This document shows positions 1-64,000 of a stretch of 64,000 nucleotides of DNA, piece after piece (within the stretch, counting starts at the first letter, position 1; every line of letters starts with the position of its first letter). The stretch is from positions 1,612,001-1,676,000 of the forward strand of contig NZ_CP118158.1 in the NCBI RefSeq assembly GCF_028747785.1, given 5' to 3'. Both the position numbers and the translations under genes were made by a program. This DNA comes from Halosimplex aquaticum (GTDB taxonomy: Archaea > Halobacteriota > Halobacteria > Halobacteriales > Haloarculaceae). The notes under the pieces were generated by a model. It saw only the letters and a program-made list of their open reading frames with translations, ran no database searches and was not told where the DNA came from.

Positions 1-318
1 GATGCCGTAGGATTACGTCGACTGAATCTACAGAGACAGGGCCTTGTTTAGACGCCGAATTGCAGGCCGTTGAGAGCCTGTGTCTCGATCGGAGATGAAC
101 AGACGCCGGTAGTTCGGCTCATCCATTTGCGTCCCCGTACCGAATTGCCCGGCTACTGCAATCAATCCAGGCTGATCAGACTGACCTCGGCTCAGAAACT
201 GCCGATACTCGTCAACGATTCCGACTCGTGGATTCGGGAAGAACCGCCCTCAACCGCTCTTACGAGCGTCTAAACACGGCCCCTCGATACAAGTATTTTG
301 TCGTGAAATATCTGCCCT
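1..318. other. no gene recognised at left edge
   Basis: I see no convincing coding region here. The open frames in this stretch are short, have no recognisable motif and run against the adjacent gene fragment that ends at 319. It may be the downstream flank of the broken cystathionine gamma-synthase gene. Confidence 0.4.
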
Positions 319-686
319 TCACAGATTTGAGAGTGCTCGATCGAGATCGGAGATCAAATCGTCGACGTGCTCAACACCCACGGGAATTCGGACCAGGGAA
401 TCCGGAATTCCAGCGGCTTTACGCTCTTTATCGGAAAGATACGATGCGGACATGGTTGCCGGATGGTCTACGAGTGATTCCGTGCCGCCCAGACTAACTG
501 CCAGTGTGAAAACGTCGAGTTCTTCGAGGATCGCCCGCGTCTCGGCTCCCGTTGCATCTAATTCAAACGAGACGATCCCCCCAAATCCATCCATCTGATC
601 CTGTGCAAGCTTCTGTTGTGAATGATTTGGTAGCCCAGAGGGTGTCATAGAAAGCCTCACACACGAGGACGCAGGGTGTTGGAACT

Positions 687-1685
687 GTGTCTACGAGCGC
701 CAGCACCCTGCAAGAAGAGGGTTCTATCGACGAGTTCTTCAATGTCGTGGCTACCGAGACGCTCGCGTTGTTCGAGCATCTTGAGTTCGACTTTTTCAGC
801 GAGTTCGACGTGTTCGCCCCCGCTCGCCGGGGGCGAACACGAGACCACCACCCACCAGAACTCTTCCGAGCGTTCCTCCACTGCTACTACAAGGACATCT
901 ACGGCATTCGCCCGGTCACACGAGAACTCCAGAACACGGTCGTCTGGCTCAGCTGTGGCTTCGATCGACCGCCCTCAAGAGACGCGGTCGATCGCTTCCT
1001 CACCGACCTCGAACACGTCGTCGACGAAGTCTTCGACCACCTCGTCGAGCAGGCCGCCGCCCGCGGCCTGCTCGACATGACCTACCGAATCGATTCGACG
1101 GACGTGCGAGCGATGCCATCCGACCCAGATGCGTCGAAGAACTACGACCCAACCGCTGAGGAGTACTATTACGGCTACGGCTGTACGATCGTCTCAACCG
1201 GCGCAAAGATCCCGATTGCAGCCGAGTTCACCGAGAGCAAACAAGCCGCAGAAGAGACGGCGATGCGCGTCACCCGTGACGCGCTCGCCGTCGCCCAGCC
1301 GATCTGGATGCTCGGTGACAGCGCCTACGACACGCTCGACTGGCACGACCTCCTGCTGACCGCAGGAGTCGTGCCAATCGCCCCGTACAACCCGCGAAAC
1401 ACCGACGATCCGCTCAATATCAAGTACAGAGTCGAAGACCGCATCGAGAAACACAGTGACGAGATTCAGCTCAAACAGTCGATCCTAGACGAGACGTACA
1501 ACCGCCGGAGTCAGGTCGAGCGAACGAACGATGCGGTCAAGGACTGCGGCCTCGGGACGCTACGCGCCCGAGGCCGCGTCCACGCCCGAGCGCAGGTGTT
1601 CCTTGCGCTCTGCGTTCGACTCGTCGTCGCCGTCACCAACTACGAACGAGGTGACAATCCGGGAAGCACCGTCATCACGGTATGA
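687..1685 (+). CDS. IS4/IS5-group DDE transposase (copy A)
   Basis: This 332-residue transposase starts at a GTG. It has the RNase H-like DDE triad: D136 in YRIDSTD, D211 in MLGDSAYD and E277 in QVERTNDAVKD. Around the glutamate the spacing Y270-x2-R273-x3-E277-x6-K284 is the signature of the IS4/IS5 transposases. The gene appears intact. It differs from copy C (41273-42271) at one residue, Ser instead of Pro in the DPDxxKNYDP stretch, and from copy B (3100-4098) at many positions. A 13-bp perfect hairpin lies within the gene at 810-840. Confidence 0.95.
   Translation: MSTSASTLQEEGSIDEFFNVVATETLALFEHLEFDFFSEFDVFAPARRGRTRDHHPPELFRAFLHCYYKDIYGIRPVTRELQNTVVWLSCGFDRPPSRDAVDRFLTDLEHVVDEVFDHLVEQAAARGLLDMTYRIDSTDVRAMPSDPDASKNYDPTAEEYYYGYGCTIVSTGAKIPIAAEFTESKQAAEETAMRVTRDALAVAQPIWMLGDSAYDTLDWHDLLLTAGVVPIAPYNPRNTDDPLNIKYRVEDRIEKHSDEIQLKQSILDETYNRRSQVERTNDAVKDCGLGTLRARGRVHARAQVFLALCVRLVVAVTNYERGDNPGSTVITV
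810..840 (+). repeat. 13-bp perfect hairpin inside the transposase gene
   Basis: GTGTTCGCCCCCG (810-822) and CGGGGGCGAACAC (828-840) are exact complements with a 5-nt loop. The stem recurs in copy C (42118-42148) and, with nine of the pairs kept but a changed loop, in the divergent copy B (3226-3250). Conservation of the stem with a changed loop suggests RNA or DNA structure may matter, although the coding sequence also constrains it. Confidence 0.6.
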
Positions 1686-2669
1686 GATGGATTCTATGAC
1701 ACCCTCAGCCCAGGGTAGTTGACCTGTACTACCGCCGGATGATCGTCGAGATATGTTGCGATCTCCGCCGCGTTGGTCTCGTGTCGATCCATCCGGAGCG
1801 GGAACGTCCGGAGTCCCCTGAGAGTGAGGTAACAGTCGAAGGGAGCGAGCGTTCCACCGAGATCGTATGCCTGTGTGTGAGTTACTGCTTCGGCAATCGC
1901 CTGATTATCGGTCACTACAGCACCTCCCATCGAGTCGCTATGCCCGTTCAAATACTTCGTCGTGCTATGGACGACGGCATCGGCCCCGTGTTCAAGTGGT
2001 CGCTGGAAGTACGGGGTTGCGAACGTATTATCGACTACGTACGTCGCATCGACAGCTGAAGCGAGCTCGGCTATCGCCGAGAGATCACAGAGCTGGAGCA
2101 ACGGGTTCGTCGGCGATTCCATCCAGATGAGCGCTGTTTCGTCAGTCACTGCTGCTTCGACGGCATTCGTGTCTGTTGCGTCTACATACTCGACGGTAGC
2201 ATCGAGCGAATCGACCAACAGATCCTCGAATAGTACCCGTGTACCGCCGTAAATGCCGTCAAACGCGACGACATGGTCGCCTCCGTCGATGACAGACAGA
2301 CAGATGGCTGCCATTGCAGCGGTTCCAGATGCAGCCGTGACCGCAAATTCCGCACCACACAGCTGAGCGAGTCGAGTTTCGAGTACATCACGCGTCGGAT
2401 TCCCGAAACGAGTGTATTTGTACCCGTGATCAGAATGCCCCGGGCTGTGCATCTCGTGTGTCGTGGTCAGGTGAATCGGTGACACGACGTCACCGGCATC
2501 GGTTTCACCCTCCCCGGTTGCATCGAAGCGGGTCGCTATCGTCTCGAGGTGGTAGTCCGAATCGATCATTCGTATTGAACTTCCCGCGGCAATCACTAAA
2601 AACGAACCGAGGACGGCGGACGGACCAAATACTGCCACCCCCGTGGAAATTGCAAAGGGATCAAGGAGG

Positions 2670-2843
2670 CTACGTACGGAATGAGCCGATCGTGATCGTA
2701 CAGATCTGGAGACGGAAGGGCGTCGTCGGCGTGGACTCGGCGTACGGCACGCGTTTGACATCGGCGTCGGTCGTGTCGTCGGCTTCCGGTTGCTCGACGG
2801 CGTACCGGTACCGGGCCATCTTGTAGCGAATCTCGAGGTTCAG
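2670..2843 (-). pseudogene. fragment of a MIP18/DUF59-like protein gene
   Basis: Reading leftward from about 2840 to the stop TAG at 2670-2672, one frame gives RYRYAVEQPEADDTTDAD and then ESTPTTPFRLQ and TITIGSFRT. This matches the middle of the protein encoded at 30300-30923 (GYRYAVEDSEADDAVEADG, FTPTTPFCPQ, LTIGSFRAW). The piece has no start, is preceded by an in-frame stop, and ends where the intact paralogue continues with its conserved C-terminal part. The Cys of the TPTTPFC motif is replaced by Arg. It is a decayed remnant of a paralogous gene. Confidence 0.75.
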
Positions 2844-3099
2844 TCATGTGAGAGTGTCATTAAACATCTTGATCGGAAAGTTCGTCGTCCTCGCTGTCGT
2901 CTCGGGAGCGGTATTCCCGGTACGGACGGCTCAGAGCTGTGGACTACGTCGATGGGCGTGCGTCCGAACTCGCTCGGCTCTCTCGAACAGATGGATTCTG
3001 GGGGTAGCATCGAATACTGGGTGTTGAAGGCCGAATTAGGTCCGTAGAACGAGCGTGTCATAGAAAGTGCCACGTACGAGGTAGCAGGGTGCGGAAAGT

Positions 3100-4098
3100 G
3101 TGTCCAACATAACCGCAGCCCTGCAAGACGTAGCTTCAGTCGATGAGTTCTTGAATGTCGCGGCTACTGAGACGGTGGCGCTGTTCGAGCATCTTGAATT
3201 CGAATTTCTGCTGGAGTACGACGTATTCGCCCCCGCTTCGTGGGGGCGAACACGAGTTTACGAGCCACCAAATCTCTTTCGTGGCTTCCTGCACTGCTAC
3301 TACGAGGACGTCTACGGTACACGCCCGGTCACGCGAGAACTCCAGTCCACGCTCGTCTGGTACTACTGCGGACTCGACAAACCGCCATCTAGAGACACGG
3401 TTGACCGTTTTCTTACTGACCTCGAACACGTCATCGACGATGTCTTCGCCCGGCTCGTCAAGCAGGCCGCCACCCGCGGCCTGCTTGACTCGACGTACTC
3501 CATCGACTCGACTCACATCGAAGCGATCCAGTACAACGATGCGGCGTCGTGGAACTACGACCCAACAGCTGAAGAGCCCTACTATGGCTTCGGTTGTACG
3601 ATCGTCTCAACCGGGTCAAAGATCCCGATCGCGGCGGAGTTCACACAGGCCAAACAGGCATCCCAAGAGACGGCGATTCGCGTCACACGTGACGCGCTCG
3701 CCGTCGATACGCCAACCTGGATGGTTGGTGACAGCGCCTACGATATGCTCGACTGGCACGACCGACTGCTGGCCGCAGGGGTCGTGCCAGTCGCCCCGTA
3801 CAACCCACGAAACACTGACGATCCGCTCGATATCGAGTACAGGGTCGAAGACCGTATCGAAGAACACGGCGATGACGTTCAACTCAAGCAATCCGTCTTA
3901 GACGAGACGTACAACCGCCGGACTGGAGTCGAACGAACTAACAATGCGGTCAAGGACTGTGGCCTCGGGCATGTCCGCGCCCGAGGCCGCGTTCACGCAC
4001 GAACACAAGTGTTCCTTGCGCTGTGTCTCCGGATTGTCGTTGCAATCACCAACTTTGAGCAGGGCGACGACCCTGGTCGTGAGAAGCTCAAGCTATGA
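3100..4098 (+). CDS. IS4/IS5-group DDE transposase (copy B)
   Basis: This 332-residue protein is homologous along its whole length to the transposases of copies A and C but is clearly divergent. It begins at a GTG in the same context as copy A. The catalytic residues are kept: Asp in YSIDSTH, Asp in MVGDSAYD, and Glu in GVERTNNAVKD with the Y(2)R(3)E(6)K spacing. No frameshift or stop is visible, so the enzyme may be active, consistent with the clean target duplication around the enlarged element. Confidence 0.93.
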   Translation: MSNITAALQDVASVDEFLNVAATETVALFEHLEFEFLLEYDVFAPASWGRTRVYEPPNLFRGFLHCYYEDVYGTRPVTRELQSTLVWYYCGLDKPPSRDTVDRFLTDLEHVIDDVFARLVKQAATRGLLDSTYSIDSTHIEAIQYNDAASWNYDPTAEEPYYGFGCTIVSTGSKIPIAAEFTQAKQASQETAIRVTRDALAVDTPTWMVGDSAYDMLDWHDRLLAAGVVPVAPYNPRNTDDPLDIEYRVEDRIEEHGDDVQLKQSVLDETYNRRTGVERTNNAVKDCGLGHVRARGRVHARTQVFLALCLRIVVAITNFEQGDDPGREKLKL

Positions 4099-4147
4099 GA
4101 CGGATTCGATGATACGTTCTGTGGTAGAACCGGACACGAGAGGATAG

Positions 4148-4498
4148 TTACCGAGGCACTTCCTCGTATCCGATATCCGGGCCGGAGTGGATAGAGACGA
4201 AAATAACGTCTTCATTCCCCTCGTTTACGCCGCCGTGGACGACCTCCTGCGGAGCGACGTCTACTTGGCCGGCTTCGATTTGCTCGGATGTCTCATCTCC
4301 AAGGTAGTAGGTCAGTGTTCCCTGCATCATCACCCACGTGTCTTGACCATCAGGATGAACGTGTGGTGTGACCTCTTGGCCAGGTTTGATCCCCCACACG
4401 AAGACCGCAGAGTCATCAGTCTCAGCTACTTTCGTACTCGTTGCTGTATCGTCGGAAAATTCGACAGCTTCTGTTGCGGTGAAAATCCTGTCGTCCAT
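4148..4498 (-). CDS. cupin-domain protein (IS passenger)
   Basis: This 116-residue single cupin domain has the metal-binding pattern GQEVTPHVHPDGQDTWVMMQG in motif 1 (His, His, and the late Gln/Asp/Trp region) and a second motif around VAPQEVVHGGVNEGNED with His. The family binds a divalent metal in a small beta-barrel; no substrate can be deduced. I chose the ATG at 4496-4498, since upstream residues look non-coding and run into the inverted repeat. The gene sits between the transposase and the right inverted repeat of copy B, in opposite orientation to the transposase, within the target-site duplication. Function in the cell or for the element is unknown. Confidence 0.8.
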   Translation of the reverse strand: MDDRIFTATEAVEFSDDTATSTKVAETDDSAVFVWGIKPGQEVTPHVHPDGQDTWVMMQGTLTYYLGDETSEQIEAGQVDVAPQEVVHGGVNEGNEDVIFVSIHSGPDIGYEEVPR

Positions 4499-4674
4499 CG
4501 TAATAGAGAATAGAAATCTTCTAACAGTAAGTCCTTCGCTCGGAATAACCGTCGAGCGTTCGCAGGTTGGGTATAGCAACCATTCTATGACACCCTACCG
4601 TAGAACTGACACCACCGCGCTGAGCGACTATGTTCGGGAGGACTGGTACCCTGATCGAGAACGAATGCGTGAGT

Positions 4675-4887
4675 ATGGCACACACGTATGCCCCAATCAG
4701 CATCACCGAACGACAACAGCTCGTCAGTGGAGCGATAGCGCTCCTTCTCGCTGTAGTATGCATGTTAGGACTGACGGTAACGGGACTGGAAGGGGTGTTG
4801 GTTGGTGTGTTACTCGGGATCTTCAGCGTCGGTTTCTTCGTACTCGGTACGATCTCAATCGGGACCTCTGCCAGCAAACGAATCTAA
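4675..4887 (+). CDS. small two-helix membrane protein
   Basis: A 70-residue product starting MAHTYAPISITERQQL contains two hydrophobic segments (about residues 17-38 and 42-64) joined by a short Gly-containing turn. It has a short polar start and a basic end (SASKRI). No family is recognised. The composition and clean two-helix pattern favour a real gene over a chance frame. It lies just outside the right end of IS copy B. Function unknown. Confidence 0.5.
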   Translation: MAHTYAPISITERQQLVSGAIALLLAVVCMLGLTVTGLEGVLVGVLLGIFSVGFFVLGTISIGTSASKRI

Positions 4888-5053
4888 TTTGAGTTCGGGA
4901 GTACGGATCTGAAAAAAGATTCCATGCCAATGGGCTATCTCTAGAGTTTGGGAGCGGGTTTGACGTTCCACACAGCGGCTTTCAGACAGGTTCTCGAAAC
5001 CATTCAGTTAGTGGCAGTGATATGAGTGATTCGACAGTTTCTGATGTCCCGAG

Positions 5054-5293
5054 GTGATTGAACCGAAACGATTCGGACGAATATACTCTATCGTGCATGA
5101 CTTTGAAATAGGTGTGCAAGTACTGTCATCTGTAACTACTCATCTTGGGCCTGGACTCGGGTTCATCTGTGCAATCGCTGGACTTGTACTCCAAGGGGCC
5201 GAAGGCGGCCTTCTGGGTGGTTTGGTCGGATATTTTCTCGGAAAAACGATCCAGAGTCTACTCTGGACACTTTCTGATGACTATACAACGTGA
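5054..5293 (+). CDS. possible small glycine-rich membrane protein
   Basis: A 79-residue frame beginning at a GTG has a glycine-rich hydrophobic core (GLGFICAIAGLVLQGAEGGL and following) resembling a glycine-zipper membrane hairpin. No homologous family is recognised and no strong start signal is visible. It could be a real small membrane protein or a chance frame. Confidence 0.35.
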   Translation: MIEPKRFGRIYSIVHDFEIGVQVLSSVTTHLGPGLGFICAIAGLVLQGAEGGLLGGLVGYFLGKTIQSLLWTLSDDYTT

Positions 5294-5407
5294 TTCCCAC
5301 TGGACAATCCTTTCGAAGCTTTGTGAGATTCGCCGTTGAAAGTAGCAATACCGATCAATTCCGAACCGTACCGAGAAGCTAGTTCGCCTCCACCTCTGAG
5401 AACCACT

Positions 5408-5430
5408 TTGTGAACTGTTCTATGACTTCC
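5408..5430. repeat. solo IS-end-like sequence
   Basis: TTGTGAACTGTTCTATG at 5408-5424 is identical to 47456-47472 and similar to 43449-43467. The TTCTATGA core matches the right inverted repeat of the IS copies here. No transposase is adjacent. It is probably the leftover end of a related element. Confidence 0.45.
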
Positions 5431-5503
5431 TGAACGTGTCCTACTCTCCTGGAAACTTTCAACAACTTCCGAAGATCTTCGCGATAACTGTTCCGCTGGA
5501 AGC

Positions 5504-5788
5504 TTATTGATGATGAATCTCCAAGTAGGTCGTGTACTCCTTGCGAAGGAGGCGGCCGCGTTCGCTCTCGATAGCGAGCAGTTTGTGTGACGTCTGTTCC
5601 GCTAGTTGCGGGTATTCCCGTTTGGCTCGTCTGTCGGTACTCTGTACGACCAGTACAGACCCGTCCGATAGGTCCTCGAGCGCCCGCTGTACCCGGGCGA
5701 TCCCGCTCGCACAACCGCGGCCGCGGTTATCGACAGTCATGTCCGGTTCCACATCGGGGGCTGTGTCCGGTATCGCAGCGTCAGTCAT
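5504..5788 (-). CDS. TusA/SirA-like sulfurtransferase-fold protein
   Basis: The 94-residue protein has a TusA-type core: a first strand and turn reading TVDNRGRGCASGIARVQRAL (the DxRGLxCPxP position, here with one Cys and no proline pair), then a helix, a strand GSVLVVQST and a final strand YTTYLEI. TusA-family proteins carry sulfur as persulfide on that cysteine, or act in molybdenum or redox cofactor pathways. Its end overlaps the CopD-like gene upstream by 8 nt, so the two are co-transcribed. The missing CPxP prolines make it a divergent member; the exact role is not inferable. Confidence 0.75.
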   Translation of the reverse strand: MTDAAIPDTAPDVEPDMTVDNRGRGCASGIARVQRALEDLSDGSVLVVQSTDRRAKREYPQLAEQTSHKLLAIESERGRLLRKEYTTYLEIHHQ

Positions 5789-6797
5789 CGCTCGTCACCT
5801 CTGCGGGGTCGCTGATCGGTTCTCCGTTTTCCGCTGCGCTCTCACCGGAATCTTCTCCGCCAAGATCATCGAGTTCGCAGACGCCTTCGATGGGGGAACA
5901 GGCCCGCCACATCGGGCAGAGCTTGAAGATGACCACCAACAGACCGATGAATCCGACCTTCGCGAGGACAGCCACTCCGACGGTACTTCCGAGATACGAC
6001 GAACCGTTTGTTCCGAGGCTGTCCACCGCTTGATAGAGACCAGTCAGGAACAGCGTCGGGATGATGAACCGAACTGCCCACCGAAACCGCTCGAGTTGCT
6101 CACCCGCTGCTTGAATGACACGGACCGTCGGTCGCTTCTGGCCTGTCGGAACGGCTACGAAAATGTTCCACACCGCGCCGCCGATCCATACCGCAAACGT
6201 CAGGAGATGGAGTATACGGACACCTGCGGCGACAGGGTCAAAGCCACGCATCGCGACTTCCGCGACGGCCGTCGCGACGACGACCGCTAGCGCGAGTGCC
6301 AGCGCGGCTAGCCCGATCGGACTACGGAACTGGTGTTTGATGGCGTCGCTTCGGGATGTCGTCACGGCGGTGAGCGCGATCAAAGCACCCACGACCACGG
6401 CGTACCCGAGGACGGCCGGAGACGGCCCGAGAACTCCGAAATAGTTCCAGATGACCGCAGTGCCGCTAAGTGCGACCGTCGCAATTGTGCCCACTGCGAT
6501 GTAGTCGAACCGTTCGTACATCTCGGCACAGTAGTCGGCAGCGTCGTCGCCGAGATCCGCCGGACGTACGAAGAGGTGTTTCCAGACGAGTCCACCGGTA
6601 AGGACACCCAGTGCGACGAAATACGCCCACTTGACCACGGTGAACCCCGCACCCATGCCCCCGTTGAGACTCGTGGTGACCCACGTCCCCACCAGCGATG
6701 CTACCAATATGACGGCCAGGGCGATCTTCGGAAGTGTGTATCTATCGAAGAGCGCGTCTGTCTGTTCCGCAGCGGTCGTAGTCCTGGACTCTGGCAT
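5781..6797 (-). CDS. CopD-domain multi-spanning membrane protein
   Basis: This 338-residue protein has about eight hydrophobic helices and the CopD-like features HLLTFAVWIGGAVWNIFVAV and FIIPTLFLTGLYQAVDSLG. A second cytoplasmic or external tail is cysteine-bearing (LCPMWRACSPIEGVCELDD) and ends in an acidic region. CopD proteins sit in the membrane and are linked to copper uptake or to redox partners; the His residues in the helices may bind metal or heme. It precedes and overlaps the TusA-like gene by 8 nt. A shorter paralogue lies at 39332-40228. An operator-like palindrome sits about 30 bp upstream. Function in copper transport is inferred from the family only. Confidence 0.75.
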   Translation of the reverse strand: MPESRTTTAAEQTDALFDRYTLPKIALAVILVASLVGTWVTTSLNGGMGAGFTVVKWAYFVALGVLTGGLVWKHLFVRPADLGDDAADYCAEMYERFDYIAVGTIATVALSGTAVIWNYFGVLGPSPAVLGYAVVVGALIALTAVTTSRSDAIKHQFRSPIGLAALALALAVVVATAVAEVAMRGFDPVAAGVRILHLLTFAVWIGGAVWNIFVAVPTGQKRPTVRVIQAAGEQLERFRWAVRFIIPTLFLTGLYQAVDSLGTNGSSYLGSTVGVAVLAKVGFIGLLVVIFKLCPMWRACSPIEGVCELDDLGGEDSGESAAENGEPISDPAEVTSDD

Positions 6798-6823
6798 GGT
6801 GGGTGGATTCTCCTCTATGAATA

Positions 6824-6839
6824 ATTAGGCCGGCCGAAA
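6824..6839. promoter_or_regulatory. imperfect TTTAGG-N4-CCTAAA-type palindrome
   Basis: ATTAGG-CCGG-CCGAAA lies between the divergent CopD-like gene (start 6797) and the SRPBCC gene (start 6903). It matches the two perfect palindromes at 37369-37384 and 56476-56493 with one mismatch in each arm. It could be an operator for either gene. Nearby 6860-6869 also contains the palindrome TTCGGCCGAA. Confidence 0.35.
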
Positions 6840-6902
6840 CTAAGTTCAAGGGCGGAGATATTCGGCCGAAATCACTCGGGACTGCGCCGTGAAGCCGCCC
6901 TT

Positions 6903-7361
6903 ATGGAAACAATATCAGTCGGTCGGATATTCGATGCTCCCGCCGACCGGATTCGTTCGACGCTCGGGGATCCCACCGCGTTCTTCGATGCTGCCGGGTT
7001 TGAGGTTGAGCGCGATGGTGATCGACTCAAACTGAGGAAACGAGCCACCGTGATGCAAGTCGAGTTGGCTATTAGGCTTCGAGACGACGAAACAGCTACC
7101 CTCGCGTACGAACAGACCTCGGGACCGTTCGAGGCGATGGCTACCCGATATCGAGTCGATCAGATATCTGCGGGCAGTCGGCTCACGATAGAAACATCGT
7201 TCGAACCACCGACAACCAGTCTCGGAGCAACTCTTGGCACCGCGATGATCGAACGACAGCGGCGGACGGAACTTGACGCGGTCGGGTCGCTGCTGGAAGT
7301 GACCGCCGAACCGGTGGACGGAGCGACCAAGAACCGTGCTGTCGAGACAAGAGGTGACTGA
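6903..7361 (+). CDS. SRPBCC (START-like) family protein
   Basis: The 152-residue protein has the START/SRPBCC helix-grip layout: an opening strand METISVGRIFDAPADRI, alternating strands through the middle and a long C-terminal helix (AMIERQRRTELDAVGSLLEV). Such proteins bind hydrophobic ligands or act as cyclases or coenzyme Q-binding factors. It is followed after 6 nt by the CGCGG-type RiPP precursor gene, so both are probably one transcript. Divergent from the CopD/TusA pair. Ligand unknown. Confidence 0.65.
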   Translation: METISVGRIFDAPADRIRSTLGDPTAFFDAAGFEVERDGDRLKLRKRATVMQVELAIRLRDDETATLAYEQTSGPFEAMATRYRVDQISAGSRLTIETSFEPPTTSLGATLGTAMIERQRRTELDAVGSLLEVTAEPVDGATKNRAVETRGD

Positions 7362-7367
7362 CCGTCG

Positions 7368-7679
7368 ATGACCAACACGTACGCCGACCGCGAACCGGTT
7401 ACGAGGCGAGAACATGACGAACCGTGGGTCGCCGACCTCGAAGCGGACGAACACGCCGCAGACCAAGTGTTGACCGTCGCAGAGGCTGTGGACGCAGTCG
7501 AACAGACCCGTGCCGGTCGGTTCGTCGACCTCGTCACACACGAACGACACGGCCATCCCTCGTCGTACCTGTACGAGAACGTGGTATCTGTGGACCGGTC
7601 GGTCGACCTCTCGGACGAGGGTCGGTGTTCCTGTGGTGGTTATGTCACGCGCGTTGCGGTCCATCACCGAGACAAATGA
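7368..7679 (+). CDS. CGCGG-family rSAM-modified RiPP precursor (CSCGG variant)
   Basis: This 103-residue protein aligns with the products at 20439-20756 and 33099-33422: a shared leader-like core (PWVADLEADEHAADQVLTV, then VDLVTHERHGHPSSYLYENV) and a C-terminal core CSCGGYVTRVAV in place of CGCGGHVVRVHV. Members of the family are thought to be modified by a partner radical SAM/SPASM enzyme; the candidates in this window are at 33814-35031 and 35085-36191. It lies 6 nt behind the SRPBCC gene. Whether this variant is still a substrate is unknown. Confidence 0.75.
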   Translation: MTNTYADREPVTRREHDEPWVADLEADEHAADQVLTVAEAVDAVEQTRAGRFVDLVTHERHGHPSSYLYENVVSVDRSVDLSDEGRCSCGGYVTRVAVHHRDK

Positions 7680-7775
7680 GGGGGAAATTCGAACAGTTCG
7701 GGGGCGGGGATCTCCCGAGTCAGGGCTATAGGTGCACCTGATGGACGGAAAGATGTCCGCGAAGGGACCTCAGAG

Positions 7776-8621
7776 ATGACCGAATGGAGATATATCTCGT
7801 CCAATATGGTGTCGGACCCCCTTGTCCGGCAAATTCCGTATCTCGAATTGAAGCTCGAACATCCGGGGCTCGAACCGGCCGGACACGGGGAGCGCTTTTT
7901 TCCGGACGTGGTCCCGTATGAGCTCGACAGGACGCCGCGGGTCTTTTACTGGCGCCCGGTCCTACCACCATCGGTTGGTAATCCGAGCGAGTGGAACCTC
8001 ATTTGTGCAACTACGCACGAACTCTCCGGGTTCGATGCACTCCCGACCGAGGGACCGCCTCTCGTCACCGACGAAGGAGATGGCACGACGCTGGTCGTCG
8101 GCGGGACCATCGGCGGTGAGACGACGAAGAGCCACGTCGAGTCGTATACGGCGCCTGCTCTCTCCATCGATACCTGCTCAGACTCGGAAGTGAGATTGAC
8201 CGTCGACGGGACTGAATACTGTGTCTCGAACGGTCAGCGGCGTCGCATTCGTCTCGGTGAACGAAACGTCGATCCGAGCGACGGGGATGGTGGTTCGACA
8301 ACAGTCGTCCCGGAACTCGTCGTCCGCTATCCGGGCCCACGCGAACTCCACCATCCACCTCCCGGATCGACGTATCGGCTATTTCCGTCGTTCAATCTCG
8401 AGATCGATGAGATTCCGAACCCTCTCTCAATCCCGACCACGGCTGACGAACTTGACGATGCAACTCTGGCGACGAAATTGGGTGTCGATCTATCACAGCG
8501 GCCCTATCCCGAGCGAGTCCTCTGGCAGGCTTTCGCGTACACGGCCTTCGACCCGCACACCGACACAATCCCAGAGTTGACACAACTCGAGACAGGCCAT
8601 ATCGTGGTTCGGGCACCATAG
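7776..8621 (+). CDS. hypothetical protein, 281 aa
   Basis: The product is soluble, has no signal peptide or membrane helix, and is rich in Pro, Glu and Asp in the haloarchaeal manner. Cysteines are few (ICATTHELSG, DTCSDSE, EYCVSNG). I recognise no domain. The frame is long, uninterrupted and of consistent acidic composition, so I treat it as a gene. It is followed by a tiny zinc ribbon gene on the same strand. Confidence 0.65.
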   Translation: MTEWRYISSNMVSDPLVRQIPYLELKLEHPGLEPAGHGERFFPDVVPYELDRTPRVFYWRPVLPPSVGNPSEWNLICATTHELSGFDALPTEGPPLVTDEGDGTTLVVGGTIGGETTKSHVESYTAPALSIDTCSDSEVRLTVDGTEYCVSNGQRRRIRLGERNVDPSDGDGGSTTVVPELVVRYPGPRELHHPPPGSTYRLFPSFNLEIDEIPNPLSIPTTADELDDATLATKLGVDLSQRPYPERVLWQAFAYTAFDPHTDTIPELTQLETGHIVVRAP

Positions 8622-8694
8622 AAGGATTCCGGCAGGAAATCAAGATCTGGGCTTCTGGGGCAACATCTATTGTGGTAGGCTGGCAACTTGGACT

Positions 8695-8808
8695 ATGGGC
8701 GATCCCGTGTGTTATCGAGATTACTGTCCGGAATGTGATCTCGAGGTAACAATCACCGACGAGGAGTGTCCGGAGTGCGGTACGTATCTGCCCCGAGACG
8801 GTGAGTGA
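8695..8808 (+). CDS. 37-residue zinc ribbon microprotein
   Basis: Starting at the ATG at 8695, the peptide has two CPEC knuckles (YCPECDLEV and ECPECGTYLP) separated by 13 residues, a complete four-cysteine zinc ribbon in only 37 residues. Small CPxCG-type zinc finger proteins of this size are common in haloarchaea and several act in regulation or stress. It lies 74 nt after the 281-residue gene on the same strand. Specific function unknown. Confidence 0.75.
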   Translation: MGDPVCYRDYCPECDLEVTITDEECPECGTYLPRDGE

Positions 8809-9026
8809 CCCCATCAAGCGGTATCGCGGCGGCGAAATCTGTCCCATTGAACGCTGAAAGTCGGCAATACCCCGATCTAGAGGCCGCAGGTACGCCTGTC
8901 AATTGCGCTCTGGTCGGCCGTTCAGCTTCCCCCTCACCGTTGGTAAGGAGACGACCGTCGACCGCCTGGGAGTCGTTCCGGATACAGTCGCTGCCTTCTA
9001 ACGTCTACGTGCCGAACGAGGGTCCG

Positions 9027-9362
9027 ATGACGACGGTACGGCAACTGGACCGGGGTGCGTGGCTCAGCGTCAACGGGAGTCGAGAACTCGGGATCAGCAA
9101 CCTCTGGCCCCTGGCTAGATCTGAGTTCTGCGACTGTGAAATAACGGACTTTCTCGCTGAGGGGTTCGTCGAGATCGGGGTCTATCCGCCCGATATCGAC
9201 GCTCGATTTGCTGGCCGGTGCATCACGTGTGGAACAGAGGGGACGACCGATTGGCTGACGCTCGGTCGCGTGACCGACCCCGACAGTGGTGAGTTTTTCG
9301 GTGTCGATCCGGACGCTCTCCACGTTCCTGAACGGCGGACGAGGCTCTCGAAACCCGTCTAG
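9027..9362 (+). CDS. hypothetical protein with cysteine pairs, 111 aa
   Basis: I chose the ATG at 9027 because the upstream extension has non-acidic, low-complexity composition. The product contains FCDCEITDF and CITCGTEGTTDW, two Cys pairs that could form a metal site, between acidic segments. No family is recognised. It follows the microprotein on the same strand. Confidence 0.55.
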   Translation: MTTVRQLDRGAWLSVNGSRELGISNLWPLARSEFCDCEITDFLAEGFVEIGVYPPDIDARFAGRCITCGTEGTTDWLTLGRVTDPDSGEFFGVDPDALHVPERRTRLSKPV

Positions 9363-9510
9363 AACGAGACCGATATTTCGTTCGACCCTCGAACGGTTCC
9401 CAGCGATGAGATCTCACGGCAGACACGATCAACGGGGCCAGCGCTCCGGTCGTTCTAACGACTGCTTTCGCCGACGAAGTCGGACACACCGTGGTTGGAC
9501 TCACGAGTGG

Positions 9511-10875
9511 TCACTCTTTGACAGGCTGGTCTCCTGGTGTCGTTGATTCCCGTCTTGGGTCGAGCGAACCCAGGAGAATCCGACTCAGGGTGTGCGGGCT
9601 GTGGTCGCGGATGACGAACAGCATGTTCGCAGTGAAAACGAGGATTCCGAGACTCACGAGCACGCCACCGATTATCTGGAGAATCGATGGGAGTTCGAAC
9701 CAGTCGGCCGCGACGAGTACGAGGGTCCCGATCACCAGCATCGTCGCGTCCGCCTTCGCGATCCTGTCGTCGTAGAGGTCGTCGATCATCGGGACGTCCT
9801 CTAACCCGAGGAGGTCGCTGTACCGGTGGACCCAGATGATGAACGGGATGATATGATAGAGGGTTCCGAAGACGACGAATCCGATAGCGCCGAGGACGAG
9901 TAGATGGACTGCACCTGTCGCTCCGAAGAGATGGTCCGGTGCAGTCGGAGACGGTAGCCACGCCGGTACTGTAAGGAGTGCCCATGAGGCCAATCCAGGG
10001 ACGACGATCGCATACCGCGTATGCATCGGTGTCCAGGCCACTTGCATTTCGTAGAGTTTCCGCCCGAGTATCGCGCTGAACGCGAGTGCCGCCGCCAGTA
10101 CGAGTACGGCACCGACTCGAGCGACGAGTACTGTCTCCAGGAGCCTTCCGGTCGCCAGCAGGACGACGCCGAGGGGATGCCCGACCTCCTCGATCGGCCG
10201 CAGATACTCGTCGATGCCGTGGAGTTCGGTCTGGGTGAACATCGTTCCGAGTTGATAGAGAGCGCCGTAGACGGTCGTCAGGATCGCTCCGAAGACAGCG
10301 AACGTCGCGTGCATCGCGACGACGTTCGGCCGGTTAACACCGATAGTTGCGAACACCGGCCGTGTGAAATCGAGCGCGAGGAGAAATCCCAGTACTGTGA
10401 GTACGGCGAAAAACCCCAACGAGAGCAGGAAGTGACGCTCGGTCACGTCGTAGGAGTCGAGAGAGAGTAGTGTTCGCCCGATGTTGTATACGAACGTCCA
10501 GAAGCCGGCGAGCATGAGTCCTCCGAACGGAACGAGCCAGACGAGTGAGTTGAGTACGAGACCAGTCACGAACCCGACCAGCCCGACGACGACGAGGGTT
10601 AGCTGTGCGCTCGCGAGTCTGCGAGAGTGGAGAGTGGCGCCCGACCAGACCGGAACGAACTGGGTCATCGCGCCCATGATCGTGATGCAGATCCACCCCG
10701 CCAACAGCAGATGGACGTGCGCCAGCGTTCCGAGCCCGGGAATAGCATTGACGACAATCCCGATCCCGACGAGAGTTCCGCCGAGGAGAAATCCGAGGCC
10801 GACGACGAAGTGTCGTAACGGGAGCGTCATCGGGGGCTGCTGGTCCGTCTCGATGTTTCCCGGGATTGCACCCAT
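9511..10875 (-). CDS. heme-copper-oxidase subunit I-like membrane protein
   Basis: The 454-residue protein has about twelve hydrophobic helices and resembles the CcoN/NorB branch of subunit I. Conserved-looking His residues occur in GTLAHVHLLLAGWICI, AMHATFAVFGAILTTVYGAL, GAVHLLVLGAIGFVVFGTLYH and PFIIWVHRYS. I do not see the HPE[VL]Y copper-B motif of true oxidases, so it may bind heme without being a full terminal oxidase. It is divergent from a multicopper oxidase gene 176 bp away. It could be an electron-transfer or NO-related membrane protein; assignment beyond the fold is inference. Confidence 0.7.
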   Translation of the reverse strand: MGAIPGNIETDQQPPMTLPLRHFVVGLGFLLGGTLVGIGIVVNAIPGLGTLAHVHLLLAGWICITIMGAMTQFVPVWSGATLHSRRLASAQLTLVVVGLVGFVTGLVLNSLVWLVPFGGLMLAGFWTFVYNIGRTLLSLDSYDVTERHFLLSLGFFAVLTVLGFLLALDFTRPVFATIGVNRPNVVAMHATFAVFGAILTTVYGALYQLGTMFTQTELHGIDEYLRPIEEVGHPLGVVLLATGRLLETVLVARVGAVLVLAAALAFSAILGRKLYEMQVAWTPMHTRYAIVVPGLASWALLTVPAWLPSPTAPDHLFGATGAVHLLVLGAIGFVVFGTLYHIIPFIIWVHRYSDLLGLEDVPMIDDLYDDRIAKADATMLVIGTLVLVAADWFELPSILQIIGGVLVSLGILVFTANMLFVIRDHSPHTLSRILLGSLDPRRESTTPGDQPVKE

Positions 10876-10913
10876 GGTGGACAGCTAGGGCGGCGCCCCT
10901 CCTGACTGCCGTT

Positions 10914-10926
10914 CCGAATATATTCC
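10914..10926. promoter_or_regulatory. CGAA-N4-TTCx half-match in divergent promoter
   Basis: CCGAATATATTCC lies between the divergent oxidase-like and multicopper oxidase genes. It is a near palindrome and one base from CGAA-N4-TTCG, which I recall as a motif proposed for haloarchaeal denitrification regulators. TATA boxes can look similar, so this is weak. Confidence 0.25.
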
Positions 10927-11051
10927 CTCGAAACACGGGGCGCGGTCATTATACTGAGAATTCACTGCTGAAGTCAGGGATACGTACACTTGCCCCCCGA
11001 ATCGATTCCCCCGTCCCCGTACACCCATTGGTCACCTACTGACGATCTATA

Positions 11052-12896
11052 ATGAGTGATAGATTCGACTTGCCGGAGACCGATTTCTCACGACGTGACT
11101 TTCTCGTAGCAGCTGGGATTACCGGCACATCGGCTCTCGCAGGCTGTGCGACTAGTGTACCAGCCGCACCAGCTACCGAGGAGAGAACGGAGACGCTGAC
11201 ACAGGCGACCGAGACTGATCAATCGACTCCCGACCTCGAAAAGTGGGTCGACGAGGTCCCCCGCCCGGGAGTTGTTGAACCGACTGGGACGAAAAACGGG
11301 CACCCCCGTTACGAGATCGAAATGCGGGAAGTCGAGCAAAAGGTCCACCGTGACCTCCCGGCGACGACCGTCTGGGGATACGGCGGTCAGTTTCCCGGTC
11401 CGACGATCGAGGCCGAACAGGGGGAACCGATCTACGTCCAGTGGCAGAACGACCTTCCCGACGACCACCTCCTGCCGGAGGATCCGACTATCCACAGTGA
11501 CATCGTGCCGTACGATTCACCGGGGACGCGGGTCGTGACACACCTCCATGGCGGAAATATCGAAGCTGCGAGTGACGGCGACCCCCAGGCGTGGTTCACC
11601 CGGGATTTCCAAGAGACAGGGCCAGCGTTCGAAAAGAAAGACTACTACTACGTGAACGATCAGCCGCCAGCGACCCTCTGGTATCACGACCACTCACTCG
11701 GAATCACACGGTTGAACGTCTACGCCGGACTTGCGGGCTTCTATCTCCTCCGGAGCGAACACGAACGAGATCTCGATCTGCCGGCAGACGAGTACGAGGT
11801 TCCGCTCGTACTCCAGGATCGAACGTTCAACGAAGACGGGTCGTTGTACTATCCGACGGCCGTCCCGGACGAGCAGGATGACGGTGACGGTTCCTATCCC
11901 GAGCGAAGCATCGTTCCACAGTTCTACGGCGATACGTCGGTTGTCAACGGGAAGGCGTGGCCCCGATTGTCGGTCGACCCCAGAAAGTACCGATTCCGGA
12001 TTCTCAACGGCGCCAATAGCCGCTTTTACAATCTCGAGGTACTCTCGTACGACGAACAGTCCGGCGAAACTGACGGCGAGGGTCCTCCGTTCGTCCAGAT
12101 AGGAAACGATGGCGGCTTCCTCTCGGAACCGGTTACAGTTGACGAGCGGCTCGAAATCGGGTCGAGCCAGCGGGCCGATGTCGTCGTCGATTTCACGGAT
12201 TACGCTGGAGAGACGTTACTCCTCCACAACAACGCACCGGCGATGTATCGTGGTGCAGTCGATGCCGGACAGGATGACTCGGAACCGCTTTCCGAGGTCA
12301 TGCTCTTCGACGTGAGTGATTCGGCAATTGAACGGGACACCAGTCAGATCCCTAGCAGGCTGACAGAGGTACCGGAGATTCCCGTCGATTCGGTCGACAC
12401 CGAACGGTACCTCACACTCGCTGTACAGGCCGACGACTATGGGAGACCGCTCTACCTGCTCGGCACCGAGAAAGAGCCAACCGGTCTCAGGCTCACCGAT
12501 CCGGTCACCGAGAAACCGACACTCGGTGATACCGAGATCTGGAGCCTTACCAATCTCACCGGAATGTCCCACCCGGTACATCTCCACCTTGTACATTTCC
12601 AAGTTCTGGGACGACAGTCGACTGGCGACTATGATCCGAACAAGGACGATATCGACCCGGCTGGGCTCGAGACACCTGAGCCATACGAACTCGGCTGGAA
12701 CGACGTGGTCACCGTCGACCCGGGTGAAGTCGTTCACGTAATCGCTCATTTCGGAGAATTCGAGGGGTTATTCAACGACCAGACGGGCGACTATATGTGG
12801 CACTGTCACATGATAGAGCACGAAGACCACGACATGATGCGCACGTTCAGGGTGCTGGCAGATGACGAAAGCGATGACACCGGTGAGCGACAGTAA
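11052..12896 (+). CDS. secreted multicopper oxidase (laccase/CotA-like)
   Basis: The 614-residue protein starts with a twin-arginine signal (SRRDFLVAAG) followed by a lipobox-like LAGC at about residue 32, so it is exported folded and probably lipid-anchored. Copper motifs appear in order: THLHGGN (residues 162-168), LWYHDHSLG, HPVHLHLVHF, and the type-1/trinuclear motif HCHMIEHEDHDM, which fits HCH-x3-H-x4-M. Three cupredoxin domains of normal length are present. The enzyme oxidises phenols, bilirubin-like compounds or metal ions and reduces oxygen to water. It is not a two-domain nitrite reductase. Divergent from the oxidase-like membrane protein. Confidence 0.9.
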   Translation: MSDRFDLPETDFSRRDFLVAAGITGTSALAGCATSVPAAPATEERTETLTQATETDQSTPDLEKWVDEVPRPGVVEPTGTKNGHPRYEIEMREVEQKVHRDLPATTVWGYGGQFPGPTIEAEQGEPIYVQWQNDLPDDHLLPEDPTIHSDIVPYDSPGTRVVTHLHGGNIEAASDGDPQAWFTRDFQETGPAFEKKDYYYVNDQPPATLWYHDHSLGITRLNVYAGLAGFYLLRSEHERDLDLPADEYEVPLVLQDRTFNEDGSLYYPTAVPDEQDDGDGSYPERSIVPQFYGDTSVVNGKAWPRLSVDPRKYRFRILNGANSRFYNLEVLSYDEQSGETDGEGPPFVQIGNDGGFLSEPVTVDERLEIGSSQRADVVVDFTDYAGETLLLHNNAPAMYRGAVDAGQDDSEPLSEVMLFDVSDSAIERDTSQIPSRLTEVPEIPVDSVDTERYLTLAVQADDYGRPLYLLGTEKEPTGLRLTDPVTEKPTLGDTEIWSLTNLTGMSHPVHLHLVHFQVLGRQSTGDYDPNKDDIDPAGLETPEPYELGWNDVVTVDPGEVVHVIAHFGEFEGLFNDQTGDYMWHCHMIEHEDHDMMRTFRVLADDESDDTGERQ

Positions 12897-12968
12897 ATCG
12901 GCATTCGGGCTGGGTTGAGAATATTTAGCCCTCAGTGCCGGAGCCACACCGTTCGCGGCGAGGGTAGT

Positions 12969-14549
12969 TTATTTGACGGGGACCTCGACAAGTGCCATAT
13001 CACCGCCGACCGCGGACGCTAGCACTTCCTCAAGCTCGGCTCTCGATTCGGGCCGGTAACCGTCGATACCGAAGCTCTCGGCGAAGGCTACGAGGTCTGG
13101 ATTGGTCAGTCCAGTTCCGAACGACTCTCCCGTGTGGTCGCGCTGTTTCTTCGAGATGAGTCCGTAATCGTCGTCGTTGAATACGATGATGGTGTAGTCA
13201 CAGCCCGAGCGGGTCGCCGTCTCGATCTCGGCGGCGTTCATCAGGAATCCGCCGTCGCCAGTCGCCGCGACGACGTTCGCATCGACCGCCAGGTCAGCCG
13301 CGAGCCCGCCCGGAACCGCGATACCCATCGATGCGAGCCCGTTCGAGATGATGCAGGTGTTGGGCTCGTAGGTCGGGAAGTTCTGTGCGATCGCCATCTT
13401 GTGGTTCCCGACGTCGGACACGAGCACGTCCTCGGGCGCCATTGCCTCGCGCAGCACCGGGAGCACACCGTCGAGGGTGAACGGGGCCGTATCCCGCGGG
13501 GACCGGTCGATGTCGGCGACGATCCGCTCTCTGAGGTCGGTGAACCACTCCGTCTCGAAGGTCGTCCCGGTCGACTGGTACCAGTCGGTGAGGTTCCGAA
13601 GCGTCCGACCGCTGTCCGCGATCACCTCGAGATCGGGTTCGTACGCTTCGTACACTTCCGCGGGCTCGCTGTCGACGTGGACGAGCGGTGCCGTCCCGTC
13701 GTTCCAGTCGGCCGGGTCGTGTTCGGCGATGTCGTAGCCGACGGTGATGACGAGGTCTGCTCGCGAGATGGCTCGCGAGGCTTCGCCGTCCGCCCCGGAC
13801 CCGAGCGTCATCAGCGACTGCTCGTCGGCGTCCGAGACCGCACCCTTCCCCATGTACGTCGAGACGACCGGGATGCCGGTCTCCGAAACGAACTCCCGGA
13901 GCTGGGTCGCGGCCTGCGTGCGGACCGCCCCGTTGCCCGCGATCACGACCGGTCGCTCCGCCGTTCGGAGGAGTTCCTGAACCTGAGCGAGCGTATCCGG
14001 ATTCGGTGCCGCGAACGGGACCCGTCCCCGGGGTTCGAGCGGCCGCATCTCGGTCTCCTCGGCGGCGACGTCCTCGGGGAGCTCCAGATGGGTCGCGCCG
14101 GGTTTCTCGTACTCGGCGACCTTGAACGCCTTCCGGACGGACTCGTGGACGATGTCAGGGCTGTCGAGCTGCGTGTTCCACTTGGTCACCGGTTCGAACG
14201 TCCGCAGCACGTCGATAGCCTGGTGGCTCTCCTGGTGGAGGCGTTCGAGCCCGCCCTGCCCGGTTATCGCGACTAGCGGACTCTTGTCGAGATGGGCGTC
14301 GGCGACACCCGTCAGGAGATTCGTCGCGCCTGGGCCGAGCGTCCCGAGACAGACGCCCGCATCACCCGTCAGGCGGCCGTGGACGTCGGCCATGAACGCC
14401 GCTCCCTGCTCGTGGCGCACCGGGATAAACTGCACTTCGGAGTCCCGGATGGAGAACAGCAGGTCCTCCAGTTCCTCGCCGGGGACGCCGAACACGTGGT
14501 CGACGCCCTCGCGTTCGAGGCAGGCGACCAGCAGGTCCGAGGCCTTCAT
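12969..14549 (-). CDS. thiamine diphosphate-dependent acetolactate synthase-like enzyme
   Basis: The protein (526 residues from the ATG at 14549) has the three TPP-enzyme domains: the N-terminal Pyr domain with FGVPGEELEDLLF and catalytic Glu in VRHEQGAAFMAD, a central domain, and the C-terminal PP domain with the GDGG motif (GDGGFLMNAAEIETATRSG) and the metal-binding Asn. It most resembles the acetolactate synthase large subunit or catabolic AlsS-type. No small regulatory subunit gene follows, which favours a catabolic type. Its ATG overlaps the stop of the upstream aldehyde dehydrogenase gene (TGATG), so they are translationally coupled. Other 2-oxoacid decarboxylase activities are possible. 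Confidence 0.85.
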   Translation of the reverse strand: MKASDLLVACLEREGVDHVFGVPGEELEDLLFSIRDSEVQFIPVRHEQGAAFMADVHGRLTGDAGVCLGTLGPGATNLLTGVADAHLDKSPLVAITGQGGLERLHQESHQAIDVLRTFEPVTKWNTQLDSPDIVHESVRKAFKVAEYEKPGATHLELPEDVAAEETEMRPLEPRGRVPFAAPNPDTLAQVQELLRTAERPVVIAGNGAVRTQAATQLREFVSETGIPVVSTYMGKGAVSDADEQSLMTLGSGADGEASRAISRADLVITVGYDIAEHDPADWNDGTAPLVHVDSEPAEVYEAYEPDLEVIADSGRTLRNLTDWYQSTGTTFETEWFTDLRERIVADIDRSPRDTAPFTLDGVLPVLREAMAPEDVLVSDVGNHKMAIAQNFPTYEPNTCIISNGLASMGIAVPGGLAADLAVDANVVAATGDGGFLMNAAEIETATRSGCDYTIIVFNDDDYGLISKKQRDHTGESFGTGLTNPDLVAFAESFGIDGYRPESRAELEEVLASAVGGDMALVEVPVK

Positions 14550-15910
14550 CACTCCACCCACACTGTCTTGCGGTTGACGAACTCCGTGATCCCGACCTCG
14601 GAGAGCTCGCGTCCGTAGCCGGAGTCCTTGACGCCGCCGAACGGGACCCGCGGGTCCGACTTCACCAGCTGATTGACGTAGACACAGCCGGCGTCAATGC
14701 GACCGGCGACCCGCTCACCGCGGTCGCGGTCCTCGGTCCAGACGCTCGCCCCGAGCCCGAAGTTCGTGTCGTTGGCTTTGTCGACTGCCTCGTCCTCGTC
14801 GGCGACCTCGTACACCGTAGCGACGGGACCGAACGTCTCCTCGCTGTCGGCGGGACACCCCTCGGGAACGTCGGTCAGAACCGTGGGCGGGTAGAAGATC
14901 CCCTCACGGTCGAGCGGTTCACCGCCGGTCACGATGGTCGCCCCGGCGTCGACGCTCTCCGCGACCTGTTCGTGTAGCTCCACCATGAGGTCCTCCCGGG
15001 CCTGGGGGCCGACCTCGGTCTCCTCGTCCATCGGGTCGCCGACCGCGAGCGAGTCAATCTCATCGACGAAGGCGTCGAGGAAGTCGTCGTACACGTCCGT
15101 GTGAACGACGAAGCGCTTCGCGGCGATACACGACTGACCGCCGTTGAGGTTGCGCGCCCACGCGCCGGTCTCGGCGGCGGTCTCCACGTCGGCGTCGTCC
15201 AGCACGACGAACGGGTCGCTCCCGCCCAGCTCCAGCACCGTCTTCTTGAGATGGTCGCCCGCCGTCGCGGCGACGGACCGCCCGGCCGGACCGCTCCCGG
15301 TCAGCGTCGCCGCCCGGACGCGGTCATCGGCGATGACGTCGTCGACGAGGTCCGACGGGATCAGCAGCGACTGGAAGACGCCCTCCGGACAGCCGGCTTC
15401 TCGGAACACGTCTTCGATCGCGAGCGCGCATCCCGGCACGTTCGAGGCGTGCTTGAGTAGACCGACGTTCCCGGCCGCGAGATACGGGGCAGCGAACCGG
15501 AACACCTGCCAGAACGGGAAATTCCAGGGCATCACCGCAAGGACAGCCCCGAGCGGCTCGTACTCGGTTCTGACCGTCGAGCCGGGCGGACTCGGATGAG
15601 GATCCGAGTCGAGATACGCGCTCGCATGTTCGGCGTAGTGATCACACACCCGGGCGCACTTCTCGACCTCCGAGAGCGACTGCGTGACCGGTTTGCCCAT
15701 CTCCCGGGTTATCGTCTCGGCGTACTCCCGTTTGTTCTCACGGAGGACCTCGCCGGCGGCCGCGAGCAGCTGCTCGCGGTCACGAATCGAACGGGCGCGC
15801 CAGTCGTCGAACGCCTCGGTGGCACGATCGAGTGCCTCTGTCACATCGCTCTCGGTGTGTTCCTCGTACGTTTCGATCCGAGCACCCGTTGACGGGTCGA
15901 TCGCTTCCAT
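14549..15910 (-). CDS. NAD(P)-dependent aldehyde dehydrogenase (succinate-semialdehyde type)
   Basis: The 453-residue ALDH-superfamily protein has VLAVMPWNFPFWQVFR at the cofactor site, catalytic Glu in VLELGGSDPFVVL, catalytic Cys in NGGQSCIAAKRF, and the late motif ETFGPVATVY. Its length and motifs fit the succinate-semialdehyde or related dehydrogenases. Substrate cannot be fixed from sequence. It is the first gene of an operon with the TPP enzyme, overlapping by TGATG, which suggests that the pair makes and oxidises an aldehyde. Confidence 0.9.
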   Translation of the reverse strand: MEAIDPSTGARIETYEEHTESDVTEALDRATEAFDDWRARSIRDREQLLAAAGEVLRENKREYAETITREMGKPVTQSLSEVEKCARVCDHYAEHASAYLDSDPHPSPPGSTVRTEYEPLGAVLAVMPWNFPFWQVFRFAAPYLAAGNVGLLKHASNVPGCALAIEDVFREAGCPEGVFQSLLIPSDLVDDVIADDRVRAATLTGSGPAGRSVAATAGDHLKKTVLELGGSDPFVVLDDADVETAAETGAWARNLNGGQSCIAAKRFVVHTDVYDDFLDAFVDEIDSLAVGDPMDEETEVGPQAREDLMVELHEQVAESVDAGATIVTGGEPLDREGIFYPPTVLTDVPEGCPADSEETFGPVATVYEVADEDEAVDKANDTNFGLGASVWTEDRDRGERVAGRIDAGCVYVNQLVKSDPRVPFGGVKDSGYGRELSEVGITEFVNRKTVWVE

Positions 15911-16045
15911 GGGATCCAGTAATTCGCGACACAGACGTATGAATACTCAGACGAATCACATCCTGTCCGCTGTTTTAACTCGGACGAGGTGTGACAGGAG
16001 AGTCGTCAGGCGGTTCATTTCCAATCTTTGTCAACACTGAAGGCA

Positions 16046-16061
16046 GGGAGCCGCGGCTCCC
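16046..16061. repeat. 16-bp perfect palindrome between SufB-1 and the ALDH gene
   Basis: GGGAGCCGCGGCTCCC is its own complement. It lies about 135 bp downstream of the leftward SufB-1 stop and about 135 bp upstream of the ALDH start. It might be a terminator-like hairpin or a protein site. Function unproven. Confidence 0.35.
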
Positions 16062-16197
16062 CCCGAGATGGCCCGTTACTTGCTCGTGTACGTCGTCAGT
16101 GGGTGATTCGAACAGCGTGGTAGCTATTCGACCTCGTCGAAATGCAGCCAGCCACCGGCAACCGAGGCGTCGAACGACGGGGGATAGACCGAGGATA

Positions 16198-17622
16198 CTA
16201 TCCGAGACTCCCGTCCATCTCGAGTTCGATGAGACGGTTGAGTTCGACGGCGTACTCGATGGGGAGTTCCTCCGTGAGTGGCTCGATGAACCCGGCGACG
16301 ATCATCTGCTTCGCGTCCTCCGCATCGAGACCGCGATTCTGGAGGTAGAAGATGTCTTCGTCGCCGATCTTCCCGACTGTTGCCTCGTGTGCGACGTCGA
16401 CAGTATCCTCCCGAATTTCCATATACGGCATCGTGTCCGACGTGGATTCGGCGTCGAACATCAGCGCATCGCACTCGACGCTCGTCGAAGAGTTCTCCGC
16501 GCCGTCGGTGATGTGGACCAGCCCTCTGTAGTTCGTCCGTCCCCCGTCCTTCGCGATCGATTTGGATTCGATGGTGGAGTGGGTGTCGGGCGCGGTGTGA
16601 TACACCTTCGCGCCAGTGTCGATGTTCTGCCCCTCCCCGGCCATGGCGATAGTGACGTGGTTGTCCGTCGCTCCCGGACCCTTGAGTATTGACGCGGGGT
16701 ACAGCATCGTCGCTTTCGAGCCCATCGACCCCGATACCCACTCCATCGTGCCGTCGGCCTCGACGATGGCCCGTTTCGTGTTCAGGTTGTAGGTGTTCTT
16801 CGACCAGTTCTGTACCGTCGAGTACTGGACGTGAGCGCCCTCCTTGACGAACACCTCGACGCAGCCGCTGTGGAGGTTGTGGCTGCCGTAATGCGGTGCC
16901 GAACAGCCCTCGATGAGATGCACCTCGGAGTCGGGTTCCGCGATGATGATCTTGTGCTCGAACTGACCCATCCCCTCGGCGTTCATCCGGAAGTACGCCT
17001 GCAACGGCATCTCGACGGTGACGCCCTCGGGAACGTAGACGAACGAACCGCCCGACCAGACCGCGCCGTGCAGCGCCGCGAACTTGTTATCGCTCGGTGG
17101 GACGCACTCCGTCATGAAGTGCTCGCGGACGAGGTCGGGATACTCCTGGACTGCCTCGTCCGTGTCACAGAAGATGACGCCCTTGTCCTCGAGCCGGCCT
17201 TTCATGTTCTGGTAGACGACTTCGGACTCGTACTGGGCGCCCGCCCCGGAGAGGGCCTTCTTTTCCGCGTCTGGAATCCCGAGTCTGTCGAAGGTGTCCT
17301 GGATGTCTTCGGGCAGATCGTCCCACGAGTCGACGCTGTCTTCGGTCTCGAGGTCCGGCCGTAGATACGGGACAATCTCGTCGAGATCTATCTCGGAGAG
17401 ATCAGGTTGCCCCGGCCAGTCATCCGGCATCGGCATCTGCTTGAACTGCTCAAGCGCACTCAGACGCCGTTCGAGCATCCATTCGGGTTCGTCCTTCTCC
17501 GCTGAGATGAGACGAACGGTATTCTCGGTCAGCCCAGTCTGGGACTTGAACGCGGCCAGCACGTCGTTTTTGAAATCGAAGTCCGTCCCCGTTTCGGTCG
17601 TTTCGAGGTGTTCGTGGCTCAT
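16198..17622 (-). CDS. sufB: SufB-family iron-sulfur cluster assembly protein (copy 1)
   Basis: The 474-residue protein is full length for SufB. Hallmarks are ERRLSALEQF near the N-terminus, FVYVPEGVTVEMPLQAYFR, the beta-helix with EGCSAPHYGSHNLHSGCVEVFV and the C-terminal region HEATVGKIGDEDIFYLQNRGL with the conserved His and Glu/Asp. SufB is the scaffold of the SufBCD complex. No SufC or SufD gene is nearby. A second copy is at 50009-51439. A 92-residue gene lies just upstream, 8 nt away, in the same operon. Whether the copies are redundant or serve different conditions is unknown. Confidence 0.93.
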   Translation of the reverse strand: MSHEHLETTETGTDFDFKNDVLAAFKSQTGLTENTVRLISAEKDEPEWMLERRLSALEQFKQMPMPDDWPGQPDLSEIDLDEIVPYLRPDLETEDSVDSWDDLPEDIQDTFDRLGIPDAEKKALSGAGAQYESEVVYQNMKGRLEDKGVIFCDTDEAVQEYPDLVREHFMTECVPPSDNKFAALHGAVWSGGSFVYVPEGVTVEMPLQAYFRMNAEGMGQFEHKIIIAEPDSEVHLIEGCSAPHYGSHNLHSGCVEVFVKEGAHVQYSTVQNWSKNTYNLNTKRAIVEADGTMEWVSGSMGSKATMLYPASILKGPGATDNHVTIAMAGEGQNIDTGAKVYHTAPDTHSTIESKSIAKDGGRTNYRGLVHITDGAENSSTSVECDALMFDAESTSDTMPYMEIREDTVDVAHEATVGKIGDEDIFYLQNRGLDAEDAKQMIVAGFIEPLTEELPIEYAVELNRLIELEMDGSLG

Positions 17623-17630
17623 ACTGGTGG

Positions 17631-17909
17631 TTAGTTCGGATGGTCTTCCATGAACTCGTGTGCGACCTCCTGGGCAGTCGAGAGGTCCTCGACGAGACCG
17701 AGTTCACCGAATTCCGGGCCGGTAACGTGAACCAGATAGCCCCATCCCTCGAAGCCGTTTGGCTCCTGTACGTTGTTGATTATTACTTTCTGCCCAGTGG
17801 ACGCGTGAACGAAGTTGAACGTCGTGTATTCGCGGTCCATGCGTGAGTCGAAGTCGGACCGTTCGAGGGTTCGTTCCCACCCGTCGGGGATTGCTGCTGA
17901 TTCTGCCAT
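17631..17909 (-). CDS. small conserved protein upstream of SufB-1, 92 aa
   Basis: The protein starts MAESAAIPDGWERTLERSDF and contains the conserved stretch VQEPNGFEGWGYLVHVTG and a C-terminal helix (STAQEVAHEFMEDHPN). A paralogue with a frameshift lies at 47614-47897. It ends 8 nt before the SufB-1 start, so it is co-transcribed and might assist iron-sulfur assembly. Family function unknown to me. Confidence 0.8.
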   Translation of the reverse strand: MAESAAIPDGWERTLERSDFDSRMDREYTTFNFVHASTGQKVIINNVQEPNGFEGWGYLVHVTGPEFGELGLVEDLSTAQEVAHEFMEDHPN

Positions 17910-18420
17910 GTCAGTTGATCGAATGCGTATGTCCAAGAACCACGTGGCGGATATATTAGCGAGAACTATCATTGGAGGGCGTTCCTCCAGTCAGTGGGGT
18001 CACACCGTCATGTCGAAAAGCGACGGTGGGTCGAAGTGATGGACCTCGGTAGTAGAATCGTATCAACGATCGAAATCGTGTGGGTGTAGCCACTGTAGTA
18101 TGTGGAATTTGAAAGACATCATCCGGATGACCGAATGACTAGGTGCGGTCAATCGTGCAACCGCTCTCAATTCACCGATGGCCCAGATCGAACCCACCCG
18201 ATTCCTTCGAAAATACCGAAATATGCGGCCGATATTGCCTCATCCGGAGACAAACGACACCGCTTCGGAGAGGGGGAACAGACATATAATTCGATGCCTG
18301 ATATCGGGGGATAATATGTGGATTTCGGGTGGCAGAGCGGGGATTCGGGTGTTGTAGATACCGAGAAAAATTTCATCGATCCGAACGGTAATCCACGTGT
18401 CGGCCGTAGAAAGGCCCGCA
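17910..18420. other. intergenic region without recognised gene
   Basis: No convincing coding frame is visible. The right part must carry the promoter of the hemerythrin gene starting at 18421; the left part that of the leftward 92-residue gene/SufB-1 operon. Confidence 0.5.
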
Positions 18421-18930
18421 ATGAGCGACGTAAGAGACCGCGTTATCGAGACGTTTTCCGAAGAGCACTACCAAACCAGGGACAACCTGCTGGAGCTGTC
18501 CGACGCTATCGATGAGGGTGACCTCGACCGCGCCGAGGAACTGGTCCACGAGGTCAACGGCGACGCTGGCCCCCACTTCCAGTACGAGGAGGACTCGCTG
18601 TACCCGGCGCTGATCCCCTTCTTCGGCGAGGAGAAGGTCAAGGAACTAGTCGCGGAACACGACGAGGCCATCGAGGCCGCCCGGACGCTGGCCGAACTGA
18701 CCGCACAGGACGAGTTGACTGAGGAGGAAAAGCAGGAAGCGCTGCGGGCCATCCCGGACATCATGGTTCACGTCAGTGACTGCGAGGGCCTCATCGTCTA
18801 CCTTGAGAAGGCGGACGACGAGGTATTCGAGGACATCCAGGAGAGCATCGACGAAGCCCACGAACAGGGGCTTACGCTCACTGAATACGACGACAACGTC
18901 CGGCCCTCTCCCGAAGAGATCGTCGCGTAA
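18421..18930 (+). CDS. hemerythrin-like domain protein
   Basis: The 169-residue helical protein carries diiron-type hemerythrin motifs: HEVNGDAGPHFQYEEDSLYP (HxxxE type) and VAEHDEAIEAARTL, with His in MVHVSDCEG. Such proteins bind oxygen, NO or iron. I chose the ATG at 18421 because the eight residues before it are unlikely. A broken relative is at 19651-20277 and the RIC protein at 54154-54876 shares the fold. Confidence 0.85.
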   Translation: MSDVRDRVIETFSEEHYQTRDNLLELSDAIDEGDLDRAEELVHEVNGDAGPHFQYEEDSLYPALIPFFGEEKVKELVAEHDEAIEAARTLAELTAQDELTEEEKQEALRAIPDIMVHVSDCEGLIVYLEKADDEVFEDIQESIDEAHEQGLTLTEYDDNVRPSPEEIVA

Positions 18931-18976
18931 CTCGGTTCCGAACCGTGAATAGAATTCACAGTTACTTACGGGTACA

Positions 18977-18997
18977 GGGAGTCATAGAACGGTTAAC
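18977..18997. repeat. solo IS-end-like sequence
   Basis: GGGAGTCATAGAACGGTTAAC resembles the outward-reading complement of the end at 47456-47480 (GGTGCCATAGAACAGTTCAC). No transposase is adjacent. Likely a remnant. Confidence 0.3.
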
Positions 18998-19081
18998 GCA
19001 CCCACCTTCTGATCTCTCGAATCGCTCAATACAGATGTTCAACAGAGCGTGAGTTTCGATATATGGGCAGAACCATTCGTT

Positions 19082-19234
19082 TCACTCTGGACTCACGACT
19101 GTCTCGCAGGCCGGGCACTCGGCCCAAATACGTGTTTTACCGTCGCTCGTCTCGTACTGGATCAACAGCCACGTCTCAGGAATCCGTTCGCCGCACTCCG
19201 GACACCGCCCAAGCTCCGACGCGTCACTGTTCAT
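19082..19234 (-). CDS. 50-residue zinc-binding protein
   Basis: Reading leftward from the ATG at 19232-19234, the peptide is MNSDASELGRCPECGERIPE followed by a strand (TWLLIQYETSDGKTRIW) and a second knuckle AECPACETVVSPE. Two CPxC pairs about 27 residues apart make a zinc ribbon with a beta-rich centre. This pattern is common in short haloarchaeal proteins of unknown function. It is too short to be reported by simple length cut-offs. Confidence 0.75.
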   Translation of the reverse strand: MNSDASELGRCPECGERIPETWLLIQYETSDGKTRIWAECPACETVVSPE

Positions 19235-19389
19235 ACCAAAGGGGAAGGGGAGCGTGTGACAACCCTTCCAATTAAAAATACGCCACCCTCACAAGTAAAT
19301 TTTCGGCGGATTAGCTCTGTGTAACCACGGTTTTCACTGCCTGTGGCCAGTCAATCATTATTTTACATCTGCCAGTGGTAGCCCGTAGC

Positions 19390-19548
19390 ATGGGTATTCG
19401 GGGAGCCTTTGCTCGCCTACTGCCCGGTAACGGGACAGTGGTGGTGGTGGTCGAGTGCCGACAGTGCGGTGCCCCAGTCGATCCCGCGACGGATCAGTGT
19501 CCCGAGTGTGGGAATACCGAGATTTGTCGGTATGAGATCGAAGAGTAA
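19390..19548 (+). CDS. 52-residue zinc ribbon protein
   Basis: From the ATG at 19390 the peptide reads a short basic start, a hydrophobic strand (GTVVVVVE), then CRQCGAPVDPATDQCPECGN and an acidic end. The two CxxC pairs form a compact zinc ribbon. Function unknown; it may act in regulation like other haloarchaeal small zinc fingers. Confidence 0.7.
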   Translation: MGIRGAFARLLPGNGTVVVVVECRQCGAPVDPATDQCPECGNTEICRYEIEE

Positions 19549-19650
19549 CCCACACAGTGTGCCTGTCATAGCCTTTGTCCTATTTTTCCGTCGATACTTC
19601 CCGCGTACGGGACGAGTCTCCGGCCCGCTACAGTCATTTACGTACGTCAC

Positions 19651-20277
19651 GCGATCAGAACCGAACTAGACGAACTCCAGCAGTTGACGACCGACCTCGA
19701 ATCCACCGATCCGGATGCGGTCGCACAACTCCGGGATCGGTTCGACTTCTTCGAGACCCACATGGGAATTCACGACGATATCGAGGACGCCGGACTGTAC
19801 CTGGCAGCTGACGAACTCCGCGAGGACGCTTCGGAGATCTACGAGTGAGACCACGAGCAAGCCGAGGAGTACTTCGGGACGTTCGACGAGCAGTTGGACG
19901 CCGTCGAAGACGGGGACGAGTCGGTCTCGAAGGCCGATCTGATAGAGACGATGGCGTCGATCAAGGCGTTGCTGTACGCCCACTCGAGGAAGGTGGACGA
20001 GCTCCTGCTCCCGTTGCTCGCGAAAGAACTCCCGGTTGGCGAGCAGGCCGATATCGCTGGGAAAGCCGGGGAGGTCACGCCCGACGAACTGACCGAGGAG
20101 ACGACGAAGTTCATGATGGCGCGGATCGACCAGGACCGGCGGGAACACATGCTCGGCGTCTACGAGCAGACCATGCCCGACGAGGTGTTCGAGACGGTAC
20201 TCGAGTGGACGTGTGAGGCCGTCCCCGAAGATGACTGGGCGTCTCTCGCCGACAGGGTCGATGCGGTTACGGCCTGA
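19651..20277 (+). pseudogene. hemerythrin-domain protein gene with lost start and in-frame stop
   Basis: One frame from 19651 to the TGA at 20275-20277 encodes a haloarchaeal hemerythrin-type protein of about 208 residues: IRTELDELQQLTTDLES, FFETHMGIHDDIEDAGLY, then an internal TGA at 19846-19848, then DHEQAEEYFGTFDEQLDAV and TMASIKALLYAHSRKVDELL. No ATG, GTG or TTG precedes the homologous region in a sensible place; the position just before IRTEL reads Ala (GCG) in this frame. With both the start and the internal stop affected, the gene looks inactivated. Readthrough or a sequencing error could rescue only one of the two defects. Confidence 0.7.
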
Positions 20278-20438
20278 TACCGATCGAGTCCATCGGGTCC
20301 CGATCCACCTCCGAATGCGTCCGGTCAAAGCGACGAACCAGTACCACAGTCACTGCGGGACCACCGCGTCGTCCCATTCCCGGCTTGCAGGAAACGTTTG
20401 GGAGTATTTGTTGCTTGAAGTGCTACTGTCGGGTACGG

Positions 20439-20756
20439 ATGTCGAACATCTCTCACACCCACGACGGCGACGAGGGCACCGAACCCGTCACCGACCGAAC
20501 CCACGAGAGCGCCTGGGCGGCGGACCTCGAAGCGCCGGAACACGCTGCTGACCGGGGTCTGGTGGTCGAACAAGCCGTCAAAGCCGTCCGAAACACCGTC
20601 GAAGGGACTCACGTCCAGCTCGTCACACACGAGGAACACGGTCACCCGTCCGAGTACCTCACCCCGGTTCTCGAAGCGGAGTTCAACGGCGAAATCGACT
20701 GCGAGTATATTTGCCAGTGTAACTGCGGCGGTCACATACTCCGTGTCCCCGTCTGA
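20439..20756 (+). CDS. CGCGG-family rSAM-modified RiPP precursor (CNCGG variant)
   Basis: The 105-residue protein begins MSNISHTHDGDEGTEPVTDR and shares WAADLEAPEHAADRGLVVEQ and LVTHEEHGHPSEYL with the paralogues at 7368 and 33099. The C-terminal core is ICQCNCGGHILRVPV, corresponding to EQCGCGGHVVRVHV in the canonical member. A radical SAM/SPASM partner is expected from knowledge of the family; none is adjacent here, the nearest are at 33.8-36.2 kb. The downstream FAD oxidoreductase is convergent, not in the operon. Confidence 0.8.
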   Translation: MSNISHTHDGDEGTEPVTDRTHESAWAADLEAPEHAADRGLVVEQAVKAVRNTVEGTHVQLVTHEEHGHPSEYLTPVLEAEFNGEIDCEYICQCNCGGHILRVPV

Positions 20757-20777
20757 CCGCCGCCCACCGGTGGGCCA

Positions 20778-21527
20778 CTACTCGCCGTCCCCGTCTGACC
20801 GGAGTTCCGGGTGCGGGTCCGGATCGTCGGGGTGTGGGTCAGCAAAGTGCCCCGCCATTACTTCCAGCGACCGTCGTTCCCGCTCCCGGCGCTGCTCGGC
20901 GGAGACCTCCTCGACGCCGGGCGGGACGTCGCGACCACGGTCGGTGAAGTAGCCGTCCGGGACGCTCCAGTCGAACGCAAACGGCACGTCGGCGTCCTCG
21001 AGCACCGAGAGAGCGACCTCGGCGCCGTGGCCGGCGGCGACGGCGGCCTGCAGTGGCTTCCCGGCCAGCCGGCCCGCCGTGTAGAGTCCGTCGAGGTCCG
21101 TTCGCCCCGCGGGACTCGCGTCGATGAACGTGCTCCCGTCTTCCGCGTACGTCTCGACCGGGAGTTCGCTCAGGTAGTCCGTCCGCCCGGGCGTCGCGAC
21201 GACGAGGCGGTCGGCACGGTGGATCCACCGGTCCTCGCCGTCGGGTTTCACGACGAACCCGTCGTCCGGGTGCCGGTCGACGTCCGCGATCTCGAGGTCG
21301 TGCCAGTCGCACCCCGCCCCTTCGGCCTGATCTCGCATGAGATCTAGCAGCAACCGAGGGTTCACGCCGACCGGGAACCCCGGGAAGTTTTCGAGGTGTG
21401 CGTTCCGCCGCAACAGCGAGTCCCCGCCGTCGAAGACCGCCGTGTCGAGACCGGCCCGAGCGATGAAACTACCCGCTGTTCGTCCAGCGACGCCACCACC
21501 GATGACGACTGCATCGTAGTCTGTCAC
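20778..21527 (-). CDS. FAD-dependent NAD(P)-type oxidoreductase
   Basis: The protein (249 residues) starts at a GTG just before TDYDAVVIGGGVAGRTAGSF, which is the GxGxxG FAD-binding strand-turn-helix. DGLYTAGRLAGKPLQAAVAA near the C-terminal half is the second FAD-contact motif (GD-type) of thioredoxin-reductase-like flavoproteins. No redox CxxC pair is present, so it is not a thioredoxin reductase. A longer upstream start would add about 67 non-homologous residues. Substrate unknown. The C-terminal acidic tail is haloarchaeal in style. Confidence 0.8.
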   Translation of the reverse strand: MTDYDAVVIGGGVAGRTAGSFIARAGLDTAVFDGGDSLLRRNAHLENFPGFPVGVNPRLLLDLMRDQAEGAGCDWHDLEIADVDRHPDDGFVVKPDGEDRWIHRADRLVVATPGRTDYLSELPVETYAEDGSTFIDASPAGRTDLDGLYTAGRLAGKPLQAAVAAGHGAEVALSVLEDADVPFAFDWSVPDGYFTDRGRDVPPGVEEVSAEQRRERERRSLEVMAGHFADPHPDDPDPHPELRSDGDGE

Positions 21528-21794
21528 GGCTGGAACACCGTTCCAGAGGTCGAAAGTACTCCCGGCGAATCGATTCGTTCGCCCGGCCTCAGTCCCGGTC
21601 GGAAGAATCGATGCGCGAACCCCGTGGTAGTCGCCGCCACCGTACTCTACGCTTGGGGGACCAGCCCGAATGGGGGTGATCGGCACCGGTTTCCGCGGAT
21701 GGCGACCGCCACCCGATGGGACGCGCATGATCGAGACGCGCGGAGACCGAACGAGTGAACGTTCCGGCTACCGAACGTTCGTCCATCGAGGGCC

Positions 21795-22793
21795 ATGGTC
21801 GTGACAGCTGAGAACCTCAAGGCGACGGCCGACCGGTTGCGGGAGGCGCTGGACGCGTACCACCGGCTCGTCGACGGGTGGCCGTACGAGTCCGAGACGG
21901 TGCCGGCCGAGGTCCGGGAGTACCTCGCGGACCGCGACGGATACGCTTCCGAGACCGACACGTCGCCGGCGGCCGCACTCGCGGCCAAGGTCAAGGAACT
22001 GTATTACGAAGCCCGCGAGGTGGAAGCTTCTTACGTCGAGCAGGCGCGAAGGCAGGACCATCCCGACTGGTTCGCGGTCATCGTGGCGACGAAACCGGTG
22101 CGGGAGGTGGCCCGTCAGGTCCACGCGGCGGGCTACGGGGTCGATTCAGAGACGGGTGAGGCGCGGTATCTGCTGCCGCCGGACCTGTGTCCTGCCCATC
22201 TCGTGTCGATGAACGACGGTTCTACACCCGTGACCTACGCGGACAGGGTAGCTCAGTACCGCGCCGTTGGCGATCACTTCGACCTCGCTCCCGACGTCGT
22301 CTATCATCCCGGGTCGGGACACGACGTGAGTCCGTCCGCGGCGTTTCCGGAGAGCCGAGTGGTTTACGTCGACGTCGACGAGGCTGCGATGGACGATCTG
22401 GCCCGTGCCGGGTACGAGGCTGTCGGCGCCGACGCAACTGGGCACGAGCTAGCGACGGGCGCCGACGTCATCGTGTTCCGAAACGCCGGGCTGGTCGAGG
22501 AGGCTGTCGTGGACGCGAACCTGCGTCCCGGCGGCTGGGTCCTCGCCAACGACCATCTGGAGTCGGCCCGTCACCTGGCGCGAATGGATACGCTGGAACT
22601 CATCGGAGTTATCCCAGACGACTGGACGGGGGAGTCCCCACCGGTCGTTACGGGCCGATTGGACGGGTATCTCTCCGCCGCCGGACAGACGGGCAACTCG
22701 TCACCTGATCCCCCGTTCGTAAAGGGGACGCCGCTCGATCTCTACGTCTTTCGGGACGACGAGCGACCGGGTTTGACGAGGGAGTCCCGCTAA
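21795..22793 (+). CDS. hypothetical protein with Rossmann-like C-terminal half, 332 aa
   Basis: The N-terminal half is helical (ENLKATADRLREALDAYHRL). The C-terminal half resembles a class I methyltransferase-like fold: DVVYHPGSGHDVSPSAAFPE, VVYVDVDEAAMDDL, and later GADVIVFRNAG and LRPGGWVLANDHLESA. The glycine-rich turn PGSGHD could be motif I. I do not recognise the exact family and cannot assign a substrate. Confidence 0.7.
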   Translation: MVVTAENLKATADRLREALDAYHRLVDGWPYESETVPAEVREYLADRDGYASETDTSPAAALAAKVKELYYEAREVEASYVEQARRQDHPDWFAVIVATKPVREVARQVHAAGYGVDSETGEARYLLPPDLCPAHLVSMNDGSTPVTYADRVAQYRAVGDHFDLAPDVVYHPGSGHDVSPSAAFPESRVVYVDVDEAAMDDLARAGYEAVGADATGHELATGADVIVFRNAGLVEEAVVDANLRPGGWVLANDHLESARHLARMDTLELIGVIPDDWTGESPPVVTGRLDGYLSAAGQTGNSSPDPPFVKGTPLDLYVFRDDERPGLTRESR

Positions 22794-22873
22794 GAGGCGT
22801 TCGCGTTCGTCAGTCGTCGGGACGGTCCTCGAACCACCTTTTTCGCTCGCCAGTTCCAACCGATGACAGAACG

Positions 22874-23233
22874 ATGTCGGTCCACACCAAACGCGTCTAC
22901 GATGACCCCGATCCCGCGGACGGCACCCGCGTTCTCGTCGACCGGTTGTGGCCACGTGGGGTCTCGAAGGAGAAGGCTCAGCTGGACGACTGGATGAAGG
23001 ATGTCGCACCGAGTGACGAGCTCCGGGAGTGGTTCGAACATGACCCGGGCCGATGGGACGAGTTCAGGGAGCGATACCGCAACGAACTCGACGACCGATC
23101 CGAACGGGTTCAGGAACTGCTCGAGTACGCCCGAACGGGGACGCTCACCCTCCTCTACGCCGCCACGGACGAGGAACACAACAACGCCGTCGTCCTCGCC
23201 GACTATCTCGTCGACCGCTTGGACGAGGGGTGA
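22874..23233 (+). CDS. DUF488 family protein
   Basis: The 119-residue protein has the DUF488 marks TRVLVDRLWPRGVSKEKAQL, the central DWMKDVAPSDELREWFEHDP and LTLLYAATDEEHNNAVVLAD near the end. The length is normal for the family. Function is not established; some databases link it loosely to uroporphyrin or nitrogen metabolism. It stands alone, convergent with a small gene at 23239. Confidence 0.85.
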   Translation: MSVHTKRVYDDPDPADGTRVLVDRLWPRGVSKEKAQLDDWMKDVAPSDELREWFEHDPGRWDEFRERYRNELDDRSERVQELLEYARTGTLTLLYAATDEEHNNAVVLADYLVDRLDEG

Positions 23234-23238
23234 CGCGC

Positions 23239-23484
23239 TTACTGAGCCATCGCTTCGTGGTACTCCTTTCGGAGTCGTTGACAGTGCGCGCTCGGGTCCG
23301 ACACGCGCCTCAGGTAGGGAAACCGAAGTTTCGGATGCTGAGATAGGGACTCCTGTTCGCGTTCGCCACACCTCATCTCGGCGCAAAACACGCCGGACCG
23401 GATATCGGCCTCTACGGCCTCGTCCAGGTCCGATTCCAGTCGTTCTCTGATCATGGTCCGCGGATCGTTCGAGGATATTACCAT
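23239..23484 (-). CDS. hypothetical small protein, about 81 aa
   Basis: From an ATG at 23482-23484 the product reads MVISSNDPRTMIRERLESDL and continues through EADIRSGVFCAEMRCGEREQ to a basic C-terminus. Composition is plausible but no family is recognised; a second ATG at 23454 is possible. It is convergent with the DUF488 gene with 5 bp between. Confidence 0.45.
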   Translation of the reverse strand: MVISSNDPRTMIRERLESDLDEAVEADIRSGVFCAEMRCGEREQESLSQHPKLRFPYLRRVSDPSAHCQRLRKEYHEAMAQ

Positions 23485-23515
23485 CAGCTTGCCTTCCCAG
23501 ATCGGTAAAATATCG

Positions 23516-23532
23516 CTCGAACGGTTTTCGAG
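23516..23532. promoter_or_regulatory. CTCGAA-N5-TTCGAG palindrome upstream of the AhpD-like gene
   Basis: A perfect 6-bp inverted repeat with a 5-bp spacer lies 57 bp before the ATG at 23590 and upstream of the leftward small gene. It is placed like an operator for one of the two divergent genes. No regulator can be named. Confidence 0.35.
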
Positions 23533-23589
23533 GTGAGAATATATTGCCGACAACGTATATCGGGAACCCACCCCTTGTCGTTACCAGTC

Positions 23590-24207
23590 ATGACCGACCG
23601 GATGTTCCCATCTACGACCCGTGAAACGCATCGAGAACGGGCGTCGCTCGCGCCGGACGTCGATGCCGCATTCTGGGAGTTCAGCGGAGCGGTGTTCGCC
23701 GAGGGTGCGCTATCGGAAAAGACGAAGCAGTTGATGGCGGTTGCCACGGCGCATGTGACTCAGTGTCCCTACTGTATTCGCGGCCACGCGGGGAACGCCC
23801 AAGACGTGGGAGCCACTCGCGAGGAGGTAATGGAGGCGATCTGGGTCGCAGCGGCGCTCCGTGCCGACAGCACCCACACACAGACGGACCACGCCTTCGA
23901 GGAGCTGTCGGCGGAAGACCGTGCGACGATGGCGCCCGACACCTCGGACGCGTTCCGGACGTTCACCGAACGAATCTTCGACGACGGCGCCCTGTCGGAA
24001 CGGACGAAGCGACTGCTGGCAGTCACCGTCGCTCACGCGCTCCAGTGCGAGTCCTGTATCGCCGATCGGGCGGACCACGCTCGGGACGCGGGAGCCACTG
24101 ACGCGGAACTGATGGAAGCGGTCTGGGTCGCCGTCGAAATGCAAGCCGGTGGGGCGTACGCTCACGCGGCCATCGCACTCGACGAAATGGAAGACACTGA
24201 CGACTGA
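23590..24207 (+). CDS. double carboxymuconolactone decarboxylase (AhpD-like) protein
   Basis: The 205-residue protein contains two tandem CMD domains of about 95 residues. The first has HVTQCPYCIRGHAGNAQDVG with the CxxC redox pair and catalytic His; the second repeats the layout as HALQCESCIADRADHARDAG. Between them comes the same alpha-helical ALSExTKxLxAV motif. AhpD-type proteins reduce alkylhydroperoxidase partners or act in peroxide defence. The internal duplication in one chain is notable but known in the family. Start chosen at the ATG at 23590. Confidence 0.85.
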   Translation: MTDRMFPSTTRETHRERASLAPDVDAAFWEFSGAVFAEGALSEKTKQLMAVATAHVTQCPYCIRGHAGNAQDVGATREEVMEAIWVAAALRADSTHTQTDHAFEELSAEDRATMAPDTSDAFRTFTERIFDDGALSERTKRLLAVTVAHALQCESCIADRADHARDAGATDAELMEAVWVAVEMQAGGAYAHAAIALDEMEDTDD

Positions 24208-24349
24208 CCGCCCGATATCGTCACTGGCCGTTCGCCTCCCGAAGTGACGGACTGTCCCGTCTGCCGCGGGGTTGTGGTCGACCTGATAATGTAGAGGCCG
24301 GACACCTTGCCGGAGAGGCCTTTTGCGCTCTCGCTCCCAGTGATAGGTG

Positions 24350-24979
24350 ATGAGCCACACTCAAGTCGATGGCGTGGCATCACCGGATTCCGGCGACCCC
24401 TCGGGATGGCTCGGCGGGACGGGGCAGTGGGAGCATCCGACGCTCCGTCGAGCCGTCGTCCACGGTGTTCGCCTCTACAACGGCGAGGAGCACCACGAAT
24501 CGGCGGATTGCTTCGAACACGAGTGGTACAACTACGGGAGCGGAACGGTCGAGAGCAAGTTTCTCCACGGGATGGTGCAACTGGCCGCCGGCGCATACAA
24601 GCACTTCTACTTCGAGAACAGCGAGGCGCGTAGCGCCTCGGGCAGCCGGACGCAGTCCGGCGACGACGACGGGATGGCTCGCCTCTTCGAGACATCGCTG
24701 ACGTATCTCCGGGGCGTCCCCGCCGACTTCTACGGCGTCGATGTTTTCGCGGTTCGCAAACTCCTGCGCGACGCGTTGGACGACCCGACGGCGCTCCAAG
24801 ACGGCCGGATCCGACTCGACGGCGCGTATCCGGCCACGAGACGGGTCGACCGCGAGTTCGTCGAATCGGTCCACGATTGGGGTGGACCGCTGTCACTGGC
24901 GCCGAGACGGACCGAAATCCGATTCACATCGAGATGCGTGTCCCGTAGTCATCCTCGAACACGTGACGGCGATCGATAA
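24350..24979 (+). CDS. DUF309 family protein
   Basis: The 209-residue protein shows the DUF309 helical signature: [40 protein letters not shown], and a later helix around [18 protein letters not shown]. These short conserved His/Glu residues suggest a metal site but no function is established. It overlaps the convergent glycerol-3-phosphate dehydrogenase gene by 56 bp at the 3' end, so its last residues may be non-essential or the stop may be shifted. Confidence 0.8.
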
Positions 24980-26546
24980 CCGTCTCGTATCGGTCGATCT
25001 CTTCCCGCGTTCGCGTTTCGTCCCAACCGAGTAGCGTCGCCATGTGGTCCGCGACCGTCTCCACCGCATCCCGTCCCTCGCAGGGCTCGAACCCGACTGT
25101 ACAGCGCATGAACAGCACGTCGGTCAGGCGGCGAGCGTACTCTTCCTCGACGGCGACGGTGACCTGAGCGAGGATATCGTCGGTGTGTTCACAGAGCGGT
25201 TCGGCGAGTCGAGGGTCCGCCGCGGCGCGTCGTTCGATCACCGTCGCCCGGCTACCGTACAGTGACGCGAGGTGGTCGGCCGTCGCCGTCGGGAGCTCGC
25301 CCTCCAGAGACGGTTCACCGCGACCGCCGGGGAGCGGTTCCTCGGCGGTTCGGCAGGACGAGTCGACGCCCAGGTACTCCGTGACCGCGTCGGTCGCGTC
25401 CTCGGCGGCAGCGCGGTACGGCGTTATCTTGGCTCCGACGAGCGAGAACAGCCCCGCGTAGGGGTAGCCGTGTTCGACGACCTCGTGGTCACGGGAAACT
25501 GCGGCCGAATCGGATGCACCCCCGGTGTCGTACAGCGGGCGGACGCCGGCATACGCGTACAGGACGTCGCTCTCGTTGAGGCCGGGGAAGAACCGACCGA
25601 CCTCGTCGAGGAGGTACTCGACGTCAGAGGCGGTCGCGTGGGCCTCGCGGGGGTCGCCGTCGTAGTCGGTGTCGGTCGTCCCGACGAGTGACTTCCCGTT
25701 CCAGGGGACGACGAAGACCACCCGCCCGTCGGTCGTCGGCAGTGTGACGGCGTCGTCGGTCAGCCGCGGAACGACGACGTGGATCCCCTTCGCCGGGCGG
25801 ACGAAGGTGTCGTCGGGGAGACCGGCGGCTACCTCCTCGGCCCACGGCCCGGCCGCGTTGACGACGGCCGAGCTTTCGATGTCGAACGTCTCCTCGGTGA
25901 GACCATCTTCGACGGTGAGACCGGCAACGGAGTCGCCGTCTGTCTCGACCGATTCAGCCGACGCGTGGTTCAGGACGTCGGCTCCGTTCGCGTCGGCGTC
26001 CATGACCGTCTCCAGACAGAGGCGTTCGACGAATTCGGCCTGCCGGTCGTAGTAGGCGAACCCGCCCTGGAGGCCCGTCTCGGGCAGGGCGGGTTCCGTA
26101 TCACGGAGCCGGGAGCGCGAGAGTCGTTCGTGGTTGGGCACCGTCTTCCCGTACGAGAGGGCGTCGTAGAGGGCCATCCCGAGGCGGAGTTTGAACCGGT
26201 ACGACCAGGACTCGTCGTACTGGGGGATGAGGAACCGCAGCGGGTCGACGAGGTGCGGGGCGATCTCGGCGAGCGTCTCTCGCTCCCGCGGACTCTCGAA
26301 GACGAGTCCGAAGTCGTACTGTTTGAGGTATCGCAGTCCGCCGTGGACGAGGCGCGTCGAGTACGCAGTCGTCCCGGACCCGAAATCGCTCGCCTCGACC
26401 AGTACGACGTCCAAGCCCCGCATGGCGGCGTCCCGCGCGACGCCCGCCCCCGCGACCCCGCCGCCGACGACGGCCACGTCGTATTCGGCCTCCCGGACCC
26501 GGTCGAGTGTCTTCGCGCGGTCAGTCGATGAGACTCGGTCCGACAT
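24924..26546 (-). CDS. FAD-dependent glycerol-3-phosphate dehydrogenase
   Basis: The 540-residue protein has the GlpA/GlpD FAD motif [20 protein letters not shown] at about residues 23-42, the active-site stretch [17 protein letters not shown], and [20 protein letters not shown]. The C-terminal domain follows the GlpD pattern. It oxidises glycerol 3-phosphate to dihydroxyacetone phosphate with electrons to quinone. Classical haloarchaeal glpABC clusters have a glpK and glpBC beside glpA; here no such neighbours exist, so this may be a stand-alone GlpD-type enzyme. The start at the ATG at 26546 gives an acidic N-terminus before the FAD motif. Confidence 0.88.
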
Positions 26547-26707
26547 GGATTATCGTCCGCGGGCGACGGTCGTGGGCGTTCGCGGGAAGATATCCGCCTG
26601 TCGCCTCTTGTACTCGTCCGCGGGCAAGAGTCCGAGAGGCGGTCGACTCCGACACGCGATCGAAGAGTTCGACCGGTATCGGGCCGATATCGTCTGAGTT
26701 GCCCGGT

Positions 26708-28492
26708 TTATCCGGGGTAGTAGTACTCCCCGTCGGCTTTCTGCTCCCTGTCGAGTCGACTGCCGGGGTCGTTGACCCGTGGTCGACCGGTTCCCTCGTC
26801 GCGTCGGAACGTGATATCCAGCGACGACAGGAACGCGTTCATCCCCTCCCGCATCGACTGTGGCGGGGTCGCGTGTCCCCGCTCTCCGGGCGTCCCCTCG
26901 AAGACGACCAGGCGGTCTGCGATCCGGTCGACGACGAACAGGTCGTGGTCGACGACGAGGACGGGTCGTTCGGACCGGCCGGCAAACCGCCGGATCCGGT
27001 CGGCCAGCGTGACGCGCCGACCCACGTCGAGGAACGCCGACGGCTCGTCAAGGAGGTAGAGGTCCGCGTCTCGAGCGAAGCAGAGTGCGATCCCGACGCG
27101 TTGCAGTTCGCCGCCGGACAGCGCGTCTAGCGAACGGTCGTACAACTCCTCCAGGTCGAACGGGTCGCGTATTCGCGTCTGGAACCGCTGGGAGTGCAGG
27201 TCCGTCACCGCCGATAGCCGGTCGCGGACTGTCCCCTGTCCATCGGGGCTGATGTACTGTGGCTTGTACGAGACGGTCACGTCGTCGGGGACTATCCCCG
27301 CGCTGGGTTCGATGCTCCCCGCGAGCAGTTTGACGAACGTCGTCTTCCCGAGCGCGTTCTCGCCGACGATGCCGACGGTTTCACCGGCGTGGACCCGACC
27401 CGGGTCGACCGTCAGCGAAAACGCCGGAAACTCCGCTTCGAGCGTCGGATACTCTACGACCGGGTCGCCGCTCCGTCCGCCCCGCTCGGACGGCGACGGA
27501 AATTCGATGGCTTCCTCGCGGATCCGGACGTTCTCCTCCGACAGATAGCCGTCGAGAAACTGGTTGATCCCGGAACGCGTCGACAAGCGTCCGGAGACGA
27601 CCCCGAACCCGCCTGGCTCGCCGTAGATGACGTGGATCGCGTCCGCCAGCACGTCCAGCGACGCCAGATCGTGTTCGACTACGAGACCGGCCGCGTCCGC
27701 CTCCCGGACGCGCTCGCGGATCACCCGCGCGACCGTCAGTCGTTGCCCGGCGTCCAGAAACGACGACGGCTCGTCGAAAAGGTACAGGTCCGCGTCGGCG
27801 GCGAGCGTGGCAGCGACCGCGACCCGCTGGCGTTCACCGCCAGAAAGATCCGTTATCGGTCGATCGAGGAGCGAGCGCACGTTGAGGTCGTCGAGCAGCC
27901 GGTCCCGTACGCCCGAGCCGTCCGGTAACAGGTCGCGGGCCGTCCCCCCGCCGGCGTCCGATAGTTCGTCGACGCGCTGGTCCTTGTAGACCGTCTCGAC
28001 GTCGCTGTCGGCGAGTCGCTGGAGGTGCGTCTGGAGCGTTGTCCCGCGGAACGATTCGGCCGCGTGCTCCCAGTCGGTCTCGCCGGGGTCACCAAAGTTC
28101 GGAACAAGGTCACCCGCCAGGATCCGGAGGGCGGTGGTCTTCCCGACGCCGTTGCGACCTAGGAGGCCGACGACCGAACCCTCCTCGGGGATGGGTAACT
28201 CGTGCAGCCTGAAGCCGTTCTCGCCGTACTGGTGGACGAGTTGGCCCGACGCCGAGGGCAGCGGCACGATCCGGACGGCGTCGTTGGGGATTTTCTTCTC
28301 GATGAGCCTGTGCTCGGCCATCACTTTCGAGTCGTCGATGTGGAGTTCGCCGTCCTCGGTGACGTGGAAGCCCTCGCGGCCGGACCGGTTCAGCGGGTCG
28401 TACTTGACCGCGATGTCGCGTACCTCGTCAGTGACCTCGTCCTGGTCGATGACTGCGACGTACTCCTCGTCTCGCGAGTTGGGTGATGGCAT
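26708..28492 (-). CDS. ABCE1/RLI-like twin-ATPase without Fe-S cysteines
   Basis: The 594-residue protein has the layout of the ribosome-recycling ATPase ABCE1: an N-terminal ferredoxin-like region, NBD1 with Walker A GRNGVGKTT (about 112-120), signature LSGGERQR and Walker B LYLFDEPSSFLD, then NBD2 with GENALGKTT, LSGGELQR and LYLLDEPSAFLD. The N-terminal region aligns with the ABCE1 clusters domain (DPLNRSG and IPNDAVRIVPLP in place of CPxNRxG and CPFDAIxIxNLP), yet all eight cluster cysteines are replaced; the only Cys in the protein is in NBD2. It is therefore a divergent paralogue that cannot hold the two 4Fe-4S clusters. Its role in ribosome splitting is uncertain. Confidence 0.88.
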   Translation of the reverse strand: MPSPNSRDEEYVAVIDQDEVTDEVRDIAVKYDPLNRSGREGFHVTEDGELHIDDSKVMAEHRLIEKKIPNDAVRIVPLPSASGQLVHQYGENGFRLHELPIPEEGSVVGLLGRNGVGKTTALRILAGDLVPNFGDPGETDWEHAAESFRGTTLQTHLQRLADSDVETVYKDQRVDELSDAGGGTARDLLPDGSGVRDRLLDDLNVRSLLDRPITDLSGGERQRVAVAATLAADADLYLFDEPSSFLDAGQRLTVARVIRERVREADAAGLVVEHDLASLDVLADAIHVIYGEPGGFGVVSGRLSTRSGINQFLDGYLSEENVRIREEAIEFPSPSERGGRSGDPVVEYPTLEAEFPAFSLTVDPGRVHAGETVGIVGENALGKTTFVKLLAGSIEPSAGIVPDDVTVSYKPQYISPDGQGTVRDRLSAVTDLHSQRFQTRIRDPFDLEELYDRSLDALSGGELQRVGIALCFARDADLYLLDEPSAFLDVGRRVTLADRIRRFAGRSERPVLVVDHDLFVVDRIADRLVVFEGTPGERGHATPPQSMREGMNAFLSSLDITFRRDEGTGRPRVNDPGSRLDREQKADGEYYYPG

Positions 28493-29057
28493 TGGCGTTG
28501 TGAACTCCCGCCGTCGACCACGTGTTCGTCCGTTCAGTTCCGCTTCCCTCGGGCAAACGCGACGTCGAAGCGAAGATATCTCGTTGTACGGACCGGGGCC
28601 GTAAAAGCGTCGTCAGCGGTGACGGTCGAGCAGGTCAGCCGGGGCCTTCCAGTCGTTGTCGACGTCGACTCCGTCGCCCGACCCGCCAGCGATCCGCTAG
28701 GTGAGTACTGTGTTGGTCATGGGAAATGGGGTATCCCCGTATTGGATTTCATGTGGTGGATACGTATATCTCGCACTGGGAACATCTCCGAATTGGCGTT
28801 CATGACCGCTTTATCACGTGACTTCGGGATCGGCCAATCACGTGGACGACACCGGTATCAGATCTATCGCTCGACGTTCAGAACGACGCTGCGGACCCGT
28901 TTCCGCGTCCCCCGACGGTTTTCCGTTCCGGTCGGGTACCGCGGTCGACCGACGGCGCCCGTACCGACGGCAGTTTCCCGCGATTCCGTTTCTGTCTGCG
29001 GGGAGCTCGAAGCGATTTGGATGAACGCTTACGGTTTATGGGACCGTACCGACCAGT
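28493..29057. other. intergenic region, 565 bp, no gene recognised
   Basis: No frame here has convincing composition. A short leftward frame near 28620-28690 ending DNDWKAPADLLDRHR looks like a haloarchaeal C-terminus but has an in-frame stop close upstream, so at most it is debris. The region must hold divergent promoters for the ABCE1-like and SdhB genes. Confidence 0.45.
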
Positions 29058-29951
29058 ATGAGTTCCGCCGAACCGAAGGCGGAGGCCCGCGAGGAGACCG
29101 AAGACGAACGGGAGACGCCGAAAGAGTCCGGAAGCTCGTCAACTGGACGGTCGAGCCCCGAGGACGAGGTAGCCCGTCGTAAAACCGCTCGTGAACGGCG
29201 AACGGAGACCGAGACCGGCCGGCAGGTCCTGTTGAAGGTATTCAGATACGATCCGGAAGTGGAAGCGAAAGAGGAGCCGCGGTTCGACGATTTTCACGTC
29301 CCGTACAGTCGAGGAATGACGGTGCTGGACGCGCTGATCTACGCCCGGGACCACTACGACTCCTCGCTCACCTTCCGCCACTCCTGTCGACAGGCTGTTT
29401 GTGGTTCGGACGCCCTGTTCATCAACGGCCAGCAGCGGCTGGGTTGCCAGACGCAGATCGACGATCTCGACGAGCCTGTCCGGGTCGAGCCGCTCCCTCA
29501 TCAGGACGTAGTCAAGGACCTCGTCGTGGACATGGAGCACTTCTACGAGCAGATGCACGCCGTCGAACCGTACTTCCAGCCCGACGAACTACCCGACGGC
29601 GAATACGAGGAACAACGCCAGTCGCCAGAAAACCGCGAGACGATCAAGAAGTCCACCCGCTGCATCTGGTGTAGCGCATGTATGTCCTCGTGTAACATCG
29701 TCCAGGGCGACCAGTACTACCTTGGGCCCGCGCCGATCGTGAAGGGCTATCGCTTCTACATGGACGAGCGCGAGGGCGAGGAAGCGAAAGACCGGCGACT
29801 CGACATCCTGACCGAGGAGCACGGCGTCTGGCGGTGTCAGACGCAGTTCTCTTGTACGGAGGTCTGCCCGAAAGATATCCCGATCACCGAACACATTCAG
29901 GAGATGAAACGAGAAGGGATCAAACGCGACATACGGTTCTGGGAGGACTGA
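29058..29951 (+). CDS. sdhB: succinate dehydrogenase/fumarate reductase iron-sulfur subunit
   Basis: The 297-residue protein has three cluster motifs: 2Fe-2S CRQAVCGSDALFINGQQRLGC, 4Fe-4S CIWCSACMSSC and 3Fe-4S CQTQFSCTEVCPKD, as in SdhB. An acidic, Ser/Glu-rich extension of about 55 residues precedes the domain, usual in haloarchaea. The protein passes electrons from the flavoprotein SdhA to the quinone-binding membrane subunits. No sdhA, sdhC or sdhD gene is next to it, which is unusual for a complex II gene, so the rest may lie elsewhere or this may be a second SdhB. Confidence 0.92.
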   Translation: MSSAEPKAEAREETEDERETPKESGSSSTGRSSPEDEVARRKTARERRTETETGRQVLLKVFRYDPEVEAKEEPRFDDFHVPYSRGMTVLDALIYARDHYDSSLTFRHSCRQAVCGSDALFINGQQRLGCQTQIDDLDEPVRVEPLPHQDVVKDLVVDMEHFYEQMHAVEPYFQPDELPDGEYEEQRQSPENRETIKKSTRCIWCSACMSSCNIVQGDQYYLGPAPIVKGYRFYMDEREGEEAKDRRLDILTEEHGVWRCQTQFSCTEVCPKDIPITEHIQEMKREGIKRDIRFWED

Positions 29952-29996
29952 CCGCAACGCTTCCCGGGAGTATCGGTTAGTCGGCCGATTTCTCGG

Positions 29997-30158
29997 TCAT
30001 TCGTTGGATGAGGGGTGCCACGAGATGTCACCCCGGTCGACCGTAAACGGATAGTGGCCACACTCAGGGCAAGTCATGCGCTTCGCGCCCTCGTCGAAGT
30101 CGCGCTCGCCCATTCTGTGGCGGTGGCCGCACGAGTCACAGACGAGTCTAACAGGCAT
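29997..30158 (-). CDS. 53-residue zinc ribbon protein
   Basis: Starting MPVRLVCDSCGHRHRMGERD, it carries two pairs (CDSCGH and CPECGHYPFTVD), a zinc ribbon, and ends WHPSSNE. I chose the ATG at 30158 since upstream residues are basic and Pro/Arg-rich. Related small zinc-ribbon proteins are common in haloarchaea. It is downstream of and convergent with SdhB. Function unknown. Confidence 0.75.
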   Translation of the reverse strand: MPVRLVCDSCGHRHRMGERDFDEGAKRMTCPECGHYPFTVDRGDISWHPSSNE

Positions 30159-30299
30159 AGACTCCCCCGGACCTCCCGTCAAGTGCACCGACGCGCCGTC
30201 CGGAGAGCGATTCCCGGACCGGTCGTAGCGGTCCGGGCGGCGGCGTGGACCTGACACGCCGACGGCCGGCGACCGGGGTGGCGAGACGACCAGTCACGG

Positions 30300-30923
30300 T
30301 CAGAACGGAGCGTCCGTCGACCCGCGGCTGCTCCCCTCGTTTTGCATGGCCCGCTCCATCGGGGTCGAACCCACTTCCGGGCTGTCCTCGGGTTCGGCCT
30401 CGACGTCGCCGGTTTCGACGTAGGTCTCTTCGAGTTCGGCCAGCTGTGCGTTGATCTCCTCGCTCTTGTGGTGCATCGGGTCGGCCCGCACGCGCAGCAG
30501 GTCGTATTCGTGGCGCTCCGAGAGGCCGTTCCACGCACGGAACGACCCGATAGTGAGGGTATGGGTTTGCGGACAGAACGGCGTGGTCGGCGTAAACTCC
30601 GCCCGGAGCACTCGCTCGACGCCGTCGGCCTCGACGGCGTCGTCGGCCTCGGAATCCTCGACCGCGTAGCGGTAGCCGGCGTTCCTGTGGCGGGTGTCGA
30701 GGTTCAGCCGCGCGAGGTTGTAGTTGAACGTCATGTCGTAGACCTTTCGCTCTTCGAAGAGCTCGCGCGTCAGCCGATGGAACGCCGCGTGTTCGCGACC
30801 GGCGAGCACGTCGTGGTCCTCCAGAAACTCGTTGGGAAACGGTTCGTTCTCGATGTTGAACCGGTCGTAGGTCTCGAACAGGTCGTCGTCGCTGTCGCCG
30901 AACGGTGAAGGGAACCCGGGCAT
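30300..30923 (-). CDS. MIP18/DUF59-like protein with N-terminal extension
   Basis: The 207-residue protein has an N-terminal acidic region with LFETYDRFNIENEPFPNEF, then a C-terminal part resembling the MIP18 fold: EFTPTTPFCPQTHTLTIGSF (the TPTxPxC-type strand and turn), a helix, LLRVRADPMHHKSEEINAQL with the HxxxxxIN pattern. MIP18/DUF59 proteins take part in iron-sulfur cluster assembly and transfer. Start chosen at the ATG at 30923. A decayed partial copy lies at 2670-2843. Assignment is by motif only and should be treated as probable. Neighbour to a HemL fragment. Confidence 0.65.
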   Translation of the reverse strand: MPGFPSPFGDSDDDLFETYDRFNIENEPFPNEFLEDHDVLAGREHAAFHRLTRELFEERKVYDMTFNYNLARLNLDTRHRNAGYRYAVEDSEADDAVEADGVERVLRAEFTPTTPFCPQTHTLTIGSFRAWNGLSERHEYDLLRVRADPMHHKSEEINAQLAELEETYVETGDVEAEPEDSPEVGSTPMERAMQNEGSSRGSTDAPF

Positions 30924-31009
30924 GTCTCTCCGTACGGCGGCCAACAGGATACGGGTAGTCCCGGAGATATTCGTGTCACACTTTTCCCAGACGGTCTGGC
31001 ATGGAAACG

Positions 31010-31393
31010 TCAGGCCAGCGCGTGCTTGTAGGCCTCCAGCGTCCGGTCGATGTCGTCTTCGGTGTAAGCGGCGCTGACGAACTGGCTCTCGAACTGGTTG
31101 GGCGGAAGCAGAACGCCACGGTCCTTCGCGGCCGGTCTGAGCAGTCGCGCCCAGCGGTCCGCGTCCCGGCTCCGAACGTCCGCACCCGTTCGGGGGAACT
31201 GCTCGGTGTCTCCCGGGCCGCCAGCGAACAGGAGTTTGAACATCGAATCGATCCCGACGACCGTGTATTCGGACCCGCTGTCGGCGATGATCTCTTCCAG
31301 TCCCGATCGCAGGCAGTCACCCAGTGCGTATACCTGATCGTAACGGGGAATTCGGACCCGATTCACATCGGGAGAAGCCGGAAAGGCAGCCAT
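31010..31393 (-). pseudogene. 3' fragment of glutamate-1-semialdehyde aminomutase (HemL)
   Basis: The 127-residue frame matches only the C-terminal quarter of HemL: VGIDSMFKLLFAGGPGDTEQ, LLPPNQFESQFVSAAYTEDD and IDRTLEAYKHALA. The full enzyme is about 440 residues and needs the PLP lysine region, which is missing. The frame begins with an unrelated short stretch, so the 5' part was lost by deletion or rearrangement. HemL makes 5-aminolevulinate for tetrapyrroles; this piece cannot. The true hemL is presumably elsewhere. Confidence 0.85.
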
Positions 31394-31757
31394 CGCTCAT
31401 TATCATGCCATGGAATCGTCGGATACAAAAATCAAGGCCCGGCCGAAGTGACGTCGCACGGCGGTTTCTGGAGTCGTTGATCGTCACATCTACTGGACGA
31501 CAGCTGTTCGTTTTCTTTCTGCGGGTAGTCGGGCACCTGGTGGCAATTGTAACCGCCTTCCACGAGATTGCGAAGCCGTACTCGGCGGAATCTGAGATAT
31601 ACGCCGGTCCGAATCCATTCGTCGCAGTTCTGTTCAGTGGCTTTGGCTCCAAAGAACCCACTGTGCGCCTGTGTGTGGGAATAGGTTCGTGTCATAGACT
31701 GCTTCAAATACGGGGGACAAGGACAGCAATTTGAAGGGCTCATTCTTTGGTTTACCC
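31394..31757. other. 364-bp region with an IS-end-like sequence, no gene
   Basis: The missing 5' part of HemL is not here. At 31689-31701 the sequence GTGTCATAGACTG resembles the inverted-repeat core GTGTCATAGAA of the window's IS copies. Its position beside the HemL fragment suggests that a lost element took part in the truncation. Promoter of the symporter gene should lie at the right end. Confidence 0.4.
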
Positions 31758-33041
31758 ATGTACTCGACGCTCGGATCGGTCTGGCATCGGTATCGGTCAG
31801 TACCGCTGATCTATCGTATCACACTTGGGTTCATCCTCGGGTCCGCAGCGGGAATCACATTCGGTGAGCAGATGACAATTGTTGAACCGCTCGGAGACCT
31901 CTTCCTCCGGCTGCTCAACATGCTGGTAATCCCGATCATCGTCTTCACGCTGCTAACCGGGATCCGCCAGCTATCACCCGCTCGACTTGGCAGGATCGGT
32001 GGAACGACTGTCGGACTCTATGCAATAACGACCACCATTGCTGGCGTCATCGGACTTGTCGTCGCGAACGTACTTCAGCCCGGCCGTGGCGTCGAGTTTG
32101 CCGGTGGCGAAGCCGAGTCCCAGGCGCCTCCATCGATCTCCGAGGTCCTGCTCGGCATCGTCCCAAATAACCCGGTCACTGCAATGGCGGACGGTAATCT
32201 GCTCGCGACCGTCTTCTTCGTGATCGTCTTCGGAATTGCGCTTACGTACGTACGTGCCCAGCAGGACGACCTCGCAGACCGTGTCGACTCGGTGTTCGAG
32301 GTGTTCGAGGTTGGCGCCGAAGCGATGTTCGTCGTTGTACGTGGCGTTCTCGAATATGGCGTGATCGGGGTATTTGCACTCATGGCCGCCGGGATCGGTA
32401 CCGAAGGTATCGGCGTGTTCTCGTCGCTGGGCGAGCTGGTACTCGCCGTCACGATCGCAGTCGTCGTTCACATCGTGTTTACGTACCTCCTCCTGCTCAT
32501 GGGCCTGGTCGCGGGCGTTTCGCCGCTCGCTTTCCTCATCGGTGCGAAGGACGCAATGGTGACTGCGTTCGCGACTCGCTCCTCGAGTGGGACGCTCCCG
32601 GTAACGATGACCAACGCCGAAGAAGACCTCCGCATTGAGGAGCAGATCTACTCGTTCGCCCTCCCGGTTGGCGCCACAGCCAATATGGACGGTGCCGCCA
32701 TCCGACAGGCGATCACCGTCGTATTTGCTGCGAACGTGGTCGGCCAACCACTCGCTCTCTCGGAGCAAGTACTAGTGCTGGTCGTCGCCGTTCTCATCAG
32801 TATCGGCACCGCTGGGGTCCCCGGGGCAGGGATCGTCATGCTTACCGTCGTGCTCAATCAGGTCGGTCTGCCGCTTTCAGTGGTCGGGTTCGTCGCCGGC
32901 GTGGATCCGATCCTGGGCCGCATAGCGACGATGAACAACGTGACCGGTGACCTCGCAGTCTCGACTGTCGTCGGCAAATGGAACGATGCGATCGATTTCG
33001 ACAGCGGTGTCTGGACGAAAACGGTCACCGATGTCGGATAG
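31758..33041 (+). CDS. dicarboxylate/amino acid:cation symporter (DAACS family)
   Basis: The 427-residue membrane protein shows the GltP/DctA family hallmarks: FLRLLNMLVIPIIVFTLLTG, the serine-rich hairpin motif TRSSSGTLPVTM, GATANMDGAAIRQAI and MNNVTGDLAVSTVVG near the end (the substrate and cation site). About eight helices and two re-entrant hairpins are expected. It takes up glutamate or C4-dicarboxylates with Na+ or H+. I started at the ATG at 31758. It stands alone. Confidence 0.92.
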   Translation: MYSTLGSVWHRYRSVPLIYRITLGFILGSAAGITFGEQMTIVEPLGDLFLRLLNMLVIPIIVFTLLTGIRQLSPARLGRIGGTTVGLYAITTTIAGVIGLVVANVLQPGRGVEFAGGEAESQAPPSISEVLLGIVPNNPVTAMADGNLLATVFFVIVFGIALTYVRAQQDDLADRVDSVFEVFEVGAEAMFVVVRGVLEYGVIGVFALMAAGIGTEGIGVFSSLGELVLAVTIAVVVHIVFTYLLLLMGLVAGVSPLAFLIGAKDAMVTAFATRSSSGTLPVTMTNAEEDLRIEEQIYSFALPVGATANMDGAAIRQAITVVFAANVVGQPLALSEQVLVLVVAVLISIGTAGVPGAGIVMLTVVLNQVGLPLSVVGFVAGVDPILGRIATMNNVTGDLAVSTVVGKWNDAIDFDSGVWTKTVTDVG

Positions 33042-33098
33042 ATCGTCTCCAGCAACGACTGAACCCCGCGAGACAGATGGATATTGGGTCGATCGGCG

Positions 33099-33422
33099 TT
33101 AGACGTGGACCCGGACGACGTGCCCGCCACAGCCACACTGTTCGATGTATTCCCACTCGACCTCGTCGCCGAACTCGGCCGCGAGTTCGTCGAAGAGGAA
33201 CTCCGAGGGATGACCGTGGTTCGCGTGGGTGACGAGATTGACGTGGTTGCCATCCGCGGTGTGTTCGACGGCCTCTATTCCCTGCTGGACGACTAAGTCC
33301 CGGTCGTCGGCGTGCTCGGGCTTTTCGAGGTTCGCGGACCAGGAGTTGTCGTGCACGCTGTCGGTCACCGGTTCGGCGTCGTGGTCGTGATCGTGGTCGT
33401 GGTCGTGAGGGGTACTCGACAT
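33099..33422 (-). CDS. CGCGG-family rSAM-modified RiPP precursor (canonical)
   Basis: The 107-residue protein starts with an HD-repeat stretch (MSSTPHDHDHDHDHDAEPV), has SANLEKPEHADDRDLVVQQG and LVTHANHGHPSEFL and ends EQCGCGGHVVRVHV. The C-terminal CGCGG is the family-defining core, believed to be modified by a radical SAM/SPASM enzyme. The two rSAM genes begin 0.4 and 1.7 kb to the right, and the precursor is divergent from the first, so they form a probable biosynthetic locus. The product and its chemistry are unknown. Paralogues with CNCGG and CSCGG are at 20439 and 7368. Confidence 0.85.
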   Translation of the reverse strand: MSSTPHDHDHDHDHDAEPVTDSVHDNSWSANLEKPEHADDRDLVVQQGIEAVEHTADGNHVNLVTHANHGHPSEFLFDELAAEFGDEVEWEYIEQCGCGGHVVRVHV

Positions 33423-33813
33423 CAGTGTCCGGATCTATGTACTCGACCGATAAAAGGGCCGTCGCGATTCCAGGAAAGTGAGACTGTGATCGAGGACCTA
33501 GAATGCCGGGGGTCCGTGTTCAGTCATGACGGTCCCCCAGCGCCTGGTGGTCGAATTCGAGTCCGTATCGCTCGGCGTTCTCCGGACGCCGGCTCGCATC
33601 TACCTGTTGCCGGCACGGTGCCGCTGTATCACGGTATCGGTGACTTCTCGGGGTGGTCCGAAGTGCGTCGTGTGTCCGGTGTGGCGAACACCATCGACAA
33701 AACACTGGTAGGTCGCGACGCGAAACCCAGACCCAGGGAACCGGTGACCGTTTCCGAGGGACGGCCGATATCGTCCCTCGCGAACGCGCCGAGTCGACCG
33801 GCGGACACAGACC
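33423..33813. other. intergenic region between the RiPP precursor and the rSAM gene
   Basis: I see no convincing gene. Leftward frames here look partly protein-like (for example PENAERYGLEFDHQALG) but none has a clean start and end. The region probably contains divergent promoters for the precursor and the radical SAM gene. Confidence 0.4.
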
Positions 33814-35031
33814 ATGATTTCGATCAGCAAACTCCTGTGCGATCTGGATGCGGAGAGCGACGGACTCCGATACGACGCGGGTGACGAGTCCTCGAAGCCG
33901 CAGATCACCGAACAGCGCCAGCGCCGGCCGGTCGTCGTCTGGAACCTGACCAAGCAGTGCAACCTCTACTGCGAGCACTGTTACGCGAGCGCCGACCGCG
34001 AAGTCGCACCTGGGGAACTGACCACGGCCGAGGGGAAGACACTCCTCGACGAGCTGGCGGAGTACGGCGTACCGGTCGTACTCTTTTCCGGGGGCGAACC
34101 ACTGGTCCGAGACGACCTGACCGAACTCGTGGCCCACGCCGCGGACCTGGGGTTGCGCCCGGTCCTCTCGACCAACGGCACGCTGATCACGTCCGAGGAG
34201 GCGCGGGAACTCCGCGATGCCGGACTTCAGTACGCCGGAGTTTCGGTCGACGGGATGCCCGAACGCAACGACCGGTTCCGCGGACAGGAGGGCGCCTTCG
34301 ACGCCGCGGTCCGGGGGATCGAGGCGTGTCTCGACGCCGGTCTCAAAACGGGTCTCCGATACACGATCACGGAGCGAAACGCCGAGGACCTCGAAGACGT
34401 CGTCGCGCTGCTCCACGATGTCGGGGTCGACCGGTTCTGTTTCTACCACCTGGACTACGGCGGGCGGGGGAGCGAGATCGTCGACGTCGACCTGGAGCCG
34501 GCCGACAAGCGCCGGGCCGTCGAACGACTCTGTGACCTCACGCGAGAATACCACGACGACGGTCACGAGATCGAGACGCTACTGGTCGGGAACTACGCCG
34601 ACGCCGCGTACCTCGTCGAATACGCCGCCGAACACCTCGGCCGGGAGACGGCTACGCGGATCTATCGCTACCTCCGGCACAACGGTGGCGACCCCGCCGG
34701 CGAGCGGGTCGCCGACGTCGACTACCAGGGCAACGTCCACCCGACGCAGTTCTGGCAGGGGTACTCGCTGGGAAACGTTCGGGACCGTCCGTTCGGCGAC
34801 ATCTGGGACGACGAGACCAACCCGTTGCTCCGCCGACTACGTAACCGGGAACAACACCTCAACGGCCGGTGTGGCCGGTGCCAGTACCGGGATATCTGTC
34901 GCGGGGGGTCTCGGCTGCGGGCGCTGACGGTCCACGACGATATCGACGCGCCGGACCCACAGTGTTACCTGACGGAGGTGGAGATCACGTCGCCGCCGCC
35001 AGTCGAACACCGGGAACCCGCCGAGAACTGA
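33814..35031 (+). CDS. radical SAM/SPASM enzyme, candidate CGCGG modifier
   Basis: The 405-residue protein has the CxxxCxxC motif at C49, C53, C56 (KQCNLYCEHCY), the SAM-binding GGEPL (LFSGGEPLVRDD), and a C-terminal SPASM domain with CGRCQYRDICRGGSR and a final Cys near PQCYLTE. Enzymes of this type modify ribosomal peptides or tetrapyrroles; they resemble the heme d1/heme b-type NirJ/Ahb branch. Its divergent neighbour is the CGCGG precursor, which favours peptide modification. The rSAM cluster cysteines are intact, so it is expected to be active. Exact chemistry unknown. Confidence 0.88.
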   Translation: MISISKLLCDLDAESDGLRYDAGDESSKPQITEQRQRRPVVVWNLTKQCNLYCEHCYASADREVAPGELTTAEGKTLLDELAEYGVPVVLFSGGEPLVRDDLTELVAHAADLGLRPVLSTNGTLITSEEARELRDAGLQYAGVSVDGMPERNDRFRGQEGAFDAAVRGIEACLDAGLKTGLRYTITERNAEDLEDVVALLHDVGVDRFCFYHLDYGGRGSEIVDVDLEPADKRRAVERLCDLTREYHDDGHEIETLLVGNYADAAYLVEYAAEHLGRETATRIYRYLRHNGGDPAGERVADVDYQGNVHPTQFWQGYSLGNVRDRPFGDIWDDETNPLLRRLRNREQHLNGRCGRCQYRDICRGGSRLRALTVHDDIDAPDPQCYLTEVEITSPPPVEHREPAEN

Positions 35032-35084
35032 CCCATTCGTTTCGAACGGCGCGCCGTCGGCGGTCACGGTCCGACCACTTCGTA

Positions 35085-36191
35085 TCAGTCCGACAGCGAC
35101 TGTTCGGGGAGCGGACCGTCGTAGCCGTCCGGGACGTACGCACACAGCGGGTCGCTTGCGAGTGGGTCGCCCGTGTATGCGTAGGCTCGTGACCGACTCC
35201 CGCCACAGACCTGGCGGTACTCGCAGGCCCCGCACTTCCCGCGGAGAGCATCGGGGTCGCGCAGGTCCTCGAACAGCGGCGACTCCCTGTAGATATCGAC
35301 CAGATCCCGCTCGCGAACGTTCCCGGCGGCCTCGGGGAGGAACCCGGACGGGTAGACGTTGCCCGTGTGGCTCACGAACGCGAAGCCGTCGCCGGCGGTG
35401 ATCCCGGTCCGGCGCCCGATGCCGTCAGGGGGACCGTCCCTGGCTTCGTCGCCACCGGTCGCCGAACGCTGCTGCTGGATCGCCACCCGCCGGTAGTGTG
35501 GCGCCTCCGTCGTCTTGATACCGAACGGGGCCTCCGAACTGACGGACGTGAGCCACTCCATGACGCGTTCCGCGCGGTCGGGCGAGATCGGATCAAGAAC
35601 CTGACCGCGTCCGACGGGGACGAGGAAGAACACCGACCAGAGGACGGCGCCCAGGTCCGCGACGAGCTCGCGGATCTCGGGCAGTTCGTCCACCGTCTCG
35701 GCACAGACGGTCGTGTTGACCTGGAGCGGGAGGCCCGCCTCACGGGCGGCCCGTGCGGCAGTCACGGTCTGCTCGAAGCTCCCCGTCTCCTTGCGGAACG
35801 CGTCGTGTGTCTCGGCCGATCCACCGTCGATGCTCAGCGCCATCCGCCGGAGCCCTGCATTGGCGAGCGCCTGGATCCGGTCGGCCGTCAGTGACGTCGT
35901 CCCGCTGGGGGTGAGCGTCATCCGGAGGCCGCGGTCGACACCGTACTCGACGAGTTCGAGCGTATCGTCGCGATACAGCGGATCACCGCCCGAGAGGACG
36001 ACGAGCTGGCCGTCGCCGAACCGGCGCGCCTCGTCGAGCAGCTGTTTCCCCTCCTCGGTCGTGAGTTCGTCGGGGTGTCGTCGCGGTTGCGCCTCGGCCC
36101 GGCAGTGTTTGCACGCCAGGTCGCAGGCCTGCGTTACCTCCCAGATGAGGACGAACGGTCGTTCGTCCGTGTCGATGTGCTTCGGTTGCAT
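35085..36191 (-). CDS. radical SAM/SPASM enzyme, second of the pair
   Basis: The 368-residue protein has the rSAM motif at C23, C27, C30 (QACDLACKHCR), the SAM motif GGDPLY, and a SPASM domain with CGACEYRQVCGGSRSRAY and a late Cys (SDPLCAYVPD). It resembles the haloarchaeal TIGR04053-like rSAM family and the Ahb-type heme enzymes. It is convergent with the first rSAM gene, 54 bp apart, and upstream of a short gap before a cupin operon on the same strand. It could modify a CGCGG peptide or a tetrapyrrole; the nearby HemL fragment is only circumstantial. Confidence 0.87.
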   Translation of the reverse strand: MQPKHIDTDERPFVLIWEVTQACDLACKHCRAEAQPRRHPDELTTEEGKQLLDEARRFGDGQLVVLSGGDPLYRDDTLELVEYGVDRGLRMTLTPSGTTSLTADRIQALANAGLRRMALSIDGGSAETHDAFRKETGSFEQTVTAARAAREAGLPLQVNTTVCAETVDELPEIRELVADLGAVLWSVFFLVPVGRGQVLDPISPDRAERVMEWLTSVSSEAPFGIKTTEAPHYRRVAIQQQRSATGGDEARDGPPDGIGRRTGITAGDGFAFVSHTGNVYPSGFLPEAAGNVRERDLVDIYRESPLFEDLRDPDALRGKCGACEYRQVCGGSRSRAYAYTGDPLASDPLCAYVPDGYDGPLPEQSLSD

Positions 36192-36364
36192 TGGTGATCC
36201 CGGAATCTCCGATCGTGTCGCTCGTAACGGTTGGTCCCCGCTCCCGTGTGGGCTATGCGACCCCCACTTTCAGGCGCGCCGCGGGCGATTCCAGACCGCT
36301 GCGTGGCGTTCTGCCGATCCCTACGGTACGGCAACGCAAAGGTCTGCGTCCGAAGCGTTTCGGT

Positions 36365-36670
36365 TCAGTCCCCAGCGCGTTCGGCCAGGACGAGTAGCGC
36401 GGTGCTGTCCTCCGTGGCTTTCGGCGAGACGTCCTGGTCGCCGTCGAAACGAGCGACGTCGCCGGCGGTCACCTCGTGCGTTTCCTCACCCAGAGTCAGC
36501 TCGATCTCGCCCTCGACGAGGTAGAGCACGATCTCGCGGTCGGGGTGGTCGTGCGCCGGTACCGCCTCGCCCGCAGCGAGCGTGAGCCGGATCGTCTTCG
36601 GTTCCGCGTCCGGGAACGCGTTGGCATGTGGCTCTCCGTCGAGGTCGTCGAGCGCTCTGATGGTCGTCAC
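36365..36670 (-). CDS. cupin-domain protein, operon gene 3
   Basis: The 101-residue single cupin has motif 1 GEAVPAHDHPDREIVLYLVEG and motif 2 GDVARFDGDQDVSPKATED with partial metal ligands. It overlaps the preceding cupin gene by 4 nt, making a tight operon with it and a small membrane protein. Substrate unknown. Confidence 0.8.
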   Translation of the reverse strand: MTTIRALDDLDGEPHANAFPDAEPKTIRLTLAAGEAVPAHDHPDREIVLYLVEGEIELTLGEETHEVTAGDVARFDGDQDVSPKATEDSTALLVLAERAGD

Positions 36671-37053
36671 GAGTTCTCACCTCGTGGGTCGAACTCGTCA
36701 CGTTTGAGCCCTTCGCGAACCGGACCGTGCTCGGCATCGGTCGGCGGCGGCGCGGTGACGAGGAAGGCTTCGAGGCGGGTGTCGTCGTCGGCCTTGACGC
36801 CACGGTCGACGTCGGCCTCGACGACGACCACGTCACCGGATTCGACACGGTGTTCGTCGTCGCCGTCCCGTATCAGCCCAGTCCCGGACTGCACGTGAAT
36901 CGCGACGTCGCTTCCGGGCGCGTGGACTGGGATGAACTGGCCGGGTTCGAAGTACCCGCAGACGGCCTTCATCCGGTCGCTCGCGAACACTTCGACCGCG
37001 GAAAACTGGCCATCGTCGTAGGCGCGCTCCGCGTCGAAATCGGTGGCCGTCAC
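36667..37053 (-). CDS. cupin-domain protein, operon gene 2
   Basis: The 128-residue cupin has GQFIPVHAPGSDVAIHVQSG in motif 1 and GDVVVVEADVDRGVKADDDT in motif 2. Only the first His is in the usual place, so metal binding may differ from the 36365 protein. A 4-nt overlap joins it to genes on either side. Function unknown; the operon has a metal-regulator-like operator. Confidence 0.78.
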   Translation of the reverse strand: MTATDFDAERAYDDGQFSAVEVFASDRMKAVCGYFEPGQFIPVHAPGSDVAIHVQSGTGLIRDGDDEHRVESGDVVVVEADVDRGVKADDDTRLEAFLVTAPPPTDAEHGPVREGLKRDEFDPRGENS

Positions 37054-37304
37054 GCTCCTGCCTCCGTTCGACAGACGTCACACCCGATCGACCAGACGGC
37101 GATGAGCGCGATGACGGCCGGAACGTGGGCGAGTACGAGCAACGGGAGGACGAGCCGACCGAGACCCAGTGTACTCCCCAGGGCCCGGACGCCGGTCCCG
37201 AACAGCGGGAGCGAAAGCAGTGCCGCGAGCGTGATGCCGGCCCGGATCAGGACCGACTGGTCGTCGATGAGGTGATGCAGGTGACGAACGTGGTCACGGA
37301 TCAC
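37050..37304 (-). CDS. small membrane protein, operon gene 1
   Basis: The 84-residue protein has a His-rich start (MIRDHVRHLHHLIDD) and three hydrophobic segments, ending WSIGCDVCRTEAGA with a CxxC pair. No family recognised. It overlaps the cupin gene by 4 nt. The TTTAGG-N4-CCTAAA palindrome lies 65 bp upstream of its start. The His and Cys residues suggest metal or heme contact, but this is inference. Confidence 0.65.
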   Translation of the reverse strand: MIRDHVRHLHHLIDDQSVLIRAGITLAALLSLPLFGTGVRALGSTLGLGRLVLPLLVLAHVPAVIALIAVWSIGCDVCRTEAGA

Positions 37305-37368
37305 GAGTTCACCACCTCCCGGGATCAGAACCGACCGAGCCGATCGATCGCCACTTCTCGCCCAATGT

Positions 37369-37384
37369 TTTAGGTTGGCCTAAA
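37369..37384. promoter_or_regulatory. TTTAGG-N4-CCTAAA operator-like palindrome
   Basis: TTTAGG-TTGG-CCTAAA is perfectly symmetrical and lies 65 bp upstream of the cupin operon. The same arms and spacer occur at 56476-56493. The half-site recalls metal-regulator (DtxR-type) boxes. A DtxR-family gene lies at 38737-39204, so it is a candidate regulator. Unproven. Confidence 0.55.
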
Positions 37385-37525
37385 CTCATACAGGTGAGAA
37401 TGGGCCAAGGAAATCAAAAAGCATTGGCCCGAATATCTTCCACCGATACCTCGGATACCGGTTCGGCCTCTGCCTCGAATTAGGGTGAACCGGTGATAAC
37501 CCCCGTTCGATCGCCAATATCGCGT

Positions 37526-37714
37526 CTACAGGAGCTCGTGAGCCACACTCGCACCAATCCCGATCCCACCGAGCGCAAGCAGATAGAGGGTCACCGCAAG
37601 GGCGGCGGTTCCGCGATATCCGGGTATAGATGTCGTGACGAGAACGTATCCGGCCCCGATTGCCATCGCTGCGGCGGTGAGAACGCCGAGGACACCGCTC
37701 ACTTTCCGAAACAT
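37526..37714 (-). CDS. 62-residue two-helix membrane protein
   Basis: The peptide begins MFRKVSGVLGVLTAAAMAIG and has a second hydrophobic segment (AALAVTLYLLALGGIGIGAS). The positive N-terminus followed by two helices is a typical small membrane protein. No family recognised. Starts near the divergent DsrE gene. Function unknown. Confidence 0.6.
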   Translation of the reverse strand: MFRKVSGVLGVLTAAAMAIGAGYVLVTTSIPGYRGTAALAVTLYLLALGGIGIGASVAHELL

Positions 37715-37850
37715 ACTCGAATATTTTCCGGCCGGCCAATTACGCGTTTGGGAGAGGTGAGCGATTCAACTCGATACCCACGGTTCAATGCCAGATGGGG
37801 AAATGTTCGCGGTCACTATCACGTTGCTCCGGGACGTACGTCCGGACGCA

Positions 37851-38201
37851 ATGAGCAAACACGCGTTCCTGTTGCTGTCGCCACCAGAGAATCCGGGAAA
37901 GATCGCGAACCCGCTCGAATACGCTGTCCAACTCGACGAGGCGGGTCACGACGTCGTCGTCTGGTTCGACGGCGGGTCGACGTTCTGGTTCGAGAATCTA
38001 GCGGACCGTCCGGCGCCCGCACTCGACGCCTACGAGTCGGCGAAAGAACGGGACCTGATCGCCGGCGTCTGCAACCACTGCGCGTCCCACAAAGGCGTCA
38101 TCGAGGATGTCGAGGCGGAGGGGTTCGAGATCACCGGCGAGAACCACCAGCCGGACGTGGACGCGCTCGTCGATGACGGCTACGAACTCCACATCGTCTG
38201 A
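37851..38201 (+). CDS. DsrE-family sulfur-relay-like protein
   Basis: The 116-residue protein has the DsrE/F-like fold: KHAFLLLSPPENPGKIANPL, a central GHDVVVWFDGGSTFWFENL and the cysteine motif AGVCNHCASHKGV with C74 and C77. DsrE-type proteins handle persulfides or act in tRNA thiolation and sulfur oxidation. Start at the ATG at 37851; an upstream extension is not family-like. It sits near TusA-like/DUF2249 genes by theme, not by operon. Confidence 0.8.
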   Translation: MSKHAFLLLSPPENPGKIANPLEYAVQLDEAGHDVVVWFDGGSTFWFENLADRPAPALDAYESAKERDLIAGVCNHCASHKGVIEDVEAEGFEITGENHQPDVDALVDDGYELHIV

Positions 38202-38442
38202 CCGACAATACACCCGACATCGAAACAGTCGGTTTCGACCGGGACCACGACGGACCGGTTGTGGTCGACGTCCGTATCGATCCCGAACAGACGTCTACCT
38301 AATGGTTCCAAGTGGGTGAATTGAACCAGCGACCGCTTCGCGCTCACCGACCGTCAGCTCGGGGAACCGGTGAGGATAGGTAGATGGGCTGCCGATCAAT
38401 CCCAGGATCTCAGCCAACGGCTGGTTCTGACTACTTCGACGG

Positions 38443-38676
38443 TCAAGCGTGCTCGATCTCGACGTGCCAGACATCGGGTTCCGGGGTAGCCGTCTCGTAA
38501 GTGAACCCGCGATCTTCGATCACGTCGTAGAACGGTTCCGGCTCGAAACTGTTGATCAGAAGCAATGACTCACCGGAGTCCAGCTCGTTCAGGGCGGCCA
38601 TGATGTCGCCGAACGGCTCGCCGTCGATCTCTCGGACGTCCAGTCGGCGCTCCGCCTCCGCCGATTCGAGGCTCAT
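38443..38676 (-). CDS. single DUF2249 domain protein
   Basis: The 77-residue protein has the DUF2249 pattern: RRLDVREIDGEPFGDIMAAL, LLLINSFEPEPFYDVIEDRG and a final strand. The fold is TusA-like but lacks the sulfur-carrying Cys. DUF2249 proteins often accompany denitrification or Fe-S genes. It follows the DtxR-type gene in the same direction, 60 bp apart, so likely one operon. Confidence 0.85.
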   Translation of the reverse strand: MSLESAEAERRLDVREIDGEPFGDIMAALNELDSGESLLLINSFEPEPFYDVIEDRGFTYETATPEPDVWHVEIEHA

Positions 38677-38736
38677 ACGAAACGATAGGTGTCTTCGAGC
38701 GATATGAGACCTCCCGATTACGTTCGCGTCACTCCG

Positions 38737-39204
38737 CTACGCGGGACAGCAGGTCTCGTGTCGGTCGGATTCGGGGCAGACTTCGAGACACGACGCCTCC
38801 ATCCGTTCTCGGAGGCGATACACTCCATCTTCAGGGAGTGTAAACCCGATATCGAACGCAGTCTCCTCGTCGAGGCCCGTTTCCAGGACCGAGTCGAAGA
38901 AGCTGGTGACGATACAGAGTCGCCACGCGATTCCCGAGGCGATGCCCTCTCCACGGCCGGTGAGCCGAACCCCCTGATACTTCTCGTAGTCGACCAGTCC
39001 CCGTTCGTCCAATTTGGCCACCATCTCCGTCACACTCGCCGGCGTGACGCCCAGATACTCTTTCAGTTCGCCGGTCGCGATGCGCTCTTCGGTGTCGGTC
39101 GAGAGCGTCGAGATGGCGAAGAGGTATCGCGCCGTCGTCCGCTCGACGTCCGACGGCTCGGGCGACGGGTCCGGGGCCGATCCCGTTCGATAGTCCGAAG
39201 ACAT
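38737..39204 (-). CDS. DtxR-family metal-dependent regulator
   Basis: The 155-residue protein has a winged HTH with RYLFAISTLSTDTEERIATG, LKEYLGVTPASVTEMVAKLDERGLVDYEKY (quoted in part), and a metal-binding C-terminal region (ASCLEVCPESDRHETCCPA with four Cys). This family represses with Fe2+ or Mn2+ bound. It precedes a DUF2249 gene and is divergent from a CopD-like gene. The palindrome TTTAGG-N4-CCTAAA at 37369 and 56476 could be its site, but other DtxR paralogues elsewhere may bind it. Confidence 0.85.
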   Translation of the reverse strand: MSSDYRTGSAPDPSPEPSDVERTTARYLFAISTLSTDTEERIATGELKEYLGVTPASVTEMVAKLDERGLVDYEKYQGVRLTGRGEGIASGIAWRLCIVTSFFDSVLETGLDEETAFDIGFTLPEDGVYRLRERMEASCLEVCPESDRHETCCPA

Positions 39205-39331
39205 ACCTCATGATCTGTCATACCCCCGGGAAAGCCTGCCGCCGAATCTCTTCGTCCGAGCTCCGGCGTACGTTCCCCGAACATCTCTCCCCGGAGGACT
39301 TTCCCCACGGGCGAAGACGGGTACGGTAAAT

Positions 39332-40228
39332 ATGGCAATTCGCGGGAGTGACGACAAGGAAACGGGGCCGTTCGGACTGGATGTGTCCCCGAAAGGCCTC
39401 CAACCCAGGGTCGTGTTCGCGTTGCTGTTGGTCGGGTCCGCCGCCGGGATCTGGCTGTCTCGCTGGGGAGAGGCGTTTGTCGCGCGTGGGTTCTGGTGGC
39501 TCCTCGTCGTGGCGCTCGGCTCACTCGGTGGTGGCCTGTACTGGCGGCTCGTCCTGTTCGACGCGAGCGATTTCGAACACGACGACACGACCCGTGCGGT
39601 CAGCGAGCAGTGGCGACGCGTCGAAGCGTTCGCCGTTTTGGCGCTCCTGCTCGGTGGCGTCGGGAGCGTCGCGACCGGTGTGATGGCTCGACCGCTCGAC
39701 CCCGGAGAGGTTGCCGTCGGCTTCGGAGTGGCCCTCTCGACGTTCCTGTGGGTCGGCCTCGATCGATACTCCGGTGACGAGCGTAGACAGACGGCGACAT
39801 ACGTTCGCTGGCTCTTCTTCGCAGTCGTCCTCGGGTCGCTCGCCGGCTTCGTCTGGACGGAGACGAGCGGACGCCCCCTCGAATGGGTCGTCCGTGCCGG
39901 TCACGTCGGGTCGTTCGCACTCTGGATCGGTGGTGCGAGCTGGCACAACTTCGTCGTCCTGCCCACGCTGCGGGCTCGCCCGGATGCGGCCGACGAGATC
40001 AAAGCGGGGGCACGCCGGTTCCGCCGGCACCTCCCGGTCGTTATCGCCGTGTTCCTCGCGACCGGGGTCTACCAGGCCGTTCGCCTCCTCGGGTACTCAG
40101 TTTCGGCGCTGTTCGGTACGCCCGTCGGTCGATTCGTTGCGGTCAAGTTTGCCATTCTGGCCATGTTGACAGGCCTTGTCGTGGTCAACTTCGTGAAGGC
40201 GCGAAAGGCGGACGATCCGGACGGATAA
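39332..40228 (+). CDS. CopD-domain membrane protein, second copy
   Basis: The 298-residue protein has about eight hydrophobic helices with VRAGHVGSFALWIGGASWHN and LPVVIAVFLATGVYQAVRLL, closely parallel to the protein at 5781-6797. It lacks the Cys-rich C-terminal tail of that protein. Divergent from the DtxR gene, 127 bp apart, which suggests metal-linked regulation. Copper or heme binding is family-based inference. Confidence 0.75.
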   Translation: MAIRGSDDKETGPFGLDVSPKGLQPRVVFALLLVGSAAGIWLSRWGEAFVARGFWWLLVVALGSLGGGLYWRLVLFDASDFEHDDTTRAVSEQWRRVEAFAVLALLLGGVGSVATGVMARPLDPGEVAVGFGVALSTFLWVGLDRYSGDERRQTATYVRWLFFAVVLGSLAGFVWTETSGRPLEWVVRAGHVGSFALWIGGASWHNFVVLPTLRARPDAADEIKAGARRFRRHLPVVIAVFLATGVYQAVRLLGYSVSALFGTPVGRFVAVKFAILAMLTGLVVVNFVKARKADDPDG

Positions 40229-40345
40229 CGGTTGTTCCGCGCGTGCTAGTCTACGCGCAGAGGAGACTGATCCTTCGGAGTCGTCCGAGACTGCTTGTGA
40301 TTCGAGAGGGCCCCACCCTCTCGAACTACTTGACCCCGAGACAAT

Positions 40346-40573
40346 TCATGGAGAGGATCCTTCCGGCATGTATCCCCACTCCTCGACGATCTCTGCGATC
40401 CGATCCTCGCCTATCTGGGATCTGTCGAACCGGACTTGGAGTTCCCGTTCGGCGTCGTCGACAGTGACGCCTTCGACGCCTCCTTCCTTGCGCAAGACCC
40501 GCTTGATGGTGGTTGCACAGTTTTCGCAGTCGAATGCAGAATCGGTGACACGGATCTGGGTCGTCGCGTTCAT
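40346..40573 (-). CDS. heavy-metal-associated (HMA) domain protein
   Basis: The 75-residue protein MNATTQIRVTDSAFDCENCA has the ferredoxin-like HMA fold with DCENC (C16, C19), the CxxC metal site, followed by VEGVTVDDAERELQVRFDRS. It fits copper-chaperone size (CopZ-like). Start chosen at the ATG at 40573. Neighbours are a CopD-like protein and ferredoxins, compatible with copper handling. Confidence 0.82.
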   Translation of the reverse strand: MNATTQIRVTDSAFDCENCATTIKRVLRKEGGVEGVTVDDAERELQVRFDRSQIGEDRIAEIVEEWGYMPEGSSP

Positions 40574-40710
40574 GGTCGTTTGTACATATTCTCCTGTTAT
40601 TCGGTAACGTCTAGCACGAATGTGTTTCCATTTCGTTTTAAATCCTAGGGAGGAAACACGCCTATCAGTGACTGTCGGCCGCATCCTCTCGCTGACCGAC
40701 CGGGCCCTAC

Positions 40711-40953
40711 TTACGGGATGACCTGATCATCACCATCGTAGACGGTGATCGCATCGACTGGACAGACGCGCGCGGCCATTTTCGCCTCGAACTCCTCGCC
40801 CCCGGGTACCTCGCGGACGTACAGATCCGGGTTGGCCTCGTCGCTCCCGACGAGCGTCGCCTTGCCGGCGTCAATATCCTCGACGAACCGTTCCCACTCG
40901 GCGACACAGTTGAACATCCCGATACATGTGTCGCGGTCGAACTCGATGCGCAC
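40711..40953 (-). CDS. small 3Fe-4S-type ferredoxin
   Basis: The 80-residue protein starts at a GTG (VRIEFDRDTCIGMFNCVAEW) and ends with ARVCPVDAITVYDGDDQ. Cluster ligands are C10, C16 and C64; the central position of the CxxxxxC segment is Met13 rather than Cys or Asp, typical for 3Fe-4S ferredoxins of the P450-partner type. It starts 2 nt after the stop of the truncated ferredoxin at 40956-41180, so they form one operon. Confidence 0.82.
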   Translation of the reverse strand: MRIEFDRDTCIGMFNCVAEWERFVEDIDAGKATLVGSDEANPDLYVREVPGGEEFEAKMAARVCPVDAITVYDGDDQVIP

Positions 40954-40955
40954 GG

Positions 40956-41180
40956 TCAGATCACGCGATTCTGGAGGTAGTCGAGGTGTTTGGCGTTGTA
41001 TACGATATTGAGATGATCGGCCGCCGGCGATCCGATGCAGGTCAACCGGACGTTCTTGTCCTCGACCTCCTCGTCGGACAGGTTCATCTCTTTGGCCCGT
41101 TCGAAGTTCTCCTCGTCGTAGACATCCCAACCCTGGTCGTCCACCACTTCGTAATTGAGATATTCTACGATCGGCGTCAC
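40956..41180 (-). pseudogene. halophilic 2Fe-2S ferredoxin with its cluster loop deleted in frame
   Basis: The 74-residue product begins like haloarchaeal 2Fe-2S ferredoxin ([19 protein letters not shown]) and ends like it ([17 protein letters not shown] and [15 protein letters not shown]) but lacks about 54 residues between, including the CxxxxCxxC loop. Three of the four cluster cysteines are therefore missing; only that in LTCIG remains. The frame is intact and its stop is 2 nt before the next ferredoxin, so it may be expressed. It cannot hold a normal 2Fe-2S cluster. The known ferredoxin is about 128 residues (from memory). Confidence 0.8.
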
Positions 41181-41251
41181 TCAATTATGACTGCTGTCTA
41201 TTATAAATAGACTAGGCAAAATACGTACGCCCGACCAATTATCTCGGTGGT

Positions 41252-42320
41252 GAGGGTGTCATAGAATCCATCTCATACCGTGATGACGGTGCTTCCCGGA
41301 TTGTCACCTCGTTCGTAGTTGGTGACGGCGACGACGAGTCGAACGCAGAGCGCAAGGAACACCTGCGCTCGGGCGTGGACGCGGCCTCGGGCGCGTAGCG
41401 TCCCGAGGCCGCAGTCCTTGACCGCATCGTTCGTTCGCTCGACCTGACTCCGGCGGTTGTACGTCTCGTCTAGGATCGACTGTTTGAGCTGAATCTCGTC
41501 ACTGTGTTTCTCGATGCGGTCTTCGACTCTGTACTTGATATTGAGCGGATCGTCGGTGTTTCGCGGGTTGTACGGGGCGATTGGCACGACTCCTGCGGTC
41601 AGCAGGAGGTCGTGCCAGTCGAGCGTGTCGTAGGCGCTGTCACCGAGCATCCAGATCGGCTGGGCGACGGCGAGCGCGTCACGGGTGACGCGCATCGCCG
41701 TCTCTTCTGCGGCTTGTTTGCTCTCGGTGAACTCGGCTGCAATCGGGATCTTTGCGCCGGTTGAGACGATCGTACAGCCGTAGCCGTAATAGTACTCCTC
41801 AGCGGTTGGGTCGTAGTTCTTCGGCGCATCTGGGTCGGATGGCATCGCTCGCACGTCCGTCGAATCGATTCGGTAGGTCATGTCGAGCAGGCCGCGGGCG
41901 GCGGCCTGCTCGACGAGGTGGTCGAAGACTTCGTCGACGACGTGTTCGAGGTCGGTGAGGAAGCGATCGACCGCGTCTCTTGAGGGCGGTCGATCGAAGC
42001 CACAGCTGAGCCAGACGACCGTGTTCTGGAGTTCTCGTGTGACCGGGCGAATGCCGTAGATGTCCTTGTAGTAGCAGTGGAGGAACGCTCGGAAGAGTTC
42101 TGGTGGGTGGTGGTCTCGTGTTCGCCCCCGGCGAGCGGGGGCGAACACGTCGAACTCGCTGAAAAAGTCGAACTCAAGATGCTCGAACAACGCGAGCGTC
42201 TCGGTAGCCACGACATTGAAGAACTCGTCGATAGAACCCTCTTCTTGCAGGGTGCTGGCGCTCGTAGACACAGTTCCAACACCCTGCGTCCTCGTGTGTG
42301 AGGCTTTCTATGACACCCTC
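41252..42320 (-). mobile_element. insertion sequence, copy C (1069 bp)
   Basis: Inverted repeats GAGGGTGTCATAGAA at 41252 and the complement ending at 42320, flanked by the 8-bp direct repeat TCGGTGGT at 41244-41251 and 42321-42328. It is the same length as copy A and nearly identical, in opposite orientation. The near-identity and clean target duplication indicate a recent insertion. Confidence 0.93.
41273..42271 (-). CDS. IS4/IS5-group DDE transposase (copy C)
   Basis: The 332-residue protein is identical to that of copy A except Pro for Ser in the DPDxxKNYDP stretch. D136, D211 and E277 and the Y(2)R(3)E(6)K signature are intact, and it starts at the GTG in the same context. It is expected to be functional. 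Confidence 0.95.
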   Translation of the reverse strand: MSTSASTLQEEGSIDEFFNVVATETLALFEHLEFDFFSEFDVFAPARRGRTRDHHPPELFRAFLHCYYKDIYGIRPVTRELQNTVVWLSCGFDRPPSRDAVDRFLTDLEHVVDEVFDHLVEQAAARGLLDMTYRIDSTDVRAMPSDPDAPKNYDPTAEEYYYGYGCTIVSTGAKIPIAAEFTESKQAAEETAMRVTRDALAVAQPIWMLGDSAYDTLDWHDLLLTAGVVPIAPYNPRNTDDPLNIKYRVEDRIEKHSDEIQLKQSILDETYNRRSQVERTNDAVKDCGLGTLRARGRVHARAQVFLALCVRLVVAVTNYERGDNPGSTVITV

Positions 42321-42593
42321 TCGGTGGTAGATTCCCAGTAGCCACCTACCCTTGTCAGCCGTCAACAGAGGCAACTAATACACAACTCTCCAGTTCGACG
42401 CGGATACTACGACGGTTACTATCAGAGCGAACAAGAACGGAACCCGTCATCAAAATCGAATCCCATCGATAAGTAAACTCACCGAGAAGGCCATCCAGGG
42501 AATACTGGACCGAAATATGTGTCCGGTTCTGCAGCCAGTGTTGTATCTACTCAGTACAGGTAGCGCAGGGATCGGCCAGTACAGAGATCGGAT

Positions 42594-43313
42594 TTATTGG
42601 TCTGTCTCTTTCCAATCGTCTGTATCTCCTTCCCGGAATTCACCCTTGGCATGGCGCTCGTGGGGCCAGAAGGTGATACCCAGCAGTGCGACGTAGAACA
42701 CGCCCACAACGGCAACCACAGCGGTCCCGGGGACACGGGCGATTCCAGCGGTTGTCAGCCAGTCTTGGCGCGGCGCGAACGCTGTAATCCTGAATACCCA
42801 TGCGACCAATAGGACACTGAGCAGAGCAAGGTACACACTTTGGAGCCGGTTTGCAAGTGCTTCGAATACCGAGACTTTCAGCGTCGGCCTGCGATAGTCC
42901 CTGCTCAGTTCCGCTCGCCAGTCGTGACTTTCGACACCCTCGGACGGGTCGAGGGCGTTTGCGAACAGGTTCTCTTGGATAACTCTAACACGAGACCGAA
43001 AGACGTCGTAGTCCCGGTACCGCCGTGCTTCGATGCTCAGAAAGATGGTGACGACAACGACCCCGATCAGCAAGATATAGTGTGGGTTATCGGTACTCGA
43101 AAACGCCCACGTGAAGATTGCTGCCATCAGCGTCACCGCCCACGTCGTCGTCTGGTCGAGGCGCTGGCGCCACGTTCCCACTCGGTCTATCTCTCCACGA
43201 TAGGCGTGGGCCATCACCGAACCGAGTCCCGTACTGTCGTCGACCATTTCACGGCCAATCTCCCGTTGGTCTGGTGCTGTTGGGTCGAACTCGTCGCTAT
43301 TCGAATCGCTCAT
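42594..43313 (-). CDS. DUF2270 family membrane protein
   Basis: The 239-residue protein has an acidic N-terminus, MAHAYRGEIDRVGTWRQRLD, then two helices (WAVTLMAAIFTWAFSS and HYILLIGVVVVTIFLSIEAR), a soluble stretch with RRYRDYDVFRSRVRVIQENL, and two further helices near the C-terminus. This matches the DUF2270 family. Function is unknown. It is divergent from the tandem membrane paralogues at 43614 and 44730 and next to IS copy C. Confidence 0.8.
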   Translation of the reverse strand: MSDSNSDEFDPTAPDQREIGREMVDDSTGLGSVMAHAYRGEIDRVGTWRQRLDQTTTWAVTLMAAIFTWAFSSTDNPHYILLIGVVVVTIFLSIEARRYRDYDVFRSRVRVIQENLFANALDPSEGVESHDWRAELSRDYRRPTLKVSVFEALANRLQSVYLALLSVLLVAWVFRITAFAPRQDWLTTAGIARVPGTAVVAVVGVFYVALLGITFWPHERHAKGEFREGDTDDWKETDQ

Positions 43314-43365
43314 AGCGGAGAGACATCTCCTCGCTCCATAAGCAGGTATGGTGACGGCGTACTCT

Positions 43366-43476
43366 GAGTGTCATAGACTGGAGAACAGCAAACAGTACGC
43401 ATACCTACTGAGCAGAAGGTTCGTCCCCAGAGTTTGAAATCAATCACCTTGGGAACTGTTCTCTGGCATCTTATAG
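43366..43476. repeat. IS-end-like sequences, possible short non-autonomous element
   Basis: GAGTGTCATAGACTG at 43366-43380 resembles the left terminus of the IS copies, and ATCAATCACCTTGGGAACTG and following at 43439-43476 matches 47446-47483 at about 32 of 38 positions. The two ends could bound a 111-bp non-autonomous element, but their inverted-repeat pairing is imperfect and no target duplication is clear. Confidence 0.35.
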
Positions 43477-43613
43477 CATCCAGCTACCCCGGTGCTGAAT
43501 ACGTCGATTGCGATACCGACAGCAATAGAACGACCAGCCAGTCAATAATGTCTGCAATACAAATAGGGGGCCGGGCGCTTTATTTTCTGAATCGAAGTAT
43601 AACAATTGGAAAT

Positions 43614-44681
43614 ATGAGTGACTCGGAGACAATCTCACGGCCAGCCGATACGATGCGTGAACGGGTCGGCGAGACTCGTGTGAAGATCTGGTTTCTCATT
43701 AGCGCGAATCGGTGGCTCGTCACCGGTATCATACTTCTGATCACGTATCTCGTCCTACTCTTCGTTCACGTGGTCGGCCCGACATCACCACAGAAACTTG
43801 TGACGACCAGTGGGATAGGATCATTATTCGGCTCGATGGTCATCGCCACCGTCACGAGTGTTACCCTCGTCTTGTCGATCTCACAGTTCGTGCTCGCCGG
43901 GGAAATCGGCCCACTCGGTCAACAGCACGAGCGCATGTCGAACGAGACCGAATTTCGTGAAGCGGTAGAGAAGGCCGCGGGCATCGGTGTGAGTCCCGCC
44001 GAGCCATCCAGATTCCTCCGAACACTCATCGGGACGGTTGATACGAACGCAAGAGGGCTTAGCGATGCGGTTTCCGAGAGTGACAACTCGGAGCAGTTCG
44101 ACGAAGTTGCTGAATACGCAGCTGGTCTCATCGATCACAGTCAAAAAATCAACGACGAGCTGGAAAACGCGGAGTTCGGATCGTTCCAGATGTTGCTCCC
44201 CGTATTGGATTACAACTACCCGTGGAAGGTGTTTGCTGCCCGGACGCTCCGAGATAAGTACACCGAGTCGCTCCCGGAAGAGGCAGACGATGCATTCGGC
44301 GACCTGATTGAGGCGCTCCGATTCTTCGGGCCAGCCCGCGAATACTTCAAGACACTCTACGTTCAGTGGGAGATCATCAATATTTCACGCGGAGTGCTGT
44401 ACGGGGCGATGCCGACCCTCGCACTCGCCGGCTACATGATTCTCGAATTCGACGCTGCGAAAATCACTGGCACAGTGTTCGGCGTCAGTACTGCCTACCT
44501 CGTCGTCAGTGCCCTCTACGTACTCACGCTCATTCCGTTCGCCGTATTGCTCGCCTACCTCCTTCGCGTACTCACGGTTATGAAGCGAACGCTCTCGATT
44601 GGGCCGTTCATCCTCCGGGAGACTAAGCAACTAGAAGAAATTCGCAACGAGGAGTCAAGTGAAATACAGGAGGAAACATGA
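43614..44681 (+). CDS. membrane protein, tandem paralogue 1
   Basis: The 355-residue protein has two helices near the N-terminus (WLVTGIILLITYLVLLFVH and a second ending LSISQFVLAGEIGPLG), a long soluble middle (about residues 110-250), and two helices near the end (GVLYGAMPTLALAGYMILEF, LIPFAVLLAYLLRVLTVMKR). It ends TLSIGPFIL, shared as TAAFGPFIP with the next gene. Start at the ATG at 43614. No family named; the layout of four helices around a soluble domain suggests a channel, sensor or anchor, but this is speculation. Confidence 0.75.
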   Translation: MSDSETISRPADTMRERVGETRVKIWFLISANRWLVTGIILLITYLVLLFVHVVGPTSPQKLVTTSGIGSLFGSMVIATVTSVTLVLSISQFVLAGEIGPLGQQHERMSNETEFREAVEKAAGIGVSPAEPSRFLRTLIGTVDTNARGLSDAVSESDNSEQFDEVAEYAAGLIDHSQKINDELENAEFGSFQMLLPVLDYNYPWKVFAARTLRDKYTESLPEEADDAFGDLIEALRFFGPAREYFKTLYVQWEIINISRGVLYGAMPTLALAGYMILEFDAAKITGTVFGVSTAYLVVSALYVLTLIPFAVLLAYLLRVLTVMKRTLSIGPFILRETKQLEEIRNEESSEIQEET

Positions 44682-44729
44682 TCAGAGACGGGAGTCCAGT
44701 GTCCCGATTATTTCCAATGACGCCCTGTA

Positions 44730-45770
44730 GTGATCACTGTGTCTGAATCAGAAAATATCTCACCGGTGGATTCGGCGACCGATCGTCTGATACGGTGGAT
44801 TTTACTTACGGGTGATCGATTCCGAATCACCGCCGCTATCACTGGGTTGGTTTTCGCCATTTTTCTTCTGTTCGGGTTCACCGGATTCATTTCGCTATCC
44901 GTCTCGGACCGGGCTGTCTGGTTTCTCAGCGGGACGCTGAGCGGTCTCCTCACGCTCATCGCCATCGCCGTTGGTCTCAATCAGATCGTTCTCTCGCAAG
45001 AATTGGGCTCACTCGATGATCTGTACGACCGGACGAAGGGAACGTTCGATGTCCATCAGCAAATCGGGGACACCACGAACGTCTCCGTGAGTTCACCACA
45101 GGCGTCGGAATTTTTCCTACAATTTTCAAACGCCATCAACAACCGAGCGGGGGAGCTCGAAGCGGCGGGTGAGAAAGCCACCAACGAACAACTGCAAGAG
45201 GAGATCAGAGACTATACCGAAACACTCACCGAACAGACCGACAACATCAGTGCCGATCTCGAAAACCTCGGTTTCGAGCTAACCGATACACTAATCGTCC
45301 TGCTTGATTATCACGATTCGTGGCAACTCCACACGGCGCGTCGTCTCGATGCCACGTACGAGAATGAGCTTTCGGAGCCCGCGATCGAGGCGCTCGACGA
45401 ATTAGAAGATCTCTTTTTGGGGCTCGACGCCGCGCGCGATTATATCAAATCGTTGTGGATACAGCGAGAACTCGCAGAGCTGTCTCGAATGATGCTGTAC
45501 ACCGGACTTCCGGCGGTCATCGTTGCCGGGCTGGCCATCTTTATCGCCCCAGAAATTTCCGGCCTCACGATTGCACGCCCGATCATTGTTGTTCTCCTCA
45601 GCGCGACTATCGCAGTCTCGCTCGTACCGCTTGCAGTCCTTCTCGCGTACGTTGTACGTATTGCGCTCATTGCCCAGCGAACGGCAGCGTTCGGCCCTTT
45701 CATCCCGGAAGACGAACAGCAGCGAATCAGCGGTCAGGTCACGACGGAATCACAGAATTCGGACAAGTAA
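44730..45770 (+). CDS. membrane protein, tandem paralogue 2
   Basis: The 346-residue protein parallels the preceding gene: N-terminal helices, then VGLNQIVLSQELGSLDDLYD (cf. LSISQFVLAGEIGPLGQQHE), a soluble middle with VLLDYHDSWQLHTARRLDAT (cf. LPVLDYNYPWKVFAARTLRD) and C-terminal helices ending in TAAFGPFIPED. It begins at a GTG at 44730, or at 44739. Same strand, 48 bp apart, so one operon. Role unknown. Confidence 0.75.
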   Translation: MITVSESENISPVDSATDRLIRWILLTGDRFRITAAITGLVFAIFLLFGFTGFISLSVSDRAVWFLSGTLSGLLTLIAIAVGLNQIVLSQELGSLDDLYDRTKGTFDVHQQIGDTTNVSVSSPQASEFFLQFSNAINNRAGELEAAGEKATNEQLQEEIRDYTETLTEQTDNISADLENLGFELTDTLIVLLDYHDSWQLHTARRLDATYENELSEPAIEALDELEDLFLGLDAARDYIKSLWIQRELAELSRMMLYTGLPAVIVAGLAIFIAPEISGLTIARPIIVVLLSATIAVSLVPLAVLLAYVVRIALIAQRTAAFGPFIPEDEQQRISGQVTTESQNSDK

Positions 45771-45966
45771 TGACCGTGAGATGTGGACACCGAGCACTAG
45801 AGCGTTCCCTCGTTTTTCATGGAGAGGGACCAACCGATACATACAGATTATAGCCGTAGCAGCGAATCGCCATTTGATAGAGAGAGTTAAATACACCTCC
45901 CAGCTATAAGACTCAGTGACCGTGTCGTGGTGAGATCGTTCCCCCCACGTGTTGCGCAGTCCGATC

Positions 45967-46188
45967 ATGACCTCTCGACCAAATACTAATCCTACAGGTA
46001 CGCCAACAGACGATTTCGAATCCGCCCTCGAAACACTCATCTTAGAGTCGTTCGCAGAGGGGGTCGCTATCGAGGGCGCGTGGGAGGTAACTCCTCCGTC
46101 ATCGGTCGTCCCCAACTGGCGAATTACCATCGAGAAGACCGACAACGCCGACACCCCTCAAGACGAGTCTACGTTCCTCGACGAATAG
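45967..46188 (+). CDS. hypothetical small protein, 73 aa
   Basis: The peptide starts MTSRPNTNPTGTPTDDFESA and has an amphipathic helix (LETLILESFAEGVAIEG) then a strand-rich end (SSVVPNWRITIEKTDN). Halophilic composition supports coding. It resembles short haloarchaeal proteins of unknown function. Start at the ATG at 45967. Confidence 0.55.
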   Translation: MTSRPNTNPTGTPTDDFESALETLILESFAEGVAIEGAWEVTPPSSVVPNWRITIEKTDNADTPQDESTFLDE

Positions 46189-46297
46189 GCAGATCCCCGT
46201 AGCGATCTGTCTCAGTAGATTCCGATACGTATCTATGGAGTAAGCGACTCCACCGCGTATCTACTCAGTATGTAAGTAGGACTACCAATACCGAGGA

Positions 46298-46306
46298 TTT
46301 ATATAC
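46298..46306 (+). promoter_or_regulatory. TATA-like box
   Basis: TTTATATAC stands out in a GC-rich context and lies about 90 bp before the HTH gene at 46395, at a distance that would leave a leader of some 60 nt. Prediction only. Confidence 0.3.
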
Positions 46307-46394
46307 GGACCGACTGAGATTCAAACGTACACCGCTGAAGTAGGCCACTGCTGACAGGGAGCGGGTGATGGGTAGGCGAGGTATGGGGATAACA

Positions 46395-46748
46395 ATGTCA
46401 AAGACGCGATACACTGCTACTGCAGGAAGTACTGACTCCGATCTATCTACGACGACTATCTTCGAATTGCTCACGAACGAGCGCCGTCAACGTGCGTTGC
46501 AGTATCTCACACAGACAGTTGGTGCTGTCCCGATCAGTGACCTCGCCGACCAACTCACGCTCTGGGAGGGCGAACACACCCGCGAACAGTACGAGCGGGT
46601 CTGTACCAGCCTCGTCCACGTTCACCTCCCGAAGATGGCCGACGCTGGAGTCGTGCAGTACGACCCAGCATGCGAGACAGTCAACCCACAAGAGGCCATT
46701 GAGCAGCTCACGCCCTACCTCGAACTGGCTGGGCGCTCGGACAGTTAG
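46395..46748 (+). CDS. haloarchaeal winged-helix protein (DUF7344-like)
   Basis: The 117-residue protein has an HTH N-terminus (TIFELLTNERRQRALQYLTQ then VPISDLADQLTLWEG) and a coupling helix (YERVCTSLVHVHLPKMADAG, VVQYDPACETV). This matches the haloarchaeal HTH family annotated DUF7344. It probably regulates locally. Start at the ATG at 46395. Confidence 0.75.
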   Translation: MSKTRYTATAGSTDSDLSTTTIFELLTNERRQRALQYLTQTVGAVPISDLADQLTLWEGEHTREQYERVCTSLVHVHLPKMADAGVVQYDPACETVNPQEAIEQLTPYLELAGRSDS

Positions 46749-46934
46749 CAGAGACACACTTCTTCCGTTCGGTACGCAGGTACAGTGAGCGGTTGATTCC
46801 GTCTCTCCCCGTTGAAATTATCTTCCTGCAATCGGTCAGTACAGGTGAGATAGATACTACACCTCTTGGAAATCGTTCAATTAGGTAGTTGATCGTCCGG
46901 GTTACTTTTGTGGTCCACAGATGACTGAAATATC

Positions 46935-47387
46935 ATGAAGCGGCGACGATTTCTTACAATGAGTTGCTCCGGGATTCTGGCTGGTGTTACTGGCTGTCTG
47001 AGCTTTGCCGGGGGGAGTGGCGACGAAGATACGTGGTCGCCAGCCATCGAGGGGGCCGAACCGACGCTCTCATTCGCCGAGGAATCACGGCTGACAGTGG
47101 AAGCGAACGATATTGCCGGACTGACGGTCAAACTCCCCGATCCGCAGTTTATCGCGTTCCGATTCCGAAACGCGAACTGGTCGCCGAATCCGACGAGAAC
47201 CTCGGATTCGTATCCACCTCGGTGGGTCTGGTCGCCACCCCGATCCGTGTCAGGTGAAATCCCGATTCAGATAGGTGACCACGCTGAGCCGGGTGAATAC
47301 ACATATGGAGTGAAAGTTTTTGCTGAACGTGGCCCTGACGCCAAAACAGCTGTTGAAACCTTCAGCATCACAATCACTGGAAATTAA
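46935..47387 (+). CDS. secreted lipoprotein, 150 aa
   Basis: The protein begins MKRRRFLTMSCSGILAGVTG, an archaeal signal with RRR and the lipobox LAGVTGC, followed by an acidic linker and a beta-rich domain (SGEIPIQIGDHAEPGEYTYG, AVETFSITITGN). It is likely anchored outside. The Tat-type start is possible but the twin-arginine context is not classical. No family. Confidence 0.7.
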   Translation: MKRRRFLTMSCSGILAGVTGCLSFAGGSGDEDTWSPAIEGAEPTLSFAEESRLTVEANDIAGLTVKLPDPQFIAFRFRNANWSPNPTRTSDSYPPRWVWSPPRSVSGEIPIQIGDHAEPGEYTYGVKVFAERGPDAKTAVETFSITITGN

Positions 47388-47445
47388 CCCTCCACTCAGT
47401 TCGCAAACCTACTTATCAGCTGTTTCATTACCAATAGTCCTGTAA

Positions 47446-47483
47446 TCAATCGCCTTGTGAACTGTTCTATGGCACCCTATTGA
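47446..47483. repeat. solo IS-end-like sequence
   Basis: ATCAATCGCCTTGTGAACTG and TTCTATGGCACCCTATTG together match 43439-43476 and, in a 17-bp core, 5408-5424. The outer part (TTCTATGGCACCC) resembles the right inverted repeat of the window's IS copies. No transposase is adjacent, so it is probably a remnant marking the right side of the island. Confidence 0.5.
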
Positions 47484-47613
47484 ACTGGACAGTGTAGTTT
47501 CGGGTTCGGAGTACTGGGGGCGTAGCACTCCCTGGGCTCGTCAGTGTGCGAACGCGAGTTCCCGACGCGTTCGCTTTTCCGTGAAAGGAGAATTCACGAC
47601 TTCACGGCGTTGA

Positions 47614-47897
47614 TTACGTCGGTATCTCGTACTCTTCCATGAACTCCACGGCCAGTTCTCTCGCGGATTCCACGTCCTCAACCAAGCCCAATTCGCCGTA
47701 GTCGTAGCCGTCCACTCGAACGAGATACCCCCATCCGCCGAAGCCGTTAGGTTCCTGAACGACATTGATAAACACTATCCGGCCGGTATCTGCGTGTTCG
47801 TAGGTGACGATCGTGTACTCACGGTTCAGAACGGGTCGTGATTCGTTCGCTCGACGACGCAGTTCCATCCTGCGGGCAGTGATGCCGATTCCGCCAT
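47614..47897 (-). pseudogene. frameshifted paralogue of the SufB-1 neighbour gene
   Basis: The initial part, from the ATG at 47895-47897, reads MAESASLPAGWNCVVERTN and ends in a TGA within about 23 codons. Another frame continues LNREYTIVTYEHADTGRIVF, VQEPNGFGGWGYLVRVDGYD and ELAVEFMEEYEIPT, matching the gene at 17631-17909. A one-base deletion near 47835 accounts for the shift. A downstream ATG could still express an N-terminally shortened protein. Either a pseudogene or a sequence error. Confidence 0.7.
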
Positions 47898-48047
47898 ATC
47901 GGTATCTCGTCGATGGATCCAGATGAATTCGAGTACGGATATATTAGTATCCCACTGTATTCGTCGGGACCGCCATCGTGTTCCAGTATAGACGATGTCG
48001 CAATACGGTGACTCGCCCGGATTCCCAGGGAGGATCCGCTCCTACTA

Positions 48048-48527
48048 TCAGTTTACGCTGATACCTACCCAGTCACCGACGACATCAACCCGGATTTCGG
48101 TTTTGGCGGTACTGTCCTCGGCAACGATCAGTCCGGCAGTACGCAACGCGTCCTCGCACTGTCTCCGGACTTCGCTATCGCCCGGTGACGTCACTGAATC
48201 GTTCACTACGAGCGAGACCGTCGTTCCCTCCGAGAGATCGGAGATCGCGTCCCCACAGCCATCGGCGACACTTTCGGGGTCCCTGTCCCGTATCGCGGCG
48301 TCGGTCTGGACGACGTCGTCGACCTCGACGTACCGCCGAAACGCGTCCGGTGGGAGCTCGTAGCCTGTCGTAACCAGCAAGACACCGTCGCGGCCGGCCG
48401 GGTTCCGGACCACATCGGTAAGCAGGTCGCCGTAGTACTTCTCGAGCATGGACACGACGTGCTCTTCGGAGCCGTCTCTGGTTTCGATCAGGTAGGTCGC
48501 GCCGTCGGGTCGGGATTCGGTGGACAT
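48048..48527 (-). CDS. hypothetical protein, 159 aa
   Basis: The protein starts MSTESRPDGATYLIETRDGS and has a mixed alpha/beta pattern with LEKYYGDLLTDVVRNPAG and a strand-turn TTVSLVVNDSV near the C-terminus. It has no obvious metal site or membrane segment. I do not recognise the family. Start at the ATG at 48527; an upstream extension would be basic and unlike the rest. Confidence 0.55.
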   Translation of the reverse strand: MSTESRPDGATYLIETRDGSEEHVVSMLEKYYGDLLTDVVRNPAGRDGVLLVTTGYELPPDAFRRYVEVDDVVQTDAAIRDRDPESVADGCGDAISDLSEGTTVSLVVNDSVTSPGDSEVRRQCEDALRTAGLIVAEDSTAKTEIRVDVVGDWVGISVN

Positions 48528-48697
48528 CGAAATGAAAGGGTACGGGGGACGGACGGGATAGTGGGCCGGAAACCGCCGAACGGAGTCAATATGGCTTGAC
48601 ACACGACTTCGACTGGGTCCCGTCCTCCGCAACCGACTGTACTCCCCGAAGAATCAACCTTCTTGTCGGGAATACCTTCGGCTGAACGATTGATACG

Positions 48698-48982
48698 GTG
48701 GCGGACGAACGGACGGATATGGAGAACGTCGTCTCGTACCTCTCGCAGACGGACGCGCCAGAGACCCGCCCGTGTGAGACTATCGACGCCCGCGAACTCC
48801 CGCCGCCACAGCCGATCAAGAACACGCTGGAACAGCTCTCCGAGATCGATGATTCGATCGTGTTGATCCAGTTGAACGACCGCCGTCCACAACACCTGTA
48901 TCCGAAGCTGGATGACCGCGGGTACGACTACGAGACGCTCGAAGACGGCGATACGGTCGTCACCGTCATCTGGAAGGATTGA
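48698..48982 (+). CDS. DUF2249 domain protein
   Basis: The 94-residue protein has an acidic N-terminus then CETIDARELPPPQPIKNTLE, LIQLNDRRPQHLYPKLDDRG and a closing strand. This is the DUF2249 pattern (xxxDARxLPPP and NDxxPxxLYxxLxxRG). It starts at a GTG at 48698 or an ATG at 48719. Standing alone, divergent from the 48048 gene. Confidence 0.82.
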   Translation: MADERTDMENVVSYLSQTDAPETRPCETIDARELPPPQPIKNTLEQLSEIDDSIVLIQLNDRRPQHLYPKLDDRGYDYETLEDGDTVVTVIWKD

Positions 48983-49218
48983 CTCGCCTATGGCTGAACA
49001 GTAGTCCCCGGCAGCAATAGGCTCGGGCCAGTGACTGAGCGAGGTCACGCGTGCCCTCCGACCTCCTGAGAGAAGGGATCGTATTCATGAGAGCGGTGGA
49101 GAACGACGACGAGCGAGGCTGTCGTCCGACTCGACGGTGAATTCCTGGGATGTCCGATCCGCCGTGACGAACGCGTCTGATACGGTTCTCCCCCACGTCA
49201 GCGACTCCCGTTCGGTAA

Positions 49219-49608
49219 TCATCGCTTCGATTGTCTGGGTGTATACGCAGCCACTCGTTCGATACCTGCGGTATCAAGTTCGGCCCTCACTGCCGGGGGG
49301 AGGTTTTCGAGTGCCTCGTCTACGTGTGGATCGACCGAGATTCCGTCGACTCTCAGTGCCACCAGCTTTCCGTGGTCCCCCTGTGCAGCAACCTCGAATT
49401 CGAACGGGCGATCCCGTTCGTCGATGGCATAGACCCAGACCTTCGAGAGGCCATTTACACTCTCCCAGTGAGCGCTGTTGAGGACTGTGAGGCCACCTGC
49501 CGGAGGGACACAGGGTGAGCCACACGCCTGGCACTGGCCTGGATGGGGTGAGGTGCCGACGTACTCGTAGTCGGTTCCACACCGGTAACACTGTAATGTC
49601 AGGATCAT
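49219..49608 (-). CDS. hypothetical protein with N-terminal zinc ribbon
   Basis: The 129-residue protein begins MILTLQCYRCGTDYEYVGTS and has CQACGSPCVPPAG; two CxxC pairs form a zinc ribbon. The rest is an acidic alpha/beta region with IDERDRPFEFEVAAQGDHGK. No family is recognised. Start at the ATG at 49608 (a second ATG is 3 codons upstream). Confidence 0.6.
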   Translation of the reverse strand: MILTLQCYRCGTDYEYVGTSPHPGQCQACGSPCVPPAGGLTVLNSAHWESVNGLSKVWVYAIDERDRPFEFEVAAQGDHGKLVALRVDGISVDPHVDEALENLPPAVRAELDTAGIERVAAYTPRQSKR

Positions 49609-49632
49609 CGTCGACACTCGTTTGCCGGGGGT

Positions 49633-49992
<360 letters not shown>

Positions 49993-50008
49993 TCAGTCCA
50001 GCCGGACG

Positions 50009-51439
50009 CTACCCGAGCGAGCCCTCCATCTCCAGTTCGATGAGGCGGTTGAGCTCGACCGCGTACTCGATGGGCAGTTCCTCGGTGATCGGCTCGATGA
50101 AGCCGGCGACGATCATCTGCTTGGCGTCGTCGTCGTCGAGCCCGCGGCTCTGGAGGTAGAACACGTCCTCGTCGCCGATCTTGCCAACCGTGGCCTCGTG
50201 GGCCACGTCGACCTCGTTCTCCTGGATCTCCATGTACGGCATCGTGTCCGACGTGGACTCGTTGTCGAACATGAGCGCGTCACACTCGACGGACGTGGAG
50301 GCGCCCTCAGCGCCGTCGGCCATGTGGACGAGGCCGCGGTAGTTGGTGCGGCCGCCGTCCTTGGCGATGGACTTGGACTCGATGGTCGACTTCGTGTCGG
50401 GCGCGTTGTGGTAGACCTTCGCGCCGGTGTCGATGTCCTGGCCCTCACCGGCCATGGCGATGGTGATGTGGTTGTCGGTCGCGCCGGGGCCTTTGAGGAT
50501 GGTGCTCGGGTAGAGCATCGTCGCCTTCGAGCCCATCGAGCCGGAGACCCACTCCATGGTCCCGTCGGCCTCACAGATGGCGCGCTTCGTGTTGAGGTTG
50601 TACGTGTTCTTCGACCAGTTCTGGACGGTCGAGTACTGGACGTGTGCGTCCTCGCCGACGAAGACCTCGACGCCCCCGCTGTGGAGGTTGAACGCCGAGT
50701 ACTTCGGTGCGGAACAGCCCTCGATGTAGTGGACCTCGGAGTTCTCCTCGGCGATGATGAGCGTGTGCTCGAACTGGCCCATCCCTTCCGAGTTCATCCG
50801 GAAGTACGCCTGGACGGGCATGTTGACCGTCGTGTCCTCCGGGATATAGACGAACGAACCGCCGGACCAGATCGCGCCGTGCAGCGCGGCGAACTTGTTG
50901 TCGCTCGGGGGGACGCACTTCGTCATGAAGTGCTCCTTGACGAGTTCCTCGTGCTCCTGGACGGCCTTGTCCATGTCGCAGAAGATGACGCCTTTCTCCT
51001 CCCAGCGCTCCTGCATGTTCTGGTAGACGATCTCGGACTCGTACTGGGCGCCGACGCCCGAGAGGGCGTTCTTCTCGGCCTCCGGGATGCCCAGTTTGTC
51101 GAAGGTGTCCTGGATCTCCTCGGGGAGGTCCTCCCAGTCCTCGGCGCCGCCGCGGGTCTCGATGTCCGGGCGGATGTAGGGAACGATCTCCTCGATCTCG
51201 ACCTCCGAGAGGTCGGGCTGGCCGGGCCAGTCGGTCGGCATCGGCATCTCCTGGAACTGCTCCAGGGCGCGCAGACGTCGCTCGAGCATCCACTCGGGCT
51301 CGTCTTTGTCCTCCGAGATGATCCGGACCGTCTCCTCGGTCAGTCCCTTCTCCGTCTCGAACGCCGAATTCTCCTCTTTCTTGAACTCGAAGCGGGCCTC
51401 GGTGTCGGTCTCTTGTAGGTGGTCTTGGTCTGAGCTCAT
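50009..51439 (-). CDS. sufB: SufB-family iron-sulfur cluster assembly protein (copy 2)
   Basis: The 476-residue protein is homologous to SufB-1 along its length, with ERRLRALEQFQEMPMPTDWP, EGCSAPKYSAFNLHSGGVEV and HEATVGKIGDEDVFYLQSRG. It starts at the ATG at 51439. No SufC or SufD is adjacent. The dicluster ferredoxin gene follows it by 46 bp. The nucleotide sequence has a higher GC bias than SufB-1, suggesting the two copies have different histories. Confidence 0.93.
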   Translation of the reverse strand: MSSDQDHLQETDTEARFEFKKEENSAFETEKGLTEETVRIISEDKDEPEWMLERRLRALEQFQEMPMPTDWPGQPDLSEVEIEEIVPYIRPDIETRGGAEDWEDLPEEIQDTFDKLGIPEAEKNALSGVGAQYESEIVYQNMQERWEEKGVIFCDMDKAVQEHEELVKEHFMTKCVPPSDNKFAALHGAIWSGGSFVYIPEDTTVNMPVQAYFRMNSEGMGQFEHTLIIAEENSEVHYIEGCSAPKYSAFNLHSGGVEVFVGEDAHVQYSTVQNWSKNTYNLNTKRAICEADGTMEWVSGSMGSKATMLYPSTILKGPGATDNHITIAMAGEGQDIDTGAKVYHNAPDTKSTIESKSIAKDGGRTNYRGLVHMADGAEGASTSVECDALMFDNESTSDTMPYMEIQENEVDVAHEATVGKIGDEDVFYLQSRGLDDDDAKQMIVAGFIEPITEELPIEYAVELNRLIELEMEGSLG

Positions 51440-51768
51440 GAATTCACGTTGAGACCCTGACCACATAAGTTTAGCTCACAGCAAATTTTGATTGCTATCT
51501 GTGGAAATATTCCCTGGATACCCCGTTATAACTATTTGTATTCGTAACTAATTTTTTCGGTGTAAAAACTTACTATCGCTCCGATCCAAAAGAGGTGTAT
51601 GGTATCAATGTCCATTGGTCGACAGCCCGGAAAGCGATCTGATGATCGACCTCCGCACAGGGTCGGCCAAATTAGTTCGGACGAGACGTTCCGGAGTTGT
51701 CGAGACTGGGATGTTCGCTTGTCCCACCGGCGGCGGCGCTCTCGCTCCCATACCGGGGGTAGTCAAAC

Positions 51769-52761
51769 ATGACTGAGTCATTTATGACGTCAGGGGTTCG
51801 CGAAGAGACCTATCCAGAGGAACACGACGAAACGGGCGAAGAGAAGCAGAATGAACGCTCAGTTGAAACGTGTCCCGAGTGCAGTGGACGCGTCGTCCAT
51901 AACGAGACCCAGGCCGAAACACACTGTCAGGACTGCGGTCGCGTGATCGAATCGGACCAGATCGACTATGGTCCGGAGTGGCGTGCGTTCGATTCGCGCG
52001 AAAAGAACGACAAATCACGGGTCGGTGCTCCCCAGACCCAGCAGCTACACGACCGTGGCCTGTCGACGGTTATCGACTGGCGAGACGAAGACGCGCATGG
52101 GCGGTCGCTCTCGTCCCGTCAGCGAAAGAAAATGCGGCGTCTCCGAAAGTGGGACGAGCGGTTCCGGACAAAGAATGACCGAGAACGGAATCTAAAGCAG
52201 GCGCTGGGGGAGATCAGCAGAATGGTCTCCGCGCTCGGATGTCCCGATCCGATCGGAGAGACGACGAGTATGTTGTACCGGCAAGCGCTCGAAAAGGACC
52301 TGATCCGGGGACGTTCGATCGAGGGGATGGCAACGGCGGCCCTCTATGCCGGCTCCCGCCTGGAAAACGCACCCCGAACACTCGACGAAGTTGCGACCGT
52401 GAGTCGCGTCGATAAACTGGAGATCGAGCGTGCCTATCGCTATCTGGCGGGTGAGTTGGAGCTGGAAATGGCCCCCACAGATCCCGAAGCCTACGTCGCT
52501 CGGTTCGCTTCCGAACTGGGGTGTCCCGACGAGACAGAACGTCGGAGTCGGGATCTGATCCAGGCCGCGGTCGAGGCGGGCGTTCACAGTGGGCGAAACC
52601 CCGTCGGGATCGCCGCAGCAGCGCTGTACGCGGCCGCTAAACTCACGAATCAGGACGTCACGCAACCCGAACTCGCCGAGATCGCCGATGTGAGCGAGGT
52701 CACGATCCGGAACCGGTACCCGGAGATTCTCGAAGCGGCAGGTGGAGTGGCGGACAGGTGA
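51769..52761 (+). CDS. tfb: transcription initiation factor IIB (TFB)
   Basis: The 330-residue protein has an N-terminal zinc ribbon (CPECSGRVVHNETQAETHCQ then DCG), a B-reader-like basic stretch (SRQRKKMRRLRKWDERFRTK) and two cyclin-like repeats (GRSIEGMATAALYAGSRLEN and GRNPVGIAAAALYAAAKLTN). Haloarchaea carry several TFB paralogues with different promoter preferences; this is one. It stands alone with a broken zinc-finger gene coupled at its stop (GTGA). Confidence 0.93.
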   Translation: MTESFMTSGVREETYPEEHDETGEEKQNERSVETCPECSGRVVHNETQAETHCQDCGRVIESDQIDYGPEWRAFDSREKNDKSRVGAPQTQQLHDRGLSTVIDWRDEDAHGRSLSSRQRKKMRRLRKWDERFRTKNDRERNLKQALGEISRMVSALGCPDPIGETTSMLYRQALEKDLIRGRSIEGMATAALYAGSRLENAPRTLDEVATVSRVDKLEIERAYRYLAGELELEMAPTDPEAYVARFASELGCPDETERRSRDLIQAAVEAGVHSGRNPVGIAAAALYAAAKLTNQDVTQPELAEIADVSEVTIRNRYPEILEAAGGVADR

Positions 52762-52921
52762 ACAGACCCAGCCAGAGAACAGTCCTCTTTTGCCCGTCAT
52801 GTGGACACGAAAGCTCCCTGCGGAGATTGGAACATTTACCGGAGCGGTGATCCGTGACGGCAACCGTGTTCAGGTGCGAAAACCCGCTACAACTACACTT
52901 CGGGACGACGGTCTTGAGTAG
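52758..52921 (+). pseudogene. decayed small zinc-finger gene coupled to tfb
   Basis: A GTG at 52758-52760 overlaps the tfb stop (GTGA) and opens MNRPSQRTVLFCPSCGHESS, a typical haloarchaeal zinc-finger N-terminus. It meets a stop after about 30 codons. A +1 frame gives GDWNIYRSGDP, the expected continuation, and a third frame encodes DGNRVQVRKPATTTLRDDG up to the stop at 52919-52921. At least two shifts are needed to join the pieces. The overlapping start suggests it was once co-translated with tfb. Confidence 0.45.
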
Positions 52922-52936
52922 TATCGTGCTTCGTCG

Positions 52937-52956
52937 GGTGGCGCGAACGCGCCACC
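52937..52956. repeat. 9-bp perfect hairpin downstream of tfb
   Basis: GGTGGCGCG and CGCGCCACC are exact complements with a 2-nt loop. It lies about 180 bp after the tfb stop. It may be a terminator-like structure or a chance palindrome. Confidence 0.35.
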
Positions 52957-53205
52957 GTGCCCACTGTGACCTCCAGCTACTGCTCCAAGGCGACTAACGA
53001 TCCCCCTATCTAAGAACGTACGGTTGATACTGGTCGTGGACAGTCGCCTCCGTCACGGGAGATGTATTCGGCCGCAAAAGACGACTCCAACCAGTCGAAA
53101 AGTAAATTTAGAGTGGACAGTTCCCCGGACGAGTCGGCCCAAGCCCCGGTCAAACACCCGACCTCGACGATTCGACAGCGAGCGGAGCTGATTCCCGACG
53201 ACGGG

Positions 53206-54036
53206 TCAGTCGCGGCTGAACGACGTGGTCCGGCCCCACGAGGTTGACTTCCCCCAGAAACCCGACCGCAGGCACTCGAGCTCGACGATCTGGGAGTTGT
53301 CGACGAACAGGTTCACGTTCGGGCCGAAGTTCTTGACGTACCACTCGAACTCCTCGGGGCTGGGCGCCTCGAACACCAGGTTCTCGATGCCGAGTTCGGT
53401 CGCGATCTCGTAGACCACGTCCGTCCGCCAGTCGCTGACGTTCTCGGTTATCCCCTCGGCTTCGACCATCAGCTTGTAGGCCCCCGCATCGAGGTGTTTC
53501 CGTCCCTCCTCGATGGCGAGACGGGGGTCCTGCTGGACTTCCGAGAGCAGTTCCTCCTCGCTGGAGGCCCCGCCCGCGCCGAATTGGACGTTGATCTCGG
53601 GTTTCGGCTTGAGGCCGTGGTCGGCGACCAGTTCCGTCAGTTCGACGAGATCGTCGGTGTCGACCGCGAGAAATCCGGAGGAGATCTCCACAACGTCGAA
53701 CCCGAGTTCGCCCGCCTCGACGACGTACTCCTCGACGAGGTCGTTATCCCTGACGAGGACGTTCTCGACGAACCCGCCGGTCGACACCTCCACGTCGTAC
53801 TCGTGGCAGACCTCGATCAGCTCCCGGACCGCGTCCTTGGGCATGAGTGCGAACGATCCGCCCGAGAACTTGTAGATGTCCACGTACTCGCCCATGGTTT
53901 CCAGGATATCTCGCAGTTCCCGGGGCCCCATCGGGTCGTAGTACGGACCGCGGATCTCCGTGATCCCCGTTTCGCGTGGCTTGTCCGGGCGGTCGTTGAC
54001 GTGGAGAAAGTCGAACGCGCGGTCGTTCCGTGACAT
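53206..54036 (-). CDS. phosphosulfolactate synthase (ComA) homologue
   Basis: The 276-residue protein follows the ComA family: DKPRETGITEIRGPYYDPMG, YVDIYKFSGGSFALMPKDAV, TGGFVENVLVRDNDLVEEYV, VVEISSGFLAVDTDDLVELT and AYKLMVEAEGITENVSDWR, with a C-terminal LVFEAPSPEEFEWYVKNFGP. In methanogens ComA joins PEP and sulfite as the first step of coenzyme M synthesis. Haloarchaea do not make coenzyme M as far as known, so this enzyme probably makes another sulfonate. Start at the ATG at 54036. Confidence 0.82.
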   Translation of the reverse strand: MSRNDRAFDFLHVNDRPDKPRETGITEIRGPYYDPMGPRELRDILETMGEYVDIYKFSGGSFALMPKDAVRELIEVCHEYDVEVSTGGFVENVLVRDNDLVEEYVVEAGELGFDVVEISSGFLAVDTDDLVELTELVADHGLKPKPEINVQFGAGGASSEEELLSEVQQDPRLAIEEGRKHLDAGAYKLMVEAEGITENVSDWRTDVVYEIATELGIENLVFEAPSPEEFEWYVKNFGPNVNLFVDNSQIVELECLRSGFWGKSTSWGRTTSFSRD

Positions 54037-54153
54037 GGCATCCGATCGTAGGAGACGAGCGAAGACACGAGTACGGCCGAATATGATATGGTTCGAATTT
54101 AATAGGAGTATATCAGTGAGGAAACAGCGGACGCACCCGTATATTCCGCCCGA

Positions 54154-54876
54154 TCAGGATTCGGCCGACGCGGTCGCCAGCCGTTCGCCGGCACGCTCGA
54201 ACAGTATGTTGTTCTCCTTGTGGACGTGCATGTGGGTGTCGCGTTCGAGGTTGTCGAGGCGCTCGAGCATGCTTCGGTAGCTCGGGCAGGCGTCATCGGG
54301 CACGGCGTAGCCGTTGGTCAGCTCCGCGATCCGCTCGAGACGGGCCGCCGTCGCAGCGTGGTCCTCCTCGAAGGTTCGGATCTCCTCGCGCAGTCGCTCG
54401 GTCTCGTCGGCCGAGAGCCGTTCGCCGCGGTCGAGCTTCCCGACGACGGGGAACAGCTCCTCCTCTTCCTCGTCGATGTGCTCACGCATCTCCGCCGCGA
54501 GCTCTCGGTACTCCGCCTCGACGTCGCGGAGTTCGGGGTGGTTCTCGCCGTGGACCTTCGCGACCGTCTCGACGATGTCCTCGAGTTTCGGAAGCTCCTC
54601 GCGGAGGTAGTCGTGATGTGCTTCGACGACGTGGTCGGCGAGGTCCTCGAGGCCGTCCCACTCGTAGTCGGCGGCGTCGCCGTCGCTCCGGTCTCGGGCC
54701 TCGGCGAGCCGGTCGCGGACTTCGTCTATGTCCAGGTTGTTCCGGTCGCAGGCGGTTGCCAGCGTCTGGTCGCCGTCACAGCAGTAATCCAGTCCCAGTG
54801 ATTCGAACGTGCGGGCGCAAGCGGGCGATTCCTTGACGAGCGATGCAAGTGTGCGTTCTGGGTCGATGTCGGTCAT
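54154..54876 (-). CDS. iron-sulfur cluster repair di-iron protein (RIC/ScdA type)
   Basis: The 240-residue protein has the N-terminal ScdA domain (CARTFESLGLDYCCDGDQTL) and a hemerythrin-like di-iron domain: VEAHHDYLREELPKLEDIVE, MREHIDEEEEELFPVVGKLD, FEEDHAATAARLERIAELTN and a C-terminal HMHVHKENNILFERAGERL. RIC proteins repair clusters damaged by NO or oxygen. It lies downstream of two genes including a four-domain DUF2249 protein on the same strand, so an operon is likely. Confidence 0.9.
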   Translation of the reverse strand: MTDIDPERTLASLVKESPACARTFESLGLDYCCDGDQTLATACDRNNLDIDEVRDRLAEARDRSDGDAADYEWDGLEDLADHVVEAHHDYLREELPKLEDIVETVAKVHGENHPELRDVEAEYRELAAEMREHIDEEEEELFPVVGKLDRGERLSADETERLREEIRTFEEDHAATAARLERIAELTNGYAVPDDACPSYRSMLERLDNLERDTHMHVHKENNILFERAGERLATASAES

Positions 54877-54900
54877 GATTCGTGTTGGATTCGTCGTCAG

Positions 54901-55206
54901 TCAGTCCTCGGCGACGATCACGTAGTACGGACCGTCCCACTGGTTGACCCACTCGGGTGCCGACGAGTGGTCTGCGAGCAGGTTGGCCTCGTAGGACTCG
55001 TCGGGGTACGGGTTCCCCGTATCGTCGGTGGCGTCCGTCCGCGGGACACGGAACGTGACCTCGTCCCGCTCGCGGGCGGGGATCAACTGTCGTCGGTCCC
55101 AGTCGTGGTCCTCTCCCGGCGAGTCGACCCACTCCTGGGGGTGAAACGTGACGGCGACGGTCCCCGAGTCGGGATCTGCTTCGCTCGCTCTGTCGGCGTC
55201 AGCCAT
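54901..55206 (-). CDS. hypothetical acidic protein in the RIC operon, 101 aa
   Basis: The protein starts MADADRASEADPDSGTVAVT and reads FHPQEWVDSPGEDHDWDRRQ and LLADHSSAPEWVNQWDGPYY. It is 24 bp before the RIC gene and starts 2 nt after the stop of the DUF2249 gene, so all three are co-transcribed. No domain recognised; Trp-rich strands suggest a small beta fold. Confidence 0.65.
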   Translation of the reverse strand: MADADRASEADPDSGTVAVTFHPQEWVDSPGEDHDWDRRQLIPARERDEVTFRVPRTDATDDTGNPYPDESYEANLLADHSSAPEWVNQWDGPYYVIVAED

Positions 55207-55208
55207 CG

Positions 55209-56273
55209 TCAAAATGGCGCGTCCGACGCGTCGCCGGCCGTTTCCTGTCTTCCAGCCAGTTCGCTGTCGGCCGCCTCCGTCTTGCCGATCAGCACCCTGA
55301 ATTCCCCGGGCTCTTTCTGTCGGTACTCCCATCGGAACTCCGGTCCCGTCTCGGCTTCGAACTGGTGGTACAGCGGTTTAGGATCGTGGTCGTTGACCAG
55401 CACGAACCCCGTTCCGCCCTCCAGGTCGTCGTACGCGGCGAAGATCTGTTCGTGGCGCTGTGCGGGCGGGAGGTCGCGCACGTCCAGCTCTTCGATGACC
55501 TCGACCGCTTCGTCGCCCGCTTCCGCTTCGCTCGTTTCCTCGGAATCGCCGGCGTCGCCGTCTCCCTCCTTCGTGATCTGGACGCGACAGCGACCGGGTT
55601 CGCTCTCGACGACCTCCCAGGAGAAGGCGTTCCCGTACCGTTCCCGGAACTCCCCGCGGAGCGGTCGCGGCTCGTGGGGTGCGATCAGTTCCAGTGTCCC
55701 GCCCTCAGGGATCATCCCGTAGCGATGGTGGATCGTCGGGTGGCGCTCCTCCTTGGGGATGTCGCGAACGTCGTATCGGGTAACGATGTCCTCGTCGTCG
55801 GCGTCGGACTCGGCCGTCTTGACGACTTCGACCCGCCAGCCGTCGCCGCCGCGGCTGTGGTACTCCCAGTCGATCACCTCGCCGTGCATCGACCTGAGTT
55901 CGTGATACAGGGGTTTGGGGTCGTGGTCGTTAACCAGTACGAACCCCTCGTCGGCCCCGAGTTCGTCGAAGATACCGAGCAGCGCCTCGTGTCGCCGCTG
56001 AGGCTTCAGGTCGCGAACGTCGATCGTCCCCAGGTCACCGTCCAGCGACTCGCCCTTGGACACCGTGAGTTCTCGCGGCACCTCGTCAGGATCCGCGTAC
56101 GTCCACTCTACGTCCCGGTCGCGTTCGATCTGATAGCGGACCAGGTGGGGATCGAGATCGTGGTCTGCCACGATTTCGACGTCATCCCCGGTATCTGACT
56201 CCGATAGCGTATCGAACAGTATCTGACGGTACTCGTCTTCTGAGTGGTCCCGTAGGTCGAGATCCGTTTCCAT
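55209..56273 (-). CDS. four tandem DUF2249 domains in one protein
   Basis: The 354-residue protein has four DUF2249 repeats: METDLDLRDHSEDEYRQIL; TIDVRDLKPQRRHEALLGIF with FVLVNDHDPKPLYHELRSMH; RYDVRDIPKEERHPTIHHRY with PHEPRPLRGEFRERYG; and ELDVRDLPPAQRHEQIFAAY with FVLVNDHDPKPLYHQFEAET. Repeats 2 and 4 are most alike. DUF2249 has a TusA-like fold without its cysteine. It leads the RIC operon; role unknown. The start could instead be 13 codons upstream at 56312. Confidence 0.85.
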   Translation of the reverse strand: METDLDLRDHSEDEYRQILFDTLSESDTGDDVEIVADHDLDPHLVRYQIERDRDVEWTYADPDEVPRELTVSKGESLDGDLGTIDVRDLKPQRRHEALLGIFDELGADEGFVLVNDHDPKPLYHELRSMHGEVIDWEYHSRGGDGWRVEVVKTAESDADDEDIVTRYDVRDIPKEERHPTIHHRYGMIPEGGTLELIAPHEPRPLRGEFRERYGNAFSWEVVESEPGRCRVQITKEGDGDAGDSEETSEAEAGDEAVEVIEELDVRDLPPAQRHEQIFAAYDDLEGGTGFVLVNDHDPKPLYHQFEAETGPEFRWEYRQKEPGEFRVLIGKTEAADSELAGRQETAGDASDAPF

Positions 56274-56475
56274 CTCTGGTGTTAGTCCTCGCGCCCGACC
56301 TAATATCTCCATGGCGAATCCCTTCGGGATCCCACTTGAGCATCAGTCGATCGAGTCCCGACGATCCACCGGACGGATTCGACATCGACGTCCACTGATA
56401 ACGTACTTCGAGGGTATCGCTGAGTTTTTGAACGTATTACTTCAACCCGACTCGAACATATTCACGCCAACATAT

Positions 56476-56493
56476 TTTTAGGACGCCCTAAAA
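56476..56493. promoter_or_regulatory. TTTTAGG-N4-CCTAAAA operator-like palindrome
   Basis: TTTTAGG-ACGC-CCTAAAA is a perfect 7-bp inverted repeat with a 4-bp spacer, the same arms as at 37369. It lies 73 bp before the Bat-type regulator at 56566 and about 200 bp upstream of the leftward DUF2249/RIC operon. It probably controls one of these; unproven. Confidence 0.55.
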
Positions 56494-56565
56494 TACATTG
56501 TACGAAGGAAACCGGATCGGTTCAGTCGAGCGGACGATCGAGCAACCAACTCACGATACACCACC

Positions 56566-57231
56566 ATGCCCCACGCACAACTCACGCTTACGATTCCGGA
56601 TGCAGTCTGGATCAGCGAGGTGTCCCGCTCTCATCCCAACACGCGCTTTCGCGTGCTTGCAGCCACTGCGAACATGGCGACCGGTGTCGCCCGAATCGAG
56701 ATACTCGGCGAAAACCCCGAAGCCGTCTGCGACGAGTTCGAGACGTACGACTCGGTAACCGATCTGACGGTCTTCGAATCCGGCTCCAGGACGTGTCAGG
56801 TCCAGGTCGAAACGACCGTCCCCCTGTTGCTAACCTCCCTACAGGACGCTGGCGTTCCCCTGGAGATGCCCTTCGAGGTCAAAGACGGCGAAATGGCACT
56901 CGAAGTGACGGTTCCCCAGCAGACGCTCTCGGATCTCGGGGAAACCCTCGACCAGTTCGGTATCCAGTACACCGTCGAACGGATCCAGCAGGAACCGGAC
57001 TCGGATTCGCCGCTCCTGACTGAGCGCCAGCAGTGGTTGCTCGACGAGGCTATCGACCGCGGGTACTACGACACGCCGCGGCGGACGACGCTCGTCGACC
57101 TCGCCGAAGAACTGGACATGGCGAAGTCGACCTGTAGCGAGATCCTCCACCGCGCGGAGGAGCAAGTGCTAAAAGAAAACAGAAGTGGCGACCGAGATAT
57201 CCCTTCCGGGGTCACTGTCACGTCCGATTAA
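56566..57231 (+). CDS. Bat-type (HTH_10) transcriptional regulator
   Basis: The 221-residue protein has an N-terminal sensor-like region (residues 1-150) and a C-terminal HTH_10: LTERQQWLLDEAIDRGYYDT, TLVDLAEELDMAKSTCSEIL, HRAEEQVL. This is the bacterio-opsin activator type that includes DmsR and NarO. It lacks the Cys-rich N-terminal motif of NarO, so it senses something else. It is divergent from the four-domain DUF2249/RIC operon, which it may control. Confidence 0.85.
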   Translation: MPHAQLTLTIPDAVWISEVSRSHPNTRFRVLAATANMATGVARIEILGENPEAVCDEFETYDSVTDLTVFESGSRTCQVQVETTVPLLLTSLQDAGVPLEMPFEVKDGEMALEVTVPQQTLSDLGETLDQFGIQYTVERIQQEPDSDSPLLTERQQWLLDEAIDRGYYDTPRRTTLVDLAEELDMAKSTCSEILHRAEEQVLKENRSGDRDIPSGVTVTSD

Positions 57232-57235
57232 CTGT

Positions 57236-57685
57236 TCACATGATCCTGTCTTGAAGATAATCGAGGTGTTTCGCGTTGTATACTAACCGGATATAATCGC
57301 TTGCCGGGCGTCCGATACAAGTCAACCGGACGTACTTCTCTCGTATCTCCTTGTCTGAGAGCGTCTGATTCCCGTCCATCTCGATGGCGAACTCGACGTG
57401 CTGCCGACCGGTAAGTTGGTCGTACACGTGATAGGCGTCGGGGAGAACGCCAGTTCGTCGTCGGACAGCCTCGCCGTCTCGCTGTGCGTCGTGACCAAGA
57501 ACGGTGACGGAGCCCGCAGTCGGTCGAATGAAATCGAGCAGGGTGTCGATCGTCTTCGATTTCCCGGCGCCGTTCGGCCCGAGAAAACCAAAGATCTCTC
57601 CCTCCTCGACTGTCAGATCGAGGCCGTCGACGGCGACGATGCCCCCGAATCGCTTCGTCAGCCCGTCGATCTCAATCGCGGACAT
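57236..57685 (-). CDS. chimera of an ABC ATPase N-terminus and a ferredoxin C-terminus
   Basis: The 149-residue protein (ATG at 57685) starts as an ABC ATPase: [20 protein letters not shown], Walker [26 protein letters not shown] (Q-loop to helical region). At about residue 104 it becomes the C-terminus of a halophilic 2Fe-2S ferredoxin: [36 protein letters not shown]. The signature and Walker B motifs are lost, as are the first three ferredoxin cysteines. The frame is continuous, suggesting deletion between two genes. The product should lack both activities. Confidence 0.82.
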
Positions 57686-57878
57686 TCTCGCCTCTCCTTG
57701 GCGCATCCCCGCAAACCGGTCGCTCAAAATCCATACTCCACACAGAAGCCCCAGTCCGGGATAAGTACCGTTATTTTAATTACATTTAACAGCGATGTAA
57801 CTCAAATTTATTTGAGCAATCGATACCGAGTTGCTGCTGGTTGAGAAGCGCCAGTGGTGTTCACCGGCAGGTGAGTAG

Positions 57879-58783
57879 CTACTCGGGCGGTTGCTCAAGT
57901 AAGGAAACCTGTAGCGACTCGTCGATCCCAAAATCGAGAGATTCCCCAGCAAAGGATACCGAGCAGACAAGTTTAGCGGGCCGATCTGGTGCGCTATCGG
58001 TGACGAAGACGTCTGCCGCGATGTATTCGAACAGTTCCCAGAGGGGGGACATCAAACAGTGACACTTCGTGATTCCAGAAGAGACCGACTGTCGCTGGAT
58101 GGAACGCGACTGCGACTTCGACCGGCAAATGGACGGTAAAACCGCAGTTCGAACATAAACAGCGATATGTATATCGAGTCTGCTCCCCGAGAGCGTGTGA
58201 CACAATGACTATTTCGGCGCGACCGTAACACTCCGGGCAGATTGACTCCCGGAGATGCATGTACGAACTCCAGATGCGATAGCCGAAACTCTCGACGATC
58301 TCTCTCGGCGTGCGATTTCGCAACTGACTCTGCGGGAACGAATCAGTGAGGAGCGTTGCACCACACGATTCGCACTGAATCATGAACTCCTCCCGATCGA
58401 GCGTCGCACGGAGTGGTGCTTCGCCACAGTACAGACAGGTACCATCGACGCATCGCTCATCGAACTTCGAGGCGCTCTCGTAGACGCCGGAGAGGATGCT
58501 TCGAATCAGTTTCCGCCCGCTATAGGTAAGACAGTATCCATCGGGTGTCTGGCTGACGAACTGACCGATGAGCTGGTCGAGGTGATACGGGAACTGGGAA
58601 GAGCTATCGATGTCCACTGCATCGTGCAACTCACTGAACGGAAGCGGGTGGCGATGCCGTTGCTGGTCCCGCTCCGTTTCCGCGAGTACGAACAGTATCT
58701 GGAGTCGCTGGGGGGTTTCCGAGTGCCGCAATGCCCTCCACCGCTGCCTCCGAGATGCGGCTACTTTGATCGGCCTCGACCAT
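57879..58783 (-). pseudogene. ArsR-type zinc-ribbon regulator with two C6-tract frameshifts
   Basis: Family-like sequence starts at the ATG at 58783 (VEADQSSRISEAAVEGIAAL), shifts frame in a six-C tract at about 58710, continues QRLQILFVLAETERDQQ, FPYHLDQLIGQF, zinc-ribbon pairs CLYCGE, CESCGA, CPECYG and CSNCGF, then shifts again in a second six-C tract near 58047 and ends LWELFEYIAADVF to the stop at 57879. Both events are explained by one extra C in a run that would be five in an intact gene. The layout matches the haloarchaeal ArsR-HTH/zinc-ribbon family. Either a pseudogene, a phase-variable gene or sequence errors. Confidence 0.7.
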
Positions 58784-59196
58784 TTGAACTGCACCTCCGA
58801 GTGACAGCGATATGTATCTCATCCCTGAATCTATCGATGAGCCGCCGTGCCACAGGCTGCTCACCGGCACAGAAACGTCGGTCACTCATCCACCGTATTC
58901 CATCGAGTAGTACTGCTTCAGACGTTCGAACCGGTGGTGATCAGGACGAAGACGATTAAGGTCAGTACTGGTAGCACACCGAGCTATTTCGAACTCTGTC
59001 AAGCAACCGTTCTTCCCGCGTTGGTACCGTCCGTCCGAGAGGTCATGGGTCATGTTACCGTATAAGTTCGCACCGCAACGAGCCTTCACGATACTGTGGC
59101 AAACGATACTTTCGATGGCGACACCGACTAAGTCGATCCGGCAGTTCGAATACTCACAGGCGTCTCTCAAAGAATAGCAGTAGCGGAGAGAGAAGA
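58784..59196. other. 413-bp region without recognised gene
   Basis: The available frames are short and lack motifs; one leftward frame ends YYSMEYGG but I do not recognise it. The left end should carry the promoter of the broken regulator; the right end is the terminator side of the Mrp gene. Confidence 0.4.
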
Positions 59197-60447
59197 CTAC
59201 GGCAGAGTTGCCTTGAGCGCCCACTTCTCGAGGCCTCTGCGTTCCACCTCGTATTCAGAGAGTACGTCACTCGGATCCCCATCGGCATCCACCAAGTCGA
59301 TCAGAAAGTCACCAACTGGAGTCGGATCGCGGTCGCTGACGAGATAGAGTGGCTCACTGGGTTCGAGGGAGTCGAACGCCGTTCGCACGCGGTCGACGCG
59401 TTCTTGCGCCTCGAGCCCGCGGATGTCGAGCGGGTCCTCGGGCAGTTCGAGACGATCCGCGGTATCGAGGCGGTCGTCGACGGCGTCGGCGACCGACCGG
59501 AAGGCCTCGGGCGCCGTGCCTGGTTCCGGTTTCATCTGCAGATCGGTCGAGAACGGGAGGCGCGCTAGCACTGGCATCTCGAGGTCGTCGGCCAGCGAGC
59601 GGTCGGGAAACATGTCATGGGGGTGGCCACAGTCCTCGCAGACGAACCGCTCCATATTCACGACGCAACCGAGGACGGGAACGCCGTTCTCCTCGAAGAG
59701 GCGGCGGCTCCGCCGGGTGTCCTCGACGCTGGTGTGGAACGGCGTCGTGACGAAGACCACGCCGTCGACGGGTACCTCTTGCAGCGTCGTCAGGAGGACG
59801 TCACTGGTCCCGGGCGGCAGGTCGATGACGAGTGTGTCGGGGTCGTCCCACGCGGTGTCGGCGAACAGGTCAGAGAGGGCATCGTGAGCCATCGCGCCGC
59901 GCCAGGCCAGCGGCCCCCCCTCGGTCATCAATCCGACGCTCATCACCTCCATGTCGTCGACAGTGGCTGGGATAGGGTTATCATTCTCGTCTGACATGAT
60001 CGGTCCCGCCACGTCGAGCAGCGAGGGCGCGTTCGGGCCGAAGATGTCGGCGTCGAAGAGCGCGGTATCGCGGTCGGCAGCGAAGGCGCAAGCCAATTGC
60101 GTGGCGACCGTCGACTTGCCCACGCCGCCCTTCGTTGAGGCGACGGCGACCACGGTGTCGATCTCCGCGATCGATACCCGGTCGCCAGTGTCGACCTGCG
60201 CGGGCTCGACGTGTGCGGACTCGACGCCATCGACGCTCCGGACCGCCCGCAGCATTGTCTCCATCACTTCGGTGGTGGTCCGTGGGTCGAACTGTGCCAA
60301 GTCGGCCTCGACAGTGACTGAATCGCCGTCGACAGTGATGTCAGCGACGAGACCGGCCTCGAAGACGTTCATCCCGCTCCGGGAGTCTTCGACCGCCCGG
60401 AGGCTCGCTTCCACATCGTCTCGTAGGTGGGGTTTGGATTCGCTCAT
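59197..60447 (-). CDS. Mrp/NBP35-type Fe-S carrier ATPase fused to DUF2249
   Basis: The 416-residue protein has an N-terminal DUF59-like region (residues 10-83), the deviant Walker A ASTKGGVGKSTVATQLACAF (about 105-113), IFGPNAPSLLDVAGP, the Mrp stretch GGPLAWRGAMAHDALSDLF, DLPPGTSDVLLTTLQEVP and a cysteine pair in FVCEDCGHPHDMF. Residues 340-416 form a DUF2249 domain (LDIRGLEAQERVDRVRTAFD, LYLVSDRDPTPVGDFL). Mrp proteins carry 4Fe-4S clusters to targets. It is last in the operon, 28 bp after the HEAT gene, and may load a respiratory enzyme. Confidence 0.9.
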   Translation of the reverse strand: MSESKPHLRDDVEASLRAVEDSRSGMNVFEAGLVADITVDGDSVTVEADLAQFDPRTTTEVMETMLRAVRSVDGVESAHVEPAQVDTGDRVSIAEIDTVVAVASTKGGVGKSTVATQLACAFAADRDTALFDADIFGPNAPSLLDVAGPIMSDENDNPIPATVDDMEVMSVGLMTEGGPLAWRGAMAHDALSDLFADTAWDDPDTLVIDLPPGTSDVLLTTLQEVPVDGVVFVTTPFHTSVEDTRRSRRLFEENGVPVLGCVVNMERFVCEDCGHPHDMFPDRSLADDLEMPVLARLPFSTDLQMKPEPGTAPEAFRSVADAVDDRLDTADRLELPEDPLDIRGLEAQERVDRVRTAFDSLEPSEPLYLVSDRDPTPVGDFLIDLVDADGDPSDVLSEYEVERRGLEKWALKATLP

Positions 60448-60475
60448 GAATGAGATCTTGAAGACAGGCCGTCCC

Positions 60476-61408
60476 TCACAGCGTCGGCTGGCGGTTCAGC
60501 AGGTCCTCGCCGGGCAACAGCGTATCACCCTCCTCCAGCGCACCGGCGAACTGGCGCCGGAACCGGTCGGGGTCGACCGAGCGGGCGTGTCTGGCTGTCA
60601 GGGCGACAATGTCACTGTCATCCGACATCGCGAGCCCCTCTAGGGTTTTGCGGGCCCGGTCGTCGTCGATCCCCCCAAGGACGTGCGCGGCCCACTCGCG
60701 GACGCGGTCGCTCGGGTCCGCGGCCAGTTCGAGGGCCTCGTCGAGGATCGCCTCGCCGCGGAGCTTGAACAGGGAGACGAGCGCATTGCGCCGCGCCGCG
60801 TGGTGTTCGTCCGAGAGCGCCGACTCCAGCCGGTCAGCGTAGCGTTCCCGGTCGATCCGGTCGAGCGCGACCAGCGCCTCCGCGCGGACCCACGGGTCGT
60901 CGTCCTCGACCGACACCTTCAGGGCTACGTTGCCTGCACCGTCGGCCCGAAGTTTCGCCAGCGACTCGACGGCAAACTGGCGGACGTCAGCGTCCTCGTC
61001 CGTCAGTGCCACCGACGAGAGCGCCTTTACGACCGCCGGCGATCCGTCGGTCTCGGCGAGGGCGAGCGCGGCGCGGCGGCGGTCTTTCAGCTGTCCATCG
61101 GTCAGATCGTCGAGTAGCTCGCGCGCTGAGCCGTCAACCACCGGGCCGGTGTCAGCCGCCGTCAGGTCCTCCGGGTCCATCTCGCCGATGGTCACGTCCC
61201 GGCTTACCTCGATATCCGCGAGGCTATCGAGTGTATGGCCGAACCCAGGGCTCTTCGTCGGGTCGAGCTGCGGGTCGGGCTCTTCTTCTATCTCCTCGTA
61301 CCCAGGGTCCTCCTCGTAAGGGTCGCTCGAACAGCCGCAGGCGTCGCCGCAGCCGCAGTCGTGGTTCGCGTCGCCGTGCTCGTGGTCTTGGCTATGGTCG
61401 TGACTCAT
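60476..61408 (-). CDS. HEAT-repeat protein with His/Cys-rich N-terminus
   Basis: The 310-residue protein opens with a metal-binding-like region, MSHDHSQDHEHGDANHDCGC and GDACGCSSD, then a long set of about six HEAT repeats (residues 105-300), such as VRQFAVESLAKLRADGAGNV, WVRAEALVALDRIDRERYAD and AARRNALVSLFKLRGEAILD. The repeat part is a protein-binding scaffold. It overlaps the upstream membrane gene by 4 nt and precedes the Mrp gene. Likely an accessory in respiratory enzyme assembly, by context. Confidence 0.88.
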   Translation of the reverse strand: MSHDHSQDHEHGDANHDCGCGDACGCSSDPYEEDPGYEEIEEEPDPQLDPTKSPGFGHTLDSLADIEVSRDVTIGEMDPEDLTAADTGPVVDGSARELLDDLTDGQLKDRRRAALALAETDGSPAVVKALSSVALTDEDADVRQFAVESLAKLRADGAGNVALKVSVEDDDPWVRAEALVALDRIDRERYADRLESALSDEHHAARRNALVSLFKLRGEAILDEALELAADPSDRVREWAAHVLGGIDDDRARKTLEGLAMSDDSDIVALTARHARSVDPDRFRRQFAGALEEGDTLLPGEDLLNRQPTL

Positions 61409-62418
61409 GTGGAACCTCCGTCAGTTGCGGTAGACTCGTCCGTGCTCGCGTCGTCACTCGTTGGGGGCCGTCCGGCGGTCACAGCCGGTCCGATCGCCGC
61501 GAGGAATGCCACGGCGAGGACGGCACCCAGCGCTCGGGGGATCGACGACGGTACGCCCGCCGCGAGCAGAAGGACACCTACGACGGCGGTGTCGGGCGCC
61601 GTCTCCAGCACGCCGTACGTTATCGTCGCCGTCAGTCCGCCGAGGGCGACTGCGAGCAGGGCGACCGGCGCGCCGACAACGCTCCCGGCGATCAGCGCGA
61701 CCGCCCCCGTCGTGAACGGTGCGGCGGCGCTTACCCAGAACGTCCCCACTGCGGCGACACCCCCGACCACCAGCGGGACGGTGCCCGGGCGAATGCCCAG
61801 CGGCGTCGCGGCCATCCCGACGAGCACGAGGACGGTACCGGTGGGTCGGAACAGCGCCGGACGGACACCGGCCGCGCCGAACAGCGACAGCGTGACCCCG
61901 CCGAGTAGTACCGCGCCGACGACCACGCTGACGGCCGCGCCGTCACTGGGGGCAGAGACATCACGCTCGGCGTCGGCCCCGGCCGCCGCAAGCAGTCCCG
62001 CCGTCGCCCGACCGGTGAGCGTGAGCCATCCGCCGGCGATGACGGCACCGACGGCCGGGGACTGGGCGGCAGGCGCTACCGCCGACAGGAGACCGAAGAC
62101 GCCGGCGATCACGAGTCCGAGACGGCTCCAGCCGTCAGCTGTCACACCGACCGCGAGCACCCCGAGCGCCGGCCCGACGGTCGCGGCAGTCGAGACGAAG
62201 TCGAACCACTGCCCCGAGGCGGCCGCCGGGAGGACGATAGGACTGTTCAACGCGACTCGCGTGAGGGTCAGCGACGCCAGTCCAGCGATCGCGACGACAG
62301 CTGCAGCCGCCCGGACGCGCCGCCTGCGGACAGGGGGGATGGTTGCCGCGGCGACGGTCGCGGCGTCACTGGCCGCGGTTCGGGCGCGCTCCCGGAGCAG
62401 ACCGGTCGACCGGCGCAT
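61405..62418 (-). CDS. multi-helix membrane protein in the TorD operon
   Basis: The 337-residue protein has about ten hydrophobic helices with Ala/Gly/Val-rich composition and an Arg-rich cytoplasmic start (MRRSTGLLRERARTAASDAA). No sequence motif identifies heme ligands with confidence. It begins 1 nt past the TorD stop and overlaps the HEAT gene by 4 nt. By context it may be the membrane anchor or an assembly factor of a molybdopterin respiratory enzyme. Confidence 0.7.
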   Translation of the reverse strand: MRRSTGLLRERARTAASDAATVAAATIPPVRRRRVRAAAAVVAIAGLASLTLTRVALNSPIVLPAAASGQWFDFVSTAATVGPALGVLAVGVTADGWSRLGLVIAGVFGLLSAVAPAAQSPAVGAVIAGGWLTLTGRATAGLLAAAGADAERDVSAPSDGAAVSVVVGAVLLGGVTLSLFGAAGVRPALFRPTGTVLVLVGMAATPLGIRPGTVPLVVGGVAAVGTFWVSAAAPFTTGAVALIAGSVVGAPVALLAVALGGLTATITYGVLETAPDTAVVGVLLLAAGVPSSIPRALGAVLAVAFLAAIGPAVTAGRPPTSDDASTDESTATDGGST

Positions 62419-62419
62419 C

Positions 62420-63145
62420 TCACTCGCCCTCCAGTCGGTCGACCAGTTCCGCCCGCTCGGCCGCCGTGAACTCGTCGATCAGACGGACGAACCGGCCGTA
62501 GACGCCGGTGTTCGGTTCGTCGTCGATGCGCTCGCGGACGCCCTCGATCGTCGGTCGAAGGTGGCGGTCAAGCAGATCGAGGCGGGACCGGGCGGCGTCG
62601 GCGCCGTCACTCGCGGCCTCCCGGCGACCGAGATACCCCGCGAACTCCAGCTGGAGGCGGAGGTGGTCGTGGTGGTCGCGGTCGTCGGCCGCCGGCCGGA
62701 CATCGTAGTAGTCGTATGCCCGGGCGAGGTCGAGGTTCACGTCCGTCCACGAGGCCTCGGGTCGGTACGCCGTCTCGTAGAGTGGGACCGGGGGTTCGTC
62801 CGTCGAGAGCGTCCCGTCCGTCCGGTCCTCGTACTCCGAGTAGCCGATGACGAACAGGTCGTTGTACCGGGCCGCGAGCGTCTCGTAATCGTCCGTTGTT
62901 TGCACGCCTTCGACGGAGACATCGAGTGGCGTCCGCGAGAGCAACTCCTCGAACCGAGCCCGCAGGGCACCTCCGGCGAGCGCGTCGTACAGTTCGTCGG
63001 TCGGGTGCTCGACGGCGCTGGCCGACAGTGCGTAGACGGTTCCGCGGGCCGCCGCGTCAGTGTCGAGCATCGACGGGTCGACCGACGGGTCCGCCGGAGG
63101 CTCCTCCGCGTCAGTTTCAGTCCGTTCGGTCGTGTCGGGTGCCAT
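62420..63145 (-). CDS. TorD/NarJ-type molecular chaperone
   Basis: The 241-residue protein has a Glu/Asp-rich start then GTVYALSASAVEHPTDELYD, YNDLFVIGYSEYEDR, VPLYETAYRPEASWTDVNLD, LARAYDYYDVRPAADDRDHH and HDHLRLQLEFAGYLGRREAA, the pattern of the TorD/DmsD/NarJ family. These chaperones bind Tat signals and help insert molybdopterin into their enzyme. Its 1-nt overlap with the gamma-subunit gene implies one operon for an exported molybdoenzyme. Confidence 0.88.
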   Translation of the reverse strand: MAPDTTERTETDAEEPPADPSVDPSMLDTDAAARGTVYALSASAVEHPTDELYDALAGGALRARFEELLSRTPLDVSVEGVQTTDDYETLAARYNDLFVIGYSEYEDRTDGTLSTDEPPVPLYETAYRPEASWTDVNLDLARAYDYYDVRPAADDRDHHDHLRLQLEFAGYLGRREAASDGADAARSRLDLLDRHLRPTIEGVRERIDDEPNTGVYGRFVRLIDEFTAAERAELVDRLEGE

Positions 63146-63993
63146 CAGGACTCACTCCTCCTGACCGCGATCGCAGTCACCACGACGACCACGGCGATGG
63201 CGAGCCCGGCGATCGTCCAGAGGACGGTCCGATACGGCGGTCCAGCCGGTTCCGGTCCGAACGGGAGCGTCTGCCACTCGCTGACGGCCTTCCGGCCCGC
63301 GCGCTCGGCGTTGGACCCGTTCCAGACGGCGATCGAGATGGGGACATCCTGGTCGGTCGTCACCGAGACCCGGTCGCGGCGTTCGGCGGTCAGGTTCCGG
63401 GCAAATACGACCGACCACCGGCCGTCGCTGTAGGTGGCGTTGGCAGCGATCCGCGTCTCGTTGAACGGCGTCGTCGACCCTGGACCGGCGGCGAGCAACT
63501 CCTGGCGACCCATCGCGCCGTTCCACCACCAGACGTTGACCGGCGACTGCGGGCTGCCCATGGCGATGCCGGGCTGCTGGCTGGCATTCGCGGGGAACTG
63601 CACGCCAACGGCGTCGCCGTATGAGTTGAGCGTCGGCGTCTCGTACTGTGAGGGCGTGACGTTGCCGTCGCGGGTCGCGTCGGGCCAGGACACCCGGACG
63701 AACAGGTACTGGTCCGTGTAGGCCGCCTGGACGTTCGCCCGATCGACCGACGTCTCGTTTGCGTCGGGGACCTGACTGGGCGCGCTCGTCAGCGCGACCG
63801 TCGCGACGGACAGCCGGTCCCACACCGGCGCGGCGGGGTTCGCCAACGACTCGGCCTCCGACTGGGTGGCCTGCGCGAGCGGGATTTCGTCGGCCGGGGC
63901 GCCCGCGACAAGCAGCGGGACGGCCGCCGCCGCGAGGACGAGCGCGACGGCGACGATCAGTTTCCGCCCGAGGCCTCGCTCCCCCGGCATCAA
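63145..63993 (-). CDS. ethylbenzene-dehydrogenase-like heme-binding gamma subunit
   Basis: The 282-residue protein has an N-terminal signal/anchor (KLIVAVALVLAAAAVPLLVA), an EBDH/DMS-dehydrogenase gamma-like beta domain (VQAAYTDQYLFVRVSWPDAT, YGDAVGVQFPANASQQ, WWWNGAMGRQELLAAGP) with Met residues that could ligate heme, then a C-terminal helix (VLWTIAGLAIAVVVVVTAIA). Such subunits carry electrons from the molybdoenzyme outside the cell. It is the first complete gene of the operon at the window edge; the catalytic genes probably lie to the right. Confidence 0.83.
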   Translation of the reverse strand: MMPGERGLGRKLIVAVALVLAAAAVPLLVAGAPADEIPLAQATQSEAESLANPAAPVWDRLSVATVALTSAPSQVPDANETSVDRANVQAAYTDQYLFVRVSWPDATRDGNVTPSQYETPTLNSYGDAVGVQFPANASQQPGIAMGSPQSPVNVWWWNGAMGRQELLAAGPGSTTPFNETRIAANATYSDGRWSVVFARNLTAERRDRVSVTTDQDVPISIAVWNGSNAERAGRKAVSEWQTLPFGPEPAGPPYRTVLWTIAGLAIAVVVVVTAIAVRRSES

Positions 63994-64000
63994 TCATCGA

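Follow-up and report, generated by a model that had tools for sequence, protein, structure and literature searches.

The 1,548-bp unit analysed here, which is located in a 64,000-nucleotide stretch of the Halosimplex aquaticum genome (hereinafter the window), is probably a fused transposon that combines an IS5-like element with a transposase-free cupin cassette and whose outer ends would mobilise the pair. The unit starts with the left end of an insertion sequence (IS) and a transposase gene, followed in the interior by a decayed right end of the IS, then by a cupin gene encoded on the opposite strand and directed from the right end toward the interior, and finally by a good right end (Table 1). 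With a passenger gene placed between IS-type outer ends, this layout is that of a transporter IS (tIS), discussed below.

Table 1. Features of the 1,548-bp unit and its flanks; positions are those of the window
Feature	Position	Strand	Basis
Target duplication, left copy, CGTAGAAC	3043-3050		Identical to 4599-4606
Left terminal inverted repeat, GAGCGTGTCATAGAA	3051-3065	+	Shared with the closest IS relatives at their 5' end
Transposase, 332 aa, DDE_Tnp_1	3100-4098	+	Frame and profile search
Decayed inner right end of the IS, TTCGATGATACGTTC	4105-4119	+	Comparison with IS relatives
Possible remnant of the cupin cassette left end (TGTnnTAGAAC....CAC.AG), weak	4115-4143	+	Left-module score; overlaps the IS end
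Cupin gene, 116 aa from the ATG at 4498, Cupin_2	4148-4498	-	Frame and profile search
Cassette-type right-end module, terminal repeat TTCTATGACACCCTA(C) at 4583-4598	4538-4598	+	Matrix score
Target duplication, right copy, CGTAGAAC	4599-4606		Identical to 3043-3050

The two copies of CGTAGAAC are located directly outside GAGCGTGTCATAGAA (3051-3065) and TTCTATGACACCCTAC (4583-4598), and the repeat becomes 9 bp long (CCGTAGAAC) if the right end is taken to stop at ...CCCTA. By our own arithmetic, the chance of an exact 8-mer at precisely these places is about 1.5e-5, or about 1e-4 if one base of play is allowed. Of 19 IS-only copies, 7 have exact repeats of 7 bp or more close to their ends according to a script that permitted generous offsets; the three clear repeats among these (GTAGAAAA, TCGGTGGT and ATCACGTC) are 8 bp long. 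The repeat at the unit is thus of the usual size and correctly placed and most likely stems from an insertion event that involved the entire unit, and the sequence is best compatible with a single move of the IS and the cupin gene as one piece, most likely with the cupin as the passenger. The same locus could be seen as a dead relic, that is, adjoining IS fragments flanked by a coincidental 8-bp repeat, with no transposition at the level of the unit. The single copy, the decayed inner end, the abundance of partial IS matches in the same genome and the 12 of 19 IS copies that lack a clear repeat are all compatible with such a relic, but it is made very improbable by the open transposase frame, the conserved cupin and an exact repeat of 8 or 9 bp that adjoins both ends and is as long as those at other copies.

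The transposase frame (3100-4098) contains no internal stop, so that the unit is predicted to be capable of moving itself. The relatives of this transposase are annotated as IS5-like, e.g., ISNpe15 and ISNpe2 with 86.9% and 85.8% DNA identity, respectively, and further close relatives are found in elements on Halobacterium salinarum and Natrialbaceae plasmids. The label IS5-like is taken here from the annotation of these relatives (the ISNpe15 group); in an NCBIfam scan, no model reached its curated cut-off, and the best one was IS1182 (76 of 270 bits), above the IS5 models (24-25 bits). All four close relatives examined (ISNpe15, ISNpe2 and two more) start with (G)AGCGTGTCATAGAA, retain TTCTATGACACGCTC after the gene, and contain no cupin between their ends. 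In the unit, no intact right end directly follows the transposase, and the good end is located 479 bp further on. The inner right end, TTCGATGATACGTTC, differs at 3 of 15 bases from TTCTATGACACGCTC, and at 4 of 15 bases from GGATTCTATGACACCCTC, which directly follows the transposase of the other IS copy in the window (638-1706). As the left end is the same as in the close relatives, it is that of the unit's own IS. Thus, three elements of a preliminary description of this DNA hold, namely the 8-bp repeat that encloses both the transposase and the cupin and abuts the ends, the decay of the inner right end, and the presence beyond the cupin of a matching end, which is a cassette-type terminal repeat. 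The complete IS copy at 638-1706 itself appears to truncate a gene for a Cys/Met-metabolism PLP enzyme (1694-2761), for which the profile is matched only up to position 281 of 381.

The same description proposed that the distal end had been newly adopted by a single IS. As judged by comparison of sequences, this end instead represents the right-end module of cassettes that form a widespread class, and not a chance match. With a right-module matrix trained on 38 cassettes, the unit left out, positions 4538-4597 score 37.8, a level equalled or exceeded by 1 of 115,352 background positions, which is itself such an end (window 18975-19034), and the match extends over some 25-30 bases, beyond the terminal 13. 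Both properties speak against the scenario in which an ordinary IS next to a cupin gene of the chromosome recruited an end-like sequence, mutated or present by chance, on the far side of that gene; this scenario would account for a decayed inner right end combined with a good end past the cupin but is, on the whole, improbable. The possibility that the distal end arose by duplication of the right end of the IS in the unit was rejected because the right termini of the four closest relatives examined read CACGCTC versus CACCCTA in the unit. In the cassette consensus, the left module is gAGGGTGTCATAGAACtaTTCACAAGGTgTTgtTTTC and the right module is ...GGGTATGcGAACtGTTCTATGACACCCTC; some autonomous IS of the group begin, at the 5' end, with about 27 bases equal to the reverse complement of the right module (e.g., GAGGGTGTCATAGAACAGTTCGCATACC in L158). 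The identity of the distal end with a cassette module suggests that the cupin probably arrived as a cassette that already possessed IS-type ends. The left-module match at 4115 ranks only second among those in the unit (P 3.2e-4 per position), overlaps the decayed IS end, and may be due to chance.

Other modules of this type are present in the window, all on the minus strand. The right-end module at 18975-19034 scores 45.4, above that of the unit, and no good partner left end was found within about 2.5 kb (the best candidate has 3 mismatches in 13). A left-end module at 47438-47479 (score 41.4) adjoins a lipoprotein-like frame (46935-47387), and no good partner end was found for it. Another left-end module, at 43432-43473 (score 28.6), has a possible partner at 43366-43378 with 2 mismatches, which would make a 108-bp element.

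The segment between the IS and the cupin bears on a different order of events, in which the cupin cassette first inserted into CGTAGAAC and the left copy of the 8-mer subsequently served as the precise target of the IS; the outer repeats would then carry no record of a move by the entire unit. The sequence GGTAGAAC at 4123-4130, with 7 of 8 bases identical to CGTAGAAC, could be a third, mutated target copy; the IS family may favour such targets, as one IS copy (L011) sits in GTAGAAAA; and the arrangement around a related cupin gene, L028 (see below), could likewise result from an independent IS insertion. However, three extra bases separate GGTAGAAC from the IS end, and the best cassette-left match overlaps GGTAGAAC instead of following it. 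Because no cassette end follows GGTAGAAC, two separate insertions are rated lower and considered unlikely, albeit worth keeping in mind.

Under the preferred reading of the unit as a fused transposon, we infer the following course of events. An autonomous IS5-like element with the ends of its subfamily (GAGCGTGTCATAGAA) would have come to adjoin, with its 3' end inward, a cupin cassette that lacked a transposase and held its gene between its own IS-type ends. The two facing inner ends would have decayed, leaving the left end of the IS and the right end of the cassette as the sole good pair, and both outer ends of the unit would then be 5'-type IS ends in inverted orientation. The transposase of this copy, or a related one, may have acted on this outer pair, whereupon the whole unit would have inserted into CGTAGAAC and duplicated it. 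The points against this reading are the weakness of the cassette left end, the single copy, and the failure to find an empty site in the genus and family searches. Further such points are the possible third target copy GGTAGAAC, the possibly independent origin of the L028 arrangement, and the absence of close end matches around two other haloarchaeal cupin relatives, L059 and L060 (see below).

In the H. aquaticum genome, 51 places match the unit; partial matches to its IS are common, and only one of the 51 covers the cupin half. No second copy of the unit was detected in this genome, in 146 genomes of the family searched with the cupin half as the query, or in the plasmid collection. The cupin-half search yielded matches in 5 of the 146 genomes, the unit's own copy included: a cupin relative in G032, an unrelated short stretch in G084, and, in G006 and G022, a stretch of about 40 bases from the unit's right end. 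In G006, the match marks the right terminus of an element 468 bp long that has an 11-bp direct repeat and contains a small frame resembling a membrane protein. Searches for the empty site found none in 8 genomes of the genus with the downstream flank as the query and, with the joined flanks in 142 genomes of the family, no match across the junction among the matches listed; the right flank matches its own genome and, additionally, 38 bases in one other genome. Thus, the earlier proposal that the unit transposes its passenger stands in part: the matching ends and the single duplication argue for a past move in one piece, whereas the identical copies elsewhere that were expected to prove mobility did not turn up in the genomes and plasmids searched, and neither did an empty site.

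Relatives of the cupin were found at 27 loci in genome contigs, one of them haloarchaeal, and at none in viral contigs. A search of 391 genomes of the class (a listing that excludes G032, the source of a fourth cupin) gave three matches at E<=1e-15, namely the unit's own cupin, L059 and L060. The dN/dS of the cupin is about 0.08 in comparisons of the unit with both L028 and L060, an approximate value given that dS is near 2; synonymous sites are saturated in the comparison with L059. These ratios indicate that the cupin gene is kept as a protein under purifying selection. No end within 2 mismatches of 13 is present in the 6.5 and 9 kb fetched around L059 and L060, respectively; L060 contains an end-like site at 5928-5940, about 1.5 kb from the cupin relative, with 3 of 13 mismatches and a left-module score of 8.6. 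In a Pseudomonas plasmid array (L094), a 42%-identical cupin relative (3986-4348) is encoded between qnrVC1 and arr-2, and the array also includes qacEdelta1 and sul1; we take this array to be an integron. Its cupin indicates that the family is carried by mobile units in bacteria, too.

The locus L028 from Halobacteriales archaeon QS_6_64_34 encodes a cupin that is 74% identical to that of the unit. Directly ahead of this cupin gene are the 3'-terminal tens of bases of a transposase gene and a decayed IS end, with the transposase remnant and the cupin in the same relative orientation as in the unit. The remnant scores 35 against the unit and 6.5-25.5 against nine other IS copies. The conclusion that it is closest to the unit's own transposase was dropped because four close relatives of the ISNpe15 group fit as well or better (35.5-43); by similarity, the remnant is from the same IS subfamily and not specific to this unit. 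Beyond the cupin, TTATATGACACGCTG is the second-best right-module match on both strands of the 8.3-kb locus, with a score of -4.1 that is no better than the best chance-level matches in L059 (-4.5) and L060 (8.6). Given these similar or higher scores, it is only the position that supports an outer end in L028. The left end of the IS is missing from L028, and a candidate cassette left end (score -17.4, P 0.003) was too weak to be claimed. This arrangement hints at an older association between the IS and the cupin; an independent IS insertion at L028 is also possible because four other members of the IS subfamily match the remnant equally well or better. The capture of the cupin may have been recent or older, given that in L028 a related gene adjoins a remnant of the same subfamily.

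The cassette class to which the distal end belongs is represented in many haloarchaea. An exact search for the right module identified it in only 2 of 391 genomes, so that mismatches were needed; a degenerate end pattern with up to 3 mismatches matched 145 of 392 genomes of the order, and the reversed pattern, used as a control, gave zero matches in every genome listed. Some matches of the degenerate pattern are the ends of ordinary IS. From the places listed, 80 in 50 genomes were hand-picked, leaving out strings typical of complete IS, and nine of these were then dropped as IS or IS-derived (L096, L108, L121, L132, L150, L154, L158, L159 and L160). A partner left end, chosen regardless of direct repeats, was found in 42 of the remaining 71 places (28 genomes); the other 29 have none, in some cases because the contig ends. 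The 42 cassettes are 221-2,320 bp long. Direct repeats of at least 7 bp flank 21 of the 42, compared with 2 of 1,722 mismatched flank pairs, a control that guards only in part against the fact that the left-end matrix was built partly from repeat-ranked ends; with two identical copies (L122 and L123) that share the same repeat counted once, the number is 20 of 41 distinct cassettes. None of the 42 cassettes matches either of two IS transposases at E<=1e-3. Thus, the elements of the wider class (L095-L170) combine IS-type ends with a passenger and have no related transposase, which is the composition of a mobile insertion cassette.

Several individual places deserve a brief description. The identical 751-bp acetyltransferase cassettes L122 and L123 are located on one contig of G031 and share their target repeat, suggesting that a larger segment was duplicated and not that two insertions occurred. 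Of the places excluded from the cassette counts, L159 and L160, two places with the same flanks in G121, are each 562 bp long, contain a helix-hairpin-helix-like frame of 60 aa and have ends resembling the 5' end of the IS. Several paired AGCGTGTCATAGAA ends about 400 bp apart are present in G132 (L164 and other places).

Judged by eye, most cassettes carry one convincing frame, and some carry none or two. Among 30 frames scanned, one per element, 12 reach the Pfam cut-off: DUF6653, Metallophos, HalOD1 (two), TrkA_N, GNAT (two), MazG-like, DUF6176, MarR_2, DUF3592 and Rce1-like; those below it include lipoprotein-like and unknown frames. There are pairs of cassettes with near-identical ends and unrelated middles. 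For example, L110 and L112, from one genome, are 100% identical in the first 75 bp and 97% identical in the last 60 bp, with no other blastn match, and for L122/L124 (one genome) and L107/L111 (two genomes), identity is 84-88% in the left 80 bp and 97-100% in the right 59 bp. When the joined flanks of six cassettes were compared with 32 genomes of one genus, empty sites with one target copy were found in relatives for three (L122, L124 and L110), identical in the case of L122, the surroundings of which occur several times, its own genome included, and diverged for the other two; for the remaining three cassettes, the matches listed cover one flank only or come from the cassette's own genome. 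By this comparison among relatives, the empty sites show past insertion of cassettes other than the one in the unit.

The enzyme that moves the cassettes is uncertain because 5 of 12 cassette genomes searched have no related transposase and it is full-length without stops in only four (G007, G011, G073 and G161) of the seven that do. At E<=1e-40, none was detected in G002, G005, G006, G132 and G137, and a tblastn search of the 30 end-bearing loci fetched did not find one either. Only a transposase fragment with two stops is present in G031, the host of the best empty-site case. A similar puzzle over the moving enzyme is described, in the cited portion of the article, for a Haloquadratum MITE (PMC3119063).

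Taken together, these observations outline a possible route of gene flow in haloarchaea, in which small genes, such as those for acetyltransferases, signalling domains, regulators, lipoprotein-like frames and the cupin, are packaged between IS-type ends, some of them being absent from the matching sites in relatives. We tentatively suggest, as a view that falls somewhat short of probable, that haloarchaea harbour a lineage-wide, integron-like pool of cassettes, mostly with a single gene, that have constant end modules of the IS5 type and swapped genes, and that the unit described here is an autonomous IS re-attached to such a cassette, which would thereby have regained a transposase. The fused unit would represent one way in which a transposase-free cassette could become self-mobile, and how genes are captured can be tested directly with pairs that combine shared ends with different cargo, some of them from a single genome. 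No description of this cassette class was recognised in the open-access literature searched, and part of the class may already be catalogued in ISfinder. In the cited portions, an article on Halorubrum lacusprofundi mentions a single transposon passenger gene (PMC10544981), and a review of MITEs names a few haloarchaeal hosts (PMC10969869).

Among known elements, ISNpe15 and ISNpe2 of Natrinema pellirubrum, as well as ISH11, have a transposase and a left end like those of the unit. In ISNpe15, ISNpe2 and two relatives, an intact end comes right after the transposase, in contrast to the decayed inner end and the enclosed cupin of the unit. The target duplications of 6, 8 and 9 bp given for ISH11 in the cited section (PMC10264941) resemble the 7-8 bp seen at the IS copies here. 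Copies of IS with passenger genes that are unrelated to transposition are known as tIS, as outlined in the cited part of PMC3129680; the unit differs from these in that its passenger appears to bring its own end module, which would make it a hybrid of two element types. A further likeness is found in the Halobacterium 'special case A', in which, as far as the cited section describes it, ISH2 is located beside a partial ISH8A under one 10-bp duplication (PMC10264941), i.e., a transposase-free element and an adjacent IS share a common duplication as in the unit. In that case, ISH8A is a 311-bp piece, whereas the IS of the unit retains its complete transposase gene and has a cupin as its passenger.

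Mobile insertion cassettes hold passenger genes. They are a named kind of non-autonomous IS-type elements that are moved in trans. The term appears in PMC3129680 and PMC6542083, and MIC231 of Bacillus cereus appears among the references of PMC2266710. The ends of MIC231 are of the IS231 type and its host is a Bacillus, whereas the cassettes described here have IS5-like ends, reside in haloarchaea and carry many unrelated cargo genes. Integron gene cassettes are mostly single-gene units with exchangeable cargo. The haloarchaeal cassettes resemble them in the prevalence of single genes and in exchangeable cargo but are distinguished by inverted ends and target duplications.
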